A program made the translations under genes and the position numbers. This document shows positions 1 through 64,000 of a stretch of DNA of 64,000 bases, piece by piece (position 1 is the first letter of the stretch; each line of letters begins with the position of its first letter). Source of the DNA: Nitrospira sp. MA-1 (GTDB lineage Bacteria > Nitrospirota > Nitrospiria > Nitrospirales > UBA8639); the NCBI GenBank assembly GCA_032139905.1, contig JAQJDB010000005.1, forward strand, positions 417,001 through 481,000, written 5' to 3'. The notes under the pieces are model-generated. The model saw only the letters and a program-made list of their open reading frames with translations, did not search any database and was not told the DNA's origin.

Positions 1-260
1 TCAAGACCATCGAAAAGGCCGCGTTCGAAGGAGTCGAGGCGGTTGAAGCGGGAATGGTCTTTGAGGCCAAGGCGCCGGATGGCGCGACGCAAGAAATTGT
101 AGTGGTGAAAGTTGACGGTGATGCCGTCACCATTGATACCAACCATCCCCTGGCCGGTGTCGCGCTCAATTTTGATATTAAAGTTGTGAGTGTGCGAGAA
201 GCCACCAAGGAAGAACTCGAGCATGGGCATTCACATGCTGGTGATGGCCATAGTCACTAG
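1..260 (+). CDS. slyD: FKBP-type peptidyl-prolyl cis-trans isomerase, SlyD-like (3' part only)
   Basis: The reading frame is open from base 3, so the gene begins before the window and only about 85 C-terminal residues are seen. The segment TNHPLAGVALNFDIKVV followed by REATKEELEHGH matches the end of the SlyD FKBP domain (the NHPLAG / EVV.IREAT.EEL.HGH pattern). A short His-rich tail follows, which in SlyD binds nickel and other metals. SlyD proteins catalyse proline isomerisation and act as cytoplasmic folding chaperones. The tail is much shorter than that of E. coli SlyD, so a role in nickel delivery is less certain. Confidence 0.85.
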   Translation, partial: KTIEKAAFEGVEAVEAGMVFEAKAPDGATQEIVVVKVDGDAVTIDTNHPLAGVALNFDIKVVSVREATKEELEHGHSHAGDGHSH

Positions 261-334
261 ATCGTCCCAGGCGTGTAAGGGAATCATTTAATTGAAAAAA
301 AACTCTGCTTTAAATTTCAGCTTCTAGCCGAGTA

Positions 335-525
335 TTTTTAAATGTACGGGAGATGCAGGGTTTCGCCCCTGCAGCCGAGCTCCTTTTGTTTCGGCAAAAG
401 GAGCCAAAACCAGTGACGCCCCGTCCTGTCTCATCAGATATTGTGGACGCAAGTTTTGAGAGAGCGGTCCAACTCGCGGGGCTCAAACAAGGCCCGCCGT
501 GAGATAAGAGCGTCCACAATAGGGA
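335..525. repeat. Dispersed palindromic repeat, copy 1
   Basis: This non-coding stretch contains the inverted repeat CTCCTTTTG-TTTCGG-CAAAAGGAG and a GCAGGG..CCCTGC arm. A second long-range hairpin is formed by TTGTGGACGC near 433 and GCGTCCACAA near 509-518. The same core occurs in reverse orientation near 1170-1225. The two copies flank the DUF433/DUF5615 locus. It resembles MITE-like intergenic repeats seen in many bacteria; the boundaries are approximate. Confidence 0.55.
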
Positions 526-546
526 CAGGACGGCAGGCGTCGATGG

Positions 547-771
547 GCGAGCTACGCAGATATCATCACAATCAAATTTGGGAAGCGAAGTGGGAAGCCC
601 TGCATCAGAGGGATGCGGATCACGGTCCAGGATGTATTGGAATACATAGCTTCAGGGATGACCGAAGACGAAATTATTAGTGATTTCCCTGAATTGACCA
701 AAGATGATATTCATGCGTGTCTCTCGTTTGCCGCTGATCGTGAGAAAAAGCGTTCCGCGCCTCTGGCATGA
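547..771 (+). pseudogene. DUF433 antitoxin-like protein, start codon lost
   Basis: The frame ending at the TGA at 769-771 reads a typical DUF433 protein: GKRSGKPCIRG, then RITVQDVLEYIASGMTEDE, then a second helical motif (DFPELTKDDIHACLSFAAD). DUF433 proteins are usually antitoxins beside DUF5615 PIN-like toxins. The frame has no ATG, GTG or TTG between the upstream TAG and the conserved region. An ATG at 543 is one base out of frame, so a single-base insertion at the start is likely. The stop overlaps the downstream toxin start (ATGA), the usual arrangement for this pair. The partner is broken as well, so the locus appears dead. Confidence 0.7.
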
Positions 772-1562
772 AGTTGCTTATCGACCATAATCTTTCCTTT
801 AAACTCCCTCCTAGGCTGAATTCCGAGTTCCCTGACTCCAAACATGTCAAGGATTTTAGCCTTTGGTGGTTCCAAATAATTTCCAAAGGCTTCCCCCTCG
901 GGGCTGACCGACGCCTGCTGTCCGGTCCTGGGGTCGGACGCTTTAATGAACCGGCGGGCCTTGTTTGAGTCCCAGGGTAGACTCCGGAGTTGGCTCTCCA
1001 TAATTAAGGGGGTTCATTGTTTTAGCAGACTCCTCTCCTGGCCTCATGATGTGGCCGAGCCGTGCAGCCGACACCGGAAAAAGTCGCGCATTGTTTGAGC
1101 GCAGCGAGTTTGCGCGACGCGGGCGTCGGCGAACCGCGTAGGGAACCTGAAGGGCCACAGTATGGCCAACATGGTTTTGGGTCCTTTTGCCGAAACAAAA
1201 GGACCTGGGCTGCCGGGCCGAAACCCGGCATTTATCATGAATTCTCATAACTCCAGTTAGTGGAATGTGTTTGAAATGATGTTTCTTTTGCGCTGAACCA
1301 TCGAACGTTAATTCAAATGCCTATAACTCACAACGATGATGAAGCCATTGGGCAATTGGCTTTGGAGCAGAGTTTCGTTATTGTTTCCAAAGATTCCGAT
1401 TTCTTGCATAGAAGTCTTCTCCGTAGGCACCCCCCGAAGGTTATTTAAGTGAGAGTGGAAAATTTTTCAACTCGGAATATCCACGAACTGTTCACTCGTG
1501 GAGTGGAGTTCATCAAGGATTTTTTCAATAATCAGAATGAGGCACTGCTGATTATTAGTTGA
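768..1562 (+). pseudogene. DUF5615 PIN-like toxin, interrupted by about 455 bp
   Basis: The first 30 codons from ATG 768 (MKLLIDHNLSFKL, then FPDSKHVKDF) match the N-terminus of DUF5615 PIN-like toxins. Homology stops near 860 and resumes near 1330 with NDDEAIGQLA, then FVIVSKDSDFLH (the conserved acidic T/SKDxDF motif), PPKVI and a helical C-terminus ending at the TGA at 1560-1562. An in-frame TAA follows PPKVI. The intervening DNA carries a palindromic repeat core and no gene. The gene was therefore split by insertion and has since gained a stop, so no active toxin is expected. Confidence 0.7.
862..1318. repeat. Non-coding insert with palindromic repeat copy 2
   Basis: This insert splits the DUF5615 gene. 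Near 1185-1211 it carries GGTCCTTTTG-CCGAAA-CAAAAGGACC, followed by GCCGGG...CCCGGC. This is the reverse-oriented counterpart of the element at 335-525. A further GC-rich block lies at 1065-1140. No open frame in the insert resembles a transposase, so it looks like a non-autonomous element. Exact ends and any target-site duplication could not be fixed by eye. Confidence 0.5.
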
Positions 1563-1702
1563 AATAACTCAAGTCGGTAATTGTTCGACCTACAAAGGGT
1601 AGTGTCCCTCTTTTAAGCCATGTCATTAGAGATAAAAAATTAGAACTCCACATCTTATGCGGATTAGTCTAATTAAGGTTATCTTTTAAATGGGAGAATC
1701 GA

Positions 1703-3169
1703 GTGGATCAGGATGACTTACATACTCTAATAATTTATCAGAATCGTTATTTTGAAATACTGAATGAATTTTTCGTATCTGTGACGGGAAAGCAACCTAA
1801 TGAGTTTGCTCAGCTAGATAGCTTTTCAGAAGCAGTCAATCGGATGCCAGATAACATAAGGGGAAATATAAGAAGGCAAGTTGAAATACAAAATTCATAT
1901 GCCCTATTAGAAAATAATTTAAAGACTTTATATTCCTCAGAAGGAGCCGATGCCTTTGCCTCTGCTCAGAGGCTAGACGCATGTAAGCTAAATTTAGGTG
2001 GCGGCCGTTCCTTTAAGAATACTCAACTTGGCGCAACGCGTAGGTCGTTGTTATTTTCGGATACTGTATTGATTCCAGATCCAGTTATGCCCTGGATTGA
2101 GAAAAAGAGGGACGAGGAAAAATTTCATCATGTAATTCCTCTAGAAATGGCTTTTTTTGTACTCCATCTTTCGGATCTTCTTGAAAGCGAATTTGATATT
2201 CCACCATTTTTCATTTTTCCTAGTTGGGAAAAAACGCTTGAGGAAAATGATCCCCAAACTCAATCTAACTCAATGCAGCTCATTGTAGATGTTTTTTCTA
2301 CTTATGTAGATTCTGGTATCCAGAACTGGGAAGATGTTTTAGAATTTGGTGACAAATATCCCGACCTATTTCTTAATAAAGTTGAAAATGCAACCCTTTT
2401 TATTTCACCAGGTGGTGACATAGGTGAAAGCCTAAAGAATGCAATTGAAAACTACAAAAATGAAATGAGGACATGGAGATCGGAAGCTTGGTGCAATAAA
2501 ATTTTGTCTATGAACGATGTGAAAGTGGTTACAAATGCTATATGTGAGAGAATTCAACCTCACTATCATTTACTTGAAAACTCAGATGAATTAAGAAGTC
2601 ACCCATTTTTATGTATTGAAGCGCAGGCTCATTATTATCAGCTAATTGCAAATATGAAGAACAATCGCGCATCTGATGCCGTCTCATTTGACCCCTCTAC
2701 AATGAGTATTTTGAAATCTCTTACATCAAAAAAGTTAGATTTTTTGGCAAATATTAATGATTCCCAAATCGTGCACCTGAGAAAAACTAAGGAAAATATT
2801 TCATTTAGAAGAGAATTGCGTGATTTGATAAATAGTTTGCCAAGCACGAAGCTTGATGACTTAGGTTATGTTGCTTCAGAGGTTTGTTCCCACATTGAGA
2901 TGTCCATATCAAAGCATGAGAAACAAATAAATGGGATCAATAAAAAATACGCAGCCAAGCACAAGTATACAGCCTTAATCGGTGCAGGAACTTTAGGAGT
3001 GTCAATGTTCCCAGTTCTTGCTCCATTTTTAGGAGCTTTACTTCCGCTGGGCCTCACTTCAACCATCGGCAAATATGCTTCTGATAAGCTGGATGAAACA
3101 GCAGAGAACAAGCAATTTTCCCACTCAATGATGGGAGTATTCGCATTAGCGAAAAGTAAGGTGCGTTAA
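1703..3169 (+). CDS. Hypothetical protein with C-terminal hydrophobic segment
   Basis: The protein has 488 residues and starts at GTG, preceded by GGGAGA about eight bases upstream. I do not recognise a family. It is mostly polar and helical. Near residues 430-455 lies one hydrophobic glycine- and leucine-rich stretch (GAGTLGVSMFPVLAPFLGAL) that could insert in a membrane, followed by a short charged tail. The gene is clearly more AT-rich than its neighbours and uses many AAT, TTT and ATT codons. It sits beside a decayed toxin-antitoxin locus and repeats. Recent horizontal acquisition, perhaps as part of a defence or stress locus, is possible but not shown. Confidence 0.6.
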   Translation: MDQDDLHTLIIYQNRYFEILNEFFVSVTGKQPNEFAQLDSFSEAVNRMPDNIRGNIRRQVEIQNSYALLENNLKTLYSSEGADAFASAQRLDACKLNLGGGRSFKNTQLGATRRSLLFSDTVLIPDPVMPWIEKKRDEEKFHHVIPLEMAFFVLHLSDLLESEFDIPPFFIFPSWEKTLEENDPQTQSNSMQLIVDVFSTYVDSGIQNWEDVLEFGDKYPDLFLNKVENATLFISPGGDIGESLKNAIENYKNEMRTWRSEAWCNKILSMNDVKVVTNAICERIQPHYHLLENSDELRSHPFLCIEAQAHYYQLIANMKNNRASDAVSFDPSTMSILKSLTSKKLDFLANINDSQIVHLRKTKENISFRRELRDLINSLPSTKLDDLGYVASEVCSHIEMSISKHEKQINGINKKYAAKHKYTALIGAGTLGVSMFPVLAPFLGALLPLGLTSTIGKYASDKLDETAENKQFSHSMMGVFALAKSKVR

Positions 3170-3483
3170 AGAGTGAAGATAACAAAGCAGTGCACCCATA
3201 ATTTTCCTTTGAACGTGGCCTCAGGCTGAAGTACACCATGGCAATACGCGATGGCTCAAAAAAGCCATTATATGGTGCTGATCATGAGTAAATGGGTAAT
3301 GCTTAGGAGACCATGTAATACTGAGCGCCTTCGACGTAGCTGAGGTAAGATTCCACAAAGGGTCTCGCTCAGCAGTGCATCTTCATTGTGGACACAGATC
3401 CTTCGCTGGTGGCTCAGGAGGACATACGGATGGAGAGCTAACTGAGTCGCAAAGTATTCCTTCCCTGTCTGAAGAGTGAGCGC
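3170..3483. other. Intergenic region, no feature recognised
   Basis: About 310 bases between the AT-rich orphan gene and the copied recQ tail. No convincing reading frame, RNA gene or strong hairpin was seen. Confidence 0.5.
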
Positions 3484-3486
3484 TCA

Positions 3487-3720
3487 GTCCTTTCCCTGAA
3501 CCGCGCGGAAGAGGCGGGGCTGACCATAATCATAGAGGTCGCCGAGGATCTCTTTAGCGCCAGTGAGATTTCCGATCCCTGTTTTCTCAAAACCGTTTTT
3601 CATTTCTAATTCCTGCTTTGGTGTCCATAGTTGGGTGGGGTCCACCGTCACCTGCTTGGATGGTTTGCTCCAGATGCCCATTGATAGTGCTTGCCGTTAA
3701 TCCCCGTTGATTGGTGATGT
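3487..3720 (-). pseudogene. Duplicated 3' end of recQ (frameshifted)
   Basis: Read on the minus strand this encodes a second copy of the RecQ C-terminal extension. The proximal half reads RGLTASTINGHLEQTIQAG and the distal half reads TQLWTPKQELEMKNGFEKTG, then AKEILGDLYDYGQPRLFRAV. The halves lie in different frames, with a one-base shift near 3645. Nucleotide identity to the true recQ end (5015-5260) is roughly 80 percent by eye. There is no helicase domain upstream, so this is a partial duplication rather than a gene. It lies on the far side of the secreted-protein gene at 3966. Confidence 0.75.
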
Positions 3721-3965
3721 GCCCTACAGGAAATTCCCTTTAAATAAGCGTGGTGTTTTTTTGTGATGGTGCCAGTCTGGGGCTTTGCCCTTGAACATTG
3801 ATTGAAGCATCCCATGCCAGAAATTGCGGGACTTACTAATGGGAGGGTGGGTCCCCTGGTATGAACAGTTTTCGGTCGTGAGTGAAATTATTTTGCTCCG
3901 TGGTACTTTCCTTTTTTGGGTAACCAACCGATTAATTATTCATAACCACACATTTGGAGGATGTT

Positions 3966-4766
3966 ATGAATTTAGTCGATCAAAGAAGGAGAGCATCGGT
4001 ATGGCTCAGTGCAGCTTTTGTGGGTGTATGTATTCTAGGAGTGGGTCAAGTCGAAGCGGCCAAGATGCCTAAAGTGGAGATTTGCCATTTTGATGCGGAT
4101 GAAGGGGTTTTTAAGAAAATTTCCGTCAGTGGTAACGCAGTACCGAACCACCTGGCCAACCATGGGGACATATTTCCAGGCGAATCAAATGGTGATGGGT
4201 CGATCACCCTGGATTCCGATTGCATGGAGAGCATGGCGCCTGCGCCCGTACTTGTGCGCGCATACATTGATAAGAACCGTAACGGGGTGTACGACTCGTC
4301 CGTAGACCTTGAAATCGCAAAGTTGTTAGACACCGACACAACTGCGGGACTTAGTGAGGGCGACACTATCGAATTAAGCCAATACCCCATGAACTATGAC
4401 CCTTGCCCCGCTCCCCCCTCGGCAGATCCCTGTACTGATATAGGATTCTTCGCTCCCCTACTACCACTGGAGGTTCTTTCCATAGATCCCGGCAGTTCTA
4501 TGAGTGGCAGTCCTATGATTGTTTCATCCGCAGGTGCCAGGTATACATGGGAGAATTCACTATCCGGCTCCCGGTTTCGGATAACGGATATCCCACAGTC
4601 CACTGCTTTTGCAGATATCATTGATTCGACAGTGTCAGAGGTGTTCGATCTGGTGTCGGTTTCCATGGGCGGAGAATCCAATGCCGGGGTGACTGCAGCC
4701 AATCCATCTTCAAATAGTCCCCAGGATGATTATTTTATCAATGTCGAGTTCCCTCAAGTGCCGTAG
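3966..4766 (+). CDS. Secreted protein with N-terminal ICH/HLA-HGD-like module
   Basis: The protein has 266 residues. The ATG at 3966 is chosen because GGAGG lies five bases upstream; a TTG at 3954 overlaps that site. A signal peptide spans about residues 1-31, ending VGQVEA-A. Next comes KVEICHFDADEG...ISVSGNAVPNHLANHGD, a short module (ICH...ISVS..AV..HL..HGD) that recurs in secreted bacterial proteins; its function is unknown to me. The rest is Asp/Ser/Pro-rich, with a possible calcium-binding-like stretch DKNRNGVYDSSVD. A strong hairpin follows the stop. The gene lies between recQ and a partial copy of the recQ tail. Confidence 0.75.
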   Translation: MNLVDQRRRASVWLSAAFVGVCILGVGQVEAAKMPKVEICHFDADEGVFKKISVSGNAVPNHLANHGDIFPGESNGDGSITLDSDCMESMAPAPVLVRAYIDKNRNGVYDSSVDLEIAKLLDTDTTAGLSEGDTIELSQYPMNYDPCPAPPSADPCTDIGFFAPLLPLEVLSIDPGSSMSGSPMIVSSAGARYTWENSLSGSRFRITDIPQSTAFADIIDSTVSEVFDLVSVSMGGESNAGVTAANPSSNSPQDDYFINVEFPQVP

Positions 4767-4780
4767 GCATCTCCCATCCG

Positions 4781-4813
4781 CGAGGCCTTTTCTTCTAAGG
4801 AGAAAAGGCCTCG
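4781..4813 (+). terminator. Hairpin after secreted-protein gene
   Basis: CGAGGCCTTTTCT at 4781-4793 pairs perfectly with AGAAAAGGCCTCG at 4801-4813 across a 7-base loop. It lies 15 bases after the stop. There is no strong T-run, but the position and stability suggest transcription termination. Confidence 0.65.
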
Positions 4814-5002
4814 TTCGGGTCTTACCCTTCCTGTGTACCGGGATCACATTCGGTGGCAACACCAACTGTTAGCGCGACACCGTTTACCTCCTACGATATT
4901 CCCGCATACAGCGAACGTACAAACATTCTTCAGTAATCCGCTATGTGCTCGTGAATGGCACCTTCTTGAAATAACGAGTGCCTGAAAAGAGAGCGGATTT
5001 TT

Positions 5003-7465
5003 TTATTGATCCTTATTTCCATGAACGGCGCGGAAGAGGCGGAGTTGGCCGTAATCGTAGAGATCGCCGAGGATCTCTTTGGCACCGGTGAGATTGCCAT
5101 ACCCTGTCTTCTCAAAAGCCTTTTTCATTTCTAATTCCTGCTCCGGTGTCCATAGTTGTGTGGAGTCTACCGGCTCACCCGCCTGGATGGCTTGTTCCAG
5201 GTGCCCATAGATGGTGCTGGTGACCAACCCGCGTTCTCTGGCGATTTGTTCGACCGAATTTCCCGATCCAAAACGGCGCAAGGTTTGATGGACGGTATCT
5301 CCAAGCGGCTTTCTTCTGGCCGGCCTGTTGGAGAAGTCAGCCAGCGGAGTTCTCGGAGCTTGGTCGTGCTCGGGTATTTGGTGTGCGCTCGGGGTTTCAA
5401 TTCCCCTACGTCCTTGTCCGTGGGAAAGGGCGTCTTGGCGCCCTTGGGATTGGGCTGGTGAAATTGTGGGGATTTGTGAACCGGACGTTTTTTCATAACC
5501 CTCTACATCGTGTTGGTGCCCAAATCCTTTTTGATTGCTCGCCGGGTTCTGATCCCTTAAAGAAGGGGCTGGAGAATGATTGGATTCGTTTGGATTAGTT
5601 AGGGGAGCGTAATTCTCCAGATGTGCCGCAATGACGGTGAGGAACTTGGGCCCAAACTCCTCTAATTTTCGCTTTCCGACTCCACTAATCTGTAGAAATT
5701 CCTGTTCATTGGTGGGACAGTCTCGTGCCATCTGTCGCAATGCCACATCGGAAAATATGACGTAAGCGGGGACGTCAGCTTCATCGGCTAACGTTTTTCG
5801 GAGTTGGCGGAGGCGAGTGAAGAGCATTTCGTCGTGACCCAGGTCCTGAAGAGACGGAGTTTTGCGCTCCGGTGTGCTCATGGGCTTGGTGAGCATGAGC
5901 GTCTTGGGGTCCTGAAGAAAATGCTGCCCCTGATCGGTGACTTCCAGCACAGTGAAGGGGTCTGCCGTTTGTTGAAGGTACCCCAGCCGGATGAGTTCCC
6001 GGCTGATGGCTGCCCATTCAGGCCGGCGATGGGCTTCCCCTTTCCCGTAGCTGGTTAGTCGGTCATGACCCCATCGGCGGATTTTTTCGGTATTGGCTCC
6101 GGTGAGGACGGCGATGACGTGATTGAGTCCCACGCTAAATCCCCCGGATCCACGTATTTCTTCAACGCAGGTGAGCACGGTTTGTGCGGCATTTGTGCCG
6201 TCGAAGGTCTCGCGGGGTGTCAGGCAGTTGTCGCATCCGCCACAGTTTTCTGATTCAACATGCTCTCCAAAATATTGGAGTAGCGTCCGACGTCGACAGG
6301 TGCCGCATTCGGCATATTGCACCATTTCCTGTAATTGCCTGTTAGCAATCTGCTGTTCCTGGAAGTTGGGTTTCTCATTGATGAAGCGTTGCTGCTTGAC
6401 CGTATCCCCGGCGCTGAAGAGCAGGACGCACTCGCTTGGCAGTCCATCGCGGCCGGCGCGGCCGGTCTCCTGATAATAACTTTCGAGGTTTTTTGGCAAA
6501 TCGTAGTGAATGACAAATCGCACGTTGGGTTTGTTAATTCCCATGCCGAAGGCAATGGTGGCGCAGATGACCTGGATTTCATCCCGCAGGAATAATTCCT
6601 GATGCCGTGTGCGTTCCTCGGCACTCAGGCCTGCATGATAGGGCTGTGCGTTGATGCCATGGTCCTGTAATCGTTCCGCCACACTTTCCGTAGTTTTTCG
6701 GCTTTGGCAGTAGAGAATTCCGCAGTCCTTGGGGCGTGTCCGGAGAAATGCCAGAACCTGTCCAAACGGGTTGTCCTTAGGCTGCACCTGATAAGTCAGA
6801 TTGGGACGGTTGAAACTGGCGACATAGCATGCCGGAGCCCGCAATCGCAGGAGGGTCACGATGTCTTTTTGCACACGCGCCGTGGCGGTGGCGGTTAGTG
6901 CGATGATTGGAAGGGCAGGGACCTGATCTCGTAGTTCCACGAGCCGCCGGTATTCCGGCCGGAAGTCATGCCCCCATTCACTGATGCAATGGGCTTCATC
7001 AACGGCCAGCAGATTGACCTGAAAATTCCGGATCAGGTTGAGGTACCCGGGGAGCATGAGCCGTTCCGGTGCCATGTAGAGCAGTCGGTAGTCCCCTTGG
7101 TACAGCCCCCGCAAGCGGGCCTGGGATTCCTGCGCGGTGAGAGTGGAGTTGAGATAGGTCGCGGCAATGCCATTGGCCCGGAGCCCATCGACCTGGTCTT
7201 TCATCAGGGCAATGAGCGGTGAGACGACGATGGTTAGGCCTGAGCGGGCCAGTGCCGGCAACTGAAAGCACAGGGACTTTCCTCCTCCCGTGGGTAACAG
7301 GGCTACGACGTCGCGCTCGGCCAGGACATCCCGAATGATCTCTTCCTGTAGGGGTCGAAAGACGGTGAAGCCAAAATGTTCTTTTAGCAGAGAGAGAAGG
7401 GGAGGTTGTGTTGAGGTGGGCAGGTGCGGGGAATCCGTCTGTTGAGGGAATAGGTTACTTTTCAC
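5003..7465 (-). CDS. recQ: ATP-dependent DNA helicase RecQ with long C-terminal extension
   Basis: RecQ is a 3'-5' DNA helicase acting in recombination and replication-fork repair. The 820-residue protein has Walker A LLPTGGGKS, the DEAH box in AVDEAHCISEWGHDFRP, helicase motif VI (QETGRAGRDG) and zinc-binding cysteines C-x2-C...C-x2-C (CGTC, then CGGCDNC). An HRDC domain follows (SDVALRQMARDCPTNEQEF). It is about 200 residues longer than E. coli RecQ. The extra part is low-complexity, then a helix-turn-helix (SVEQIARERGLVTSTIYGHL) of the helicase-associated HTH type. The start is GTG at 7465. The last 250 bases are duplicated at 3487-3720. Confidence 0.95.
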   Translation of the reverse strand: MKSNLFPQQTDSPHLPTSTQPPLLSLLKEHFGFTVFRPLQEEIIRDVLAERDVVALLPTGGGKSLCFQLPALARSGLTIVVSPLIALMKDQVDGLRANGIAATYLNSTLTAQESQARLRGLYQGDYRLLYMAPERLMLPGYLNLIRNFQVNLLAVDEAHCISEWGHDFRPEYRRLVELRDQVPALPIIALTATATARVQKDIVTLLRLRAPACYVASFNRPNLTYQVQPKDNPFGQVLAFLRTRPKDCGILYCQSRKTTESVAERLQDHGINAQPYHAGLSAEERTRHQELFLRDEIQVICATIAFGMGINKPNVRFVIHYDLPKNLESYYQETGRAGRDGLPSECVLLFSAGDTVKQQRFINEKPNFQEQQIANRQLQEMVQYAECGTCRRRTLLQYFGEHVESENCGGCDNCLTPRETFDGTNAAQTVLTCVEEIRGSGGFSVGLNHVIAVLTGANTEKIRRWGHDRLTSYGKGEAHRRPEWAAISRELIRLGYLQQTADPFTVLEVTDQGQHFLQDPKTLMLTKPMSTPERKTPSLQDLGHDEMLFTRLRQLRKTLADEADVPAYVIFSDVALRQMARDCPTNEQEFLQISGVGKRKLEEFGPKFLTVIAAHLENYAPLTNPNESNHSPAPSLRDQNPASNQKGFGHQHDVEGYEKTSGSQIPTISPAQSQGRQDALSHGQGRRGIETPSAHQIPEHDQAPRTPLADFSNRPARRKPLGDTVHQTLRRFGSGNSVEQIARERGLVTSTIYGHLEQAIQAGEPVDSTQLWTPEQELEMKKAFEKTGYGNLTGAKEILGDLYDYGQLRLFRAVHGNKDQ

Positions 7466-7830
7466 AATTGAAGTTGTCGCAAATGTTGGAGATGTTAATG
7501 AATCGTCTTGATAGAATTATTGAGGTGTGCCGCAAGGGTCATCTTGTGGAGGGAGATCCTCCACTGACATTAGGTGGCTTCCTCATTTCCCATTCCGATC
7601 TATTTCCTTCGGCTCAGGCGCAATGTTCAGATTTTTTCTTAATTTCTTGGTCATTTCGGCATGTTATTCTCTGTCAGTGGGCGTCTCAGGATCCGCCATC
7701 TTGCTCTTTCCATCAAGAGGCTGTCTACCTGTGTATGCACAAGATCCTCGACATCATGAGGAAATCTGGGGCATTCAGCAAGAATCGCTGGAAATTGCCG
7801 AAAAGAACAAAGAAACCCTTTGGTGCCATA
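7466..7830. other. Intergenic region between divergent genes
   Basis: About 365 bases separate the recQ start from the STAS gene. Open frames run through it and into the STAS gene, but they lack family resemblance and a ribosome site. Promoters for both divergent genes are expected here; none stood out. Confidence 0.4.
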
Positions 7831-8166
7831 ATGTATGTAGCCGAACGAATGCAAGATACAACCCTTGTTCTGATGATTTCAGGACGAGTGACCGTGTACT
7901 CCAGGAAAGTCTTCCAGGGGATGGTGAAGGCAGCCAGGTTCTCTGGTGCCAAGCATATCATTTTCAATATGCAGGAAGTCACCTTCATGGACAGCATTGC
8001 CTTGGGTGGGTTGGTGCTCGCCTACCTGGACTTGAATGAGAATCATATGGCCATGAGCGTCGTGGAGCCTCAACATCCGGTCAAAACCTTATTCGAAGAC
8101 GCAAATTTTCCCGATCTGATTCCGACGTATCCCACCGAAGAGACTGCCTTGCAAGCCATCCAATAG
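7831..8166 (+). CDS. STAS-domain protein (anti-sigma factor antagonist-like)
   Basis: The 111-residue protein is essentially one STAS domain. It has strand LVLMISGRVTVYS, strand HIIFNMQEVTFMDSIALGGL containing the conserved D-S at the usual phosphorylatable serine of SpoIIAA-like proteins, and a C-terminal helix. Such proteins normally bind and inhibit anti-sigma kinases or sit in phosphorylation-controlled partner switches. ATG 7831 is chosen because the STAS fold begins immediately after it; an in-frame ATG at 7756 would add a basic unstructured segment. No kinase or phosphatase partner is adjacent. Confidence 0.75.
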   Translation: MYVAERMQDTTLVLMISGRVTVYSRKVFQGMVKAARFSGAKHIIFNMQEVTFMDSIALGGLVLAYLDLNENHMAMSVVEPQHPVKTLFEDANFPDLIPTYPTEETALQAIQ

Positions 8167-8400
8167 TGGTCTGTTGAAAAAAGCCGCCAACTGCGTTTTC
8201 GCCATTTTCCCGTGCTCACTTACTCCGTGTACGCTCCGCGCGCAAAAATGGCTGTGGCCTTCCCTTCCACCTAACTCAGGTCAGGACTGGACGAACCCTT
8301 CGAATGGCTCAGGGCATGCTTTTTTGAACCGATCCAAGGCCTCTGGCCTTCAAAGTTGCCATGGGGATTTTTGCACATGGAGAACAGTATGATTCAACAC
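8165..8400 (+). repeat. Dispersed Nitrospira-type repeat, copy 1 (divergent)
   Basis: The segment starts TGTTGAAAAAAGCCGCC and continues CGTGCTCACTTACTCC..GTACGCTCCGC. It matches the reverse complement of 26325-26445 over most of that element, but is longer because of an internal extra piece, and it re-joins at GCTTTTTTGAAC. Such GTTGAAAAA...TTTTTGAAC elements are, from memory, common in Nitrospira genomes. No coding capacity is seen. Confidence 0.6.
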
Positions 8401-8647
8401 TCCCAATAGATTTACGGGTGCGCTTCCCTTTTTCATCGTTTAAAATGAGGTAAGTCAAATTTCCCTACTCAGGCGCGAACATGTCGACCCGGCGCATATC
8501 CGAGACGATTCGGGATGTGTACAGATGTGGTGTCTTCCGGGAATGTGTGCTTTTACAATCGGCAGATCATGGCGAATGTGTTATCCTCGCGTGGATTTGC
8601 TAGGGAACAAGTAGAACCTGAATTCTGAGAATAATAGGAATGTTGTG

Positions 8648-10432
8648 ATGGCATATGAACATCTTCTCGCGCTACGAGCGGAGCTGCTCCGTGAACAATT
8701 AACCGGTTTTGTGGTGCCCCATACGGATGAATATCAAAATGAATATCTGCCTCCATGTGCCGAGCGGCTTGCCTGGCTAACCGGATTTACCGGTTCGGCG
8801 GGGACGGCGATTGTCCTGCGGGATGAAGCCGCCATGTTTGTGGATGGCCGGTATACGCTTCAGGTGGCTAACCAGGTTGATGAGAAAAGCTTTTCGCTTC
8901 ACAATAGTGGAGACACTTTACCACATGAATGGTTAGCACTTCGGGTGACACCAACGGATCGAATCGGCTATGACCCCTGGCTTCATACTCCGCAGGATCT
9001 CGAACGGTTTCAGACAGCAACCGAACGAGTGGGTGCACATCTCGTCCCCTGTGTATCGAATCCTATTGATGCGGTCTGGCATGACCGGCCTCAACAACCC
9101 TCAGGTGTGATCAAGCCTCATCTGCTGGAGTTTTCCGGGCAAAGCTCCCAGGCAAAGCGTGAGATATTTGGCAGGAGGTTCTCGGAAGGCGGGATCGATG
9201 CGGCCATCATCACCGCGCCCGATTCCATTGCCTGGTTGTTGAACATTCGCGGCTCGGATGTGCCGCATACTCCGCTACCATTATGCCGGGCAATTCTTTA
9301 CACCACGGGGCGGGTCGCCCTATTTGTCGATCCGAAAAAAATCACACCGGGCTTGCAAGCGCATTTGGGTCCGGACATTTCCTTGGCATTGCCGGAAGAA
9401 TTTGAAGCCGCTTTACAACAGTTAGGAACCCATGGAAATCGAGTGCTGTGTGATCCGGCCAAGACCAATTCCTGGATTTTTACCACATTAACTCAGAGCG
9501 GGGCTGTTCTATTACAAAAAGATGATCCCTGTGTGCTGCCAAAGGCCTGTAAGAATCCTGTGGAAATTGCCGGGGCGTATGCCGCGCATCAGCGGGATGG
9601 AGTGGCCATGTGTCAATTTCTGGCGTGGCTGGCCCGGGAAGGATCCAAGGGACAGGTGACCGAGTTAGAAGCAGTGGACTATCTTGATGCCTGTCGTCGA
9701 AAGCAGGCGATGTGGGAGGATTGCAGCTTTCCGACCATTTCTGGTGCGGGGTCAAATGGTGCCATTGTGCATTATCACTCGACCCGGGAGACGAATCGGT
9801 GCCTGGAGCCCGGGACATTGTACTTGGTGGATTCCGGCGGGCAGTATTTGGACGGAACGACGGATATCACACGAACGCTCGCGATTGGACACCCTTCGGA
9901 CGAACATCGTGATCGTTATACTCGCGTGTTACAAGGCCATATTGCTCTGGCCACGGCTAGATTTCCTGAAGGCACTACAGGCAGTCAATTAGATGTGTTG
10001 GCACGTGCGCCCCTATGGGCAATGGGGTTGGATTACGATCATGGGACAGGCCACGGAGTTGGGAGTTTTTTAGGAGTCCATGAAGGCCCGCAACGGATCG
10101 GGAAAGCTGCCAATGCGGTTGCCCTGAAGCCGGGGATGATTGTGTCAAATGAGCCGGGCTATTACAAAACCGGGGCCTATGGGATTCGCCTGGAAAACCT
10201 CGTGACGGTGGTGAAAGATGAGTCCTCCCAGAACTCAACGCGGTCATTCCTTGGCTTTGATACGCTGACGATCGTACCATTTGAGCGGACCCTTATTGCC
10301 ACAGAGGTGTTATCGCTTAAGGAACGCCAATGGGTCGATACCTATCATGCCCGGGTGTGGGCGGATCTCCAATCCCTTGTGGATACCGATACGCGTGCTT
10401 GGTTGGAGCAGGCGACGCAACCGCTCAACTAG
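8648..10432 (+). CDS. Xaa-Pro aminopeptidase (M24B), long three-domain type
   Basis: This enzyme removes an N-terminal residue that precedes proline. The 594-residue length and two tandem creatinase-like N-terminal domains match the three-domain aminopeptidase P type rather than the 440-residue E. coli PepP. The catalytic domain shows the M24 dinuclear metal ligands: two Asp in VDSGGQYLDGTTDITRT, His in GTGHGVGSFLGVHEG, Glu in SNEPGYY and Glu in IRLENLV. ATG 8648 follows a GTG at 8645; either could be used. It is probably cytoplasmic, as no signal peptide is seen. Confidence 0.92.
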   Translation: MAYEHLLALRAELLREQLTGFVVPHTDEYQNEYLPPCAERLAWLTGFTGSAGTAIVLRDEAAMFVDGRYTLQVANQVDEKSFSLHNSGDTLPHEWLALRVTPTDRIGYDPWLHTPQDLERFQTATERVGAHLVPCVSNPIDAVWHDRPQQPSGVIKPHLLEFSGQSSQAKREIFGRRFSEGGIDAAIITAPDSIAWLLNIRGSDVPHTPLPLCRAILYTTGRVALFVDPKKITPGLQAHLGPDISLALPEEFEAALQQLGTHGNRVLCDPAKTNSWIFTTLTQSGAVLLQKDDPCVLPKACKNPVEIAGAYAAHQRDGVAMCQFLAWLAREGSKGQVTELEAVDYLDACRRKQAMWEDCSFPTISGAGSNGAIVHYHSTRETNRCLEPGTLYLVDSGGQYLDGTTDITRTLAIGHPSDEHRDRYTRVLQGHIALATARFPEGTTGSQLDVLARAPLWAMGLDYDHGTGHGVGSFLGVHEGPQRIGKAANAVALKPGMIVSNEPGYYKTGAYGIRLENLVTVVKDESSQNSTRSFLGFDTLTIVPFERTLIATEVLSLKERQWVDTYHARVWADLQSLVDTDTRAWLEQATQPLN

Positions 10433-10487
10433 TCCGTCTCTTCGCCCGAGACCATTCGAACTATAATCAAATCGGAGCTAACGATAC

Positions 10488-10799
10488 ATGACACCACAAA
10501 AAACGAATGAAGAAATCACTGAAGCCATTAAAACTCAAATGGGTAAAAATCCAGAGATTACGAATGTGATCGTGAAGGGCCATCTGCTTCAACTGCATGT
10601 GACCCAAGGGCTATTTCATCGCTTGTCGGCCGATCGCGAGCGAGGTCGGAAAATTGTCCTGGTCCTCATGGAACAGATGAAGCAACTGACCGGATTAACG
10701 GATGTTGCAGTGTGGGTCTATTCAGAGAACGAGAAAGTGATTGAGGGAACCGTCAAAGCCTTTGGCGGGGATAATGTGAATTTCCTGTTTGACTTGTAA
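10488..10799 (+). CDS. Hypothetical small cytoplasmic protein
   Basis: The protein has 103 residues, starts at ATG 10488 and lies 55 bases after the aminopeptidase gene, so it may be cotranscribed. I do not recognise a family. The sequence alternates predicted strands and helices (ITNVIVKGHLLQLHV, then a helix with RERGRKIVLVLMEQMKQL, then DVAVWVYSENEKVIEGTVKAF). This looks like a compact alpha/beta fold. No Cys, signal peptide or membrane segment is present. Confidence 0.65.
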   Translation: MTPQKTNEEITEAIKTQMGKNPEITNVIVKGHLLQLHVTQGLFHRLSADRERGRKIVLVLMEQMKQLTGLTDVAVWVYSENEKVIEGTVKAFGGDNVNFLFDL

Positions 10800-10834
10800 G
10801 TTTTACAAGAGAACTCCAGGGAAAGGGACGTGGC

Positions 10835-11038
10835 CTATTCTTGATAGGTGCCCTTCGGCCAGGAGTCCAGACTAGGAGGAAGTCCGGTTTTCCAAGATCC
10901 CACACGTTTCCCACCGAGACCAATTTGACAGGACCACACTCCGTTCGGCGTATGGTTAATCCGCCATCGTCCTCCATCGGCACTGATCCACATCCAGACC
11001 GGGGAACGTCGAACGGGCCGTTTAGATTCGGATGGCAC
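10835..11038 (-). CDS. Small hypothetical protein (67 aa)
   Basis: A GTG start at 11038 is preceded at five bases by a perfect AAGGAGG ribosome site on the minus strand, which makes translation likely. The product is basic and Trp-rich (VWMWISADGGRWRIN, then GVWSCQIGLGGKRVGSWKTG, then PKGTYQE). It looks like a small beta-rich domain of the kind that might bind nucleic acid or an arm-type site, but I cannot name a family. It is convergent with the gene at 10488. Confidence 0.6.
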   Translation of the reverse strand: MPSESKRPVRRSPVWMWISADGGRWRINHTPNGVWSCQIGLGGKRVGSWKTGLPPSLDSWPKGTYQE

Positions 11039-11164
11039 TTAAACCTCCTTGTCGGCGTGCTGAATGGGACTTTTGTGGGAGTTGAAGTCAATATTACCGA
11101 GAGTATTGTGATCGATTGCTATGAGGCTTGACAAGTTCCTTGCCGGATATGTCATGGTGTGCCC

Positions 11165-12394
11165 ATGAAAAATTCAGATTATCCCTCATCAGCTATTGTG
11201 CCGGAATTATCCACAGGCTTGGTGGGGCAGTACGAAGCGGATGTTCTGTGTCTGTCCGTATATGGGAAGACCGTGATCCTAATTGGCACGGCGCATGTGT
11301 CACAAGAATCAGTGGATTTAGTCAAACTCGTCATTGAACAGGAGCATCCTGATCGTGTCTGTGTAGAATTGGATACGAAGCGTTTTGAAGCCATCTCACA
11401 TCCCAACCGGTGGGAATCGTTAGACCTCAAAGAAATCATCCGCAAGCAGCAGCTCAGTACGCTGATGGTCAATCTTATTCTGTCTTCCTTTCAAAAGCGG
11501 CTGGGCGATAAATTGGGCGTTATTCCAGGCACGGAAATGCTGGAGGCCATTCGTATGGCCGACAAACATGGCATTCCCGTGACCCTTGCTGACCGGGACG
11601 TGCGGGTGACGATGCGTCGGGCCTGGCGCAATACCCCAATGTGGCGAAAAAGTCTCTTAATGTCCTCCCTCATGCTGAGCATCTTCGACACCACTGAAGT
11701 CTCCGAAGAGGAGATTCGGAATCTCAAAAAGCAGGATGTGCTTTCAGAAATGATGAAGGATTTAGGAAAAGAAGTGCCGACGCTCAAAACGGTGCTCATT
11801 GACGAGCGGGATCATTATTTGGCCAAAAAAATTGTCGATGCGCCTGGGACCCGGATTGTTGCCGTGGTTGGCGCGGGGCATGTGGAAGGGATTTGCCGAA
11901 CATTGAACGAACGGGAGACGGTGGTCTTGGAGAAGCTGGAAAGTATTCCGCCCGTCTCTCCTGTGTGGAAAGCCGTGGGTTGGAGTATCCCTGTGTTGAT
12001 TGTGGGGTCAATTGCCTGGATTGGATGGGAAAAAGGTTTAAGTGCTGCCGGAGACAATTTATTGTTTTGGATTTTGGCTAATGGTATTCCCAGCGGGATT
12101 GGCGGGTTGTTAGCTATGGCTCATCCGCTCACCATTGTGGCCGCATTTTTCTCGGCACCGTTTACCAGCCTCACCCCGGTTATTGGAGTCGGGTATGTGA
12201 CGGCGTTTGTCCAGGCTTATTTGCAACCGCCATTGGTGCGGGAGTTTCAAACCGTAGCAGAGGATATCGCCATTCCACGCAAATGGTGGAAGAGTCGACT
12301 CCTGCGTGTGTTCTTAGCGTTTCTCCTGCCCACGATTGGAAGTCTCATCGGCACCTGGGTGGGAGGCACGCGTATTGTCTCTAATTTGTTTTGA
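11165..12394 (+). CDS. TraB/PrgY-family membrane protein
   Basis: The 409-residue protein has the TraB-domain signature: GTAHVSQESV near the start, the glutamate in CVELDTKRFEAI, and later VGAGHVEGI. The C-terminus carries about four membrane segments (residues 275-400). TraB/PrgY proteins include an enterococcal pheromone shut-down factor and belong to the EreA/ChaN-like (Tiki) fold, thought to include metal-dependent peptidases. The bacterial role is otherwise unknown. ATG 11165 is preferred over GTG 11159. Confidence 0.85.
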   Translation: MKNSDYPSSAIVPELSTGLVGQYEADVLCLSVYGKTVILIGTAHVSQESVDLVKLVIEQEHPDRVCVELDTKRFEAISHPNRWESLDLKEIIRKQQLSTLMVNLILSSFQKRLGDKLGVIPGTEMLEAIRMADKHGIPVTLADRDVRVTMRRAWRNTPMWRKSLLMSSLMLSIFDTTEVSEEEIRNLKKQDVLSEMMKDLGKEVPTLKTVLIDERDHYLAKKIVDAPGTRIVAVVGAGHVEGICRTLNERETVVLEKLESIPPVSPVWKAVGWSIPVLIVGSIAWIGWEKGLSAAGDNLLFWILANGIPSGIGGLLAMAHPLTIVAAFFSAPFTSLTPVIGVGYVTAFVQAYLQPPLVREFQTVAEDIAIPRKWWKSRLLRVFLAFLLPTIGSLIGTWVGGTRIVSNLF

Positions 12395-12426
12395 TCAGGA
12401 GCAAATTCAAGCCAAGCACAGAGAGG

Positions 12427-12633
12427 CTAGGACTGGGGCGCGGCGACTTTAGACGTGTGCTGGAAAATACATTTCGGGCAGGTATAGTGAATAAAGCGAC
12501 CATCGCCAACGAGACGTTTCAGCATAGACGTTTGGCACCAGGTGCAGAGACGGTCAGGCAGATCTGATGTAGAAGGCGTCAAGGGAGGTATGGAATCCGT
12601 GTCGGTCATAATAGGGGTCATTCTCAAAAACAT
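12427..12633 (-). CDS. Small CxxC zinc-ribbon-like protein
   Basis: The 68-residue frame contains two Cys pairs, CTWC and CPKC, about 28 residues apart and separated by a basic segment (LKRLVGDGRFIHYTC). That spacing fits a zinc ribbon. The N-terminal 30 residues are Pro/Ser/Thr-rich. No clear ribosome site is visible; an internal ATG (MTPIMTD) may be the real start. It is divergent from the SIMPL gene. Confidence 0.55.
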   Translation of the reverse strand: MFLRMTPIMTDTDSIPPLTPSTSDLPDRLCTWCQTSMLKRLVGDGRFIHYTCPKCIFQHTSKVAAPQS

Positions 12634-12648
12634 ACAGGGGGTTTGTCA

Positions 12649-13407
12649 ATGTTTAGGGCTATGAATGCCACAAAAATATTGAATGGTATGGTGCTGGGGA
12701 TTGTGCTCTTGCTCCCGGTATCCGGGTGGTCCGAAACGAATGAAGAGGATCTTCCACGATTAACCGTTTCCGCAGAGGGAACGATCAATGTGCCTCCCGA
12801 TAAAGCGGTATTAAGTTTTGCGGTTGAAACAGTCGGGGAAAAGTTGTCCGATGTTCAACAAGAAAACCAGGAACGCGTGGCGAAGGTCTTGGAGGAATGC
12901 CGACGGTTAAATATTCCCTCTGAGTTCATTCAAACCACCTCCCTGAATGTGATTCCTGAATATCCGCCACCTCCGCGGCGTCAAGCGGATGGAACCTTAG
13001 AGAACAATGTACCCCGGATCATTGGCTATCGTGTCGTTCACCAGGTCAATGTAGAAGTCCGTAATCTGGAGATTGTGGGGAAAATCGTTGACCGAGTTTT
13101 ACACGTGGGGGCCAACAAATTTTCAGGCATCGCCTGGGGTTTGCAAAATGAACAACCCACAAAGCTTGAGGTCTTGAAACAGGCTTCTGCCAAAGCCCAA
13201 GCCAAGGCTGAAGCGTTGGCTCAGGCTTTGAATCTCAAGTTGGTTCGTATGATCAATGTTTCGGAAGGTGGAAATTCTCCCTCCCCTCCTGAGGGTCGAT
13301 ATCGCATGGCGATGGCCATGGATAGCGGCGGAGATGCCTCAGTGTCGGCAGGAGAAATCTCCATACGTGGTTCCGTCCTCTTGGTGTATGAAATCAGCCA
13401 GAAGTAA
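12649..13407 (+). CDS. SIMPL-domain (DUF541) periplasmic protein
   Basis: The 252-residue protein starts at ATG 12649, seven bases after GGGGG. A signal peptide ends near SGWSE. The remainder is a SIMPL/DUF541 domain: RLTVSAEGTINVPPDKAVLSF, then the repeated Asn/Gln helix (LSDVQQENQERVAKVLE), YRVVHQVNVEVRNLE and GANKFSGIAWGLQN. A C-terminal helix is rich in Ala and Lys (ASAKAQAKAEALAQAL). Family members include mouse SIMPL and Brucella BP26, which forms channel-like oligomers. They are exported and of unclear function. Confidence 0.88.
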   Translation: MFRAMNATKILNGMVLGIVLLLPVSGWSETNEEDLPRLTVSAEGTINVPPDKAVLSFAVETVGEKLSDVQQENQERVAKVLEECRRLNIPSEFIQTTSLNVIPEYPPPPRRQADGTLENNVPRIIGYRVVHQVNVEVRNLEIVGKIVDRVLHVGANKFSGIAWGLQNEQPTKLEVLKQASAKAQAKAEALAQALNLKLVRMINVSEGGNSPSPPEGRYRMAMAMDSGGDASVSAGEISIRGSVLLVYEISQK

Positions 13408-13451
13408 TCAATCATTTTTTTATCAGTCTTGTATCCCCCGTCCTTGTCCTC

Positions 13452-14396
13452 ATGAGCATTCCCTTCATGAACAATGAAAAGCCAGAAACTGAGGCAGAAA
13501 CTGAAAAAGCCGGAACGGATCTTGGGGTTCCGGCACTGGTGGTGTCCGGCTTCCTGGGGGCGGGTAAGACGACTCTTGTCAAACATTTGATTGCCGATGC
13601 TCAACGACAGGGTCTGAAGTTGGCTGTGATCTCCAATGAATTTGGTGAATTAGGCATTGATCGAGCCCTGCTTCAAGAAGAAGGCGGTCCGGGATATGTG
13701 GAGCTTGAAGGCGGGTGTGTGTGTTGCCAGCTTTCCGGTGAGTTGCTCAACAACCTGCAGAATCTGTGGGAAACCATTCATCCGGATCGGGTCGTCGTGG
13801 AAACATCCGGTGTAGCATTACCCTTCGAAACGCTTCTGACGTTTTGGCGCGAGCCCGTCACTGAGTGGGTAGGGGAAAGTTTAGCCGTGGTGGTGGTCAA
13901 TGCCGAACAAGTGGCCCAAGGTCGGGATTTGGAAGGCACGTTTGAGCAACAGGTATCTTCGGCAGATTTGTTGGTCATCAATAAAGTCGATTTAGTTCCA
14001 TCAGATTCCTTCGGTCGTTTGGAAGATCTTCTCCATGATATGGCCCCTGGCGCTCCAGTAATTCGAAGCATTCAGGGTGAAATCGATACGACGATTGTTT
14101 TTCCTTCCATCCCTACGGCAAAGATTTCATCCAACGCTCAACGAAAGCCCGAACTCCTTCCTCACACCCATGAGGAATTTGAGGCGGAGGAACTCTCCTT
14201 TCCCGACAACATCACGCCCGAACAGCTCCTTAAACACCTTCAACCACTCAACACTCTTCGCATAAAAGGCATCGTGAACACGTCAGAAGGGCCGACGCTT
14301 GTCCAAGGCGTTGGTCCCCGGATTGATCTCAGTGCCCCTCCCTCACAATTTCCTCAAGAAATGCTTGGCCGTCTGGTCGTTATCCGGAGAAAATAG
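13452..14396 (+). CDS. CobW/COG0523-family G3E GTPase (metallochaperone-like)
   Basis: The 314-residue protein has Walker A GFLGAGKTT, the metal-binding motif GGCVCCQ, the switch motif ETSG and the guanine-specificity motif INKVDL. These identify a G3E GTPase of the CobW/YjiA/ZigA group, which handle zinc, cobalt or other metals for target enzymes. A His/Glu-rich stretch lies near residue 235 (LPHTHEEFEAEEL), and the C-terminal CobW_C domain is short. No cobalamin or nitrile hydratase gene is adjacent, so the metal and client are unknown. Confidence 0.85.
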   Translation: MSIPFMNNEKPETEAETEKAGTDLGVPALVVSGFLGAGKTTLVKHLIADAQRQGLKLAVISNEFGELGIDRALLQEEGGPGYVELEGGCVCCQLSGELLNNLQNLWETIHPDRVVVETSGVALPFETLLTFWREPVTEWVGESLAVVVVNAEQVAQGRDLEGTFEQQVSSADLLVINKVDLVPSDSFGRLEDLLHDMAPGAPVIRSIQGEIDTTIVFPSIPTAKISSNAQRKPELLPHTHEEFEAEELSFPDNITPEQLLKHLQPLNTLRIKGIVNTSEGPTLVQGVGPRIDLSAPPSQFPQEMLGRLVVIRRK

Positions 14397-14750
14397 AGAC
14401 TTCGGCCTTGCTAATCTCTCCACGGATCGGGTTCTCATTCATGCAGGACTTGTGGAAATCATCAACTTTTATGGTCGACTACCTCAAAAACACACATGGT
14501 GTTGTCTTGACACCCTTCTGTTTAGGGTATAGCGTGAGTGTATGACGTATGAATCTACGTTGACTCTCCTATCCCTCGCGCTTCAGCATTCCTTCCTGCG
14601 CGTCTGATTCCTCTGTCTCCGCAAGCCTACGCCTATACTCTTCTCACCAATCGGTGCCATCCAACGGTTTCGATTGTAACGCTGGTCGTCAGATCAGGTT
14701 CCGGGAGAGTTCATTCCTGACCCTGCGGTCTCAGGAAAGAGGTGAACATC
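14397..14750. other. Intergenic region, no gene recognised
   Basis: About 350 bases without a frame that has codon structure or a ribosome site. It probably holds the promoter of the tiny membrane protein at 14751. Confidence 0.4.
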
Positions 14751-14846
14751 ATGTATCCATTAGAAGCTCTTTTAGGCCTCATGTTTGTCTTTTGGGGTGC
14801 GGCCATTTATGCGTCCTTCATCGAGAGGCCAACACCTGCTGTGTAG
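14751..14846 (+). CDS. 31-residue membrane peptide
   Basis: ATG 14751 is preceded by AAAGAGGTG at a good distance. The product is one hydrophobic helix (LEALLGLMFVFWGAAIYASF) followed by a short polar tail ending TPAV. A perfect hairpin terminator lies 60 bases downstream. This makes a stand-alone small-protein gene plausible. No family is known to me. Confidence 0.55.
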   Translation: MYPLEALLGLMFVFWGAAIYASFIERPTPAV

Positions 14847-14906
14847 GGACCTGCCATCGCGGGAGTAAGCAACCTTACTTTCTAGGCAGGTTGTCAATCT
14901 TGTTTG

Positions 14907-14947
14907 CCACGTCACATGGAACCATGTGACGTGGTGGGCACTTTTTT
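14907..14947 (+). terminator. Rho-independent terminator
   Basis: CCACGTCACATGG (14907-14919) pairs perfectly with CCATGTGACGTGG (14922-14934), followed by TTTTTT at 14942-14947. It ends the 14751 transcript. Confidence 0.8.
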
Positions 14948-14976
14948 ACCTTTTTTTTAAGAAGGAAAGAATAACC

Positions 14977-15273
14977 ATGAAACACACTCTATTGATGAAA
15001 CGCACCATTCTTATTGCCTCCATGGCACTCATCCCTTTGATTCTGACGGGACTGACTTTAGCCGCCCCACAAGTAACAGAACCGATGTCTTCTGCCGAGG
15101 CACAGGCTCAAGGTCTCACGCAAATTGCGGTTGGAAGTGCCCAGGACACATTAAAAGCCTGTCTGGGAAGAATTCCCCAGGATGCCAGTAGCGGGCAACT
15201 GATGTTGGCGAAAGAAAGCTGCCAACAAGTTGAGACTGTCCGGACAATTAATCAGCAGTCACTGACTTTCTGA
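14977..15273 (+). CDS. Small exported protein
   Basis: The protein has 98 residues. ATG 14977 is preceded by AAGGAAAG. A clear signal peptide (basic start, hydrophobic core, cleavage near LAAPQ) precedes about 65 mature residues with two cysteines (KACLGRIP and KESCQQVE), which could form a disulfide. It resembles small helical periplasmic proteins of unknown function. It lies directly after a strong terminator and so has its own promoter. Confidence 0.65.
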   Translation: MKHTLLMKRTILIASMALIPLILTGLTLAAPQVTEPMSSAEAQAQGLTQIAVGSAQDTLKACLGRIPQDASSGQLMLAKESCQQVETVRTINQQSLTF

Positions 15274-15493
15274 GGACCAATCCGGGTGCCCCTGCTTGTT
15301 GTTGCCCCGGGAGTCTTCCTGATGAATCTCACGACTGGCTCGGAGCAGTGAAGTTGAATCCCTGTCGCTGTTGAGTATGGCTCTTTCGCCTCACCGTTTC
15401 CCTCGGAAGGGAAGGGTGAGGTGAGGGCGTCCAACAGAAAATCCCCCCGCCTCATATCTACACTTTTCTGAGAATTTTAAATGGAGGTGAAAC

Positions 15494-15664
15494 ATGGAAC
15501 TGGTCATGTCGGTCTTTGTCGGGATCGTCATGGGTTTGGTCGGCCTGGCGTTGATTCCAGTATTAGTGGTCGGAACCTGGTGGGTGATCATGACTGTCAT
15601 CTTTGGGTTGTCTGACGGGATCATATGGCTTCTTGATCGTAAATGGCGGGCTTCCGCACCGTGA
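15494..15664 (+). CDS. 56-residue small membrane protein
   Basis: ATG 15494 lies four bases after GGAGGTG, a near-ideal ribosome site. The product is mostly two hydrophobic stretches (MSVFVGIVMGLVGLALIPVL and VGTWWVIMTVIFGL) with a basic tail (LDRKWRASAP). It lies 67 bases before the sensor kinase gene and in the same direction, so the two may be cotranscribed. No family recognised. Confidence 0.6.
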   Translation: MELVMSVFVGIVMGLVGLALIPVLVVGTWWVIMTVIFGLSDGIIWLLDRKWRASAP

Positions 15665-15731
15665 AAGGTATTTTAAAGCAGTTGACCATTTTTTTATATG
15701 AAATTTCATCAAGAATCCTCGAAAGTAATGA

Positions 15732-17876
15732 ATGAAAGATACTCAAGTGAAAGAAAACAAAATTAGCGCAACCCTCTCCCATTCGTTAAAGGGCAGAGCT
15801 TCCGGAAATCCATCAATGAAATTGACTCAAAAGTTGACGGCCAGTGAAGAGCGATTTCAATCTGTTGTACAGACCGCCACGGATGCCATTATTTTGTGGG
15901 ATGAGCACGGAACCATCCTGTGTTGGAATAAGGGTGCCCACACTCTGTTTGGTTATGCAGCCGAGGAAATTGTAGGCAAGTCCCTTATCCTGATCATGCC
16001 TGCCCGGTACCATGAAGCTCATCACTATGGGATGGAGCGTGTGGGAATTGAAGGAGAGGGTCAGACCATCGTGAAGACTGTGGAATTGCATGGATTGAGA
16101 AAGAACGGGGAGGAATTTCCTATTGAGATGGCTCCTTCAAAATCCATCCTACGCGAGGAGATATTTTATTGCGGCATTATCCGCGACATCTCGGATCGGA
16201 AACAGGCGGAGAGGGTGCTGGAGGAACGGAACCGTCTATTGGCCTTTGAGGTGGAGGTGGGGCAGGTCCTGAACTGTGACCAAACACTGAGCGTCCGCCT
16301 GCAGGGTTGCGCGGATTCGTTCATAAGTCATCTGGATGCTGCGTGGGCCGGCTTCTGGACCATGCATTCTTTGGAGGAAGGATTGGAGCTGCAGGCTAGT
16401 GCCGGTCTTTCCACTCGGTTCACCCGTTGGAACGATTCAGTGCCGTTTGGCCATTCTCAAATCGGTCAAATTGCGTTTGAAAAACGACCACATTTAACCA
16501 ATGCAATTTTTAGGGATCCTGGTGTTCCAGAACAGGCCAGGGCCATACAAGAGGGACTAATGGCCTTTGCTGGGTACCCGTTGCTGGTCAATCAGGAAGT
16601 GGTGGGGGTCATGGCGGTATTTTCCCGGCATTTCCTGACTAGTTTTACGTGGCACAGTCTTGGGTTAGTGGCTGACCGTATCGCCACAGCCATTGAACGT
16701 GAAAGAGTCATGGAAGCGCATCAGGATCTCGCAAGGCACTATGCACGAATCCTCGCCGCTTCGGGAGAGGGGATCTATGAATTGGATAGAGAAGGCAAAA
16801 CCACTTTTGTGAATCCGGCCGGGGCTCTTATGCTGGGATACACGGTCGAGGAATTAATTGGCGAGCCGATGCACGAGCTGATACATCATACGAAACCCGC
16901 TGGGTCACGCTATCCCAGAGAAGCCTGTCCTATTTATGCCGCGCTTAAGGAGGGAAGGGTTTATCATGATGATACAGAGGGGCTCTGGCGCAAAAATGGG
17001 ACCTCTTTCCCCGTTGATTACTACATTTCGCCGATCCGGGAAAATGGAATTTTGATTGGGGCTGTAGTGACGTTCAAAGATATCAGCGAGCGGGTACGAA
17101 TGACTGCAAAATTAGTGGAAGAGACAAAACTCGCTGGGGTGACGGTGATGCTTGGGGATATTGCCCACGATATTAAGAATATGCTCATGCCGGTGCTGAA
17201 TGGCGCCAAATTGTTAGACGACGATCTTCAAGAATTATTTGCGAAGTTGCCTGACGTTACTCCAAAGGAATTGTCGGCCTCAAGGAAATTTTCCAGGGAG
17301 GCGGTCGACATGATCGTGAAGAATGCCCGTCGGATTCAAGGTCGCATGCGGGAGATTGCCGATACGGTCAAAGGTATATCCAGCCCGCTACGGTTTGCCC
17401 CATGCCAGATAGCAGAAGTGGTCGAAGGTGTCTTTGGCATCCTTCGGTTCTATGCCACCGAGATGAGGGTTTCCCTGCACACGCAAGGTCTTGACGTCCT
17501 TCCGCCCATTAAGGCGGATGAGAACCGTTTGTTCAACGCCCTCTACAATCTGGTCAATAATGCAATTCCGGAAACCCCTGCCGGTGGATCAGTCACCATT
17601 GGTGGGTCAGTAGGGTTAGATGGAAGAACGGTGGTGTTAACGGTCGCAGATACGGGTGGGGGAATGCCCCCTGAAATCCGTGACAAATTATTTACTAAAG
17701 AAGCGATTAGCGGTAAAGCCGGGGGAACCGGATTGGGGACTAAGATAGTCAAGGATGTGGTTGATGCTCATTCAGGAACGGTCAGCGTACATAGTGAACC
17801 ACGGAAAGGCACCATCTTCACCATCCAATTGCCAATTACTCCACAGATTTCGAAAACAGAAGGAATTCCTTCCTAG
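15732..17876 (+). CDS. PAS-GAF-PAS sensor histidine kinase, HDIKNMLMP type
   Basis: The 714-residue soluble sensor has a PAS domain (about 35-155, ending GIIRDISDRKQAE), a GAF domain (about 165-330), a second PAS (about 335-455) and a kinase core. The H-box is GDIAHDIKNMLMP with acceptor His479. The ATP-binding domain has N-box NALYNLVNNAI, G1 VADTGGGMP and G2 GTGLGTKIVKDVVDAHSG. The linker EIADTVKGISSP..FAPC is also found in the two kinases at 43716 and 47643, so the three form one subfamily. There is no receiver domain or adjacent response regulator, making it an orphan kinase. Confidence 0.9.
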   Translation: MKDTQVKENKISATLSHSLKGRASGNPSMKLTQKLTASEERFQSVVQTATDAIILWDEHGTILCWNKGAHTLFGYAAEEIVGKSLILIMPARYHEAHHYGMERVGIEGEGQTIVKTVELHGLRKNGEEFPIEMAPSKSILREEIFYCGIIRDISDRKQAERVLEERNRLLAFEVEVGQVLNCDQTLSVRLQGCADSFISHLDAAWAGFWTMHSLEEGLELQASAGLSTRFTRWNDSVPFGHSQIGQIAFEKRPHLTNAIFRDPGVPEQARAIQEGLMAFAGYPLLVNQEVVGVMAVFSRHFLTSFTWHSLGLVADRIATAIERERVMEAHQDLARHYARILAASGEGIYELDREGKTTFVNPAGALMLGYTVEELIGEPMHELIHHTKPAGSRYPREACPIYAALKEGRVYHDDTEGLWRKNGTSFPVDYYISPIRENGILIGAVVTFKDISERVRMTAKLVEETKLAGVTVMLGDIAHDIKNMLMPVLNGAKLLDDDLQELFAKLPDVTPKELSASRKFSREAVDMIVKNARRIQGRMREIADTVKGISSPLRFAPCQIAEVVEGVFGILRFYATEMRVSLHTQGLDVLPPIKADENRLFNALYNLVNNAIPETPAGGSVTIGGSVGLDGRTVVLTVADTGGGMPPEIRDKLFTKEAISGKAGGTGLGTKIVKDVVDAHSGTVSVHSEPRKGTIFTIQLPITPQISKTEGIPS

Positions 17877-18103
17877 CGGGATTCTTGAATCAGGAGAACG
17901 GTCGTTCAAACGTGAGCTTGGTCCATTATTATACTTATCTGCGAATCTGTACCTTTCGCATGCAAAAGTGACAACCGTCTTGCTGAACAAGACCATTTCG
18001 AATGCTTACCGACTTGCATCGATACGTCCAATAATGTCATGGACAAAACTCCGTAAATTATTCGTTCCAAAGGAATAAAATTAAAATGGCTTGGAGCTAT
18101 TTT

Positions 18104-18769
18104 CTATAGGTCAACTGGTTTTTCGAAAAGGTGAGAATGACCTTGCAGAAGGGTTTCTTTTAGGTCCGGATCAAGGATGGTTTGATACAGAGATTTGGCT
18201 TTGGCCAGCAGATCAATGGAGACATGAGTGGCGCCTTGGAGATTGGCTTCCTGTAAGTTCGTCCCGGTCAGGGATGTATCCTGAAGTGAAGCCCCTTCCA
18301 GATTAGCCTGTATGAGTTGAGCCTCACGCAAATCTGTTAAGTGGAGCTTGGCTTTGGCCAGATTGGCACGGGTAAAATTTCCCCATGGAATCGAAGCACG
18401 TGTAAGGGTGGCTCCCTCAAGATTCGCGCCCTCCAGGTTGCAGGCAATGAGCCCGGTTCCGGACAAATCAATCCTGGTCATGGTGGCATGTGAGAGATTA
18501 GCCTTGATCAGATTGGCTTCCTGGACATCGGCTTCGGTGAAGTTCACGCCTGTAAGGTTGGCTTCTGTTAAATTTGCATGAAAGAGATAGGCGTCTGAGA
18601 GGTCGGCACCTTCCAGATTGGCCTGGGCTAAATCGAGTCCGGTAAAGTCATAGCCGGAAAGATCGGCTCCGCTCAGATCGGGTTGAATCGCCTGGCTTGT
18701 CCGTCGAAATTTATTCCATTCCCCGACCCCTCCCTTGATGAGGCGTTCAACATGTTCAGGATTGGCCAT
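18104..18769 (-). CDS. Pentapeptide repeat protein
   Basis: The 221-residue protein is dominated by A(D/N)LxX repeats from about residue 30 to 190 (ANLEGADLSDAYLFHANLTE and onward), which fold as a right-handed quadrilateral beta helix. The function of most such proteins is unknown; some mimic DNA and protect gyrase. There is no signal peptide. It follows hflC on the same strand after about 65 bases and may be in the same transcript. Confidence 0.88.
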   Translation of the reverse strand: MANPEHVERLIKGGVGEWNKFRRTSQAIQPDLSGADLSGYDFTGLDLAQANLEGADLSDAYLFHANLTEANLTGVNFTEADVQEANLIKANLSHATMTRIDLSGTGLIACNLEGANLEGATLTRASIPWGNFTRANLAKAKLHLTDLREAQLIQANLEGASLQDTSLTGTNLQEANLQGATHVSIDLLAKAKSLYQTILDPDLKETLLQGHSHLFEKPVDL

Positions 18770-18835
18770 GGGGAGAGTGTCGGGATTGAACGACGAACCG
18801 GATCGCCTGGCTGAAGGTGGTGGGGTTCTGGTTGT

Positions 18836-19693
18836 TTACCGTTTTTTGAGGTACTTGAGGAATTCCGAATCCGGAGAGAGCACCAACGTGGTATTGGTCG
18901 CAAATGTTTTCTTATAGGCTTCCATGGTTCGGATGAATTCAAAAAATTCCGGACCTTGTTGATAGGCGGTCGCATAGATTTTGTAGGCTTTGGCCTCACC
19001 GTCTCCACGAAGTTCCTGTGCGGTCTTATAGGCCTCGGCTAGAATGATTTGTTTGTCTTTCTCGGCTTCGGAGCGAATCTTTTGGGCTTCTTCCTCCCCC
19101 TCTGCTCGATATTGCTTGGCCTGACGTTCCCGTTCGGCTTGCATTCGTTGGAAAATCGCTTTTTCATTTTGCTCAGGCAGGTCGGCTCGCTTAATGCGCA
19201 CATCCAGGACCTCAAGGCCGTAGGTCGAGGCTTTTTCGTTGGAACGATCTGACACGACCTTCATGATCAATGCACGGTTTGCGGAAACGATTTCCGTCAG
19301 TTCATGCCGGCCCAACTCAACACGCAATTCCGAGTAAATGATATCGTCCAGGCGCTGGAGGGCACCTCGTTGTGTCTGAAATGCCTGATAGACTTTTAAG
19401 GGATCCACTATGCGCCATTTGGCGAAATTGTCGATCACCATAGACTTCTTGTCACTGGTAATGACATCTCGCACGGGAGCGTCATAATCCAAATAACGCT
19501 TATCAAAAAATGTGACTTGATGATAAAAGGGAATTTTAAACTTCAACCCTGGTTCCGTGATGGTTTGGACAGGTTTTCCTAATGCGACCACAATAGCCGT
19601 TTCGGTTAAGTCGACCACAAAAAATGGAGATAGACCTAAGACCAAAAGCAGTCCAAAAACTAAGATGACACCCATGAGGAGATTTTGTTTCAT
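18836..19693 (-). CDS. hflC: HflC, FtsH-protease modulator
   Basis: The 285-residue protein has an N-terminal membrane anchor (VILVFGLLLVLGLSPFFVV) followed by an SPFH/band-7 domain (ETAIVVALGKPVQTI, then PFYHQVTFFDKRYLDYD) and a long charged helix (QAERERQAKQYRAEGEEEAQ). HflC pairs with HflK to form a cage around the FtsH protease. Its start overlaps the hflK stop by four bases (ATGA), which indicates translational coupling. Confidence 0.95.
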   Translation of the reverse strand: MKQNLLMGVILVFGLLLVLGLSPFFVVDLTETAIVVALGKPVQTITEPGLKFKIPFYHQVTFFDKRYLDYDAPVRDVITSDKKSMVIDNFAKWRIVDPLKVYQAFQTQRGALQRLDDIIYSELRVELGRHELTEIVSANRALIMKVVSDRSNEKASTYGLEVLDVRIKRADLPEQNEKAIFQRMQAERERQAKQYRAEGEEEAQKIRSEAEKDKQIILAEAYKTAQELRGDGEAKAYKIYATAYQQGPEFFEFIRTMEAYKKTFATNTTLVLSPDSEFLKYLKKR

Positions 19694-20730
19694 CGGTTGT
19701 CCCCTCCTTGCGTGGTTGTTTCTCCGCGCGAGCGGGATTGGCGGTCTAACGGAAGGAAGGGCAGGACGTTGCCGGCTGCCTTGGAATCCAGAATAATTTT
19801 TTCCGTGTTTGCCATGACTTCTTCCATCGTTTCAATGTAGACCCGTTTACTAATGACATCCTTGGCCAGTTTGTATTCTTTTAAAGTCTGGAGAAAGTAA
19901 TTGGCTTCTCCCTCCGCACGTGCAATCCGTGACTGTGCGCTCCCTTTGGCCTGGTTGATGCCTTGAGCCGCTTCCCCTTTGGCTCTGGGGATGAGATCGT
20001 TTCGGTAGCCGTGAGACTGGTTAATGAGTTTTTCGCGGTCTTCCTTGGCGCTGGCGACATCTTTAAAAGCCGCGGCGACAGCATCCGGAGGATTCACATC
20101 CTGAAGTTGGATTGTGGCCACTTGTACGCCAGCCAGGTACTGGTCGAGGATGCCTTGAAGCAGGTCTTGAGCTTCCTGTTGAATTTGCGCTTTGCCGATC
20201 GTTAGCGCTTCATCAATCTTGCTTTTGCCTATGACTTCACGCATGGCCGCTTCAGCTGCATTGTGAATGGTGGCTTCCACATCCGCGACTTTATATAAAT
20301 AATTTTTAGCTTCTTTGATTTTATATTGGACGATGAACTCGAGAGACAGAATATTCATGTCACCGGTCAACATGAGGGCTTCTCTGGGAACGAATTGGGT
20401 GCGTCCGCGGTCTTCGCGGAATCCCACCTCCACTCGATGGAGTTTTTCAACCTTGGGTGTGTCAACTGTTTCTACAAATGGAATCTTGAAATGTGGGCCG
20501 GATTCAACCTCGCGAACAATATCGCCAAACCGTTTCACCAGACCTTGCTCGTCCGGAGCCACAATAAACACTGATTGCCAGAGAGCTAGGACGGCTAAGA
20601 CGATGTAAATGATTGATTTGAAACCCCGGCCGGGCACGAGTCGAGTGATTTGTTCTTGTGCTTTCCGGAGCGCTTCATCGAGGGGGTCTTGACCGCTTCC
20701 TCCCCACGGATCTTTAGGTTCCCATGCCAT
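19690..20730 (-). CDS. hflK: HflK, FtsH-protease modulator
   Basis: The 346-residue protein has a Gly/Pro-rich cytoplasmic start (WGGSGQDPLDEALRKAQEQI), one membrane segment (IIYIVLAVLALWQSVFIV), an SPFH domain (PDEQGLVKRFGDIVREVESG) and a coiled coil. It forms the HflKC complex with the downstream hflC product. The order hflK-hflC is the standard one. Confidence 0.95.
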   Translation of the reverse strand: MAWEPKDPWGGSGQDPLDEALRKAQEQITRLVPGRGFKSIIYIVLAVLALWQSVFIVAPDEQGLVKRFGDIVREVESGPHFKIPFVETVDTPKVEKLHRVEVGFREDRGRTQFVPREALMLTGDMNILSLEFIVQYKIKEAKNYLYKVADVEATIHNAAEAAMREVIGKSKIDEALTIGKAQIQQEAQDLLQGILDQYLAGVQVATIQLQDVNPPDAVAAAFKDVASAKEDREKLINQSHGYRNDLIPRAKGEAAQGINQAKGSAQSRIARAEGEANYFLQTLKEYKLAKDVISKRVYIETMEEVMANTEKIILDSKAAGNVLPFLPLDRQSRSRGETTTQGGDNR

Positions 20731-21487
20731 ACGTTAGTCCTATGTTTGAGTTACAAGCGGGATGTGCGAGGTAATTACTGTAGGTACGTGAACCACGGTA
20801 ACAGAAATTTTTGAGTGGGGCAATAAAAGATCAATGAATCCTGTTCCACACAGGCAGGGAGTGCCGTGTGGCAATTCCCTTTCTGCAATGGATTTGCTCT
20901 ATTTGCTATTTTAGTAAATGGCCTAGTCAGGTATTTGGCCTTGGTCCAAGAAAGAAAAATTCTTATTCCTATGGGGAGCAAAAAATTGGAAAAAACCTTG
21001 GCGGAATTTTTCCCATGAGGTTTGTGGAGAATGGAGGATGGATTGAAGGGTAAAAGACTTCCATCACGTAGTCGTCCTGAGGGAGTTTTCTACGGGCTCA
21101 TAAATAGGTGATGTCGATTCAATCGCCGTAGAGAGCTTGGTGGTATGGCAACAAGGAAATAAGTTGTATTTTTTAGGAGGGATGTTTTTGACGACAGGGA
21201 GAAGATCTTAGTTGCCTGTTCGATGATTTGAGTGTTTTGGGGGTAGGCCGAGCTTTTTCAGGGCCTGTCGTTCCTACACTGGAGGGCCTGCCACCTGGTC
21301 CTTACCAAGGGATTAAAATTGACGGAGTACAGGGAGGAATGTTTGTGGTAGACAGGGCGTTAGCTAAGGGAAAGTCTTGTGGGATCGCCCCAGTCTGATG
21401 TACTCGCTGGAATAATTGAGTAGGGCAGAGAAAATGTCCCTTGGGAAGTGTGGAGAGACGTTTTGTGATTGACCGACAGCGCTGACA
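20731..21487. other. Intergenic region, nothing recognised
   Basis: About 750 bases between divergent hflK and rluE. I saw no frame with family resemblance, no RNA gene and no strong hairpin. It should contain both promoters. Confidence 0.4.
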
Positions 21488-22090
21488 ATGAAATCAAAAT
21501 TTCAAGCTAGGACATCCTCGCAATTACCTCATCGGCATTTGATGCTGCATAAGCCTTACGGGGTTCTGTCAAAATTTACCGATTCCGAAGGACGTCCGAC
21601 GTTAGCCGACTATGTGAATGAGTTACGGGTGTATCCGGCCGGGCGATTGGATATGGATAGTGAAGGCCTGCTTCTGCTGACTTCCGATGGAGATCTGGCT
21701 CATCGTTTGACCTCGCCATTTCAGAAAGTTTCCAAAACCTATTTGGTGCAGGTGGAACGTATTCCAGATGAATCAGCCCTCGTGGAGCTTCGGGAAGGCG
21801 TCATGGTCAAAGGTAAGCGGACCCGGCCGGCTAAAGTTCAGCTTCTTCACGGTGAGCCGGACGTCTATCCTCGCCCCGTCCCCATTCGTTTTCGCAAATC
21901 CGTTCCCACGGTATGGTTGCGTATGGAAATTCAAGAAGGCATGAACAGGCAGATTCGGCATATGACTGCACAAGTCGGACACCCGTGTCTCAGAATCATT
22001 CGTGTCGCCATCGGGCCGATTCGGTTGGGCTCTCTTGCGCCTGGACAATGGAGGGAGCTGCGAACAGGAGAATTGCGCGGGTTGTCCTAG
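21488..22090 (+). CDS. rluE: rRNA pseudouridine synthase, RluE/RsuA family
   Basis: The 200-residue enzyme converts a specific uridine to pseudouridine; in E. coli RluE the target is 23S rRNA U2457. It has LMLHKPYGVLSKFTD, the catalytic motif PAGRLDMDSEGLLLLTSDG containing the nucleophilic Asp, YLVQVE, and the C-terminal EGMNRQIRHMTAQVGHPCLRI motif. There is no N-terminal S4 domain. That absence and the length favour RluE over RsuA or RluB. Confidence 0.9.
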   Translation: MKSKFQARTSSQLPHRHLMLHKPYGVLSKFTDSEGRPTLADYVNELRVYPAGRLDMDSEGLLLLTSDGDLAHRLTSPFQKVSKTYLVQVERIPDESALVELREGVMVKGKRTRPAKVQLLHGEPDVYPRPVPIRFRKSVPTVWLRMEIQEGMNRQIRHMTAQVGHPCLRIIRVAIGPIRLGSLAPGQWRELRTGELRGLS

Positions 22091-22141
22091 GGCTTACTGA
22101 ATCGAATGTGTGGACAGGAACAAGCCATTCGGATGAAATAA

Positions 22142-22255
22142 TTAGCAGGAGCCGGAACAACCCTTATATTTGACCTTGATCAGGGTGTTGGTGTCGATAA
22201 AATAGGTATTAGGGTTTTTACCTTGAACATTGTTACGCAGACAGGTAAAATTCAC
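22142..22255 (-). pseudogene. Possible remnant or tiny gene, 37 aa
   Basis: On the minus strand a GTG-initiated frame reads NFTCLRNNVQGKN, then TYFIDTNTLIKVKYKGCSG, with three cysteines and protein-like composition. There is no good ribosome site, and stop codons lie immediately upstream. It may be the 3' remnant of a lost gene. The rest of 22091-22577 shows nothing recognisable. Confidence 0.25.
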
Positions 22256-22577
22256 CGCTCGTCATCAATGAACATGCGTTGATGGCCGACGGAATAGCGG
22301 CATGACACATTTTTGAATCAGGCCGATGTCATGATCGTGTCTGGTCGGTCAAGGACGGTCCCCCGCACGCTGTTTTGTCTCCCAGCTAGAACGACATAAG
22401 GAAGTTGATTCGAGAATGGAGCATTTCTCTGTGAACAAATGGAGGGTCGGTTCTTAGGTTGTAACGTATGGTCTTAGCCCATAGCCGGAATTCACCGGTC
22501 CCATTCTATCGTTCCTGTTGAGGTGGTGCTAACAATTTACTTCTGGTCACTTACATAAGAATGGAGATATTCCCATC

Positions 22578-24719
22578 ATGTCGGTAACTATTATTCTGGC
22601 CCTGTCCGTTCTTGGATTAGCTATCGCGTATTACTATTCTTCATCGGTTTTAAAGATCCCCATTGATATGGGTGTCGAAGATCCGGAAACACGGAAGCGT
22701 CTGGCGAAAATCCATTCCGCTATTGCCACCGGGGCCATGGCATTCCTGAAGCAAGAATACAAAATTATGGCCATTTTTATGGTGGTCTTTGCGGCAATCA
22801 TTGCGGTGCTCATTGATGACCATCATACGGACTATGTGAATGAAGGGCTGTATACCGCTATTGCCTTTATCTTTGGCGCCATCATTTCGATTGCCTCCGG
22901 TTTTATCGGGATGAAGATTGCGACACAGGGCAATGTGCGGACGACGGTTTCTGCCAATCAATCTCTCTCCACCGCATTTAATGTCGCGCTGCATTCCGGA
23001 GCTGTGATGGGTTTTGCGTTGGTCGGCTTGGCGGCTTTAGGACTGTTAATTATCTATCTTGGACTCAAAAGTATCATGCCGGATCAACTCCCGACGCACA
23101 TTCTGATGGAGGTGATTGCCGGCTTCGGCCTCGGAGGATCGTCCATCGCGTTATTTGCGCGGGTGGGTGGAGGAATATTCACAAAAGCCGCTGATGTCGG
23201 GGCCGATTTAGTCGGAAAAGTTGAAGCGGGGATTCCGGAAGATGATCCGCGTAATCCTGCGGTGATTGCCGATAACGTAGGCGATAACGTGGGTGACGTG
23301 GCCGGAATGGGGGCCGACCTATTTGGTTCCTGCGCGGAAAGTACCTGCGCCGCCATGGTGATTAGTGCGGTCGCCTTTTCCGGGATGGTGGATGCGTTGT
23401 TGTATCCAATCCTTATTTCTGCCATCGGCATCCCAGTGAGTCTTCTCACTCTGTTGATGGTCAAGGTCACTTCCGAGGACCAGGTTGGCCCGGCCCTGAA
23501 AAAGATGCTCATCATCTCCAGTGCGTTGATGGCGGTGGTGATGTTGTTTGTGACCAAGGCCATGCTCCCGGATACTTTTGAAATTAATGGGCAGGCGTAT
23601 ACGGATCTAGGGGTGTATTTTTGCTTCCTGACAGGTCTTATTGCCGGGCTTGCTGTGGGATTGATGACTGAGTACTACACTTCCCATGACTATAAGCCTG
23701 TGCGGGAAGTGGCGAAATCCTGTGAAACGGGTGCAGCCACCAATATCATTTTTGGACTGGCTCTCGGCTATCAGAGTGCCGTGGGCCCTTATCTCGCCAT
23801 TGGTCTCGCCATCTATATCCCGTGGATGTTAGCCGGCATGTATGGGGTGGCCATTGCCTCTCTTGGTATGTTGGGAACTCTGGTGATTGCACTCACGATC
23901 GATGCCTATGGACCGGTTTCTGATAATGCTGGCGGTATCGCTGAAATGGCCGGTATGCCGGAACATGTCCGTAAACGGACGGATGTGTTGGATGCTGCCG
24001 GAAATACGACTGCCGCCATTGGGAAGGGCTTTGCCATCGGAGCGGCTATTTTGACGTCATTGGCCCTGTTCGCCGCGTTCCTCACCAGGGCGGACTTGCT
24101 GCTCAAGGAACAACATGGGCAGGATTTTGATCTGTTAGGCAGTATTAATTTGCTGGATCCCCTGGTGTTTACCGGGCTGTTTATCGGAGCCGTGTTGCCC
24201 GCCTATTTTTCCGCCATGACGATGAAGTCGGTGGGGTCGGCGGCTTATAAGATGATTGAGGAAGTCCGACGTCAGTTCCGCACCATTCCCGGCCTCATGG
24301 AAGGGAAAGCCGAGGCGGATTATGAACAATGTGTCGCTATTTCAACTCAGGCGGCTTTAAAAGAAATGATTGCACCGGGCATTCTGATTATGGGAACACC
24401 CCTGATCACTGGATTCCTGTTTGGGATTCAAGCGGTGGCTGGGGTGCTTGCCGGTTCCCTTGTCGCCGGGGGCGTCATCGCCATCTCCTCATCAAATAGT
24501 GGTGGTGCTTGGGATAATGCGAAGAAATTTATTGAGGCAGGAAATCTTGGCGGGAAGGGTACCGATACCCATAAGGCCGCAGTTGTTGGTGATACCGTTG
24601 GTGATCCCCTTAAAGATACCTCAGGGCCGTCGTTGAATATCCTGATCAAACTTTCAGCTATTTTGTCACTGGTGTTTGTGCCATTTTTCGTCCAGTATGG
24701 CGGGCTATTGATAAAGTAA
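22578..24719 (+). CDS. hppA: Membrane-bound proton/sodium-translocating pyrophosphatase
   Basis: The 713-residue, roughly 16-helix membrane enzyme couples PPi hydrolysis to ion export. Substrate-site motifs are visible: [20 protein letters not shown], then [17 protein letters not shown], and near the C-terminus [12 protein letters not shown] and [15 protein letters not shown]. The sequence [10 protein letters not shown] has Ala where potassium-independent enzymes carry Lys, so this belongs to the potassium-dependent class. The [12 protein letters not shown] segment lacks the usual Glu directly after GADLF, so ion choice cannot be read simply. In Nitrospira it could save energy from biosynthetic PPi. 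Confidence 0.95.
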
Positions 24720-25254
24720 TTTCTGCAGACCATAGGCGCCCAACAAGTCCTGAGCTTTCTTCTGTTTGGTTGGGCCGAATTCCGTGATCCATCGGATAAT
24801 GGGTGCTACAGACGGTGTTTTCATTTTAAGTGATATAGCGAGACTGGTTAAAGCCTTATATGTGGTATTCATGCCTATCTTGATGTGGTATTTTTCATTA
24901 TTCTATTCGGTGTGGAATTTTCATCTCTCTCTTTATCCTCCTTTTTTCTTCCTAGCTGTGGTTGGCCAAGCTGGTCATTTCATCGGTCATTCCCCTAATT
25001 TTTACCGGTCTTATTACAACAAGGATTGATGTTCTGAAGTTTTTACGGGCGGGATCGCCAGTTTGGTGAAATGAGAATAGCCAGGAGGCGCTTGGGTCTT
25101 TCTCATTCATGGTGGTTCCGGTTCGTATCGATTTGAGGGAAAACGCATTCAGGGGAAGGGGGTGATCTCTCTCCATTGGTATGCGCCCTGCCTAATTCTG
25201 GTAGACAGGTTTCCTAATGAATCGAGATGGCTGCTTGAAAAGGGAGTACTTGGA
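24720..25254. other. Intergenic region, no supported gene
   Basis: About 535 bases. An 87-codon hydrophobic frame at 24766 lacks a ribosome site and family resemblance and was not accepted. No hairpin with a T-run was found after hppA. Confidence 0.4.
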
Positions 25255-26082
25255 ATGGAATCACCCAACCAACTAGATGATTCTTTCTTTCAGAGAAAGA
25301 GAAGGTCTGAGGCCATTGCTTCCGCGGAAATGGAACTGTTGCTGCGGGTGATCTCCCAAGATCTTTCTGCTCCAATGGCAACTATTCAGGATACCTGTCG
25401 GCAACTCGCCATGGTGTTCAACCGGCTGAATGAATCATTTGAGGAGGAGGCCTCATTCGGTAATGCACGGGGTCCATTCGATCCTTTGGTCACAAAAGAA
25501 ATCCCCGAGGCCGTACAGCGTATACGAGGTGAGGTGGATCATATGCGTTGCCTCACGTCGGGACTTCTCCAATTTATCCGGCTTGGGCAGATTGTCCTTC
25601 AGTGGGAGGGCCTGGACGTGAATCAACTTGTGATGGGAATCGTGACTTCCATGGAGAGGAAACTCAAAACCAAGGAAGTCGTGGTTCGTATTGAGGATCT
25701 TCCAGATTGTATGGGTGACGAGGTGTTGGTGAATCAAGTTTTTGCGAATCTGCTTGATAATGCGCAGAAATATCTCGATCCTGAACGTCCTGGAGAAATT
25801 ATTATTTCCGGTAAAGCGATGCATGGATGGTCGGTCTATTCTGTTGGGGATAACGGGATCGGGCTTGCCGAAGAACATCATGCCCGAATTTTTGAGGCAT
25901 TCTCGCATCCGGTCGTGGAGCCGAAAGATCGTCAAGGGTTTGGTTTGGCCATTGTGCGTCGGATCATTGATCGGCATCAAGGAAATATTGAAGTCGAATC
26001 GACTCCGGGGCAAGGCTCGACCTTTCGGGTGTATTTTCCTCGAGCGATCATTGCCGAGGAAGGAGGAGGGAAAGAAGAATGA
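25255..26082 (+). CDS. Histidine-kinase-like protein lacking the acceptor histidine
   Basis: The 275-residue protein starts at ATG 25255, with AGGGAG eight bases upstream. It has a complete GHKL ATP-binding domain: N-box NQVFANLLDNAQKYLDPE, G1 VGDNGIGLAEE, F-box ARIFEAF and G2 GFGLAIVRRIIDRHQG. The dimerisation helix reads VISQDLSAPMATIQ where classical kinases read SHDLRxPL. Gln35 therefore replaces the phosphorylated His. There is no sensor domain or membrane segment and no response regulator nearby. It could be an ATP-binding regulator or a non-phosphorylating partner of another kinase. Confidence 0.8.
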   Translation: MESPNQLDDSFFQRKRRSEAIASAEMELLLRVISQDLSAPMATIQDTCRQLAMVFNRLNESFEEEASFGNARGPFDPLVTKEIPEAVQRIRGEVDHMRCLTSGLLQFIRLGQIVLQWEGLDVNQLVMGIVTSMERKLKTKEVVVRIEDLPDCMGDEVLVNQVFANLLDNAQKYLDPERPGEIIISGKAMHGWSVYSVGDNGIGLAEEHHARIFEAFSHPVVEPKDRQGFGLAIVRRIIDRHQGNIEVESTPGQGSTFRVYFPRAIIAEEGGGKEE

Positions 26083-26324
26083 ATCGAAGGAAATAAAAAA
26101 GTGTTATTCCCAATCGGGCCACTTGAACTTAACCATCTTCACTTGGTCAGCCACCTCCGGCAGAGGCCTTTGCTTGCTTGGCATGGTTTCATGAGGAAGT
26201 CGTCAGTCACTGGGTGTGGCTTAGATCTTCTTTTGGTATTCCGTGAATTGGACTGTTGAATATTGTAAAAATTTCGCCGCTTCATCAGCTTAGGAGTCAA
26301 CGAGGCTCATCAGAGAAAAATAGT

Positions 26325-26445
26325 GGAGTGTTCAAAAAGGCCCGTCCAGCAAGGCCGCAGCCGCTTGGACGAGCGGAGCGTACGGAGGAGTACGTGAGCA
26401 CGGCCAATGGGCGAGAACACCGCTGGCGGCATTTTTCAACATTCC
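26325..26445 (-). repeat. Dispersed Nitrospira-type repeat, copy 2
   Basis: On the minus strand this reads TGTTGAAAAATGCCGCCAGC ... GTGCTCACGTACTCC ... GGCCTTTTTGAACACTCC. It is the better-preserved relative of the element at 8165-8400. The ends TTGAAAAA and TTTTTGAA are complementary. The remaining bases in 26083-26682 hold no supported gene. Confidence 0.65.
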
Positions 26446-26682
26446 CTGAATCGACGCGTTTGTTGATGGGACGTAGGAGCCATTCTTCTTGTGGGCCATG
26501 ACCTCTTGCATGGCAAAAAGGCTCTCCGGCCTGAAGCTTGTGGTGAATGGTGTAGTAAGGCGCGTCCCTTTCGGCAGTCGCGAAAGTTTGGAGACAGGCA
26601 GCAAGAAAGAAAAGGTCATTGCTGGGAGCCGAAACCCGTATTTTGATTGTTGAGGACCGAAGTGACCCTCATCGAAAATTTC

Positions 26683-27150
26683 TTACCGATGGCGCCGCGA
26701 TTGGTTCAAGCGCCGAAGGCGTGTTTGTTCTGTCTTGCTGGGTTTTTTAACCGGGCTGGTGTTCTTTTTGTTCTTCCAACCTAACCCTCGCAAAATCCGA
26801 CTCACATGGTCTGGGTGATATTTCACTCCGAAATATCGCCGAATCATCCGGCCAATAAGACGACAGGTCCATTGATCAGTCCGCATCTTGGCAGCTCGTG
26901 GTCCTCGTTGGAGAATCTGGAGGAGATTTTGGCGTTGTTTGGGCGAAAGGCGCGATGGACGTCCGGTATGGGGCTTGGAGTTCAAGGCATTTTTCCCGCC
27001 TTGTTCGAGTGCATCTTTCCATCGCTTAACAGAAGATGGCGCTGCCCCGATTGTGCGAGCAACCTCACGAATACCTCGCCCTTTGGCCAACAGTCTGGCG
27101 GCCATTCGGCGCCTGGCTTCTAGTTTTTCTGCACTACCCTTTGGTCTCAT
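26683..27150 (-). pseudogene. IS630-type transposase, N-terminal DNA-binding part only
   Basis: Starting at ATG 27150 the product has about 155 residues: a helix-turn-helix (GRGIREVARTIGAAPSSVKR), a winged-helix region (SPKQRQNLLQILQRGP) and CRLIGRMIRRYFGVKYHPDH with SRILRGLGW. These are the two DNA-binding domains of IS630-family transposases. The DDE catalytic domain that should follow RGLGW is absent: the frame ends RLRRLNQSRRHR and the next 300 bases lack it. It is probably a truncated insertion-sequence remnant; no terminal repeats were found. Confidence 0.7.
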
Positions 27151-27340
27151 AAATCCATTTCTCGGATTTCTCAATGCGACTCTTGAGGGAATATGTGCAT
27201 CATCCCGTAAAAGACCAAAGGTGGGATGCCTGGAAAAAATTCCGGAAGGGGAGGATGTGATGACAGAAAAATTTCCCCAATTCAAAACGTGAGGAAAGTC
27301 AACCACATGCCTAACACAAAAGGAGTGGAGCAGATACTAT

Positions 27341-27994
27341 TCAGAGAGAAGAAGCGGATATTCCCAAATCGCTACTGTTCGCGAGGCACGCGCCTGCATC
27401 GGCCATTTCTTGTAGGGGATTCAGGGAATCTTTTTGTTGGGGAATGCCCCCCTTCGTGGCATCAGTGAGCAGGACGACTCGAAGCCCGCGTTGACAGCCA
27501 TCGAGAACCGTGTGTTTGACGCAATGTTCGGTAGGTAAGCCCAGCACATACAATGTTTGAATGTTGAGATCTTCCAGTCGGTCGGCCAGACTTGTACCAT
27601 CAAAGCCGGATTTCGAATCTTTCTTGGGATCGGTTCCTTTAGAAATGACCATCATTCCAGGAGGAAGGACTAAGTCTGAATGAAATTGAGCTCCACGTGA
27701 CCCTTGAACTGCATGAGTCGGCCAAGGTCCCCGTTCTTCGGTGAAGGAGCTGTGATTGGCCGGGTGCCAATCTCTGGTCGCCAGTATGGGCCAGCCTTGA
27801 CGGCTGAAGTGCTTGATGTAGGCGTTGATGAGAGGGATGAGGCTATCTGCCTCGGGAACAGCCAGTGCGCCACCCGGAAAGAAGTCATTTTGTAGGTCGA
27901 CTAAAAGGAGCGCGGAAAATTGATCGGGTTGGGGAACGGTCGAGGTTTGGATATGTGAGGAATCTGATGGGGAGACATGCTTGGAAAGTTTCAT
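27341..27994 (-). CDS. pncA: Nicotinamidase / isochorismatase-family hydrolase
   Basis: Nicotinamidase deamidates nicotinamide to nicotinate for NAD recycling. The 217-residue protein has ALLLVDLQNDFFPGGALAVP with the catalytic Asp, the metal-site motif TRDWHPANHSSF, WPTHAVQGSRGAQFH, a lysine in ISKGTD, and the nucleophile Cys in LPTEHCVKHTVLDG. The WPxHxVQG motif favours nicotinamidase over other isochorismatase-like enzymes. It lies just downstream of argB on the same strand. Confidence 0.85.
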   Translation of the reverse strand: MKLSKHVSPSDSSHIQTSTVPQPDQFSALLLVDLQNDFFPGGALAVPEADSLIPLINAYIKHFSRQGWPILATRDWHPANHSSFTEERGPWPTHAVQGSRGAQFHSDLVLPPGMMVISKGTDPKKDSKSGFDGTSLADRLEDLNIQTLYVLGLPTEHCVKHTVLDGCQRGLRVVLLTDATKGGIPQQKDSLNPLQEMADAGACLANSSDLGISASSL

Positions 27995-27999
27995 GTTCG

Positions 28000-28893
28000 T
28001 TATGCCAGAATTTCTGTCCCGATGCCTTTGTCGGTGAAAATTTCGAGTAACACCGCATGAGGCACGCGTCCATCAATAATGTGCGCCTTGCGGACGCCTC
28101 CCTGAAGCGCGGTTAAACAGGCATGAACTTTGGGGAGCATGCCTGCACTGATGACCTGTTTTTTGACCATTCGTTCCATGTCTTTTTTTGAGAGGGTGGA
28201 GACGTGCCGATTATTGGCATCACGAATGCCTTTGACATCGCTTAAGACCAGTAGTTTTTCGGCTTGAACCGCCGCAGCTACGCTGCCTGCTACCAGATCG
28301 GCATTGATATTTTGGGTTTTCCATTTGGCGTCCACTCCAATTGGCGCAATGACCGGAATGAAATTGGCCTCTTGAAGGGTGTGGAGCAATGCGGTCTCGA
28401 CATGACTGACTTGGCCGACGAGGCCGTAGTCTTCAGGATGCAACACGTCGGTCGATCCGCTGTAGGTGTGAATAAGACTCTTGGGATTAAATGGTTTCGT
28501 GGTCAGGAGGCGACCATCTTTTCCGGTGAGTCCTACAGCTTTGGCGCCATGCTGGTTCAATAACGAGACGATTTCCTTGTTGATTTTTCCACCCAGGACC
28601 ATTTCAACCACGTCCATGGTTGGCTGATCCGTGACCCGAACGCCATGCAGAAATTTTGCTTCAATGCCGAATTTATCCAGCATCTCGTTAATTTGTGGCC
28701 CACCGCCATGAACGATGATCGGTTGCAATCCGACATATTTTAATAAGACGACATCTTCGGCGAATCCTTCCTTGAGTTCTTCATGGACCATGGCGCTTCC
28801 GCCGTATTTGATGACCACGGTTTTTCCGGCCAATGTCCGAATATAAGGAAGCGCTTCAATCAGAATGTCGGCTTTTTTAATCAGTTTGATCAT
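28000..28893 (-). CDS. argB: Acetylglutamate kinase
   Basis: This enzyme phosphorylates N-acetylglutamate in arginine synthesis. The 297-residue protein has KTVVIKYGGSAM (phosphate-binding Lys and GG), PIIVHGGGPQIN, RVTDQPTMDVVEMVL, INADLVAGSVA and the C-terminal GMLPKVHACLTAL. The N-terminal helix (KADILIEALPYIRTLAGK) resembles that of arginine-sensitive hexameric enzymes, so feedback inhibition is likely. It follows hslU by about 80 bases on the same strand. Confidence 0.97.
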   Translation of the reverse strand: MIKLIKKADILIEALPYIRTLAGKTVVIKYGGSAMVHEELKEGFAEDVVLLKYVGLQPIIVHGGGPQINEMLDKFGIEAKFLHGVRVTDQPTMDVVEMVLGGKINKEIVSLLNQHGAKAVGLTGKDGRLLTTKPFNPKSLIHTYSGSTDVLHPEDYGLVGQVSHVETALLHTLQEANFIPVIAPIGVDAKWKTQNINADLVAGSVAAAVQAEKLLVLSDVKGIRDANNRHVSTLSKKDMERMVKKQVISAGMLPKVHACLTALQGGVRKAHIIDGRVPHAVLLEIFTDKGIGTEILA

Positions 28894-28975
28894 GCAACCT
28901 ACTCATGGGTAGAGGGTTTCGGGGAGATGGTAGAGGTGAAAAGGACATATGGTCATAGTAGCAGATGGGATGATT

Positions 28976-30379
28976 TTAAAGTATGAACCGGCTGAGATCT
29001 TCGTCCTTCACGATGCTTTGCAGGTGGTCTCGAACATACTGCGCGTTGATGACGACCTCTTTTTTCTGAAGATCCTGCGCTTCAAACGAGACATCTTCCA
29101 ATAATCGTTCCACGATGGTGAAGAGCCGACGTGCTCCGATGTTTTCGGTTCGGTCATTCACCTGCACAGCAGTGGCTGCAATTTCTTCGATCCCGTCTTT
29201 AGTGAATTCCAACGCGATGCCTTCTGTGCTTAGCAATGCGTGATATTGTTTGACCAGGGCATTTCTGGGCTCGGTTAAAATGCGGATGAGATCATTCTTT
29301 GTGAGGGGCTCCAGTTCCACCCGGATGGGAAACCGACCTTGTAATTCCGGAATCAAGTCCGAGGGTTTGGCCACGTGAAATGCTCCTGCGGCAATAAATA
29401 AAATATGATCGGTTTTGACCGGGCCGTGTTTAGTATTGACCGTCGATCCCTCCACGATCGGAAGCAGGTCTCGCTGGACTCCTTCCCGGGAAATGTCAGG
29501 GCCTGTGTTTTTCTCTCGCCCTGCTATTTTGTCAATCTCGTCCAGGAAGACGATACCCGATTGTTCCGTGCGGGTAATGGCCTCTTTGGTCACTTCTTCC
29601 ATATCAATGAGTTTTTGCGCTTCTTCCTGGGCCATGAATTTCAGCGCTTCTGAGACTTTCATCCGACGATTTTTCTTTTTACCCGGCATCATGCCGCCGA
29701 GCATATCCCGGAGGTTGTGCTCAAGATCTTCCATCCCTCCGATATTGGAAATGATTCCAACCGGAAGTCCTCCTCGTTCCTTAATTTCTATTTCCACCAT
29801 CCGGTTATCCAGTTTGCCCTCGCGCAGTTGAAGGCGAAGTTTTGAGCGGGTGGATTCCTGTTGATCCTGTTTCTGTTGTGTGGGAGCCTCTGCTGACTCT
29901 TCAGTGGTCTCAAATGAAGGACTCGATGGCGAAGGCGGAAGGAGCATATCTAAGACGCGCTCTTCGGCCATGTCTTCAGCCTTCTTTTGGACTTTTTCCA
30001 GGTAAGCAGTTTTGACCATGTTGATGGATAAATCTGTGAGATCACGAATCAGAGATTCCACGTCCCTGCCGACGTATCCCACCTCGGTGAATTTGGAGGC
30101 CTCAACTTTAATGAATGGCGCATCTGCTAATTTTGAAACCCGTCGGGAAATTTCGGTTTTCCCGACACCTGTTGGCCCAATCATAATGATATTTTTCGGG
30201 ACAATTTCATCACGGAGCTCCGGGCTGAGCTGTTGGCGTCGCCAGCGGTTCCGTAAGGCGATGGCGACCATGCGCTTGGCGTCCCGTTGTCCAATGACAT
30301 AGCGGTCTAATTCCTCCACAATTTGGCGTGGAGTGAGGGAGTCCAAATTTTTGGGTGTTGGTGAAGTCTGTTGTTCCAT
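28976..30379 (-). CDS. hslU: HslU, ATPase of the HslUV protease
   Basis: The 467-residue AAA+ unfoldase feeds substrates to HslV. It shows [15 protein letters not shown], Walker [10 protein letters not shown], the pore motif [14 protein letters not shown], a long I-domain (about 130-230), Walker [12 protein letters not shown] and sensor region [11 protein letters not shown]. The C-terminal tail LSRFIL docks into HslV. It lies 3 bases after hslV. Confidence 0.97.
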
Positions 30380-30382
30380 ACG

Positions 30383-30919
30383 TTATGACGATAACTCCTC
30401 AATGACAATGTGATGGTTGGTATAAATATCGATGCCGGCGGCGATTTGCATGCTTTGTTCGACAACCTGGGAGGGTAGCAGTTCAGTATGAGCCAGGAGA
30501 GCTCGAGCCGCCGATAAGGCATAGGGTCCGCCCGATCCAATGGCCAAAATTCCATCTTCCGGTTCGACCACATCACCCGTGCCGGTAATAATGAATGAAT
30601 GTTCCCGGTCAGCCACCGCCAAAAGCGCTTCCAATCGTCGGAGGACTCGGTCGGTTCGCCAATCCTTCGCCAGCTCAACAGCGGCTCGAGTTAGATTTCC
30701 TCGGTATTCTTCCAGCTTCGTGTCGAATTTTTCAAATAAGGTAAACGCATCTGCTGTGGCTCCCGCAAAGCCGGTCAGGACCTGGTCTTGATGCATTTTC
30801 CGGAGTTTCCTGGCGTTACTTTTCATAATCGTGCTGCCGACGGTGACCTGGCCATCACAGCCCATAGCTACTGAAGCCCCCTTGCGGACGCACAAAATCG
30901 TAGTGGATCGAATCTTCAT
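30383..30919 (-). CDS. hslV: HslV, peptidase of the HslUV protease
   Basis: The 178-residue proteasome-beta-like subunit reads [14 protein letters not shown], so a five-residue propeptide would be removed to expose the catalytic N-terminal Thr. It has the conserved [14 protein letters not shown] and [12 protein letters not shown] motifs and [11 protein letters not shown]. It overlaps the xerC end by four bases and precedes hslU by three, as expected for a coupled operon. Confidence 0.97.
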
Positions 30920-31890
30920 CGTTTGAGAAGGCCTCCTTCTGGGGGTATGGAGTGAGAAGAGCCGGATCGGGGATGTGCCCGGTCATAAACGGCCATGAGT
31001 TGGTCAGTTGCCACATGGGTGTATTTTTGGGTTGTGGCGAGCGAAGCATGCCCCAAGAGTTCCTGGATGGCTCGCAGGTCCGCGCCCTCATCGAGAAGAT
31101 GGGTGGCAAAAGAATGGCGCAAGGTGTGGGGAGTAACCGTCTTATTGAAACGGTGTTCGGTCTCTTGCTTCATCATGCGTTCCACGCTTCGAGCGGTTAA
31201 TCGTCCTCCTCGAGCATTAAGAAAAAGGGGTTGGGATCCTGAGCAGGGTACGAGTGGAGCTGATGTTCCGGTTGGTACAACCTTGTTCTTGTGGGGCAGA
31301 TGACGTTGATATTCCAAGATGACCTCAGCCGCCACTGTGCCAATAGGCACCATCCGCTCTTTTTTCCCTTTCCCACGCAATCGGATCGATCTGGTTTCTA
31401 GATCCACATCTCCCCAATTTAATCCGACCAGTTCTGATACCCGGGCTCCGCTTGCATACAACGTTTCTAGAATGGCGTGGTTTCTCAACTCAATCCATCT
31501 CTGGGATGCTGACGCGTCTAACAGGGTATTGGCTTCGTCCTTGGTGAGGACAGTGGGAAGACGTGTTCCTTGTCGAGGTGAACGAACCGTCGATGCCGGA
31601 TTACGCGGTACCCGTCCATCTTCAACTAAAAAACGGAAAAAGCTTTTGAGGCATGCCAGTTTTCTGGCAAGTGAGGGTTTTTTTAACCCTTGATCGCTGA
31701 GGCTCTTGAGAAAGGATCGAATATGGATGGAGTCAATTGCACCAGGCTGTGAAAGGTCATTCACTGAAAGTGTGTGTCGAATGTGCGCCATGAATTGTTT
31801 GAGGTCGGACTGATAGCTTCGGCTTGTTTCAGGTGAAACTCCCCGTTCCAATTGAAGGTACATTACGAAAGCTCGGATTGCGTCATCCAT
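30916..31890 (-). CDS. xerC: Tyrosine recombinase XerC
   Basis: The 324-residue recombinase resolves chromosome dimers at dif. It has an N-terminal core-binding domain ([20 protein letters not shown]) and the catalytic residues Arg in [11 protein letters not shown], Lys in [26 protein letters not shown] and the nucleophile in TQKYTHV. Its place between trmFO and hslVU matches the common trmFO-xerC-hslV-hslU (codV) order. The start overlaps the trmFO end by 28 bases. Confidence 0.93.
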
Positions 31891-33179
31891 GCTTTGAAAT
31901 GGGAAGTAGCCCGTTCTTGGATGAGTTGTCGTTTCTTCTGTTTGTCTCGCACCGGTGTATCAAGTGGCGGGTATAGTCCAAAATTGGAATTAATCGGTTG
32001 AAAGTGCTTTGGCTCACAGGTCGTAATGTAATGGAGAAGTGCTCCATGAGCGGTAGAGGGTGGTGGGGTGACCGGTGAACGGCCTGATAAGATGCGAGCG
32101 GCATTGATTCCGGCTATCCCTCCACTAGCTGCAGCCTCTACATAACCTTCTACTCCAACCAATTGTCCGGCAAAAAAGATGCGAGGCTGTTTTTTTACTT
32201 GCAAGGTGTTTTGTAAGAGGATGGGTGCATTGATATACGTATTTCGGTGGATGCTTCCACATCGTAAAAATTCTGCCTGTTCCAAGCCCGGGATCATTCT
32301 GAAGATTCGGCGTTGCTCCGGGTAGGTGAGTTTTGTCTGAAATCCTACCAGATTGTAGCAGGAGCCATATGCGTTTTCTGGACGTAATTGTAGCACAGCA
32401 TAGGGTCGTTGGCCGGTTTTAGGATCAATTAATCCCACAGGTTTGAGGGGACCAAACAATAAGGTTTGCCGACCACGGTCGGCCATGACCTCAATTGGGA
32501 GACACCCTTCAAAATACGGCACGTTCTCGAAAGACTTTGGTTGGACGCGATCAGCTTCGATCAATGCATTATAAAAGGCGTTATAGGTTTCTTCGTCCAT
32601 GGGACAATTCACGTAATCCGCCGTACCTTTTTCATATCGTGATGCCAGAAACGTCCGGTCTGTGTTGAGGGAATCGGCATCCACAATTGGTGAGATGGCG
32701 TCGAAGAAAAACAGATTTTTCGATTGAGTGAACTGGATGATCGCCTCAGACAATTTTGGTGAGGTCAAGGGGCCGGTGGCAATTATGCACAGCGCATCCT
32801 CGGGAATTTCGTGGATCTCTTCTCGAAGAATTTTGATATTCGGGTGTTCGGCTAATGCCTGGGTCACCTTGGAGGCAAATTGGTCTCTATCTACTGCTAA
32901 TGCCGTCCCTGCCGGGATTCGCACCTCGTCAGCAATTCGGATGATCAAAGAGTTCAGTTGGCGCATCTCCTCTTTCAACATACCCGGAGCGCTGAGGGGA
33001 TCATTCGATCCAAGGGAATTTGAGCAGACGATCTCGGCTAGGTGATCGGTCTTATGCGCGGCTGTCTCTTCCTTGGGCCGCATTTCATACAGGGTCACTC
33101 TGGCTCCAGAGTTGGCCGCCTGCCAAGCCGCTTCTGATCCGGCTAAGCCGCCTCCGATAATGACGAGGTCTTTTCTCAT
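31863..33179 (-). CDS. trmFO: TrmFO, folate-dependent tRNA m5U54 methyltransferase
   Basis: The 438-residue flavoprotein methylates U54 of tRNA using methylenetetrahydrofolate. It has the FAD-binding start VIIGGGLAGSEAAWQAA, YEMRPKEETAAHKTDHLAEI, CSNSLGSNDPLSAPGMLKEE, and CPMDEETYNAFY with its Cys. It is a full-length family member and the first gene of the xerC-hslVU operon, about 80 bases after cysQ. Confidence 0.95.
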   Translation of the reverse strand: MRKDLVIIGGGLAGSEAAWQAANSGARVTLYEMRPKEETAAHKTDHLAEIVCSNSLGSNDPLSAPGMLKEEMRQLNSLIIRIADEVRIPAGTALAVDRDQFASKVTQALAEHPNIKILREEIHEIPEDALCIIATGPLTSPKLSEAIIQFTQSKNLFFFDAISPIVDADSLNTDRTFLASRYEKGTADYVNCPMDEETYNAFYNALIEADRVQPKSFENVPYFEGCLPIEVMADRGRQTLLFGPLKPVGLIDPKTGQRPYAVLQLRPENAYGSCYNLVGFQTKLTYPEQRRIFRMIPGLEQAEFLRCGSIHRNTYINAPILLQNTLQVKKQPRIFFAGQLVGVEGYVEAAASGGIAGINAARILSGRSPVTPPPSTAHGALLHYITTCEPKHFQPINSNFGLYPPLDTPVRDKQKKRQLIQERATSHFKAWMTQSELS

Positions 33180-33259
33180 AATTGTGTGAGAATAATAATT
33201 GAAAAAGTCGCTGAATAAGGTATTAAAGAATAAATTCTAAGAATCGCCGGAAAAAGGTG

Positions 33260-34084
33260 TCAACTTTCACACGAGGAACATCGACCCGTCAAGGCATGAA
33301 TCACGCGTTGATGAATGTCTGGAGTGCTTCCGACCAACCCGTGGAGATTGCGAAAATTATTGAGGCCATATTGGATGGGTTTCCCGTGAATATCGGTAAA
33401 GTACCCACCGGCACCTCGCAAAATGGCTTCAGGTGCACAGGCATCCCATGCTTTGGTATACGGACTGGGTTCAATGTAGACATCAGCTGTTCCTTGAGCA
33501 ATCTGAGCAATTTTCAGTCCCACACTTCCCATCTGTTGTTCTTTGTGGATGGGTAATGATTGTTTAATGGTAGAAAGTGCTGGGGATCTATGGGAGCGAG
33601 AGGTAACTAATGAAATGTTGGTGGGGCATTTGGATTCGCAAGCGAAGAGTTTTTGGCGGTCCCCGTTGCGTTCTACCCAAGCCGTCTGGTCCGTCAGACC
33701 GGCATAGAGTTCGTCGCGGGTAGGCCAGTAGACGACGCCAAGTTTGGCATGAGCATCAATCGTCAGTCCGATCATGATGGAAAATTCCCCGTTGTGTGCA
33801 ATAAACTCTTTCGTTCCATCCAGGGGATCTATGTACCAGGTCCGGCCTGTCGTTAAAGAGTTGCAGGGTAGGGGGCTTTCCTCCGCCACGATTGAATCTT
33901 GTGGGAAATGTGTGTGTAATTCATCTACGATAAGAGCGTTGGCCTGTTGATCGGCCTTGGTGACGGGATCGTTAATGCCCTTGTACATGACCGCAAAACC
34001 ATTTTTATAGATTTCCATGATAATCTCCCCAGCCTTCCTGGCCAGATGCGAGGCGATTTCGATTTCATGAGAAAAATCTGGCAT
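33260..34084 (-). CDS. cysQ: 3'(2'),5'-bisphosphate nucleotidase (CysQ), inositol monophosphatase family
   Basis: The enzyme recycles PAP formed in sulfate assimilation. The start at 34084 is chosen for GGAGGA five bases upstream; a longer in-frame extension lacks such a site. The 274-residue protein has Mg2+-binding motifs DPVTKADQQAN, VAEESPLP, IDPLDGTKEFI and C-terminal KAWDACAPEAIL. The GTKEF motif favours CysQ over SuhB. Confidence 0.9.
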   Translation of the reverse strand: MPDFSHEIEIASHLARKAGEIIMEIYKNGFAVMYKGINDPVTKADQQANALIVDELHTHFPQDSIVAEESPLPCNSLTTGRTWYIDPLDGTKEFIAHNGEFSIMIGLTIDAHAKLGVVYWPTRDELYAGLTDQTAWVERNGDRQKLFACESKCPTNISLVTSRSHRSPALSTIKQSLPIHKEQQMGSVGLKIAQIAQGTADVYIEPSPYTKAWDACAPEAILRGAGGYFTDIHGKPIQYGLNNFRNLHGLVGSTPDIHQRVIHALTGRCSSCES

Positions 34085-34168
34085 TGCTTCCTCCGGTGAA
34101 AGAAGGGGAATCAGAAGGCCGATAAGGGTGTTGAAGAGGAATAAGAATTTTTCTCGCACCTACGGCCT

Positions 34169-34657
34169 GTGAGATATATGCTGCCATTTACTATTATCCT
34201 ATTGATATTAATCATGATTTTGGTCGCGGCGTATTTGCCGAAATTTCGTCGCGTCCTAGGGGTGATCCTGATGGTTCTGTTTGGAGCCATCGCGTTCATT
34301 ATTTGGCAGGATACCCAGGAGCGGGAATTGGAGTTTCAGCGGATTCCTATTAGCCAGGTCCAACTTTCTCACATGGACGTTCGACCCGGACTGAACTCCC
34401 GATCGTTTGTGCTGACTGGGAGGCTTGAAAATGCAGCTCAAATCTTTACCATCATTTCCGTGACTATCCAAGCTACGATTGAGGATTGCCATGCGACGGA
34501 ATGTGAAATTGTTGGGCAAGAAACCGCAGAGATCTCGTTGGAAATCCCTCCGAAACAGGCGAGAGATTTTTCTTTAACCATTCCTTTTTCCGCGATCCCA
34601 AAAATTATTGGTGAAGCTACGTGGCGATACGCTATTTTGAAGGTAAGAGCCAGATAG
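34169..34657 (+). CDS. Hypothetical membrane-anchored protein
   Basis: The 162-residue protein has two N-terminal membrane segments (PFTIILLILIMILVAAYL and GVILMVLFGAIAFIIW) and then a beta-rich periplasmic domain of about 105 residues (SFVLTGRLENAAQIF, then SVTIQATIEDCHATECEIV with two cysteines). That layout resembles FxLYD-like domains that carry a 'xxGxVxN' strand. I cannot assign a function. It is divergent from cysQ. Confidence 0.7.
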   Translation: MRYMLPFTIILLILIMILVAAYLPKFRRVLGVILMVLFGAIAFIIWQDTQERELEFQRIPISQVQLSHMDVRPGLNSRSFVLTGRLENAAQIFTIISVTIQATIEDCHATECEIVGQETAEISLEIPPKQARDFSLTIPFSAIPKIIGEATWRYAILKVRAR

Positions 34658-34798
34658 GCCATGTTCTCTTTTTTGCCTGCCGGGGGTTTTCATTCCCTTT
34701 TTCTCAATCTTAGGTCTTTACTTCTTCAAACAAATAACAAATTGACAGTCATGAAGCTCTTTACTGTGAAAAATTGCCTATTGCATCTGTTATCGACA

Positions 34799-34837
34799 AT
34801 TGTCAAATTGACAATTTTTAATGCGCCTTCTTATACT
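34799..34837 (+). promoter_or_regulatory. Sigma70-type promoter overlapped by inverted repeat
   Basis: TTGACA (34808-34813) and TATACT (34832-34837) are separated by 18 bases, a near-consensus housekeeping promoter. The -35 box is one arm of ATTGTCAA-A-TTGACAAT (34799-34815). Other half-sites are TTGACAgt near 34742 and ATTGTCAA near 34995. A repressor or activator binding this repeat is likely. The 5' leader to the first gene is about 180 bases. Confidence 0.65.
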
Positions 34838-35022
34838 AGGCTAGGTTATTAAGGAATATTCTTAATTATAGGGCAAAAGACTCATAGGTATATTCTCAAA
34901 AAGTCAAATATTTTTGACCGGTGGGTCTTTTTTGATCTTGAGATTTGCTTATTGTCTTCTTACAGTAAGGAGATGCAACGGGTAGTATTGTCAATTTTTT
35001 TTAATGGAGACATGAGGGTACG

Positions 35023-35643
35023 ATGACAACTTCTTATAGGGTTATGCCAGGACCCGAACATTTTTTGCCACCGTCGGCGGCTTCTATGGGGATTCGACTC
35101 CCCGACCCAGGTCAGGGACATATTCATGGTAGCATAGTTTCTGAAGAAGAAGCCTTGGAGGAAGCAGCCAGACAGTTTCTTTCGGCCAAAGTTCCTACAA
35201 TTTTCCCTGGACCATTGGTCCTATGGGCTTGGAATGACAAGGCTGCCAAGAAAGCCAAAGCAATTCGCCATTTGTATGAAACCATTAAGGAATGTGTGGA
35301 TTCTTCCTGTCAGCAGGCTATGCTTATTCCCATGCCGGATTATAGACCGAAGTATCCTAAAATTAATCCTGAAATTGAAATTAACCCGAACCATCCAAAT
35401 TTGACCATCTGGCATAATAAAATTGATGCCTGTATGTTTGTGGGCGTCCATTGCCATCAGGCCAATCTTTCTCTCAAGATCATTCGTGGTGGCACGAACT
35501 GTTATACTATTGCTATGTGTGCGCAAGCAGGCCATGAAGATGCCATGTTGTCCGTTCGTGACGCGACAGCTGATAAAATAATTAGATTGGCAGATTGGGT
35601 AAAGAAGTTGAAGGGGTCGGTTCCTCCTCCTGTGAAGCATTAG
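35023..35643 (+). CDS. 2-oxoacid:ferredoxin oxidoreductase, epsilon subunit (CdhB-like)
   Basis: The 206-residue protein heads the five-gene operon. It has PTIFPGPLVLWAWNDKAAKK, PDYRPKYPKINPEIEINP and HNKIDACMFVGVHCHQANLS, then GTNCYTIAMCAQAGHEDAML. This matches the extra subunit (PorE/ForE type) in Hydrogenobacter and Nitrospira enzymes, which resembles the CO-dehydrogenase beta/epsilon subunit. The conserved HCH and Cys residues may bind metal. It is not found in the common two- or four-subunit enzymes. Whether the complex acts on pyruvate or 2-oxoglutarate cannot be told from sequence alone. Confidence 0.8.
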   Translation: MTTSYRVMPGPEHFLPPSAASMGIRLPDPGQGHIHGSIVSEEEALEEAARQFLSAKVPTIFPGPLVLWAWNDKAAKKAKAIRHLYETIKECVDSSCQQAMLIPMPDYRPKYPKINPEIEINPNHPNLTIWHNKIDACMFVGVHCHQANLSLKIIRGGTNCYTIAMCAQAGHEDAMLSVRDATADKIIRLADWVKKLKGSVPPPVKH

Positions 35644-35785
35644 GGGAATCGTTCTGGGTCCGTCTTTATTGTAGATGAAAATATGAAGTGCTTGTTCTGA
35701 TAAAGTTTCCTCTGTGATTGTAAGTATTGTATTTTAGGAAAATCTGACGTTTTTCACCCTGAAGCAGAAAAAGGAGGTCAAAGTT

Positions 35786-36997
35786 ATGGCCGCTCAAGCT
35801 TCTTTTATAGGACAAAAAAACAAAAAAGAGCAGGTGTATACCGATCCCTGGCACATGATGAATGAGGCGGCAAGGACGCCATCGTTCTTTACCGGGAGCG
35901 AAGTCATTAAAGAGGCCGTACGTCGAGCCTCCTGTGACATAATGGTCGCGTATCCCATTACACCTCAAAGTGAAGCTGCTGCTTTGTGCGGGGAACTCTT
36001 TGCCGAAGGTTATATTGGTGATTACTTCCGAGGGGAGAGTGAATTTGCCGTCATGTCCCAATGTGCGGGAGCAGCTTTTGGTGGTGCCAGAGTATTTACC
36101 ACCACCGCTGGACCAGGCACGATGCGGGCTATGGAAAATTTCCCCATGTGGGCTGGAGCGCGATTGCCTATTCAAATGATTGTAACCTGTCGTGGCATCA
36201 ACTCTCCGCTCTCGATCCAGCCGGATACTTTGGAAATTTCTTATCTGATGCAGACGGGTATGCTGGTGTGGCATGCAGAAACTGCACAAGATTTTTATGA
36301 TTGGATACTCAAGGGGTACATGGTATCGGAAGAACCTGATGTCCATTTGCCACTGGCCTTATGCTGCGATGGATTTTTTGTGACCCATACGAAGGATATG
36401 GTTGATCTGACCCCCGTGGATATGTGCCTGCCACCGTACGATCCTTATCGGTCACCTGTTCCATGTATGGACATGGAATGCCCTCCTGTTCGCATGATGA
36501 GAGATCCATTTGTGATGAAAAGCAATTATATCAGTTACGCCACCCATGCGAGTTGGCAGCAAGAGGTTTGGGCGGCTGTTGAGCGGTCCAGGAAGCATAC
36601 TATCCGTTGGATGGATGGACTGATTGATACCGAAAATACTGATGCGGATATCATTGTCGTGGCCTCGGGAACGGCAGTCTCGCAAAGCCGGGAAGCCATT
36701 GCGATATTGGAAGAGGAAGGGATTAAGGTTGGTTTGGTGAAGGTCAAAACTCTACGCCCATGGCCAGGAGAGGAGATCAGGGAGGCTACAAAACATGCGA
36801 ACCACATTATTGTTCCTGAATTTAATGTCACTGGATGGTTGGCCCGTGAAGTGAGTGCAACCATTCCAAATAATAATCGGGTTCATGCGGGTCCCCATGT
36901 ATGCGGTGGGATGACGATGCCGCCTGAAATAATCGCTGCTGAAATCAAAACGGTGTTAGGCGTTAAGGCACCTTCCTTGGCTGGGCGTGGGGGTTGA
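35786..36997 (+). CDS. 2-oxoacid:ferredoxin oxidoreductase, alpha subunit
   Basis: The 403-residue subunit has AGGAGG upstream of ATG 35786. Domain I (pyrimidine side of TPP and CoA region) shows ASCDIMVAYPITPQSEAA, GESEFAVMSQCAGAAFGGAR and FTTTAGPGTMRAMENF. Domain II shows DIIVVASGTAVSQSREAI and VGLVKVKTLRPWPGEEI. The complex carboxylates acetyl-CoA or succinyl-CoA with reduced ferredoxin in the reductive TCA cycle, or runs in reverse. Confidence 0.93.
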   Translation: MAAQASFIGQKNKKEQVYTDPWHMMNEAARTPSFFTGSEVIKEAVRRASCDIMVAYPITPQSEAAALCGELFAEGYIGDYFRGESEFAVMSQCAGAAFGGARVFTTTAGPGTMRAMENFPMWAGARLPIQMIVTCRGINSPLSIQPDTLEISYLMQTGMLVWHAETAQDFYDWILKGYMVSEEPDVHLPLALCCDGFFVTHTKDMVDLTPVDMCLPPYDPYRSPVPCMDMECPPVRMMRDPFVMKSNYISYATHASWQQEVWAAVERSRKHTIRWMDGLIDTENTDADIIVVASGTAVSQSREAIAILEEEGIKVGLVKVKTLRPWPGEEIREATKHANHIIVPEFNVTGWLAREVSATIPNNNRVHAGPHVCGGMTMPPEIIAAEIKTVLGVKAPSLAGRGG

Positions 36998-37061
36998 TGC
37001 AACGGAAAGTCCTCGATGAGAGTATGGCTCTCAAACAGATCACGACAATAAGGAGAAATTC

Positions 37062-37976
37062 ATGAGTAAAGAAAGAATAAAAATCGCAGAGGAGTTATTC
37101 GATATCATGCCCGCTGAGTATCAGGATTTAGTTAAGCGGGCGACGTATGGGAATGAGCAACGGGGATGGAAGGATATCGGTAATGCAAAAGAGCTCATTG
37201 AAGAGCATTCCCTTTGCGCTGGATGTCCAGAGTCCATGGCATTTCGCTATATCCTTGCCTCTTTGCCGAATCCAGAGGATACAGTGATGGTGGGTTCGAC
37301 GGGATGTACCAGCTTGGTATTCCCACATGTGGCGGTCCACAATATCCATTCATTGTTCGGCAATCAAAATGCCGTTGCATCTGGGTTGAAACGGGCGTTG
37401 ACGGTTCGGTTTCCTGATCGCCACAAAGACGTAGTAGTGCTGGCAGGAGACGGGGCTACGGTGGATATTGGTTTAGACATGACCTTGCAGGCCTGGTTCC
37501 GTCAGGAGAAATTTACTACCATTTGTTTTGATAACGAGTTGTATGCCAATACCGGTGGTCAAGAGAGTGGGCTTATGCAAAAGGGTTTTGTTGCCAAGAT
37601 GGCCCCTGTAGGTAAGACTTTTGAAAAAGTTCGTCTTCCCGAAATTGCCAGGGAATCCGGTTGCCATTATGTGGTGAATTGTACGGTCAGCAAACCAAAT
37701 CTCATTGAAAAAGTAATTAAAAATGCTGTGCATATTGCGCGTGAAATTGGGCCAACTTACCTCCAGTTGTATACGCCATGTATCTTGGAAATTGGGAAAA
37801 ACAGTATGGAAGGTTTGCAGGAAATGCGTGATTCCGAAAAGCCAACAGAACGGTTTGCATATAAAGAATATGTTAGTGAACCGGCAAAGGAATTATTGGC
37901 CGAATTGGCAGCGAAGGAAAAGGAACGAAAGGCTGAAGCGAAAAGGCAGCTTGCTTCCCAAACAGTAACAGTGTAA
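37062..37976 (+). CDS. 2-oxoacid:ferredoxin oxidoreductase, beta subunit (TPP-binding)
   Basis: The 304-residue subunit binds the diphosphate of TPP through GDGATVDIGLDMTLQA...NELYANTGGQ. An N-terminal HSLCAGCPESMAFRY provides cysteines of the cluster region, and GSTGCTSLVFP follows. A Lys/Ala-rich C-terminal helix (AELAAKEKERKAEAKRQL) is typical of the five-subunit type. It is 64 bases after the alpha gene. Confidence 0.93.
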   Translation: MSKERIKIAEELFDIMPAEYQDLVKRATYGNEQRGWKDIGNAKELIEEHSLCAGCPESMAFRYILASLPNPEDTVMVGSTGCTSLVFPHVAVHNIHSLFGNQNAVASGLKRALTVRFPDRHKDVVVLAGDGATVDIGLDMTLQAWFRQEKFTTICFDNELYANTGGQESGLMQKGFVAKMAPVGKTFEKVRLPEIARESGCHYVVNCTVSKPNLIEKVIKNAVHIAREIGPTYLQLYTPCILEIGKNSMEGLQEMRDSEKPTERFAYKEYVSEPAKELLAELAAKEKERKAEAKRQLASQTVTV

Positions 37977-38005
37977 ACGGCTGGACATGTGAGAGGAGAT
38001 ATTCC

Positions 38006-38710
38006 ATGATTATACGTCGAATCAATATCCGAATGTCAGGCCTGGGAGGGCAGGGTGCCGTGACAGCTGCCCATGTCATGGCCATGGCTGCATCTAAGGA
38101 TGGTAAGTTTGCTATATCAAACCCATTCTTTGGAGCAGAAAAACGCATGGCGCCAGCCGAGAGTTATTGTCGAATAGGGTTGAGAAAGATTTACGACCGT
38201 GGCGAACTCGTGTTTCCTGATGTGATTCAAGTATTTCATCCTCAAGTCATTACGATGGGGAAGAGTTATACGATGCCATTTTATTCAGGGATCAAAGAGG
38301 GTGGGCTTGTGATCATTAATACCGACATGCCCCTTTTGTCTGACGAAGATGTGAAGCGACTCAAAGATCTCAATGTGTCGGTCTTTAACATACCAGGGAC
38401 GAATATTGCCCTGGAAGTTGCAGGGACTGAATTGGCGACAAACATGACCATGATTGGTTCGGTAGCAGGAATTACGAAGTGTGTATCCATGAATGGCTTG
38501 GATTTGGCCTTACAAGAACGGTTTGGTAAAAAGTTTGTGGCATCTGGCGGTACGGCAACGCTGGACGAAGCCATTAAGAAGAAGTTTGCGAAGAAAGAAA
38601 TGTTGTTAAAAAAGAATCTCGATACGGTGGCTAGATCTTATGAAATCGCTGCGGAATGGGCGGAGAAAAATAAGGTTGAATTAATGGTTGGAGAAGCCGC
38701 TGCTGCGTAA
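38006..38710 (+). CDS. 2-oxoacid:ferredoxin oxidoreductase, gamma subunit
   Basis: The 234-residue subunit shows the gamma-domain signature NIRMSGLGGQGAVTAAHVMA, a Pro-containing surface region (AEKRMAPAESYCRIG), FPDVIQVFHPQVI and GTELATNMTMIGSVAGI. A C-terminal helical extension (MLLKKNLDTVARSYEIAAEW) follows. It lies 29 bases after the beta gene and probably binds CoA with the alpha subunit. Confidence 0.92.
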   Translation: MIIRRINIRMSGLGGQGAVTAAHVMAMAASKDGKFAISNPFFGAEKRMAPAESYCRIGLRKIYDRGELVFPDVIQVFHPQVITMGKSYTMPFYSGIKEGGLVIINTDMPLLSDEDVKRLKDLNVSVFNIPGTNIALEVAGTELATNMTMIGSVAGITKCVSMNGLDLALQERFGKKFVASGGTATLDEAIKKKFAKKEMLLKKNLDTVARSYEIAAEWAEKNKVELMVGEAAAA

Positions 38711-38745
38711 ATACCGAGAACCTCATGATCGAAGGAAAGAGATAG

Positions 38746-39024
38746 ATGTATAATGTTGCCTTAGTGACGGAAGAAAAGTGTGTGGCGAAAAAAGGCTGTC
38801 GGCTCTGCATCATGTATTGCCCGGAAGCTAATTGTTTGGATCTCAATTCAGACAAAATGATAGCCGAAGTGCATATTGACAGGTGCAAGGGTTGTGAGCT
38901 GTGTAAAGTCGTGTGTGACGCCGCTAAACATGAAGCCATTGAGATGGTCGCTGTAAATTCAGATGGAACCTTAATGGAAAAGGCTGGAGAAGCCGCGGAG
39001 TTGGGTCAAGCCTATCAGGGGTAA
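38746..39024 (+). CDS. 2-oxoacid:ferredoxin oxidoreductase, delta (2[4Fe-4S]) subunit
   Basis: The 92-residue ferredoxin-like subunit has two cluster motifs. The second is canonical, CKGCELCKVVC (Cx2Cx2Cx3C). The first reads KCVAKKGCRLCIMYCPEAN, i.e. Cx5Cx2Cx3C-P, with the first spacing widened. It passes electrons between the TPP site and ferredoxin. It is the last gene before a strong terminator. Confidence 0.92.
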   Translation: MYNVALVTEEKCVAKKGCRLCIMYCPEANCLDLNSDKMIAEVHIDRCKGCELCKVVCDAAKHEAIEMVAVNSDGTLMEKAGEAAELGQAYQG

Positions 39025-39036
39025 CTCTAAAAGACG

Positions 39037-39083
39037 AAAAGCCCTACGATCTTCCGTCTGGTGATTGGTCGTAGGGCTTTTTT
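39037..39083 (+). terminator. Rho-independent terminator of the oxidoreductase operon
   Basis: AAAAGCCCTACGA (39037-39049) pairs with TCGTAGGGCTTTT (39069-39081) and continues into a T-run to 39083. Confidence 0.9.
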
Positions 39084-39142
39084 ATTTGTTTGAGGGGAAC
39101 CGCCACCTAATAATGCATTAGTTGATTTAGAGGTAAGATAAA

Positions 39143-39406
39143 ATGAGTATCGATTTGAATGATCATATGCAGAAGTTGACCGAAGAGATGGAAAATTTTC
39201 ATCATGCCTTAGAAAGCAAAGCACGAGAGATCGAAATCAATGGGGGAGACCAGGAAATTGTTGGCAAACTTATAAAAGGCACTGATGCCATGAAAGATAG
39301 TGCCAATATCTATTTATCCTGGGCACGACACTACGTGAAGTTATCTGATGGAGGTGCGTCAGAGGCAGATGAGGGGGAAGAGGATTCTGCGGATTTTCAG
39401 TTCTAA
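39143..39406 (+). CDS. Small acidic hypothetical protein
   Basis: The 87-residue protein starts at ATG 39143, nine bases after GAGGT. It is helical (HMQKLTEEMENFHHALESKA and later MKDSANIYLSWARHYVKL) with an acidic tail (EADEGEEDSADFQF). No family recognised. It stands alone between the operon terminator and tRNA-Asn. Confidence 0.65.
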   Translation: MSIDLNDHMQKLTEEMENFHHALESKAREIEINGGDQEIVGKLIKGTDAMKDSANIYLSWARHYVKLSDGGASEADEGEEDSADFQF

Positions 39407-39509
39407 GTCATAAAAATCCGTAAAATACTTCATCGGATCTTGAAGAAATCCGGCCGTCAGGCTATGATCATCTTTTAACTGAGAAGATTCGCACTTAACT
39501 AATATTCGT

Positions 39510-39585
39510 TCCTCGGTAGCTCAGTTGGTAGAGCGTTCGGCTGTTAACCGAATGGTCGCAGGTTCGAGTCCTGCCCGAGGAGCCA
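39510..39585 (+). tRNA. tRNA-Asn (GTT)
   Basis: A 76-base cloverleaf with encoded CCA: acceptor TCCTCGG (39510-39516) pairs with CCGAGGA (39575-39581), D-arm GCTCAGTTGGTAGAGC, anticodon loop CTGTTAA (anticodon GTT), T-loop GGTTCGAGTCC. Confidence 0.97.
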
Positions 39586-39593
39586 CATTGGCT

Positions 39594-39633
39594 AAAGCCC
39601 TTTGCATTCTACGATTGCAAAGGGCTTTTTTTT
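39594..39633 (+). terminator. Rho-independent terminator of tRNA-Asn
   Basis: AAAGCCCTTTGCA (39594-39606) pairs with TGCAAAGGGCTTT (39616-39628), followed by eight T. Confidence 0.92.
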
Positions 39634-39929
39634 GTCAGAAGCAAGCTATTCTATAAAATGCAGATGAGCACTTCATTCCTCCCTCGCCCCAATACTTAAT
39701 TAACAGCCATTAGCCACTTCCATGTCCGGCGGAATTCGGAAATTCTGTAATTAATGAGTTGTAGTATAGTTTTTGCTTTAGGAATTAGTGATATCACCAA
39801 ATATGTTGAATTCAAAAGTTTTGTTCATTTTATCCAAATTACAACCGAGCCTGTATAAATCCAAAGAAAGGATAATGCCTAAGTGAATTTTTCTCTAGGT
39901 GATGAACAACCAAACTATTAAAAATGTCT
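39634..39929. other. AT-rich intergenic region
   Basis: About 300 bases with no gene, RNA or clear regulatory site, lying between the tRNA terminator and the broken Crp/Fnr gene. Confidence 0.4.
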
Positions 39930-40560
39930 GACTCTTTCCGACTTATGGGATCCGGAAATCAGTCTGTTGGTCGTTTCGGGAAGTAGTCAGAAATGGCCTA
40001 ACAAAAATGACATATTCCTAGAAGGCGATTCAGGCCAAGGATTGGTCATCATCTTGTCAGGCAAATTCAAAGTACATTTAAAGGGCAAAAACGGGCAGAA
40101 ATGTATCCTCTCGTATTTAGATTAAGGAAATTTTTTCGGTGAAATGGCTATCCTGGAAGCGGCTCCACGGTCCCCATCAGTGATAATGGTGGAGCCTAGT
40201 GGGTTTTTTATTGAGCTGAAACGAGATGACGGAACTCTTAAAAAACCATTTAGGCATTGTTATGAAATTTCTCAAAAACCTTTCCCAATGATTGCGAACA
40301 GTCAGGGAACAAGATCGCAGTCTCGTGATGTCTGATATTTATGGGGGTTGTGGGTCGATGTCTGTTTGATTAAAGAGAGGTCCAGTTTGGGTTAGAGACT
40401 CAGAGGCGATGATGGATTTCCCATCGCCCATACTTCAAGGAATTAACCAAAATGGTAGGATGCATCAGTGAAACCTTGAGTCGAACCCTTAAGGCTCTGA
40501 AAGAAAACGGAAGACTTACGATTACCAGGAATATATCTATATCAATAGATTATGGGATTG
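39930..40560 (+). pseudogene. Degraded Crp/Fnr-family regulator
   Basis: Fragments of one Crp/Fnr protein can be read in order. They are KNDIFLEGDSGQGLVIILSG, then KFKVHLKGKNGQKCILSYLD, a TAA where the family has L-G-x-G, then GNFFGEMAILEAAPRSPSV (the cyclic-nucleotide phosphate-binding cassette), and far downstream in another frame AKMVGCISETLSRTLKALKE (the HTH). At least one stop and more than one frameshift separate them. The gene is dead. Its cNMP-binding domain is notable because a cyclic-nucleotide phosphodiesterase-like gene and two cyclases follow. Confidence 0.8.
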
Positions 40561-40645
40561 AAGTCCCACAGATCTTGTTTGGTGAAATTGATTATTTTTA
40601 AAAAATATGGATTTGGCAAAATGTGAGGGTAATTACACCAAAAAA

Positions 40646-40659
40646 GTGATGAACGTCAC
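40646..40659. promoter_or_regulatory. CRP-like palindrome upstream of the phosphodiesterase gene
   Basis: GTGATGAACGTCAC has the CRP core GTGA-N6-TCAC with flanking A on both sides. It lies about 190 bases before the GTG at 40846, between it and the dead Crp/Fnr gene. Regulation by a CRP encoded elsewhere is inferred. The rest of 40561-40845 is AT-rich and otherwise featureless. Confidence 0.45.
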
Positions 40660-40845
40660 AGGCACGAGACATGGAATGGGATAAATTAAAAAAACAGAAA
40701 AGATGTTCTGATTGTCTTTTTCCCAAAGAGTAGGTAACTCCCAGAGGATTTCACGATTTGAAATTGATCCGATAACTACATTTTTTGAATTTTGCAAACT
40801 GTGTAGCATACATATGAATCATTGCTTTTATTCGAAGGGCTTATT

Positions 40846-41637
40846 GTGAATATTCGGGTATTGGGAGCCCATGGGTCTGATCTGCTCTTGAATGGACCGA
40901 CCAGTCAGCATATTTGTCGGAGCGTAGGGTTCTTGGTTAATGAAGAACTGATGGTAGATGCTGGAACATTAGCATCAGGACTCACTTTAGAGGAGCAAAA
41001 GCGGATCACACATATTCTCCTTTCCCACTTGCATTTAGATCACGTAAAAGGCATTCCCCCACTTGTCGATAACATGTCAGGACGGGTGGATCATCAAATC
41101 GTGATAGCAAGTTTACCCTCGGTTTTAGTTGGACTCCAGAAGCATGTCTTTAACGATTTAGTATTTCCGAATTTCTTCCATCTTCCAGAATCTCAATATT
41201 CCATGGTACGTGGCGAGGAGTTAGAGCCCAAACGGGAATGGCGTTTGCCTGGAAGAATTAGAGTAACCCCCATTCCCGTTAACCATACCGTCGAAACCTC
41301 GGGGTTTATTATTCAGGATGACGAGGTGGCCTGGATTTATAGTGGAGATACCTATGTGACGGAAAACCTTTGGCAAGAGGCGGCCCGAATACCAAATTTA
41401 AAAGGCGTCTTTATTGAGGTATCCTTTCCCGATTCAATGAAAGCTTTGGCCTCTCGAAGTAAACATCTCACGCCAACTCTTTTAGCCCACGAATATCGAA
41501 AAATCGGAAAACCTGATCTGCCCTTATACGTCTACCATATGAAGCCTACCGTACGAGACCAAATCATTGATGAAATAAGCCATCTGGACATCCCTCACGT
41601 CACCATATTGGAAGAAGGCCAGGAAGTGAAATTTTAG
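40846..41637 (+). CDS. Class II cyclic-nucleotide phosphodiesterase-like metallo-beta-lactamase-fold protein
   Basis: GTG 40846 has GAAGGG seven bases upstream; an in-frame TTG at 40822 lacks one. The 263-residue protein has the metal motif SHLHLDHVKG (His61, His63, Asp65, His66), DAGTLASGLT near the N-terminus, PIPVNHTVETSGFII, YSGDT and FIEVSFPDS, ending VYHMKP. The arrangement DAGT...HLHLDH...NHT...SGDT...HMKP resembles the class II cAMP phosphodiesterases (yeast Pde1 / bacterial CpdP type). It would degrade cAMP or cGMP in the cytoplasm and may counter the two cyclases encoded downstream. Confidence 0.75.
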   Translation: MNIRVLGAHGSDLLLNGPTSQHICRSVGFLVNEELMVDAGTLASGLTLEEQKRITHILLSHLHLDHVKGIPPLVDNMSGRVDHQIVIASLPSVLVGLQKHVFNDLVFPNFFHLPESQYSMVRGEELEPKREWRLPGRIRVTPIPVNHTVETSGFIIQDDEVAWIYSGDTYVTENLWQEAARIPNLKGVFIEVSFPDSMKALASRSKHLTPTLLAHEYRKIGKPDLPLYVYHMKPTVRDQIIDEISHLDIPHVTILEEGQEVKF

Positions 41638-41945
41638 AAATGCCATTTTTCCTTAGCTCTCTATTCTTCACGTTCATTTCCCAAGGTTCACCCGCTTTTC
41701 AAACTATCTCATTGGCGTGGTGTAGTCCTTCTTTATTCAAACCTACAACACCTCCGACAATTCCAATATCTGCCTTGGATCTTTCGGATTTTTCATTCTC
41801 TCTCTCAGAAACAGCATCTCGATCCATCAGTCCTGTCCTGAGTAATTTGAGGGGGACCATGGAGCATTCGGACTAAAAGACCATACAGAGATCGCAATGA
41901 TTGACCTTGGGAGATTCAAAGACAAACAGTCGTCAACCAAGACAT
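41638..41945. other. Intergenic region upstream of the signalling cassette
   Basis: A 78-codon frame at 41640 has no ribosome site, is Ser/Pro/Phe-rich and was not accepted as a gene. Nothing else stands out before the operator pair. Confidence 0.4.
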
Positions 41946-41982
41946 GTATCTAAATAGATAAATTATGTATCCAAATGGATAC
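41946..41982. promoter_or_regulatory. Operator pair A (two TATCY-N4-RGATA palindromes)
   Basis: TATCTAAATAGATA (41947-41960) and TATCCAAATGGATA (41968-41981) are perfect inverted repeats with centres 21 bases apart, i.e. two helical turns. The second extends to GTATCC..GGATAC. The same motif with the same spacing occurs at 53061-53097. This suggests two dimers of one regulator bound on one DNA face. It lies about 515 bases before the first cassette gene. Confidence 0.65.
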
Positions 41983-42026
41983 CCTTCCGTGGTGCCTGAC
42001 ATGGCATAACCACAGCTGAAATGCTT

Positions 42027-42050
42027 TGAAAACGGAAATTTCTGTTTTCA
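42027..42050. promoter_or_regulatory. 24-bp palindrome
   Basis: TGAAAACGGAAA (42027-42038) is followed directly by TTTCTGTTTTCA (42039-42050). The arms are complementary at 11 of 12 positions, with one G-T pair. It looks like a protein-binding site rather than an RNA hairpin because there is no loop. Confidence 0.45.
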
Positions 42051-42130
42051 GCCAAGTGGTTATCTTCAAGGAAATTGGTAAGGGCACCCAACATATGAAT
42101 GGTATTGAAGTTGCCTCAATAACAACTTAC

Positions 42131-42144
42131 GTGATCAAAATCAC
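42131..42144. promoter_or_regulatory. CRP-like palindrome
   Basis: GTGATCAAAATCAC contains GTGA-N6-TCAC and closely matches the E. coli CRP consensus core (TGTGATC..GATCACA). It lies about 370 bases before the small protein gene at 42498. A cAMP-responsive control of the cassette is inferred. Confidence 0.45.
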
Positions 42145-42295
42145 AAAAACCATGAGCCTCAATCATCTTCATGGCATGATCTCCCAATCCATGAGAAAGG
42201 ATTGTAGGGGTGCGACATATACAGAGAGAGTCGCTTGGGCTCGTGCCTTTGAACACGCAATCGTTGCTTCCTAATGAACCCGCCTCTCTGGGTTT

Positions 42296-42320
42296 AATTC
42301 CTTGGTGTCGCCAAGGAATT
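42296..42320 (+). promoter_or_regulatory. Strong hairpin in the cassette leader
   Basis: AATTCCTTGG-TGTCG-CCAAGGAATT is a perfect 10-bp stem with a 5-base loop. There is no T-run, so a simple terminator is unlikely; it may be a leader RNA structure. Confidence 0.4.
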
Positions 42321-42497
42321 CACGACGAAAGGAGTCGGATTCGGAGGGAGGTAGAAGGTGCGGAACACGGATGCTCCCTCCTCCTCACTAGTCTCAGACT
42401 TTGAAAAACAGGATTTGCCAAGTCGTTGAGGCGTCGTTGGGGCATAGGAACGATTCGATGACTCGTTGCGCAGAAATGTGAGAGAAGGAACATGCCC

Positions 42498-42695
42498 ATG
42501 CAACAAGAAACCGTCATCTTTAACCGACAGATCATCCGTCTCTTCAAAGGTATTCTTAAAGCATGGGAACAATGGGTGGATGAAGTCGAAAATGTCAAAA
42601 ACCACAAAGGGCGCGGTGTTGAGACCCAAGATTTGGCGGCACGAATTGTCAGAAAAAAAGAAGAGGATCCAAATGGCGGGACCATAAGCCCGTAA
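42498..42695 (+). CDS. Small basic helical protein heading the cassette
   Basis: ATG 42498 has AAGGA about eight bases upstream; ATG 42492 is too close to it. The 65-residue product is helical and charged (IIRLFKGILKAWEQWVDEVE, then HKGRGVETQDLAARIVRKKE). No family recognised. It is about 225 bases before the FecR gene and on the same strand. Confidence 0.5.
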   Translation: MQQETVIFNRQIIRLFKGILKAWEQWVDEVENVKNHKGRGVETQDLAARIVRKKEEDPNGGTISP

Positions 42696-42921
42696 CGTCC
42701 TCTAACCTTCGGACGCTTTCTCCCCTCGCGTCATTCGACGCCTCGTGTCGTCAAAGCCTCCGAATTCAAGCCACGGTATCATTGCTAGGAAATCCGAGAA
42801 AAAAAGGAGTGGAATACTGTATGAATATTCTCACCCAAAATTCCCCGTTTTCCGCTTATCAATACATCGGAAGACGAGCACACAGGATGCATCTCCTCCA
42901 TACACTAAACATGGGTGAAAT

Positions 42922-43488
42922 ATGACCAGGAACGAAGTTTCTGTCTGTTCCACTTGGCTTCTGTGCATCAGCTTCTTGGCTGTCGGGCTTACCACGTCGG
43001 TCACCTCGGCTGCGGAATGCCATCCGATTGTGGCGACGGTCGTGTCCGTTCAGGGCAGAGTGGAGGTCCGCCGCGTGCATGTCGAGAAATGGAAGCCGGT
43101 GAGTCTCCACGATATTCTCTGTGCCGGGGATCGCATTCGGGTAGGTGACGGAGGCCGGGCGGATATCGCCCTTGCCAATCAAGCGGTACTCCGGTTGGAT
43201 CAAAACACCACCATCACGCTGGGAGGAATTCAAAAGGAACAGACCGTTCTGGTCGTCCCCGTCGACAGTGCGACCGATGTTTTCACCCGTGCCATTCGCG
43301 CGATAGAGATAAACACCCCATTTGTCAGTGCAGGTGCGGGGGAAACGGAAGGAATAATTCGGATCAGAGACACTCAAACGGAATCACCATCCTTGATGGG
43401 AAGGGTGTGGTCGCCTAGGGATGACCGAACGTTTTCTCTCGCCGGGTGGAAATCGGTCGTTTCAGCAAAGGTAAAAGCGCTGGCGTAA
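42922..43488 (+). CDS. Exported FecR-domain protein
   Basis: The 188-residue protein has a signal peptide (about 1-30, hydrophobic core TWLLCISFLAVGLTTSV) and then a FecR domain. Visible parts are VATVVSVQGRVEVRR, WKPVSLHDILCAGDRIRVGD, GRADIALANQAVLRLDQNT and INTPFVSAGAGETEGIIRI. It lacks the cytoplasmic and membrane parts of true FecR anti-sigma factors, so it is a free periplasmic sensor-like domain. Such proteins often occur with CHASE2 cyclases and large exoproteins in cyanobacteria and related groups. A ligand is unknown. Confidence 0.8.
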   Translation: MTRNEVSVCSTWLLCISFLAVGLTTSVTSAAECHPIVATVVSVQGRVEVRRVHVEKWKPVSLHDILCAGDRIRVGDGGRADIALANQAVLRLDQNTTITLGGIQKEQTVLVVPVDSATDVFTRAIRAIEINTPFVSAGAGETEGIIRIRDTQTESPSLMGRVWSPRDDRTFSLAGWKSVVSAKVKALA

Positions 43489-43715
43489 CCACATGTCCTC
43501 AAATCCGGTGATGGTCGATACTGAAGAAGGGAGCCAAGAGGGATGGCCGGTACATCAATGTTATTTGTTCAAAATAAAAAGGCAGCCAGAAGGGTGAGGG
43601 GGTAATGGTATTTAAAGTGGAAACAAACCATGCATTGACCGGCTGTATGAAATTTTTTGAATCATGTGGGTAGTCTTTATGGGATGACTCACACAATTTC
43701 ATGGGAGAAACAGTT

Positions 43716-45044
43716 GTGGAATTGGAATGCAAATCCTCCTCATTTCAGATGTCTGTTACGGACCGGCGTAAAGAGCCTCGCCGGATAGAAGACCGACGAT
43801 TGATACAGCGAAACCGGGAGTTGGAAGCGGCCCGCCGCATGACGGAAGTGCTTTTTCAGAATCTTCACACTGATGAGCTGGTTGAAAAAACACTCACCAC
43901 TGCGCTGGAGGTTGTTGGAGCGGAGAGCGGATCCATTCTTCTCGCCAGTCAGGATTCGGAGGAGCTCGTGTTCCGGCATTCCATTGGAGCCAGCCCGGTA
44001 GAAACCGGAACGGCGATTCCATGGGACAAGGGGATTGCCGGGGCCGTGTTTCATTCAGGAAAGCCGATCGTGATCCCGGACGTCAAACGGGATCACCGCC
44101 ATTATGAAGCCATCGATGTGTTAACCGAACACGTAACACGGGATATGATCGCTCTGCCCTTAAAACGGTGGGAAGGAAAGCCTATCGGTGTGTTGGAAGT
44201 CCTGAATAAACGCGAATCGCTTCTGGATGAAGAAGACGTGGCCATCCTGACAATTGTGTCCGCCCTTGCCGCTAACTCGATTGAGCAATCCCGTCTTTAT
44301 CGAGAAGCGAAGCTCGCCGTCATCGTGCGAATGTTGGGTGATGTCAGTCATGACATTAAGAATATGTTGATGCCGGTGTTATCAGGGGCCCAATTATTGG
44401 AGGAGGAATTGGATGAGCAATTCCCGCATTGGATCGACGGGAAGATGAAAGGGGCTGAGACGAGTTATGCCAACTGTCAGGAACTCACCAGGATGATTGT
44501 GAACAATGCCAGGCGGATACAACGGCGCGTGCGGGAAATTGCCGATGCGGTCAAAGGTGTCACGAGTCCTCCTCATTTTGCCCCCTGCCAGATATCGGCT
44601 GTGGTGAGGGCCGTGTTCGCAACTCTTAAAACCTATGCGGCGGAGCAGGCGGTCCTTCTTGAAACCGACGGTCTGGACACACTCCCTGTCATTGAAGCGG
44701 ATGAACACCGTCTTTTTACTGCGTTTTACAATCTCATCAGCAATGCCATTCCGGAGATTCCCGGAGGAGGTGTGATATCGGTTTTTGGAGAGAAGGACAA
44801 TCCGGGAGAAGGGATTCTCATCACTGTTTCTGACAATGGTCGGGGCATGTGTCCCGAAGTGCGGGATCGCCTTTTTCACCCCGAGGCCATCACCACCAAG
44901 CAGGAAGGGACGGGGCTGGGGACCAAAATTGTCAAAGATGTGGTGGATGCACATGGAGGACGCATTGATGTCGAAAGTGAGCTGGGTGTGGGCACAACGT
45001 TTTATCTGTATCTTCCTGTGCACCCTCCAGCACCGAGATTGTGA
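43716..45044 (+). CDS. GAF-domain histidine kinase, HDIKNMLMP type (copy 1)
   Basis: GTG 43716 has GGGAGA seven bases upstream; ATG 43701 is an alternative start. The 442-residue cytoplasmic protein has a short coiled coil (RNRELEAARRMTEVLFQNLH), a GAF domain (about 45-190; SGSILLASQDSEELVFRHSI, then GVLEVLNKR) and the kinase core with H-box GDVSHDIKNMLMP (His212). The ATP-binding motifs are NLISNAI, VSDNGRGM and GTGLGTKIVKDVVDAHGG. No receiver domain exists in the window, so the phosphate target is unknown. It is very similar to the kinase at 47643 and related to the one at 15732. Confidence 0.9.
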   Translation: MELECKSSSFQMSVTDRRKEPRRIEDRRLIQRNRELEAARRMTEVLFQNLHTDELVEKTLTTALEVVGAESGSILLASQDSEELVFRHSIGASPVETGTAIPWDKGIAGAVFHSGKPIVIPDVKRDHRHYEAIDVLTEHVTRDMIALPLKRWEGKPIGVLEVLNKRESLLDEEDVAILTIVSALAANSIEQSRLYREAKLAVIVRMLGDVSHDIKNMLMPVLSGAQLLEEELDEQFPHWIDGKMKGAETSYANCQELTRMIVNNARRIQRRVREIADAVKGVTSPPHFAPCQISAVVRAVFATLKTYAAEQAVLLETDGLDTLPVIEADEHRLFTAFYNLISNAIPEIPGGGVISVFGEKDNPGEGILITVSDNGRGMCPEVRDRLFHPEAITTKQEGTGLGTKIVKDVVDAHGGRIDVESELGVGTTFYLYLPVHPPAPRL

Positions 45045-45225
45045 AAATTGTCCCGACGGCTGGTCTTATTGTGAGGAGGCCTGATTGGTGTGTGCTTCTC
45101 AGTGGACGACGAGTATGAAGCTGATGGGATAGGTCGTTCGGAAATGCCCACATGGAGCAGTGGGTACTGACGGTTCTGGTGGTATCTTCAGGAATGAGAT
45201 TCCCAGAATCAGAGGAGAGGCATTC

Positions 45226-47478
45226 GTGGCCAAACTCATTAAGGCCGTTTTGTTTGGTCTGCTCATTGGTATCGTGGGAGTTGTTTTCAGTGTTGTCCCT
45301 CTCTCTCGTAGTTTTGAAGAAGATGTTGAATTAGGTCTCTTGTTCCAATTGCGAGGCGTCAGGCCGCCACCGACTGAGGTGGTGGTCATTCGTATTGATC
45401 AGGATTCTTCAGAGCATCTCAACGTCCCTGATAATCCTGATAAATGGCCTCGCTCTCTTCATGCTCGGCTAACGGACGGGCTGTTAAAAGCCGGAGCCAA
45501 AGTCATTGTCTTCGACGTCAATTTTCTGGAAGCCCGATCTCCGGAGGAGGATGTAATTTTCCAAAAAGCTATTCAGCGAGCCGGTAATGTGGTGCTGGCA
45601 GATGCGGTACATTTGAAAAAAGTTCCCATGGGTGTGATGGCAGAAGCCGGGGCTGACCCGGATAGCATCGTGAAAATCTCGAAGCCATTTGCGCTCTTTA
45701 AGGAAGCGGCCGCCGGAACCGGGCCATTTATGCTTCCAAGAATCCCCTTTAGGGCGAACCAGTATTGGACGTTTCAAAAAGGAAGGGGCGATACGCCAAC
45801 TTTTCCAATCCTGGCACTCCAATTGTTTTCTTCATCGGTCTATGAAAAGTTTATTGATCTTCTTGATCAGGTGCATCCCAATTTAACCGGCCGACTTCCA
45901 AGTGATTTTGAGTCAATACGAACCAGCAAAGGCCTGGTGGAGTTAGTACGGAATATCAGAAAAGTCTTTGAGGGCAATCCACGTTTGGCAGAAGACATGT
46001 TCAAAGCCCTCGGGCCTGTGGGATCCTATCGAGCTGATGTAAAGAACTTCCAGCAACTCAACGCACTTATCAAGGTTTACGGAAACGCTCAGGGTCGGTA
46101 TCTCAATTTCTATGGACCCCCTCGGACGATCCCAACCATTTCCTATTATCAGATCCTGGGATCCGAGTCGGATGCCACCATGGGTGCTCGAAATGATCTG
46201 AAAGACAAAGCCGTCTTTGTGGGACTTTCCGAAATGTTCCTTGTGGAAGGAAAAAATAGTTTGTATACGGTGTTTTCCCAGCCTAATGGCGTCGTCATTG
46301 GAGGCGTTGAAATTGCGGCCACGGTTTTTGCCAATATGCTGGAGGACTCTTTCGTCCAACCCCTGAGTCTGGGTGCCAAAATATCGCTTCTCGTGAGTTG
46401 GGGGCTACTTGTTGGGATGATTTGCCGAATGGTCCCGACGATAATGGCGGCAGGAGCGGTCCTTGTCTTATGTTTCCTGTACCTGGGAGGAACCGTTTAT
46501 GCATTTAAAACCGCCTTCACGTGGTTACCCTTCCTGATTCCCTTGTTAGTGCAGGGTCCGCTGGCTTTCGGGAGTGCGGTCTTGTGGAACTATTACGAGA
46601 CCGATAGGGAGCGAAAGAATATTCGGAAGGTTTTTGGCGACTATCTGCCCAATAATGTGGTGGATGCGCTGTCCTGCGACATCGGTAATCTCAAGGGCGG
46701 CCCTCAAGTCGTCTATGGAACCTGTCTGTTTATCGATACCGTCAATTATAAGACATTATTGGAAAATCTGAATCCTCAGAAAATGAACGATATGCTTGGG
46801 AAATACTTTGAAGCGCTCTTTATGCCCGTCCGCCACCATGGTGGGCTCATCGTCGATCTGAAGGAAGATTCGATCCTGGCGATCTGGAAAGCGCCACAGG
46901 ATACGCTGAGCTTGAGGAAACAAGCGTGTTTCGCGGCATTGGATATTGCAAAATCTGTTGCTCGGTTTAACCGGGAAGTGGCATCGTATGGTCTTCGCAC
47001 CGGGATCGGATTGCATTGCGGGCAGTTTGCCGTCGGAAGGGTGGGGGCGGTCGATCAGTCCCGTCCCGCTGGAGATGTGCTCAATACTGCCTCCCGGGTG
47101 GAAGGGTTTAATAAGTATCTTGGAACGACAATAGCCGTGACGGGCGATGTCGTCCATGGACTTGAAGCAGCCTTTCTCATGAGAGAGCTTGGACAATTTA
47201 AACTCAACAGAAAGGAGCCGTCGTTTGTCATCTACGAACTCATCAGTCGCTTCGAGGAGTCTGACCCAAATCGAATGAGAGCGAGTGGGATCTTTGCTAA
47301 GGGCCTTGGTGCATTTAGAATACAAGATTGGGATATAGCCCGAGAATTGTTCTCTCAGTGTGTTGACCTTGTTGATGGAGATGGACCTTCGGAGTTTTAT
47401 CTCCAACTCTGTGAACAGTTCATCAAACATCCACCGCAGGAACCATGGGATAAAGTGGTGACACTAGTGAAAAAATAG
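45226..47478 (+). CDS. CHASE2-domain class III nucleotide cyclase with altered substrate residues
   Basis: GTG 45226 has GAGGAG eight bases upstream. The 750-residue protein has one membrane helix at the start, a CHASE2 extracytoplasmic sensor (about 35-385; VVVIRIDQDSSEHL, KVIVFDVNFLEARSPEED), three membrane helices (about 390-460) and a class III cyclase domain (about 495-640). Metal-binding Asp504 (FIDT) and Asp548 (KEDS) are present, as are Asn620 and Arg624 (GDVLNTASRVE). The purine-selecting Lys is Asp544, and the usual Thr/Asp before GD is Arg613. Product and activity are therefore uncertain. Confidence 0.85.
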   Translation: MAKLIKAVLFGLLIGIVGVVFSVVPLSRSFEEDVELGLLFQLRGVRPPPTEVVVIRIDQDSSEHLNVPDNPDKWPRSLHARLTDGLLKAGAKVIVFDVNFLEARSPEEDVIFQKAIQRAGNVVLADAVHLKKVPMGVMAEAGADPDSIVKISKPFALFKEAAAGTGPFMLPRIPFRANQYWTFQKGRGDTPTFPILALQLFSSSVYEKFIDLLDQVHPNLTGRLPSDFESIRTSKGLVELVRNIRKVFEGNPRLAEDMFKALGPVGSYRADVKNFQQLNALIKVYGNAQGRYLNFYGPPRTIPTISYYQILGSESDATMGARNDLKDKAVFVGLSEMFLVEGKNSLYTVFSQPNGVVIGGVEIAATVFANMLEDSFVQPLSLGAKISLLVSWGLLVGMICRMVPTIMAAGAVLVLCFLYLGGTVYAFKTAFTWLPFLIPLLVQGPLAFGSAVLWNYYETDRERKNIRKVFGDYLPNNVVDALSCDIGNLKGGPQVVYGTCLFIDTVNYKTLLENLNPQKMNDMLGKYFEALFMPVRHHGGLIVDLKEDSILAIWKAPQDTLSLRKQACFAALDIAKSVARFNREVASYGLRTGIGLHCGQFAVGRVGAVDQSRPAGDVLNTASRVEGFNKYLGTTIAVTGDVVHGLEAAFLMRELGQFKLNRKEPSFVIYELISRFEESDPNRMRASGIFAKGLGAFRIQDWDIARELFSQCVDLVDGDGPSEFYLQLCEQFIKHPPQEPWDKVVTLVKK

Positions 47479-47642
47479 CCCTGATTTTGTCTGATCCTGC
47501 TTGCCCCTTCCTCCTGGGTGATCCCTTAAATGCCCTACAAGCTATTTTTTTGAAATTTTGCTACGCTTTTCTGATAATTCTCCAAAAGTGGTACCGCTAT
47601 GGTGAAGAACTGGTCAACTTTGACATCATTGGGGAACGAGCC

Positions 47643-48923
47643 GTGAATCCCTCGACCCAACTGGATCGAAAGGAGCGGGAACTGGAAGCCGCCCGGAGAA
47701 TTAGCCAAGCACTTTTTCAGCATCTCAGCGTGGAAGATGTGGTGGAGCAGGGATTAAAGATAGCCTTGGAGGTGGTGAACTGCCGGGCCGGTTCCGTGTT
47801 GTTGGCCAATTCGGAAACGAAAGAATTGGTGTTTTATCATTCAATTGGTGACCAGCCACTCAAGCCCGGAACCGCATTTCCATGGACGCAAGGCATTGCG
47901 GGATCGGTTTTTGTCACGGGAGACCCTGTGGTGATTAAGGATGTGAAGGAGGACCAGCGTCACCTTGAGAAAATCGATCAACTGAGCGGATTCCATACCA
48001 GGGACCTGATTGCCATTCCTCTGAACCGATGGGAAGGACATCCGATAGGCGTCCTGGAGGTGATGAACAAGCGGGAGGACAGATTAAATCAGGACGACGT
48101 GGCCATCTTAATGATCATAGGGGCTTTCACGGCCCTGGCCATCGAGCAGGCGCGATTATTTCAGGAAGCCAAATTAGCCGAAGTGGCCAGAATCCTGGGG
48201 GACATTGGGCATGACGTAAAAAATATGCTGATGCCGGTCATGTGTGGGACATCACTTTTGAGAGATGAGATGAATGACGTCTTCGCCGATCTTCCAGCGT
48301 TTGATCCTGACAAAGGCCGGGCGAGTTATGAATTATGTCTGGAAGTCATTGGGATGGTGGCCAATAATGCCAAACGGATTCAAGACCGGGTAAAGGAAAT
48401 TGCCGATTGCGTGAAGGGTTTGACGAGCCCTCCACGCTTTGCCCCTTGTAAACTTCACCATGTGGTTGCTTCGGTGTTTGATACCTTGAAGCTGGCCGCT
48501 CAAGAAAAAGGGATTTCTCTGGCTCATGAAGGAATTTTGGAATTGCCGGTGATGCAAGCCGATGAATCCCGGCTGTTTAATGCCTTTTATAACCTTGTCA
48601 ACAACGCCATCTCCGAAGTTCCCAAAGGCGGGTCTATCACGATTACGGGACAAATGGAGGCTATGGGAAAAACGGTTCACGTGTCCGTGATTGATACCGG
48701 GCGTGGTATGCCAGCCGAAATTCGAGATACCTTATTCACGGCCAGGGCGATAAGCCGGAAACAGGGTGGAACCGGGTTGGGAACAAAAATTGTCAAGGAT
48801 GTTATCGAAGCCCATTCGGGAGTCATCGGTGTCGAGAGTGAAGTGAATAGAGGCACCATTTTTCACATTCATTTGCCCATGGAAGTGCCGGCCACGTTTT
48901 TTTCGGATCACGTGTCTTCTTGA
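47643..48923 (+). CDS. GAF-domain histidine kinase, HDVKNMLMP type (copy 2)
   Basis: GTG 47643 with GGGGAA six bases upstream gives a 426-residue protein that begins like copy 1; a longer in-frame start at 47487 adds a hydrophobic stretch without a ribosome site. It has the coiled coil (RERELEAARRISQALFQHLS-like), a GAF domain (about 25-165), H-box GDIGHDVKNMLMP (His190), linker EIADCVKGLTSPPRFAPC, NAFYNLVNNAI, VIDTGRGMP and GTGLGTKIVKDVIEAHSG. The alternation kinase-cyclase-kinase-cyclase suggests duplication of a two-gene module. Confidence 0.9.
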   Translation: MNPSTQLDRKERELEAARRISQALFQHLSVEDVVEQGLKIALEVVNCRAGSVLLANSETKELVFYHSIGDQPLKPGTAFPWTQGIAGSVFVTGDPVVIKDVKEDQRHLEKIDQLSGFHTRDLIAIPLNRWEGHPIGVLEVMNKREDRLNQDDVAILMIIGAFTALAIEQARLFQEAKLAEVARILGDIGHDVKNMLMPVMCGTSLLRDEMNDVFADLPAFDPDKGRASYELCLEVIGMVANNAKRIQDRVKEIADCVKGLTSPPRFAPCKLHHVVASVFDTLKLAAQEKGISLAHEGILELPVMQADESRLFNAFYNLVNNAISEVPKGGSITITGQMEAMGKTVHVSVIDTGRGMPAEIRDTLFTARAISRKQGGTGLGTKIVKDVIEAHSGVIGVESEVNRGTIFHIHLPMEVPATFFSDHVSS

Positions 48924-49080
48924 AAATTTTGATAATCAAGTACGAGGCGCGTTCAATGTTCTTCCCGTTCATTGCGCTCTCCTCACTATGTACTTGCTTG
49001 TGGTGACCATCAAAGTACAGCAGATACCTTCCCGGTTTCTTTTTCATTTATAAGGTACCTGAGTCGTTAAGGGGATCCCT

Positions 49081-51054
49081 GTGGGCCATTCTCCTCTTCG
49101 TTCTCCCGCCTTTCAAATCGGGGTCATGACTCTCCTGGTTTTTCTGGGTGTCATGGGGCTTCGGTGGGAAGGCATTCTGGAAAGTGCGGAACTGGATGCT
49201 TACGATTGGTCGATGCGTCTTCGTCCGACCAATACAAGGACAAACCCTCCGATTACGCTGGTGTCTATTACAGACCAGGATATCCGTACATTAGGGCAAT
49301 GGCCGGTCACTGATGAAATCATGACAAGAGTCTTAGACATCCTGACGACATATCACCCTCGAGCGATCGGAGTGGATATCTATCGGGATATGGAAGTGCC
49401 GCCGGGTCGGGAGGAATTTAACCGGGTTCTTAAGGCGCACCCGGAAATTCTGATGGTCATGAAATTCGGGAAAATTGAGAAGGGGGGTATTCCCGGTCCG
49501 GCCCTCTTACAAGGAACGGATCGTGTCGGGTTTAACGATGTGATCGTGGATTCCGGGGGGATCGTTCGCCGCGGTCTCTTATTCCTGGATGATGGAACAC
49601 ATTTCTATCGGTCGTTTTCTTTGCTGCTCGCTCTGCAATATTTACAGCAGGAGAGTGTAGTCCCAAAACCCGCCATTGAGAATTCAGACTGGGTGCAAAT
49701 TGGAAAAACGGTCATCCGCCCATTCGAATCTCATGATGGGGGTTATGTTGGAGCGGACGCCCAAGGGTATCAATATCTATTGGATCTTGAACGGGGGGAG
49801 AACGTTTTTCCTATCATTTCTTTGGGAGACGTTCTGGGAGGGACATTCAATCCGGAATTGATTGAGGACCACATTGTGCTTATCGGGGTTATCGCCCAGG
49901 GAGTCAAAGACTATTTTTACACCTCCCAATGCGGAGCACTTACGGTGTGTGACCAAATTCCCGGTCTTGAACTGCATGCCTATATGGTGCACCAACTGCT
50001 CCGCTTAGCGAAGGGGGAGGGCCAAGCCCCCATTGCGACATTTCCAGATTCCCTGGAAACAGCCTGGATCGGGCTATGGGTGCTCGTGGGCGGATTCATC
50101 GGCTGGTGGGTTCGGGGTGCCTGGCGTTTCTCTCTGGCGGTGCTCATGGGGATGCTGCTGCTAAGCGGAGTGGTGGTGGGCGGGATGATGTATGGAACGT
50201 GGATACCATTTATTCCTCCAGCCGTGGGATTGGTGGTCAATGCCATGGTGGTGACAGCCTGGCTTTCGAATCGGGAAAAGCAGGACCGGACGATCCTGAT
50301 GTCGCTTTTTTCCAGACATGTCTCTTCAGAAGTGGCTCAGGCTGTCTGGGAGAAGCGGGAGCAATTTTTGGAAAAGGGCCGGTTGCGCCCACAAAAATTG
50401 GTGGTGACGACGTTGTTTACGGATCTTGAAGGGTTTACGACTGTTGCAGAAAACATGGAACCTAACACGGTTCTGGACTGGCTCAACACGTATATGGAGC
50501 GAATGGTGAAAATCATCGACAACCATGGAGGGATGGTTGATGATTATCATGGAGACATGATCAAAGCGGATTTCGGGGTATTCCGGCTGAGTCAGACTGA
50601 AGAAAACAAACGGCAGGATGTCAACAATGCGGTCAGTTGTGCCGTGGCCCTGGAACAGGAAATGCGATGTCTGAATACTCAATGGCAACAGCAAGGATTG
50701 CCCGAGGTGCGAATGCGGATAGGCATACAAACGGGGCCGGTTGTGGTCGGAAGTCTGGGCAGTGAACAACGACTGAAATTTACGACCATTGGAGATTCCG
50801 TAAACATTGCCTCTCGATTAGAAAGTTTCCAAAAAGACTCGTTGGAGACCTGGCCCAAAGATGAAGTCTGCCGGATCCTTATTGGAGAGACGACCAAGCA
50901 CTACCTCGGGGACCATCCATGGGGATTCAAAGAAGTTGGCGTAATCACGTTAAGGGGAAAAGCCAACGGCATTAGGGTGTACCGTCTGTTCCCGAAGGCA
51001 GGCAGTCCTGAACAACGTTCGGCTATGACTTCCATCGAACAAGCCAGGGGATAG
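49081..51054 (+). CDS. CHASE2-domain adenylate/guanylate cyclase
   Basis: GTG 49081 has AAGGGG eight bases upstream. The 657-residue protein has an N-terminal membrane helix, a CHASE2 domain (about 30-310; ITLVSITDQDIRTLGQWPV, then HPRAIGVDIYRDMEVPPG), three membrane helices (about 335-400) and a cyclase domain (about 430-600). Metal-binding Asp448 (FTDLEGFT) and Asp492 (HGDMIKADFG) are intact, and FTTIGDSVNIASRLE carries Thr, Asn and Arg. Asp488 replaces the usual purine-binding Lys, a pattern I recall from other CHASE2 cyclases with VDDYxGDxIKAxFG. It looks catalytically competent. Confidence 0.9.
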   Translation: MGHSPLRSPAFQIGVMTLLVFLGVMGLRWEGILESAELDAYDWSMRLRPTNTRTNPPITLVSITDQDIRTLGQWPVTDEIMTRVLDILTTYHPRAIGVDIYRDMEVPPGREEFNRVLKAHPEILMVMKFGKIEKGGIPGPALLQGTDRVGFNDVIVDSGGIVRRGLLFLDDGTHFYRSFSLLLALQYLQQESVVPKPAIENSDWVQIGKTVIRPFESHDGGYVGADAQGYQYLLDLERGENVFPIISLGDVLGGTFNPELIEDHIVLIGVIAQGVKDYFYTSQCGALTVCDQIPGLELHAYMVHQLLRLAKGEGQAPIATFPDSLETAWIGLWVLVGGFIGWWVRGAWRFSLAVLMGMLLLSGVVVGGMMYGTWIPFIPPAVGLVVNAMVVTAWLSNREKQDRTILMSLFSRHVSSEVAQAVWEKREQFLEKGRLRPQKLVVTTLFTDLEGFTTVAENMEPNTVLDWLNTYMERMVKIIDNHGGMVDDYHGDMIKADFGVFRLSQTEENKRQDVNNAVSCAVALEQEMRCLNTQWQQQGLPEVRMRIGIQTGPVVVGSLGSEQRLKFTTIGDSVNIASRLESFQKDSLETWPKDEVCRILIGETTKHYLGDHPWGFKEVGVITLRGKANGIRVYRLFPKAGSPEQRSAMTSIEQARG

Positions 51055-51226
51055 GTCATGGGCCTGGGATTTTGGGTTGTAAGCGAATACCCTCCTCAGG
51101 TGAACGGAGAAAGGGAGGGCTGGTCGGGTAGTTGCCTTCTCCATTCACACCTGGTCATAATGTGTACAGTTGATGCTCCCTGCTGTCCAGTGGTGTGGAG
51201 TCAACGGAATTTTCAGGAACACCGCC

Positions 51227-52792
51227 ATGGCGAGTCGATCCGGAAAACAAGAAATCTCTCACAAGAGCATAGACCTCCCTGAAACATTTCTGCTTCACAT
51301 TAACCAGGAGCAGGAATTACGAACCTTGTTACAACTCATTGAAAAAGAATCACGCCGATTACTACAGGCGGAGGGGATCAGTGTGTTTCTGCTGGATCGG
51401 AAGGAATGTGAGCTGTGGTTTCCTCTCCCTGTGAATGGACGGCTCCTTCGCCTGGATGCTCGCTTAGGAATTGCGGGTGCCTGTATAGCCTCCGGAGAGT
51501 TGATTAATGTCAAAGATGTGCAATCGGACTCAAGATTTTTTTCCGGTATCGACGCACAAATGAATCAGCAAACGCAGACCCTGTTGGCGTTGCCGGTTCG
51601 GGACAGAACCGGCGACATCATTGGAGTCTTTGAATCCGTGAATAAAAAGGGCAGGGACTTTACGGCCCAAGATGAGAGGGTGGCTCAGGCGTTGGTGGAT
51701 AGCATCGCCATCCCTCTTCAAAAATTCCATGTCATGGAACAATTGCGGCGGGAACGCGAACGGTTGCAACAGGAAAACGCGCATTTGTGGAAAGAGGTCG
51801 AAGGACAGTACTCCACGAAAAAGCTGATGGGAAACAGTCTGCCCATGCAGCGACTGATCAGAGTCATCGATCAGGTCAGAGATAGTTCAGTGGATGTGCT
51901 TATTACCGGAGAAAACGGAACCGGGAAAGAATTGGTGGCCAAAGCCATTCATTACAGCAGCCCCCGAGTCCGTCAACCGTTTGTCGCAATCAATTGTGCC
52001 GCCCTACCCGAAACCTTAATTGAAAGTGAATTATTCGGCATCAGCAAAGGGACAGCGACCGACGTGGAGGCCAGAATAGGCAAATTTGAACAGGCCAATA
52101 AGGGCACGCTGTTTCTGGATGAAATTGGAGATCTGGGCGTAAGCGCCCAAGCCAAAGTATTACGGGTGCTGCAGGAGCGAGCCGTCGAGCCGGTGGGAAA
52201 GCGAGAGTCCATTCCCCTCGATATCAGAATTATTGCGGCCACCAATAAAAACTTAGAAGCCGCAATTAAAGCCGGCACGTTTCGAGACGATCTCTACTAT
52301 CGTCTCAAAGTGGTTCATGTGCATACGCCGGCCTTACGGGAGATTCCGGCAGATATCCCCCTGCTCGTCAATTATTTTCTGGACCTCTACAGCTCGCAGA
52401 TGGATCGACCCAGGAAAAAACTGTCCGCCAAGGCCATGCAGCGATTCATGGAATATTCCTGGCCGGGAAATATCCGGCAGTTAGAGAATGAAATCAAACG
52501 GCTAATGGTCATGGTTCGTGGAGTGACGATACACGAGGATGCGGTTGAAGAAGGCATCCGATGCCCTGTTCAAACGACCGGAGGTACCATAGATCCGAAA
52601 GGCCGGAGCCTCCATCAAGCTGTCGATGAATTGGAGCAACGCATGATCAAGGAGACCTTGTTGGCCTGTCGGTTCAATCAGGTCCAAACGGCCAAACGGT
52701 TGGGCTTAAGCCGGCAGGGCCTCATCAAAAAAATCAAACGTCATAACATTCAGGTCAATCACTTGCGGGATGAAGTCTACGAATCCCCCTGA
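51227..52792 (+). CDS. GAF-AAA+-Fis transcriptional activator with altered GAFTGA loop
   Basis: ATG 51227 follows CAGGAAC. The 521-residue protein has a GAF domain (about 30-165), a coiled coil, a sigma-54-activator AAA+ domain (about 195-425) and a Fis-type HTH (about 480-512; FNQVQTAKRLGLSRQGLIKK). Walker A is GENGTGKE, Walker B is GTLFLDEIGDL and the arginine-finger region is DDLYYRLKV. The loop that contacts sigma-54, normally GAFTGA, reads GTATDV (275-280). A related EKGVATGV subgroup is known to me, but this is further from consensus. No receiver domain, so GAF is the likely input. Confidence 0.9.
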   Translation: MASRSGKQEISHKSIDLPETFLLHINQEQELRTLLQLIEKESRRLLQAEGISVFLLDRKECELWFPLPVNGRLLRLDARLGIAGACIASGELINVKDVQSDSRFFSGIDAQMNQQTQTLLALPVRDRTGDIIGVFESVNKKGRDFTAQDERVAQALVDSIAIPLQKFHVMEQLRRERERLQQENAHLWKEVEGQYSTKKLMGNSLPMQRLIRVIDQVRDSSVDVLITGENGTGKELVAKAIHYSSPRVRQPFVAINCAALPETLIESELFGISKGTATDVEARIGKFEQANKGTLFLDEIGDLGVSAQAKVLRVLQERAVEPVGKRESIPLDIRIIAATNKNLEAAIKAGTFRDDLYYRLKVVHVHTPALREIPADIPLLVNYFLDLYSSQMDRPRKKLSAKAMQRFMEYSWPGNIRQLENEIKRLMVMVRGVTIHEDAVEEGIRCPVQTTGGTIDPKGRSLHQAVDELEQRMIKETLLACRFNQVQTAKRLGLSRQGLIKKIKRHNIQVNHLRDEVYESP

Positions 52793-53060
52793 TAACCGAA
52801 TTGCTCTTCGACGGGTTTTCTTAAGATCCCACCCAGTCCCACAAGATTACTCTTCTCTCTTTCTCTAAAAACTCATCAACAACGATAGCCCATTCCCTTG
52901 TCTAAAAGGGTGATCTTGGCTCTATGGGGATTGAAGGGTAAGTCTTAGTTCCGCTTCTTCGGAAATGAGGCCAAGGAAAAATTCAGGACAATGTCGTTTT
53001 ACGGACTTTGTGAAGCAAAAGTCCCCAAAGCCATTCTTCCTCGCTGAATCAATACCATTG

Positions 53061-53097
53061 TGTATCCAATCAGATACAACGGGTATCTATTCGGATA
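53061..53097. promoter_or_regulatory. Operator pair B (two TATCY-N4-RGATA palindromes)
   Basis: TATCCAATCAGATA (53062-53075) and TATCTATTCGGATA (53083-53096) share the motif of pair A, with centres again exactly 21 bases apart. Each is flanked by G and C (GTATC..GATAC). It lies about 270 bases after the activator gene and 875 before the lipoprotein gene. Confidence 0.65.
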
Positions 53098-53222
53098 CGC
53101 GTCCCACGCTGAACAAGAACTGGTCCCTATCTCTAGCCCTTTTAATCCTCGAGAAAACTCTTATGAATGAGAAGCTTAGTCGAGTTTAGGTGAGAGTGGT
53201 GGTAGCTATTGCTGAATGCGGC

Positions 53223-53245
53223 ATTGCAATTGCCTTTATTGCAAT
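53223..53245. promoter_or_regulatory. Direct repeat of ATTGCAAT
   Basis: Two copies of the palindromic octamer ATTGCAAT (53223-53230 and 53238-53245) are 15 bases apart in an AT-rich stretch. A protein-binding role is possible. The remainder of 52793-53971 holds no supported gene. Confidence 0.35.
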
Positions 53246-53971
53246 AATTATTTGGTTACGTAACAATTCCGCGCAGCATGCCATGAAAATAAGGGAGGTC
53301 ACAATTTCATAATGGAGTGGTTGGAAAAAAAAGGGGAGCATAGATTCTCTAACAACTGCAATACCATGAATTGATCTACTTTATATTTTTGTAGCGGTAT
53401 TGCTGATCCGGCATCATTACGAAGTCTTCTTTTCCCCTTCTTCCAATTCAGAGCTGAAAGATATCGGCCTTTCAATATAATCCTGGTCTGTGTAGGCACC
53501 ATCAAAAACTGAAGCATCAGGGTATGACCTGATTATAAGGTCGAATGATGCAATTAACGCGAGAAGCTAAAAGTGACTTTCTGAGCTGGAGAGAATTATC
53601 CGAAATTCCTATGAGGTTCAAGTGGATATACTGACAAATTCATCTTTTAGTCGTGATAAATTTTAGTGCATAAGGTTGTGTCAAAGCACGTGTGCAACTG
53701 GAAATTCCTGGGTACAAAATTCCTGTGATAAAGATATGTGAAGGCTCATTGCTATTGTTGGCCCCTTGCCGTTTAAAAATGCTTTATGCAAGTGGATCTT
53801 AGTGACCAGAGGATTGAGTGGGATGGATTATTTGACCCTAACATTAGGGAATAAACCGAACCAACTGATGATCCCTCCAGGGGTTCGTGGTGGGAGCCCA
53901 CAAAGCGAAAGATGAAAATATTCAACTATCATCTACTAGTGGCAGCTCAGGGGGAGAAGAAAGGAATTTGA

Positions 53972-54676
53972 ATGAAAATTACCCCGGCGTTCAATTTATT
54001 ATTGTTCATTTTGTTCTTGGGAATGATTCTTACTACTAATGGGTGCGTGAGGGTTCATGTTCACGTAGTCCTTCCTCAAACTTCCAGCATACAGTGTTCT
54101 GGCTGTCCATCAACTCCTGATGTGCCCGATTCTCCAGACCAAGGGCCAGACGACGGGCCTGAGAAACTGATATCTCTTAATATTAAAAAGCATCCATCGG
54201 TAGAACTGACTGAAGAAGAAGCTATTAAAATTTTAGAGCAGGCGACCAAAGTGGCGATTACGGATGGCCAATGCAATCTCAAACTGGTTCGCAATGGAGA
54301 GGGAGAAATTGAGAATTTTACCTGGCCCCAAGAGGGACCCAGAGCAGGCGTAGTTTCAAGTAAGTTTGATTTTGAAGTTATTACCGGATTGCCGGGTGTG
54401 AAAGTGATTGAAGATGTCCAATGGTGTAGTAGGCCTGGCCCATGGATAGGTTGTGCTGAACTTCCAGGTGATGCTCTGGTTGTTGAAATGTTGCGGGAGA
54501 AAAAAGGAGATAAAAACCCGTTTTATCAAACGTTAGGTATTCTGTGGCTTCACGAACTTGGCCACAATAAAGGTAACTACCATCGATTAAATTCAACGGC
54601 GGTCATGCATCCCCAAATTTTCTCAGAACACAGCGCACTAACTTCCACCGAATGCGGGAATTTCAAGCTACCATAG
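53972..54676 (+). CDS. Metzincin-like lipoprotein
   Basis: The 234-residue protein has a lipoprotein signal peptide with likely lipidated Cys25 (ILTTNGC), a Pro/Asp-rich linker, and near the C-terminus HELGHNKGNYH: His194, Glu195, His198, Gly201, His204. This fits the metzincin zinc-binding motif HExxHxxGxxH exactly. Met212 in TAVMHP is a candidate Met-turn. It may be an envelope-attached metalloprotease. GAAAGGA lies just upstream of the ATG. I cannot name the subfamily; the rest of the sequence is unfamiliar. Confidence 0.7.
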   Translation: MKITPAFNLLLFILFLGMILTTNGCVRVHVHVVLPQTSSIQCSGCPSTPDVPDSPDQGPDDGPEKLISLNIKKHPSVELTEEEAIKILEQATKVAITDGQCNLKLVRNGEGEIENFTWPQEGPRAGVVSSKFDFEVITGLPGVKVIEDVQWCSRPGPWIGCAELPGDALVVEMLREKKGDKNPFYQTLGILWLHELGHNKGNYHRLNSTAVMHPQIFSEHSALTSTECGNFKLP

Positions 54677-54738
54677 AGGGCATGATGAAACATAAAATCT
54701 GGTGCCCTTTAACCACCGAGAGAAAAGAGAGAACCTTA

Positions 54739-55650
54739 ATGAACAAAATAATATTAATAGTAGGCATGCTCTGGGTGATTGGAGGAGGGTTTTACTTCAA
54801 TCATTTTTCTTTGGCCCAGCAGATAGAAGATGAAAATGCTGTACTTATGCCCGTTGAGCAGTTCGTACACCTAAGCTTTGTTGATAGCTTCCCATTCGAG
54901 AAAATCAAACAATATAGCGCTACACCTAAAATCCAAGCTGACACAGTTAAAAGGTTAGCCGAAATGTTGAAGACAGATTGCACCCCGTATTGTACCAATA
55001 CCCTCACTATGCTGGGCATTATTGGGGGACCGAATTCAGGAGATGCCATTATTACCTTTCTTCAACAGGACAATGAATCTTTATTTGCTAAGGAAAAAGC
55101 AGATGCCTTGATGATACTGGGATATTGGATTAACAATGCGGAAGAAACAACGAAAAGGAATCTTGTGAAGATTAAAGCCCAGGGTATGGGCCAAGGTAGG
55201 GAAATGGGGAGTGAAAAGGAAAGTGCAGATAGACAAATGCTCGTGGAAGCGAATAACGCACTAATAAACAAGGCGACTGAATTCAGCAATTGTCTGGTAT
55301 CTGAGATTCAGAATGGCAGGAGTGAGTGTTCAGGAAACCAAAAAACGGAAATAATTTCACCCAGCCAAATGATAATTAGAAAACGAGCAGCCATTACAGG
55401 ACTTGCCTTAACAGGGTCAAAGCACATCAAGGTGAAAGTAATGGAAAATGGCGAAAATAAAGATATGACAGTGAAAGATTACCTAGAACTTCTCCTCAAA
55501 AATACTGAAGTTGGCACTTCATCACGGGCACACATCACTGAGGCGCTCGAAGCCCAAAATGGGATTGCGGCATTGGGGTTAGCTTGCTATTACGAGAAAA
55601 GGAGCAGCGAATGTCAGGGAAACATAAAAAGGTTTATTGGCCAAAAATAA
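54739..55650 (+). CDS. Exported helical (HEAT-like) hypothetical protein
   Basis: ATG 54739 is chosen because a signal peptide starts there (IILIVGMLWVIGGGFYFNHF, cleavage near SLAQQ). The 303-residue protein is helical, with paired-helix features (TLTMLGIIGGPNSGDAIITF, then KEKADALMILGYWINNAEET) like HEAT-type repeats, and several cysteines (DCTPYCTN; CYYEKRSSEC). No catalytic motif was seen. It lies about 60 bases after the metzincin lipoprotein and is likely cotranscribed. Confidence 0.65.
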   Translation: MNKIILIVGMLWVIGGGFYFNHFSLAQQIEDENAVLMPVEQFVHLSFVDSFPFEKIKQYSATPKIQADTVKRLAEMLKTDCTPYCTNTLTMLGIIGGPNSGDAIITFLQQDNESLFAKEKADALMILGYWINNAEETTKRNLVKIKAQGMGQGREMGSEKESADRQMLVEANNALINKATEFSNCLVSEIQNGRSECSGNQKTEIISPSQMIIRKRAAITGLALTGSKHIKVKVMENGENKDMTVKDYLELLLKNTEVGTSSRAHITEALEAQNGIAALGLACYYEKRSSECQGNIKRFIGQK

Positions 55651-55979
55651 ATAATGAATAACAGATTCAATTAGTCTAAAAAAATCTGAGGAACCCTGCT
55701 TCACCATAGATTCGTAATCAGAATTTGAGAAGTTGAAAGCTTTTATCGGTCAAACTTTCAAGATAGATTTAGGAAGGAAAAGCAATGCTTTCCTTTTATT
55801 TCGGAGAGGGCTTATACCTATAAACAAAACTCCAATGGGGTCCTTTGTTTGCAAACTCAAATATCATGAAACCTAGGAAACCAAAGATTGGAAAGGAAAA
55901 TTCCTTCTGGAATGAACATTCCCTGCCACAGCCTCAAATTTTTTAAATTATTTACTAACACTTATACATGGAGGAAAAA
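55651..55979. other. Intergenic region, nothing recognised
   Basis: About 330 AT-rich bases. No gene or strong hairpin; a promoter for the following lipoprotein gene is expected. Confidence 0.4.
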
Positions 55980-56378
55980 ATGAGCATTCCGAGAATTGCC
56001 GTTGTCCTCATATTTTTGTTTGGGATATTGACTGGTTGTCATACACCATTAATTGACGTCCACGTTGACGTTCGTAGTGGAGTACAACCTGGGAACGGTC
56101 ATCCACCGGGACCAGGCCCTGCCTGTCCACCAGGTTGGCCGGCTCACCTATATTATATGTGTCAGGGTGGTACTCCACCTAATAGTGGAGTCCTCGAAAA
56201 AATTCATGGTACTGGTGCGGGGAAAATTTATGAAGTTAAGGTCGAGGATAAGGGGCAGATCATAAAGTTGTATTTCTCTGTCCCGCCTGATGACGTTCAA
56301 GATGGTCTTCAAGAAAAGGATGAAGTAGTTTTTTCTTTCGACGATCCTGGTACTAGGAAATTACTAAAAGCACAATAA
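55980..56378 (+). CDS. Small lipoprotein with Pro/Gly-rich linker
   Basis: ATG 55980 has GGAGG five bases upstream. The 132-residue protein has a lipobox ILTGC (Cys20) followed by IDVHVDVRSG, similar to CVRVHVHVVL just after the lipid cysteine of the gene at 53972. Then comes a Pro/Gly linker (PGNGHPPGPGPACPPGWP) and a small beta domain (GKIYEVKVEDKGQIIKLYFS). No function known. Confidence 0.65.
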   Translation: MSIPRIAVVLIFLFGILTGCHTPLIDVHVDVRSGVQPGNGHPPGPGPACPPGWPAHLYYMCQGGTPPNSGVLEKIHGTGAGKIYEVKVEDKGQIIKLYFSVPPDDVQDGLQEKDEVVFSFDDPGTRKLLKAQ

Positions 56379-56595
56379 TATCTCTATGTGCCGGTTCTAT
56401 TGATTACAATCCGAAAGGCATGTCCGATGTTCGGTTCTGCATAATTTTCTGAATACCTTTCGGGGGATAGCAGATTGGACCAAGAGTCCACATTTGACAT
56501 CTTTTTTAAGATGAAAGAGGATGCTTAGGGTTAGAGAGGGCAAATATTAAGCCTTTGGAAAAAGGCAAGGTTATAAAGCCCATTTTAAGGGGCAC

Positions 56596-59500
56596 ATGGT
56601 TTTTTCAATGCTGGGCATTCATAAACGAATGTTATTACGGTTTTTTGGCACACTCATACCGGTCCTGACGTTGCCATTGACCCTGGCGACCTTCAGCCGG
56701 AGTCAAGTGACGACGGCCATTACCTCCGATGGCACAATGGGCACGGCGGTTACTCAGATTGGAAGCCTTCATGATATCACCGGGGGGACCAGGCCGGGTA
56801 ATGGCCATAATCTATTTCATAGTTTCGGTCAATTTAGTGTGGCAGGAGGGGACATTGCCAATTTTCGGAACAACACTGGACTTCCAACAGAAAATATTCT
56901 GAGCCGTGTCACTGGCGGTAATCCCTCGAACATTTTGGGAACGATTCAGACCCAAGGGTTCAGCAACGCCAACCTGTACATCATGAATCCTGCCGGCATC
57001 ATCTTTGGTCCTGATGCCTCGTTGAACGTAGGCGGGTCGACACATTTCACGACCTCTGATTATTTACGACTTAGTGACGGCATCCAGTTCACCGCGCTTC
57101 CCAGCGCTCAAGATGCATTGCTGACTGTGGCGCCCGTCGCGGCCTTTGGATTTCTGGAATCGAACCCTTCTTCAATTGTAGTTGGGGGAAGCTCGTTATC
57201 GGTTTCCGAAGGACAAACGTTTTCGCTTAATGGTGGAGAAATCAATATTATTGGCAGTGAACTCAATGCACCAGGAGGAAAGATAGTCTTAACCAGTGTG
57301 GCCTCGCCTGGTGAGGTGTTGGCCACTACTTATGACAGTGCACCCAATGTCAATGGGCAATCGTTCACCAGGATGGGCAACATAGCACTGTTGGAAGGCA
57401 CGACGCTGGATGTGTCCGGCAAGCCGGCAGGGACGGTAGTTATTCGTGGTGGTCAACTTATGGTCGATGGTTCAACCATTTCTGCCAATACCACCGGACC
57501 TGCAAGTGGACTTTTAGAGTCTCCAGGAGCCGGAATTGACATAGCGACTACTGGAAACTTTCTTATCGATAATGGGTCTCTCATTGAGGCAAATGTTTTG
57601 GAGGGTTCCCTGGCTGGTAAAGACATCTTCTTGAACGCCGGCCAAACTTTGGAAGTAAGGAATAACAGCATGGTTCACACGTATGCGCTTGGTGGATCGG
57701 GGAACGCCGGGAATATCGAGGTATATGCGGATAAAGTCCTAATGTCTGATGCCTTTCAACCTTTTGAGAGCGTGACATTTGGTGCTTTTCTCGGGAATTC
57801 GACAGGAAATGCTGGGAATATCTCAATGATCGCAAAAGATTTCCAAATGACGGGAGCAGCCATGACGGCTACGACGGTTGGTGGGACGGGGCAAGCGGGG
57901 AATATTAATGTCAAGGCAGGCGAGATGTCTCTCAATCGCGCTGTCATTTCGGCGAACAGTGTTGGTTCGAGTGGTAATGCAGGACATGTCCAAATCACAG
58001 CGGACAAATTAACCCTTAGGAATTTTACTAATATTGAATCCGCTTCTTTTGGGGGTGCGACGGGTAATGCTGATAGCGTCAATGTAGTGGTCAACGGCCA
58101 ACTGACAATAGAGGAACGCTCGTCAATAGTTGTGCGATCTGCAAGCACGGCTGCAGACGGTGATCTGACGATTAGAGCGGAAGATATTGTCATCACGGGT
58201 ATTCGAGACTCGATGTTCCCGTTAGTAGGTCAAGCTGGTGCGGATTTTACGGGTCTTAGAACGACCACGAGCAATGGGAAGGGTGCGGACATGCAAATCA
58301 CGGCTCGTAATCTTCAGTTGACAGATAAAGCCTTCCTAAACGCGTCCACCGATGGCCCTGGGCCAGCCGGAAATATTTCAATTAATCTTTCAGGCGGGTT
58401 AAAGATTGCTGATGGCGGAGAAATCAGAGCCATTACTGAGGGAAGCGGTGCTGCCGGCAAAATCGAGGTGGTCGCCGATTCGGTTGAGCTTTCCGGAAAG
58501 ATTGCGTTTCCCTTTATTGAAAGGGATGGCACTACGGTTGCTTTAGGTTTTAGTCGAATCTCTGCTCAAACCGATGACACAGGCACTGGCGGAACAATTG
58601 GGATCACGGCCCGGGAGATCAACATACTTGATGGAGGTTCTGTGACGTCCAGCTCATTAGGCGAGGGAGACGGGGGGGCTATTCGTTTAAGTGCCGACAC
58701 GATTTCGATTTCTGGTGAGAATCAAGAAAAGACGGCATTTGGTGTTGATCCGCGTTCGTCCATCACCACTGAAAACGAGGGCCGCATTCCAGGGCCGGAA
58801 GCTACAGGCATTGCCGGGAACATTAATATTCAAGCTGGGACCCTGAATCTTGAACAGGGGTTGGTCAGTGCTCGGACAGCAAGTGCGGGAGTAGGGGGAA
58901 CCATTGAAGTCTCGACGAGCCAACTCTCACTTACCGAAGGGTCCACCATAACTGCGGGGAGCACCTCCACCGGGAATTCCGGGGGTATTAATCTTAAGGC
59001 TGATGCCACTGTTTTGATAAGTAATAGTGATGTCACAACCGAGGCTACCGAAAGCGTTGGAGGCAACATTTCCCTTATGGCTAATAACGTTACTTTTGAT
59101 AACCATGCCATCGTTTCGGCATCAAGCTCAGGGCCGGGTAACGCTGGGAGTATTCAAATTACGGCTAATGATACGATCTATCTCGATAAGGCCACCGTGG
59201 CCACGGACGCTCAGATGGCTTCAGGTGGCAACATCACACTCACCGCCAACCAGATGATTCAATTGGTCGACAGTACCATTGCGAGTTCGGTCCAGGGGGA
59301 GGAGGCAGACACGACCGGAGGCGATGTCACGTTAGATCCGGATTTCATCATACTTCAGAACAGTGATATTCTGGCCAAGGCTGTGGCCGGTCAGGGGGGC
59401 AATATTACGTTAATCGCGAACAAGGCGGTCTTATTGGATGCCCAGAGCACGCTAGATGCCTCCTCCCAAACGGGGATCAGCGGCGCGGTCAGGATTGAAT

Positions 59501-59838
59501 CGCCTATTCAAGTGCTGAGTGGCACGATTGCGCCTCTGCCCGATCAGCCGGTGAACGTGGCCACGCTCTATGCGTCCCGCTGTGTGGCAGGAGAGGGCGG
59601 CCACTTTAGTACCTTTGTGGATTCCAAGTCCGACAGTGTGGCGCCCACGCCCGGCACCTTTTTAGCCAGCCCGTTCCTGCCGGTCACGGATGTGTCACAG
59701 CAGGCAATGGCGCAGAACAAGCAGGCACATGCTTTGGAAGTGACGCTATCCGATCCAGAGGCTTCAATTCATCTAGCGGCTTATACGCCCCCCGTGCTGT
59801 TCACGCAGGCCACAGGCGAACCTATTCCCTGTCCGTAG
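56596..59838 (+). CDS. Filamentous-haemagglutinin-type exoprotein (TPS domain)
   Basis: The 1080-residue protein has a signal peptide (about 1-36) and a two-partner-secretion domain (about 40-290): ITGGTRPGNGHNLFHSFGQF, IANFRNNTGLPTENILSRVT, GGNPSNILGTIQTQG, then LYIMNPAGIIFGPDASLNVG. A long beta-helix follows, with repeats like GNAGNISM. The end has LYASRCVAGEGG, typical of cyanobacterial-type members. It should be exported by an outer-membrane TpsB (ShlB/FhaC) pore, but none is in the window. AAGGGG precedes the ATG closely. Confidence 0.9.
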   Translation: MVFSMLGIHKRMLLRFFGTLIPVLTLPLTLATFSRSQVTTAITSDGTMGTAVTQIGSLHDITGGTRPGNGHNLFHSFGQFSVAGGDIANFRNNTGLPTENILSRVTGGNPSNILGTIQTQGFSNANLYIMNPAGIIFGPDASLNVGGSTHFTTSDYLRLSDGIQFTALPSAQDALLTVAPVAAFGFLESNPSSIVVGGSSLSVSEGQTFSLNGGEINIIGSELNAPGGKIVLTSVASPGEVLATTYDSAPNVNGQSFTRMGNIALLEGTTLDVSGKPAGTVVIRGGQLMVDGSTISANTTGPASGLLESPGAGIDIATTGNFLIDNGSLIEANVLEGSLAGKDIFLNAGQTLEVRNNSMVHTYALGGSGNAGNIEVYADKVLMSDAFQPFESVTFGAFLGNSTGNAGNISMIAKDFQMTGAAMTATTVGGTGQAGNINVKAGEMSLNRAVISANSVGSSGNAGHVQITADKLTLRNFTNIESASFGGATGNADSVNVVVNGQLTIEERSSIVVRSASTAADGDLTIRAEDIVITGIRDSMFPLVGQAGADFTGLRTTTSNGKGADMQITARNLQLTDKAFLNASTDGPGPAGNISINLSGGLKIADGGEIRAITEGSGAAGKIEVVADSVELSGKIAFPFIERDGTTVALGFSRISAQTDDTGTGGTIGITAREINILDGGSVTSSSLGEGDGGAIRLSADTISISGENQEKTAFGVDPRSSITTENEGRIPGPEATGIAGNINIQAGTLNLEQGLVSARTASAGVGGTIEVSTSQLSLTEGSTITAGSTSTGNSGGINLKADATVLISNSDVTTEATESVGGNISLMANNVTFDNHAIVSASSSGPGNAGSIQITANDTIYLDKATVATDAQMASGGNITLTANQMIQLVDSTIASSVQGEEADTTGGDVTLDPDFIILQNSDILAKAVAGQGGNITLIANKAVLLDAQSTLDASSQTGISGAVRIESPIQVLSGTIAPLPDQPVNVATLYASRCVAGEGGHFSTFVDSKSDSVAPTPGTFLASPFLPVTDVSQQAMAQNKQAHALEVTLSDPEASIHLAAYTPPVLFTQATGEPIPCP
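59335..59657. repeat. 323-bp exact repeat, copy 1
   Basis: These bases within the 3' part of the first exoprotein gene are identical to 62391-62713 at every position I compared, with an offset of 3056. Flanking bases differ at once on both sides. It encodes the last beta-helix turns and the ASRCVAGEGG region. Confidence 0.9.
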
Positions 59839-59846
59839 GTCGTTCC

Positions 59847-62800
59847 ATGAAGATTTGGCCCTCGGTTTCCCTCGGGCTTTTCATCTTCCTTCTCGGCGGG
59901 GTGACCTATGGTCAAACGCCCCCTCCCATCACGTCGTCAGGTTTAAACACTCAAATCAGTGCCCCGGTGAATGTTCCTGGTGGAGGGGTCCAGCACAATA
60001 TTACCGGCGGAACGCGACCGGGGGGCGGAGGAAACCTGTTTCATAGCTTCGGGGAGTTCGGGGTCCCAACGAACAACATTGCCAACTTTCTGAACGATTC
60101 CGGACTTCCGACATCCAACATTCTCAGCCGGGTTACGGGCGGTAATCCTTCAAACATAAGGGGGACGATTCGGACCCAAGGCCTTCGGCAATGCCAATTT
60201 GTTTCTTATGAATCCGGCTGGGATTGTGTTTGGGCCCAATGCCTCCTTGTATGTGGGTGGGGCTGCTCATTTCACCACGGCTGATTATTTAAGACTCAAC
60301 GATGGGGTCCAGTTCACGGCTCTTCCTGGGCCACAGGATGCGCTGTTGAGCGTGGCCCCGGTGGCAGCCTTTGGATTTCTTGAATCCAATCCGGCTTTTA
60401 TTTCGGTTCAAGAGAGTACGTTATCGGTTTCAGAAGGACGGACCCTTTCGCTGGTTGGGGGAGATCTAACAATCCCTGGTAGCACTCTTAATGCGCCGGT
60501 AGGGAAAATTGCCCTAGCCAGTGTGGCCTCGCCTGGAGAAATTCTGTCGGAAACGTTGGCTCAGGCCCCCAATGTTAATGGGCAATCCTTTGAGGCGCTG
60601 GGCATGATTCACATCTCGGAGAAATTTGTCATCGATGCCAGCGGTAAGGGCGGCGGCACCGTGGTAATTCGAGGCGGCCGTCTTTGGTGGACAATTCCAT
60701 CATTTCTGCCAATACCACGGATCCGGCCATGGGTCCGCCGGTGGATAATCCCGGTACAGGCATTGATATCAATATGAGCGGGAAGGTCGTGATTCAGAAT
60801 GGCGCCACCCTCGAATCAAACGTGGCCGAAGACGCCGCTTTGGGGATTGGATCGGGTGGTGTGCATGTGAAAGCTGACCGCATAGAAATATTGGGCCCTC
60901 AGGATTTTGTTCCTCCTGATCCTTTTGAGCCCATTGACCCTTCTAATCCTCCTGCTCTTCCTCCTTTTTCAGGTATTAGGTCGAATGTTGAGGATGGTAG
61001 TAGGGGAGGACCAAGCGGAGATATTCTGCTGGAGGCGAATTCTTTCCTGATGAATGATTTTGGGACCGGCAGCTTTGTCCAGATCCAAACCAATACGGCT
61101 GGTGAAGGCGACTCTAGCAATATTAGTGTAAGGACCTCCGGAAATCTCGACCTCCTGGGTAGTTCTATCGGTGGATTTTCCGGTTCATTTTCTGCATCAC
61201 CTTCGATGTCTGTCTTAGGAAATGCAACTAATATCGAACTGACGAGCACGGCGGGAAATATTTCGTTGACAGAATCCTTCGTCAGTTCGCAAACTTTTGG
61301 CGGGGGAGTTGTGGGATCTATCAAGGTGAACGCGCCAAAAGGTGACATTCTAATGACTGGGTCTGGAGCGGATATTTTCACTTTCATTTCAGGAACTGCA
61401 GGGGTTGAAGGCAATGGAGGGATTCAGGTTACTGCGAACAACCTGATTATGAATGGGGCTCGCATTGCGATCGACAATTTTTTCCCGGCTTTGCCAGGGG
61501 CTATAACCTTGAACCTCTCCCGGAGCTTGATTCTGAATAGTGCCAACTTGATTCTGGATAATGGCATAATTATCCCTGTCCCCTCTGGCATTCAAACGAC
61601 CACAAGGGGACCAGCCTCTTCTTCTGATCTGAACATCAGGGCATCTGACATCTTGGTTAGCGGAAACAGCTCCCTTTCCACAGAGACGTTCGGTCCAGGT
61701 GATGCAGGTGCCCTCACTGTTTTTGCGCAGAATCTTCACCTGACCAACGGTGGGCAATTGCGAAGTAGCAGTACGATCGGTCCTGCCTTCTCAGGACAGG
61801 AACCTCCCCCCCCTCCCTCCGGCTCGGGAGGAACGATCAATATCCAAGGGTTGGCCATTCCTGCTGATTCGATCGTGATCGAAGGTGCCGGTTCCGGAAT
61901 TTTCACCGACACTGAGGGCAGCGGGTCGGCTGGGAGCACCACGTTGACTGCAAGGCAGCTCACTATCACTTCGGGCGGAAGGATTGAGGCCAATACTTCA
62001 GCTCAGGGCGCTGGTGGAAACATTACCGTGAACGCCCCTGGCAACGTGTCCATTAGCGGAAGGTCGGGTGGCGTGTTCAGTCAGACGACTGGGACGGAGC
62101 CCGGCTCCGGGGCAGGCGGGGCGATCTCATTGATGGCTGGTCAAAACTTCGCCCTGAGTGACGGGGCAACGGTCTCGGCGAGCAGCGACGGACCAGGCAA
62201 TGCTGGAAATATTAATATCACCGGCCATGACACGATTCTGATCGATAAGGCCACCGTAACCACCGAAGCGGTCCAAGCCTCAGGGGGCAATATCACACTC
62301 ACCGCAAACGACATGATTCAATTGGTCGACAGTACCATTGCCAGTTCGGTCCAGGGGGACGCAAACACGGCCGGAGGCGATGTCACGTTGGATCCGGATT
62401 TCATCATACTTCAGAACAGTGATATTCTGGCCAAGGCTGTGGCCGGTCAGGGGGGCAATATTACGTTAATCGCGAACAAGGCGGTCTTATTGGATGCCCA
62501 GAGCACGCTAGATGCCTCCTCCCAAACGGGGATCAGCGGCGCGGTCAGGATTGAATCGCCTATTCAAGTGCTGAGTGGCACGATTGCGCCTCTGCCCGAT
62601 CAGCCGGTGAACGTGGCCACGCTCTATGCGTCCCGCTGTGTGGCAGGAGAGGGCGGCCACTTTAGTACCTTTGTGGATTCCAAGTCCGACAGTGTGGCGC
62701 CCACGCCCGGCACATTCTTAGCCAGTCCGTTTCTCCCCCAAATGAGTTCATCCCCTTCGGGCGCATTGGGGGATACCGGTACGCGCTCCGTGGATTCTGG

Positions 62801-62891
62801 CCAAGACTCGACTTCCTCTATCCATTTGGCCGCCTATTCTCCTCCCGTGCTGTTCGGGCTAGGTGAGGGGATGCTTTCTGTCTGTCCTTGA
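59847..62891 (+). pseudogene. Second filamentous-haemagglutinin-type exoprotein, two compensating frameshifts
   Basis: The gene starts 8 bases after the first exoprotein stop and encodes a signal peptide, TPS domain and beta-helix like its neighbour. The frame shifts near 60182 (one extra base in ACCCAAGGCCTTC relative to the paralogue) and shifts back near 60684 (one base missing at CGTCTTTGG). The roughly 500 bases between are homologous when read in the second frame (LFLMNPAGIVFGPNASLYVG). The shifts cancel, so the remaining 735 codons are in the original frame. This may be a real inactivation or two sequence errors. Its 3' end shares 323 identical bases with the first gene. Confidence 0.8.
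62391..62713. repeat. 323-bp exact repeat, copy 2
   Basis: Direct copy of 59335-59657 inside the second exoprotein gene. The sharp borders suggest recent gene conversion, and recombination between copies could delete or duplicate one gene. Confidence 0.9.
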
Positions 62892-63410
62892 TGTGGGATG
62901 TCGGATTTCGGACATTTCCCGATGTACCCACCCGCGCTCCTCTAAAATAAATTCTTAGGAAGTTCCCCGTGTCATCCTGCCTGGTAGATTATGGACAGGC
63001 ATTCCCATACGACGTGTCATTCAAAAAGGTGTGATTGTGCAGCTTGTTCAATCGCCATCATCCCCGGCATTTATAATCCGAAATCAAGCTTTTTTGGCTT
63101 TGGCTCATTTCGGACAGATTGCGATGGCTCCTTGCGCGAATGACATGGAGGGTCTTATGGATTCCCGATGGTTAGAGTGGGGTATGACGGAGAGGGGGCG
63201 AGGGAGAACGAAGTTCTCACGCGTCGAAGGGCTTTTTTATCCTGAACCCTTTGGTTCTGTCAGGACATATTTCCTGAAGGATCTTGAATAGTTGAGTTAT
63301 CTTCAATCTACACATAGATCCTTCGTTTCACTCGATGCCAATTTGATGAGGGCTAAACCGAATTATGGATTGGATGTTAAATGGCTGAATGCGACGATCA
63401 ACGTTTTTTG
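62892..63410. other. Intergenic region, nothing recognised
   Basis: About 520 bases after the second exoprotein gene. Short frames at 63031 and 63292 lack ribosome sites and protein-like character. Confidence 0.4.
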
Positions 63411-63518
63411 TTATTTACCACGGTTAGACAGGAATAGCACCCATGCAACCGCCAGCCCGATTATGCAGCTTATTGAAGTTCCGAGGACGATGTTTTGGTA
63501 AATTTCATAAAGTTGCAT
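63411..63518 (-). CDS. 35-residue single-pass membrane protein
   Basis: On the minus strand, ATG 63518 is preceded by AAAAGG about eight bases upstream. The product is a short amphipathic start (MQLYEIYQNI) and one hydrophobic helix (ISCIIGLAVAWVLFL) ending SNRGK, a layout typical of small membrane proteins that bind larger complexes. No family recognised. Confidence 0.5.
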   Translation of the reverse strand: MQLYEIYQNIVLGTSISCIIGLAVAWVLFLSNRGK

Positions 63519-64000
63519 GATCGAAACCTTTTGCAAATGAGGGAAGTCCCCTCTTGGCTTCCGTTAATTGATCTTGTTACTTCTTATGTAAAGCAACCAT
63601 GGTGCCGTTTGGAGAGAATTTCATGCGTTGAGAATTTCATGTTTAAAATTAATGACTTGCGGGCTTGAAATCCCCCAAAATGGGGGTGTCCCATTCAAGC
63701 GTGTTTGTCTAGGTGGTCACGACGTTGTCACCATGTCAACGGCTGTTCTCCTTGCCGCTGAATGAGCTAACCGTTAGGCCTGACGGGTTTTGGAGGTTTT
63801 TGTCAGGAGGGGGAAGCACGGTGATGTCTCACTTCTATCCGTCTTAGCAGGACCCCAAAATACCTGTTCTGTCGACTTGGGTATGTAACATCTCTTTTAG
63901 GACTGTTTCGTATGGATACCCGCTTACAACTGGGGGGATGACAAGCAGAGAAAACCGGCCGGAATGACCGGGAAGGGGATCAAGGTACTAAAAAAGACAG
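63519..64000. other. Terminal intergenic region with nested stem structure
   Basis: No supported gene. At 63663-63700, GCTTGAA pairs with TTCAAGC and encloses CCCCC-AAAAT-GGGGG, giving a nested structure without a T-run. A short frame from ATG 63966 runs off the end and cannot be judged. Confidence 0.35.

Follow-up and report, generated by a model that had tools for sequence, protein, structure and literature searches.

A conserved site beside a second promoter suggests shared control of rTCA-cycle genes in Nitrospirales

A conserved site, TRGGYCTTYT, stands at a fixed place before promoter-like sequences that precede a shared set of rTCA-cycle genes in Nitrospirales: those for two paralogous 2-oxoacid:ferredoxin oxidoreductases (OFOR1 and OFOR2), ATP-citrate lyase, isocitrate dehydrogenase and a 4Fe-4S ferredoxin. 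Such sharing points to a single dedicated regulator that would turn the whole pathway up or down together, and we consider it fairly probable that these genes form a single regulon, with an activator at a second OFOR1 promoter, P2, that consists of a NarL-type response regulator served by a kinase. Nitrospira are the most widespread nitrite oxidisers (PMC6606698, PMC8115632). They fix CO2 via the rTCA cycle, the control of which becomes testable with a shared operator, as one protein acting at five promoters. We recognised no rTCA regulon or operator for Nitrospira among the PMC papers searched, judged by titles, the beginnings of abstracts and some passages; the regulon prediction for Nitrospira in PMC8510549 concerns the CRP/FNR-type NnrR, and the main text of that paper contains neither "rTCA" nor "citrate lyase".

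The window, that is, the whole stretch of 64,000 nucleotides that was analysed, holds the five-subunit OFOR1 operon together with its promoter region (Table 1). Three peptides given for the alpha subunit of the pyruvate:ferredoxin oxidoreductase of N. marina in PMC8115632 resemble the OFOR1 alpha subunit, one exactly and two nearly, and OFOR1 therefore probably corresponds to that enzyme. Homologues of its first gene were found in 58 of 59 relatives. Just upstream of the promoter region lies a gene for a 162-residue protein with an apparently hydrophobic N-terminus (34169-34657), and directly 3' of the operon one for an 87-residue protein with an acidic end (39143-39406); neither protein has a match in Pfam or NCBIfam.

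Table 1. Features of the OFOR1 operon and its promoter region, in window positions.
Feature	Position	Strand	Remark
Half-site TTGACAGT	34742..34749	+	present in some own-genus members only
Inverted repeat ATTGTCAA-A-TTGACAAT	34799..34815	.	flagged earlier; unconserved, perfect in 3/48 orthologous upstreams
Promoter P1, TTGACA-N18-TATACT, near-consensus, OFOR1 operon	34808..34837	+	at most 2 mismatches in 46/48 orthologues
Conserved 82-nt element, model R1, in the OFOR1 leader	34867..34948	+	also upstream of the OFOR2 operon
Distal inverted half-site, AAGACTCA on the + strand	34877..34884	-	37 bp from the proximal half-site
Promoter-proximal half-site TGGGTCTTTT, consensus TRGGYCTTYT	34922..34931	+	6 bp before the P2 -35
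Promoter-like P2, TTGAGA-N17-TACAGT	34938..34966	+	coupled to the half-site
Half-site ATTGTCAAT	34987..34995	-	present in some own-genus members only
OFOR1 first gene, CO dehydrogenase/ACS epsilon-like subunit	35023..35643	+	PF02552
OFOR1 alpha subunit	35786..36997	+	POR_N, PFOR_II
OFOR1 beta subunit	37062..37976	+	TPP-binding
OFOR1 gamma subunit	38006..38710	+	POR
OFOR1 delta-like 4Fe-4S subunit	38746..39024	+	

The initial annotation had described a near-consensus promoter whose -35 forms one arm of a TTGTCAA-type inverted repeat, flanked on both sides by related half-sites, and had read this as direct control of a central carbon-fixation enzyme by a dedicated regulator. As a description of the letters this is accurate: the right arm of the repeat holds the TTGACA of P1 (34808-34813), and both flanking half-sites are present, so that half-sites of the ATTGTCAA type do cluster around the OFOR1 promoter region. 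The single half-site ATTGACAAT shows no window-wide enrichment (30 matches against 25.5 expected), and the 17-mer repeat at up to three mismatches occurs once in the window, where 0.54 occurrences are expected; in the 4.76 Mb genome it has a single perfect copy, and the runner-up has two mismatches. For the comparison with orthologues 50 OFOR1 upstreams were fetched, from which a truncated one (G011) and the second copy of G029 were removed, and the OFOR1 counts take in only the remaining 48; G041 and G047 were looked at separately. The repeat is perfect in 3 of these 48 and recognisable at up to one mismatch in 5, all of them from the window's own genus. Its left arm shows no conservation among the 48, and the right arm owes its persistence to serving as the -35 box of P1. 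The flagged repeat is a local oddity. That a regulator binds TTGTCAAT inverted repeats which bury the -35 of P1 is, in our judgement, highly improbable: the repeat is perfect, genome-unique and spans that -35, but it is not conserved in orthologous upstreams, the very outcome that the initial annotation had named as refuting, and every other copy in the genome has at least two mismatches. The proposal of a dedicated regulator for this enzyme is supported, though not by way of that repeat; the conserved site is another one, at 34877-34966.

This site, about 100 bases downstream of the repeat, overlaps an 82-nt element that most orthologues have past P1 and that contains complementary blocks: GACTCA...TGGGTC in the window, GGCTCA...TGGGCC or GCCTCA...TGGGGC in other orthologues. 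P2 has a weak -35 (TTGMNN), followed after 16-18 bp by an exact TANNNT in 43 of 45 OFOR1 matches, against roughly 3% by chance, and in 25 of 26 OFOR2 matches. A covariance model of the element, R1, served as a finder and detected it at E<=1 in 55 of 59 relatives, 46 of which have at least two matches; at E<=0.1 it matched 59 of 198 phylum-sampled genomes, 56 of them from the same order and the rest being G181, G205 and G069. In the window's own genome the second match precedes the paralogous OFOR2 operon; across genomes, 26 second elements of this kind were examined. Weak matches precede a ferredoxin gene (G030, G023, G057), nuoABC (G014, G181) and an ATP-citrate-lyase-like gene (G205); they consist of the same blocks at very different spacings, with the right block, TRGGYCTTYT, again 6 bp before a TTG -35, except in G057, where it is about one turn further away. 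The remaining weak matches are extra OFOR2 copies, OFOR1 leaders of family f4, or chance-like (G069).

Some genomes carry further copies of the OFOR epsilon gene besides those of OFOR1 and OFOR2 (G055:C6, G056:C202, G057:C1, G019:C31). Since G055 and G056 have only two R1 matches each and the third match of G057 precedes ferredoxin, the extra copies of these three genomes appear to stand outside the regulon. G019 has divergent epsilon copies only and no R1 match, yet sites are present before its ATP-citrate lyase and ferredoxin genes.

When site and promoter are written together as TRGGYCTTYT-N6-TTG-N20-TANNNT, the 4.76 Mb genome contains four matches at 0-1 mismatch, and all four precede rTCA genes, namely OFOR1, OFOR2, ATP-citrate lyase (PF16114, Citrate_bind) and the monomeric isocitrate dehydrogenase (PF03971). 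In five simulations that kept the genome's size and the window's dinucleotide make-up, 0, 1, 2, 0 and 2 such matches arose, and it is therefore the location of the four, not their number, that carries weight. With up to two mismatches allowed there are 22 matches, no better than a reversed control with 49, for which reason only the 0-1-mismatch class was used, together with one two-mismatch match before a 4Fe-4S ferredoxin gene (NF033683).

The arrangement recurs across genomes. TRGGYCTTYT-N6-TTG at 0-1 mismatch was found in 45 of 48 OFOR1 upstreams, in 45 of 50 ATP-citrate lyase upstreams (six of these matches, in G036, G037, G046, G051, G056 and G057, are mismatched inside the TTG and hence weaker), in 29 of 48 ferredoxin upstreams (one of them, at -305 in G052, probably by chance) and in 26 of 26 OFOR2 upstreams, a figure conditional on an R1 match in those 26 genomes. 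Of 20 stretches fetched beside ATP-citrate lyase, 12 contained the isocitrate dehydrogenase gene, each time with the site at 0-2 mismatches. The five ATP-citrate lyase upstreams without a match at up to one mismatch are those of G014, G058, G043, G038 and G044. The ferredoxin count excludes upstreams shorter than 150 bp (G003, G007) and includes two genomes with two copies each, one of which matches at N17 (G043, G046). Among the 19 remaining ferredoxin upstreams, seven, each from family f3, have the site free of mismatches at N16-17, which places it roughly one helical turn more distant from the -35, as do the ferredoxin promoters of G057 and G058; 12 of the 48 have no match at up to one mismatch at either spacing. 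In Ca. Nitrospira defluvii (G053, FP929003.1) the OFOR1, OFOR2, ATP-citrate lyase and ferredoxin promoters are all mismatch-free, that of ferredoxin at N17. A strict pattern of two half-sites, AAAGRNYYA-N4-34-TRGGYCTTYT, matched in 32 of 59 genomes, with similar numbers for the reversed controls in many of them; it pointed to further ferredoxin sites.

In 142 of 151 promoters the 60 bp upstream hold a partner half-site (up to one mismatch), compared with 31% (905/2900) of shuffled stretches, the orthologues among the promoters not being independent. Its arrangement is specific to the promoter class: mostly inverted with a gap of 37-39 bp at OFOR1, direct at 21-23 bp together with inverted at 37-39 at OFOR2, direct at 21-25 at ATP-citrate lyase, and inverted at 5-6 or 15 at ferredoxin. 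The inverted gaps of 5-6, 15 and 37-39 would be spaced about whole helical turns apart. We infer that the element functions as a binding site, and its position beside the -35 points to activation rather than repression.

We propose that the OFOR1 operon has tandem promoters, of which the near-consensus P1 would supply basal expression, while P2 further downstream would be served by a dedicated operator composed of TRGGYCTTYT exactly 6 bp before the -35 and an upstream partner half-site, inverted or direct. As the same module precedes five rTCA-cycle gene sets, these would form one regulon in Nitrospirales. A histidine kinase with a Rossmann domain, encoded just upstream of a NarL-type response regulator, would phosphorylate that regulator, which would then bind the half-sites beside the -35, recruit RNA polymerase to P2 and raise OFOR1 jointly with OFOR2, ATP-citrate lyase, isocitrate dehydrogenase and ferredoxin.

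The location of the OFOR1 element between P1 and the start codon also invites the idea of a structured leader RNA, a riboswitch or attenuator transcribed from P1 and folding through AAAGRCYYA and TRGGYCTT. In alignment A1 (40 rows, used for the pairing tests and for R1) the stem pairs in 96.3% of cells, although this count is favoured by the omission of G038 and G044, which have no recognisable element; G004, G006, G016, G018, G022 and G049 are likewise not included. One pair varies between A-U, G-C and C-G; double-change cells number 15, where shuffles have 6.5, and none of 500 shuffles attained the covariation score of 0.227. Changes on both sides are nevertheless confined to 2 of 8 pairs, a number that 405 of 500 shuffles reach; the folding of five sequences is ordinary (z-scores of -0.2 to -1.8); and a search of 34650-35100 found no Rfam family, and thus no known regulatory RNA, above the gathering score. 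Moreover, the half-sites recur elsewhere at other spacings, direct before ATP-citrate lyase and inverted with a gap of 5-6 bp before ferredoxin, at a fixed distance to a -35. Direct repeats and a constant 6 bp speak for a DNA-binding activator and not for an RNA hairpin; the leader RNA, which we regard as very unlikely, was therefore set aside, and R1 was retained merely as a finder.

A protein bound at the same place could also act as a repressor or roadblock that stops transcription from P1, with P2 derepressed or irrelevant. The OFOR1 operator does lie downstream of P1, between P1 and the gene, and in G041 and G047 of family f4 the element stands only a few tens of base pairs before the start codon and leaves scant room for a P2. 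Against this, the distance from the half-site to a weak -35 is fixed across unrelated promoters, and the ferredoxin variant is shifted by about one helical turn, as would be expected of an activator that touches RNA polymerase. We therefore think repression unlikely, if less so than a leader RNA, and continue with activation at P2.

Which protein would bind? TRGGY is the core of GerE-type sites, and proteins with a GerE domain were therefore sought as candidates, in four small genomes that carry the element (G203, G207, G029, G150). G207 encodes one PF00196 protein, and G203 one intact protein and a second with an internal stop. The proteins of G207 and G203 are orthologues, with 80-88% identity to each other and to one protein each in G029 and G150. 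They identify as the most likely candidate a conserved NarL-type response regulator, G000:C7:883034-883690, in which a receiver domain (PF00072) and a GerE-type HTH (PF00196) both score above the cut-off. Orthologues with at least 71% identity were found in 54 of 56 genomes of the order that were searched, and in G205 at 77% (80 chosen genomes in all). Elsewhere in the class six members have relatives at 57-68%, and two, G175 and G225, have none at E<=1e-45; outside the class (15 genomes) identity is at most 48%. Two genomes of the order, G005 (88% complete) and G028 (a single contig, 78% complete), lack an orthologue at this level, yet both carry the site. Such a distribution would be similar for any vertically inherited regulator, even one with another role. 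The recognition motif of the candidate is EKTVKN, whose K, K and N we take to be Lys179, Lys182 and Asn183 of DosR. An alignment with DosR/DevR 3c3w shows the motif to be identical, and those three DosR residues make base contacts (PMC4082495). No correctly oriented site lies upstream of the kinase and regulator genes, which speaks against autoregulation of this locus through the site. Family f4, a genus with small genomes (G038, G041, G044, G047), keeps the regulator and its recognition helix, yet in G038 and G044, which retain P1 of OFOR1, no site was found before OFOR1 and no match at up to three mismatches before ATP-citrate lyase or ferredoxin. Their relatives G041 and G047 have an operator-like element near the OFOR1 start codon.

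It is less likely, though a serious alternative, that the operator and the regulon are as described and that another protein binds, either a regulator of a different family or a stand-alone GerE-type HTH protein of 91 residues. The latter has the GerE domain PF00196; in the window's own genome its gene (L049:12963-13235) stands between those for OFOR2 and isocitrate dehydrogenase, and in four genomes of family f1 (G020, G023, G026, G035) it is no more than 10 kb away from the OFOR2 element. Its helix reads KTVEAHR, however, unlike KTVKN; there is no match at E<=1e-8 in G181; and the streamlined, element-bearing G203 and G207 have no close orthologue (best E 2.3e-9 and 8.0e-9), these genomes being 99% and 98% complete, yet in 40 and 30 contigs. 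Its case is weakened by this absence from G203 and G207. This GerE/LuxR-type protein, encoded at G000:C5:392962-393234 on the minus strand, does have counterparts of 67-79% identity in most of the f3 genomes that were sampled.

For the NarL-type candidate a putative cognate kinase is at hand, since a histidine kinase frame adjoins the regulator immediately upstream in 20 of 20 loci fetched. In G000 it contains HisKA_3 and HATPase_c domains; no membrane segment is obvious by eye, and Pfam matches nothing in roughly the first 92 residues. This N-terminal part keeps a GxGxxG motif, the three glycines of which are invariant in the 17 sequences of alignment A2. A model of the full-length kinase was poor (pLDDT 65.8). 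Modelled by itself, the N-terminal part (pLDDT 85.7) takes on a dehydrogenase-like Rossmann fold with GxGxxG that resembles NAD-dependent dehydrogenases: the best VIA-align hit is 4lrs_B (Z 12.6, rmsd 2.7, 108 residues aligned), and the best Foldseek E is 3.9e-05. The model leads us to the hypothesis that the kinase senses NAD(H), although a shared fold by itself shows no function; the earlier guess of a redox-sensing regulator is compatible with such a domain and is not proved by it. A scan of GTDB genomes gave 303 kinase relatives among the pattern matches; 80 of these were kept, all with Nitrospira- or Nitrospirota-type names bar one Nitrospinota and one Nitrosospira label. Our search of the PMC literature found no paper on a Rossmann-domain NADH-sensing kinase.

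Several known systems invite comparison. By sequence, the best solved-structure match of the candidate is 5hev, a member of the VraR/LiaR group; known VraR/LiaR regulators have a cell-envelope function, and their helix reads KTVKTHV where the candidate has KTVKNHV. Another likeness is to DosR/DevR of Mycobacterium, which works with the kinases DosS and DosT, is a NarL-type two-domain response regulator like the candidate and shares its EKTVKN. The half-site of DosR is GGGACTT, to which TGGGACTTTTG of the ATP-citrate lyase promoter bears a resemblance in sequence. DevR binds a tight group of sites, of which the proximal one overlaps the -35 (PMC3029386), and here too several sites are closely packed and the proximal one stands beside the -35. 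The two systems differ in that here the orientation of the half-sites varies, the proximal one stands 6 bp before the -35 and the proposed targets are rTCA genes. They differ also in their sensors, since DosS is a haem sensor, whereas the paired kinase here is modelled with a dehydrogenase-like Rossmann domain. CbbR, the LysR-type master regulator of the Calvin cycle, differs from the system proposed here in protein family, operator and pathway. It offers a parallel in that one regulator governs genes of CO2 fixation (PMC8510549).

Taking these strands together, we speculate that the rTCA cycle of Nitrospirota is one regulon in which a cytosolic Rossmann kinase reads NAD(H) and a DosR-like regulator sets the expression of both OFORs, ATP-citrate lyase, isocitrate dehydrogenase, ferredoxin and, in some lineages, complex I. 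This broader picture is tentative; if true, CO2 fixation would be matched to the reducing power that reverse electron flow from nitrite provides. For N. moscoviensis, PMC6606698 describes high expression of key rTCA genes and discusses a 2M-type complex I as a source of reduced ferredoxin. Operator-like elements lie before nuoABC, the genes of complex I, in two genomes (L141, G014:C277:3106-3160; L135, G181:C71:27132-27194), suggesting that in some lineages the regulon extends to complex I; they may also fit a role of complex I as a source of reduced ferredoxin. Operator-like sites are also found beside genes for small CxxC zinc-ribbon-like proteins in two genomes that belong to different families, G205 (L134, G205:C23:71109-71164) and G039 (L147, G039:C30:3603-3635).
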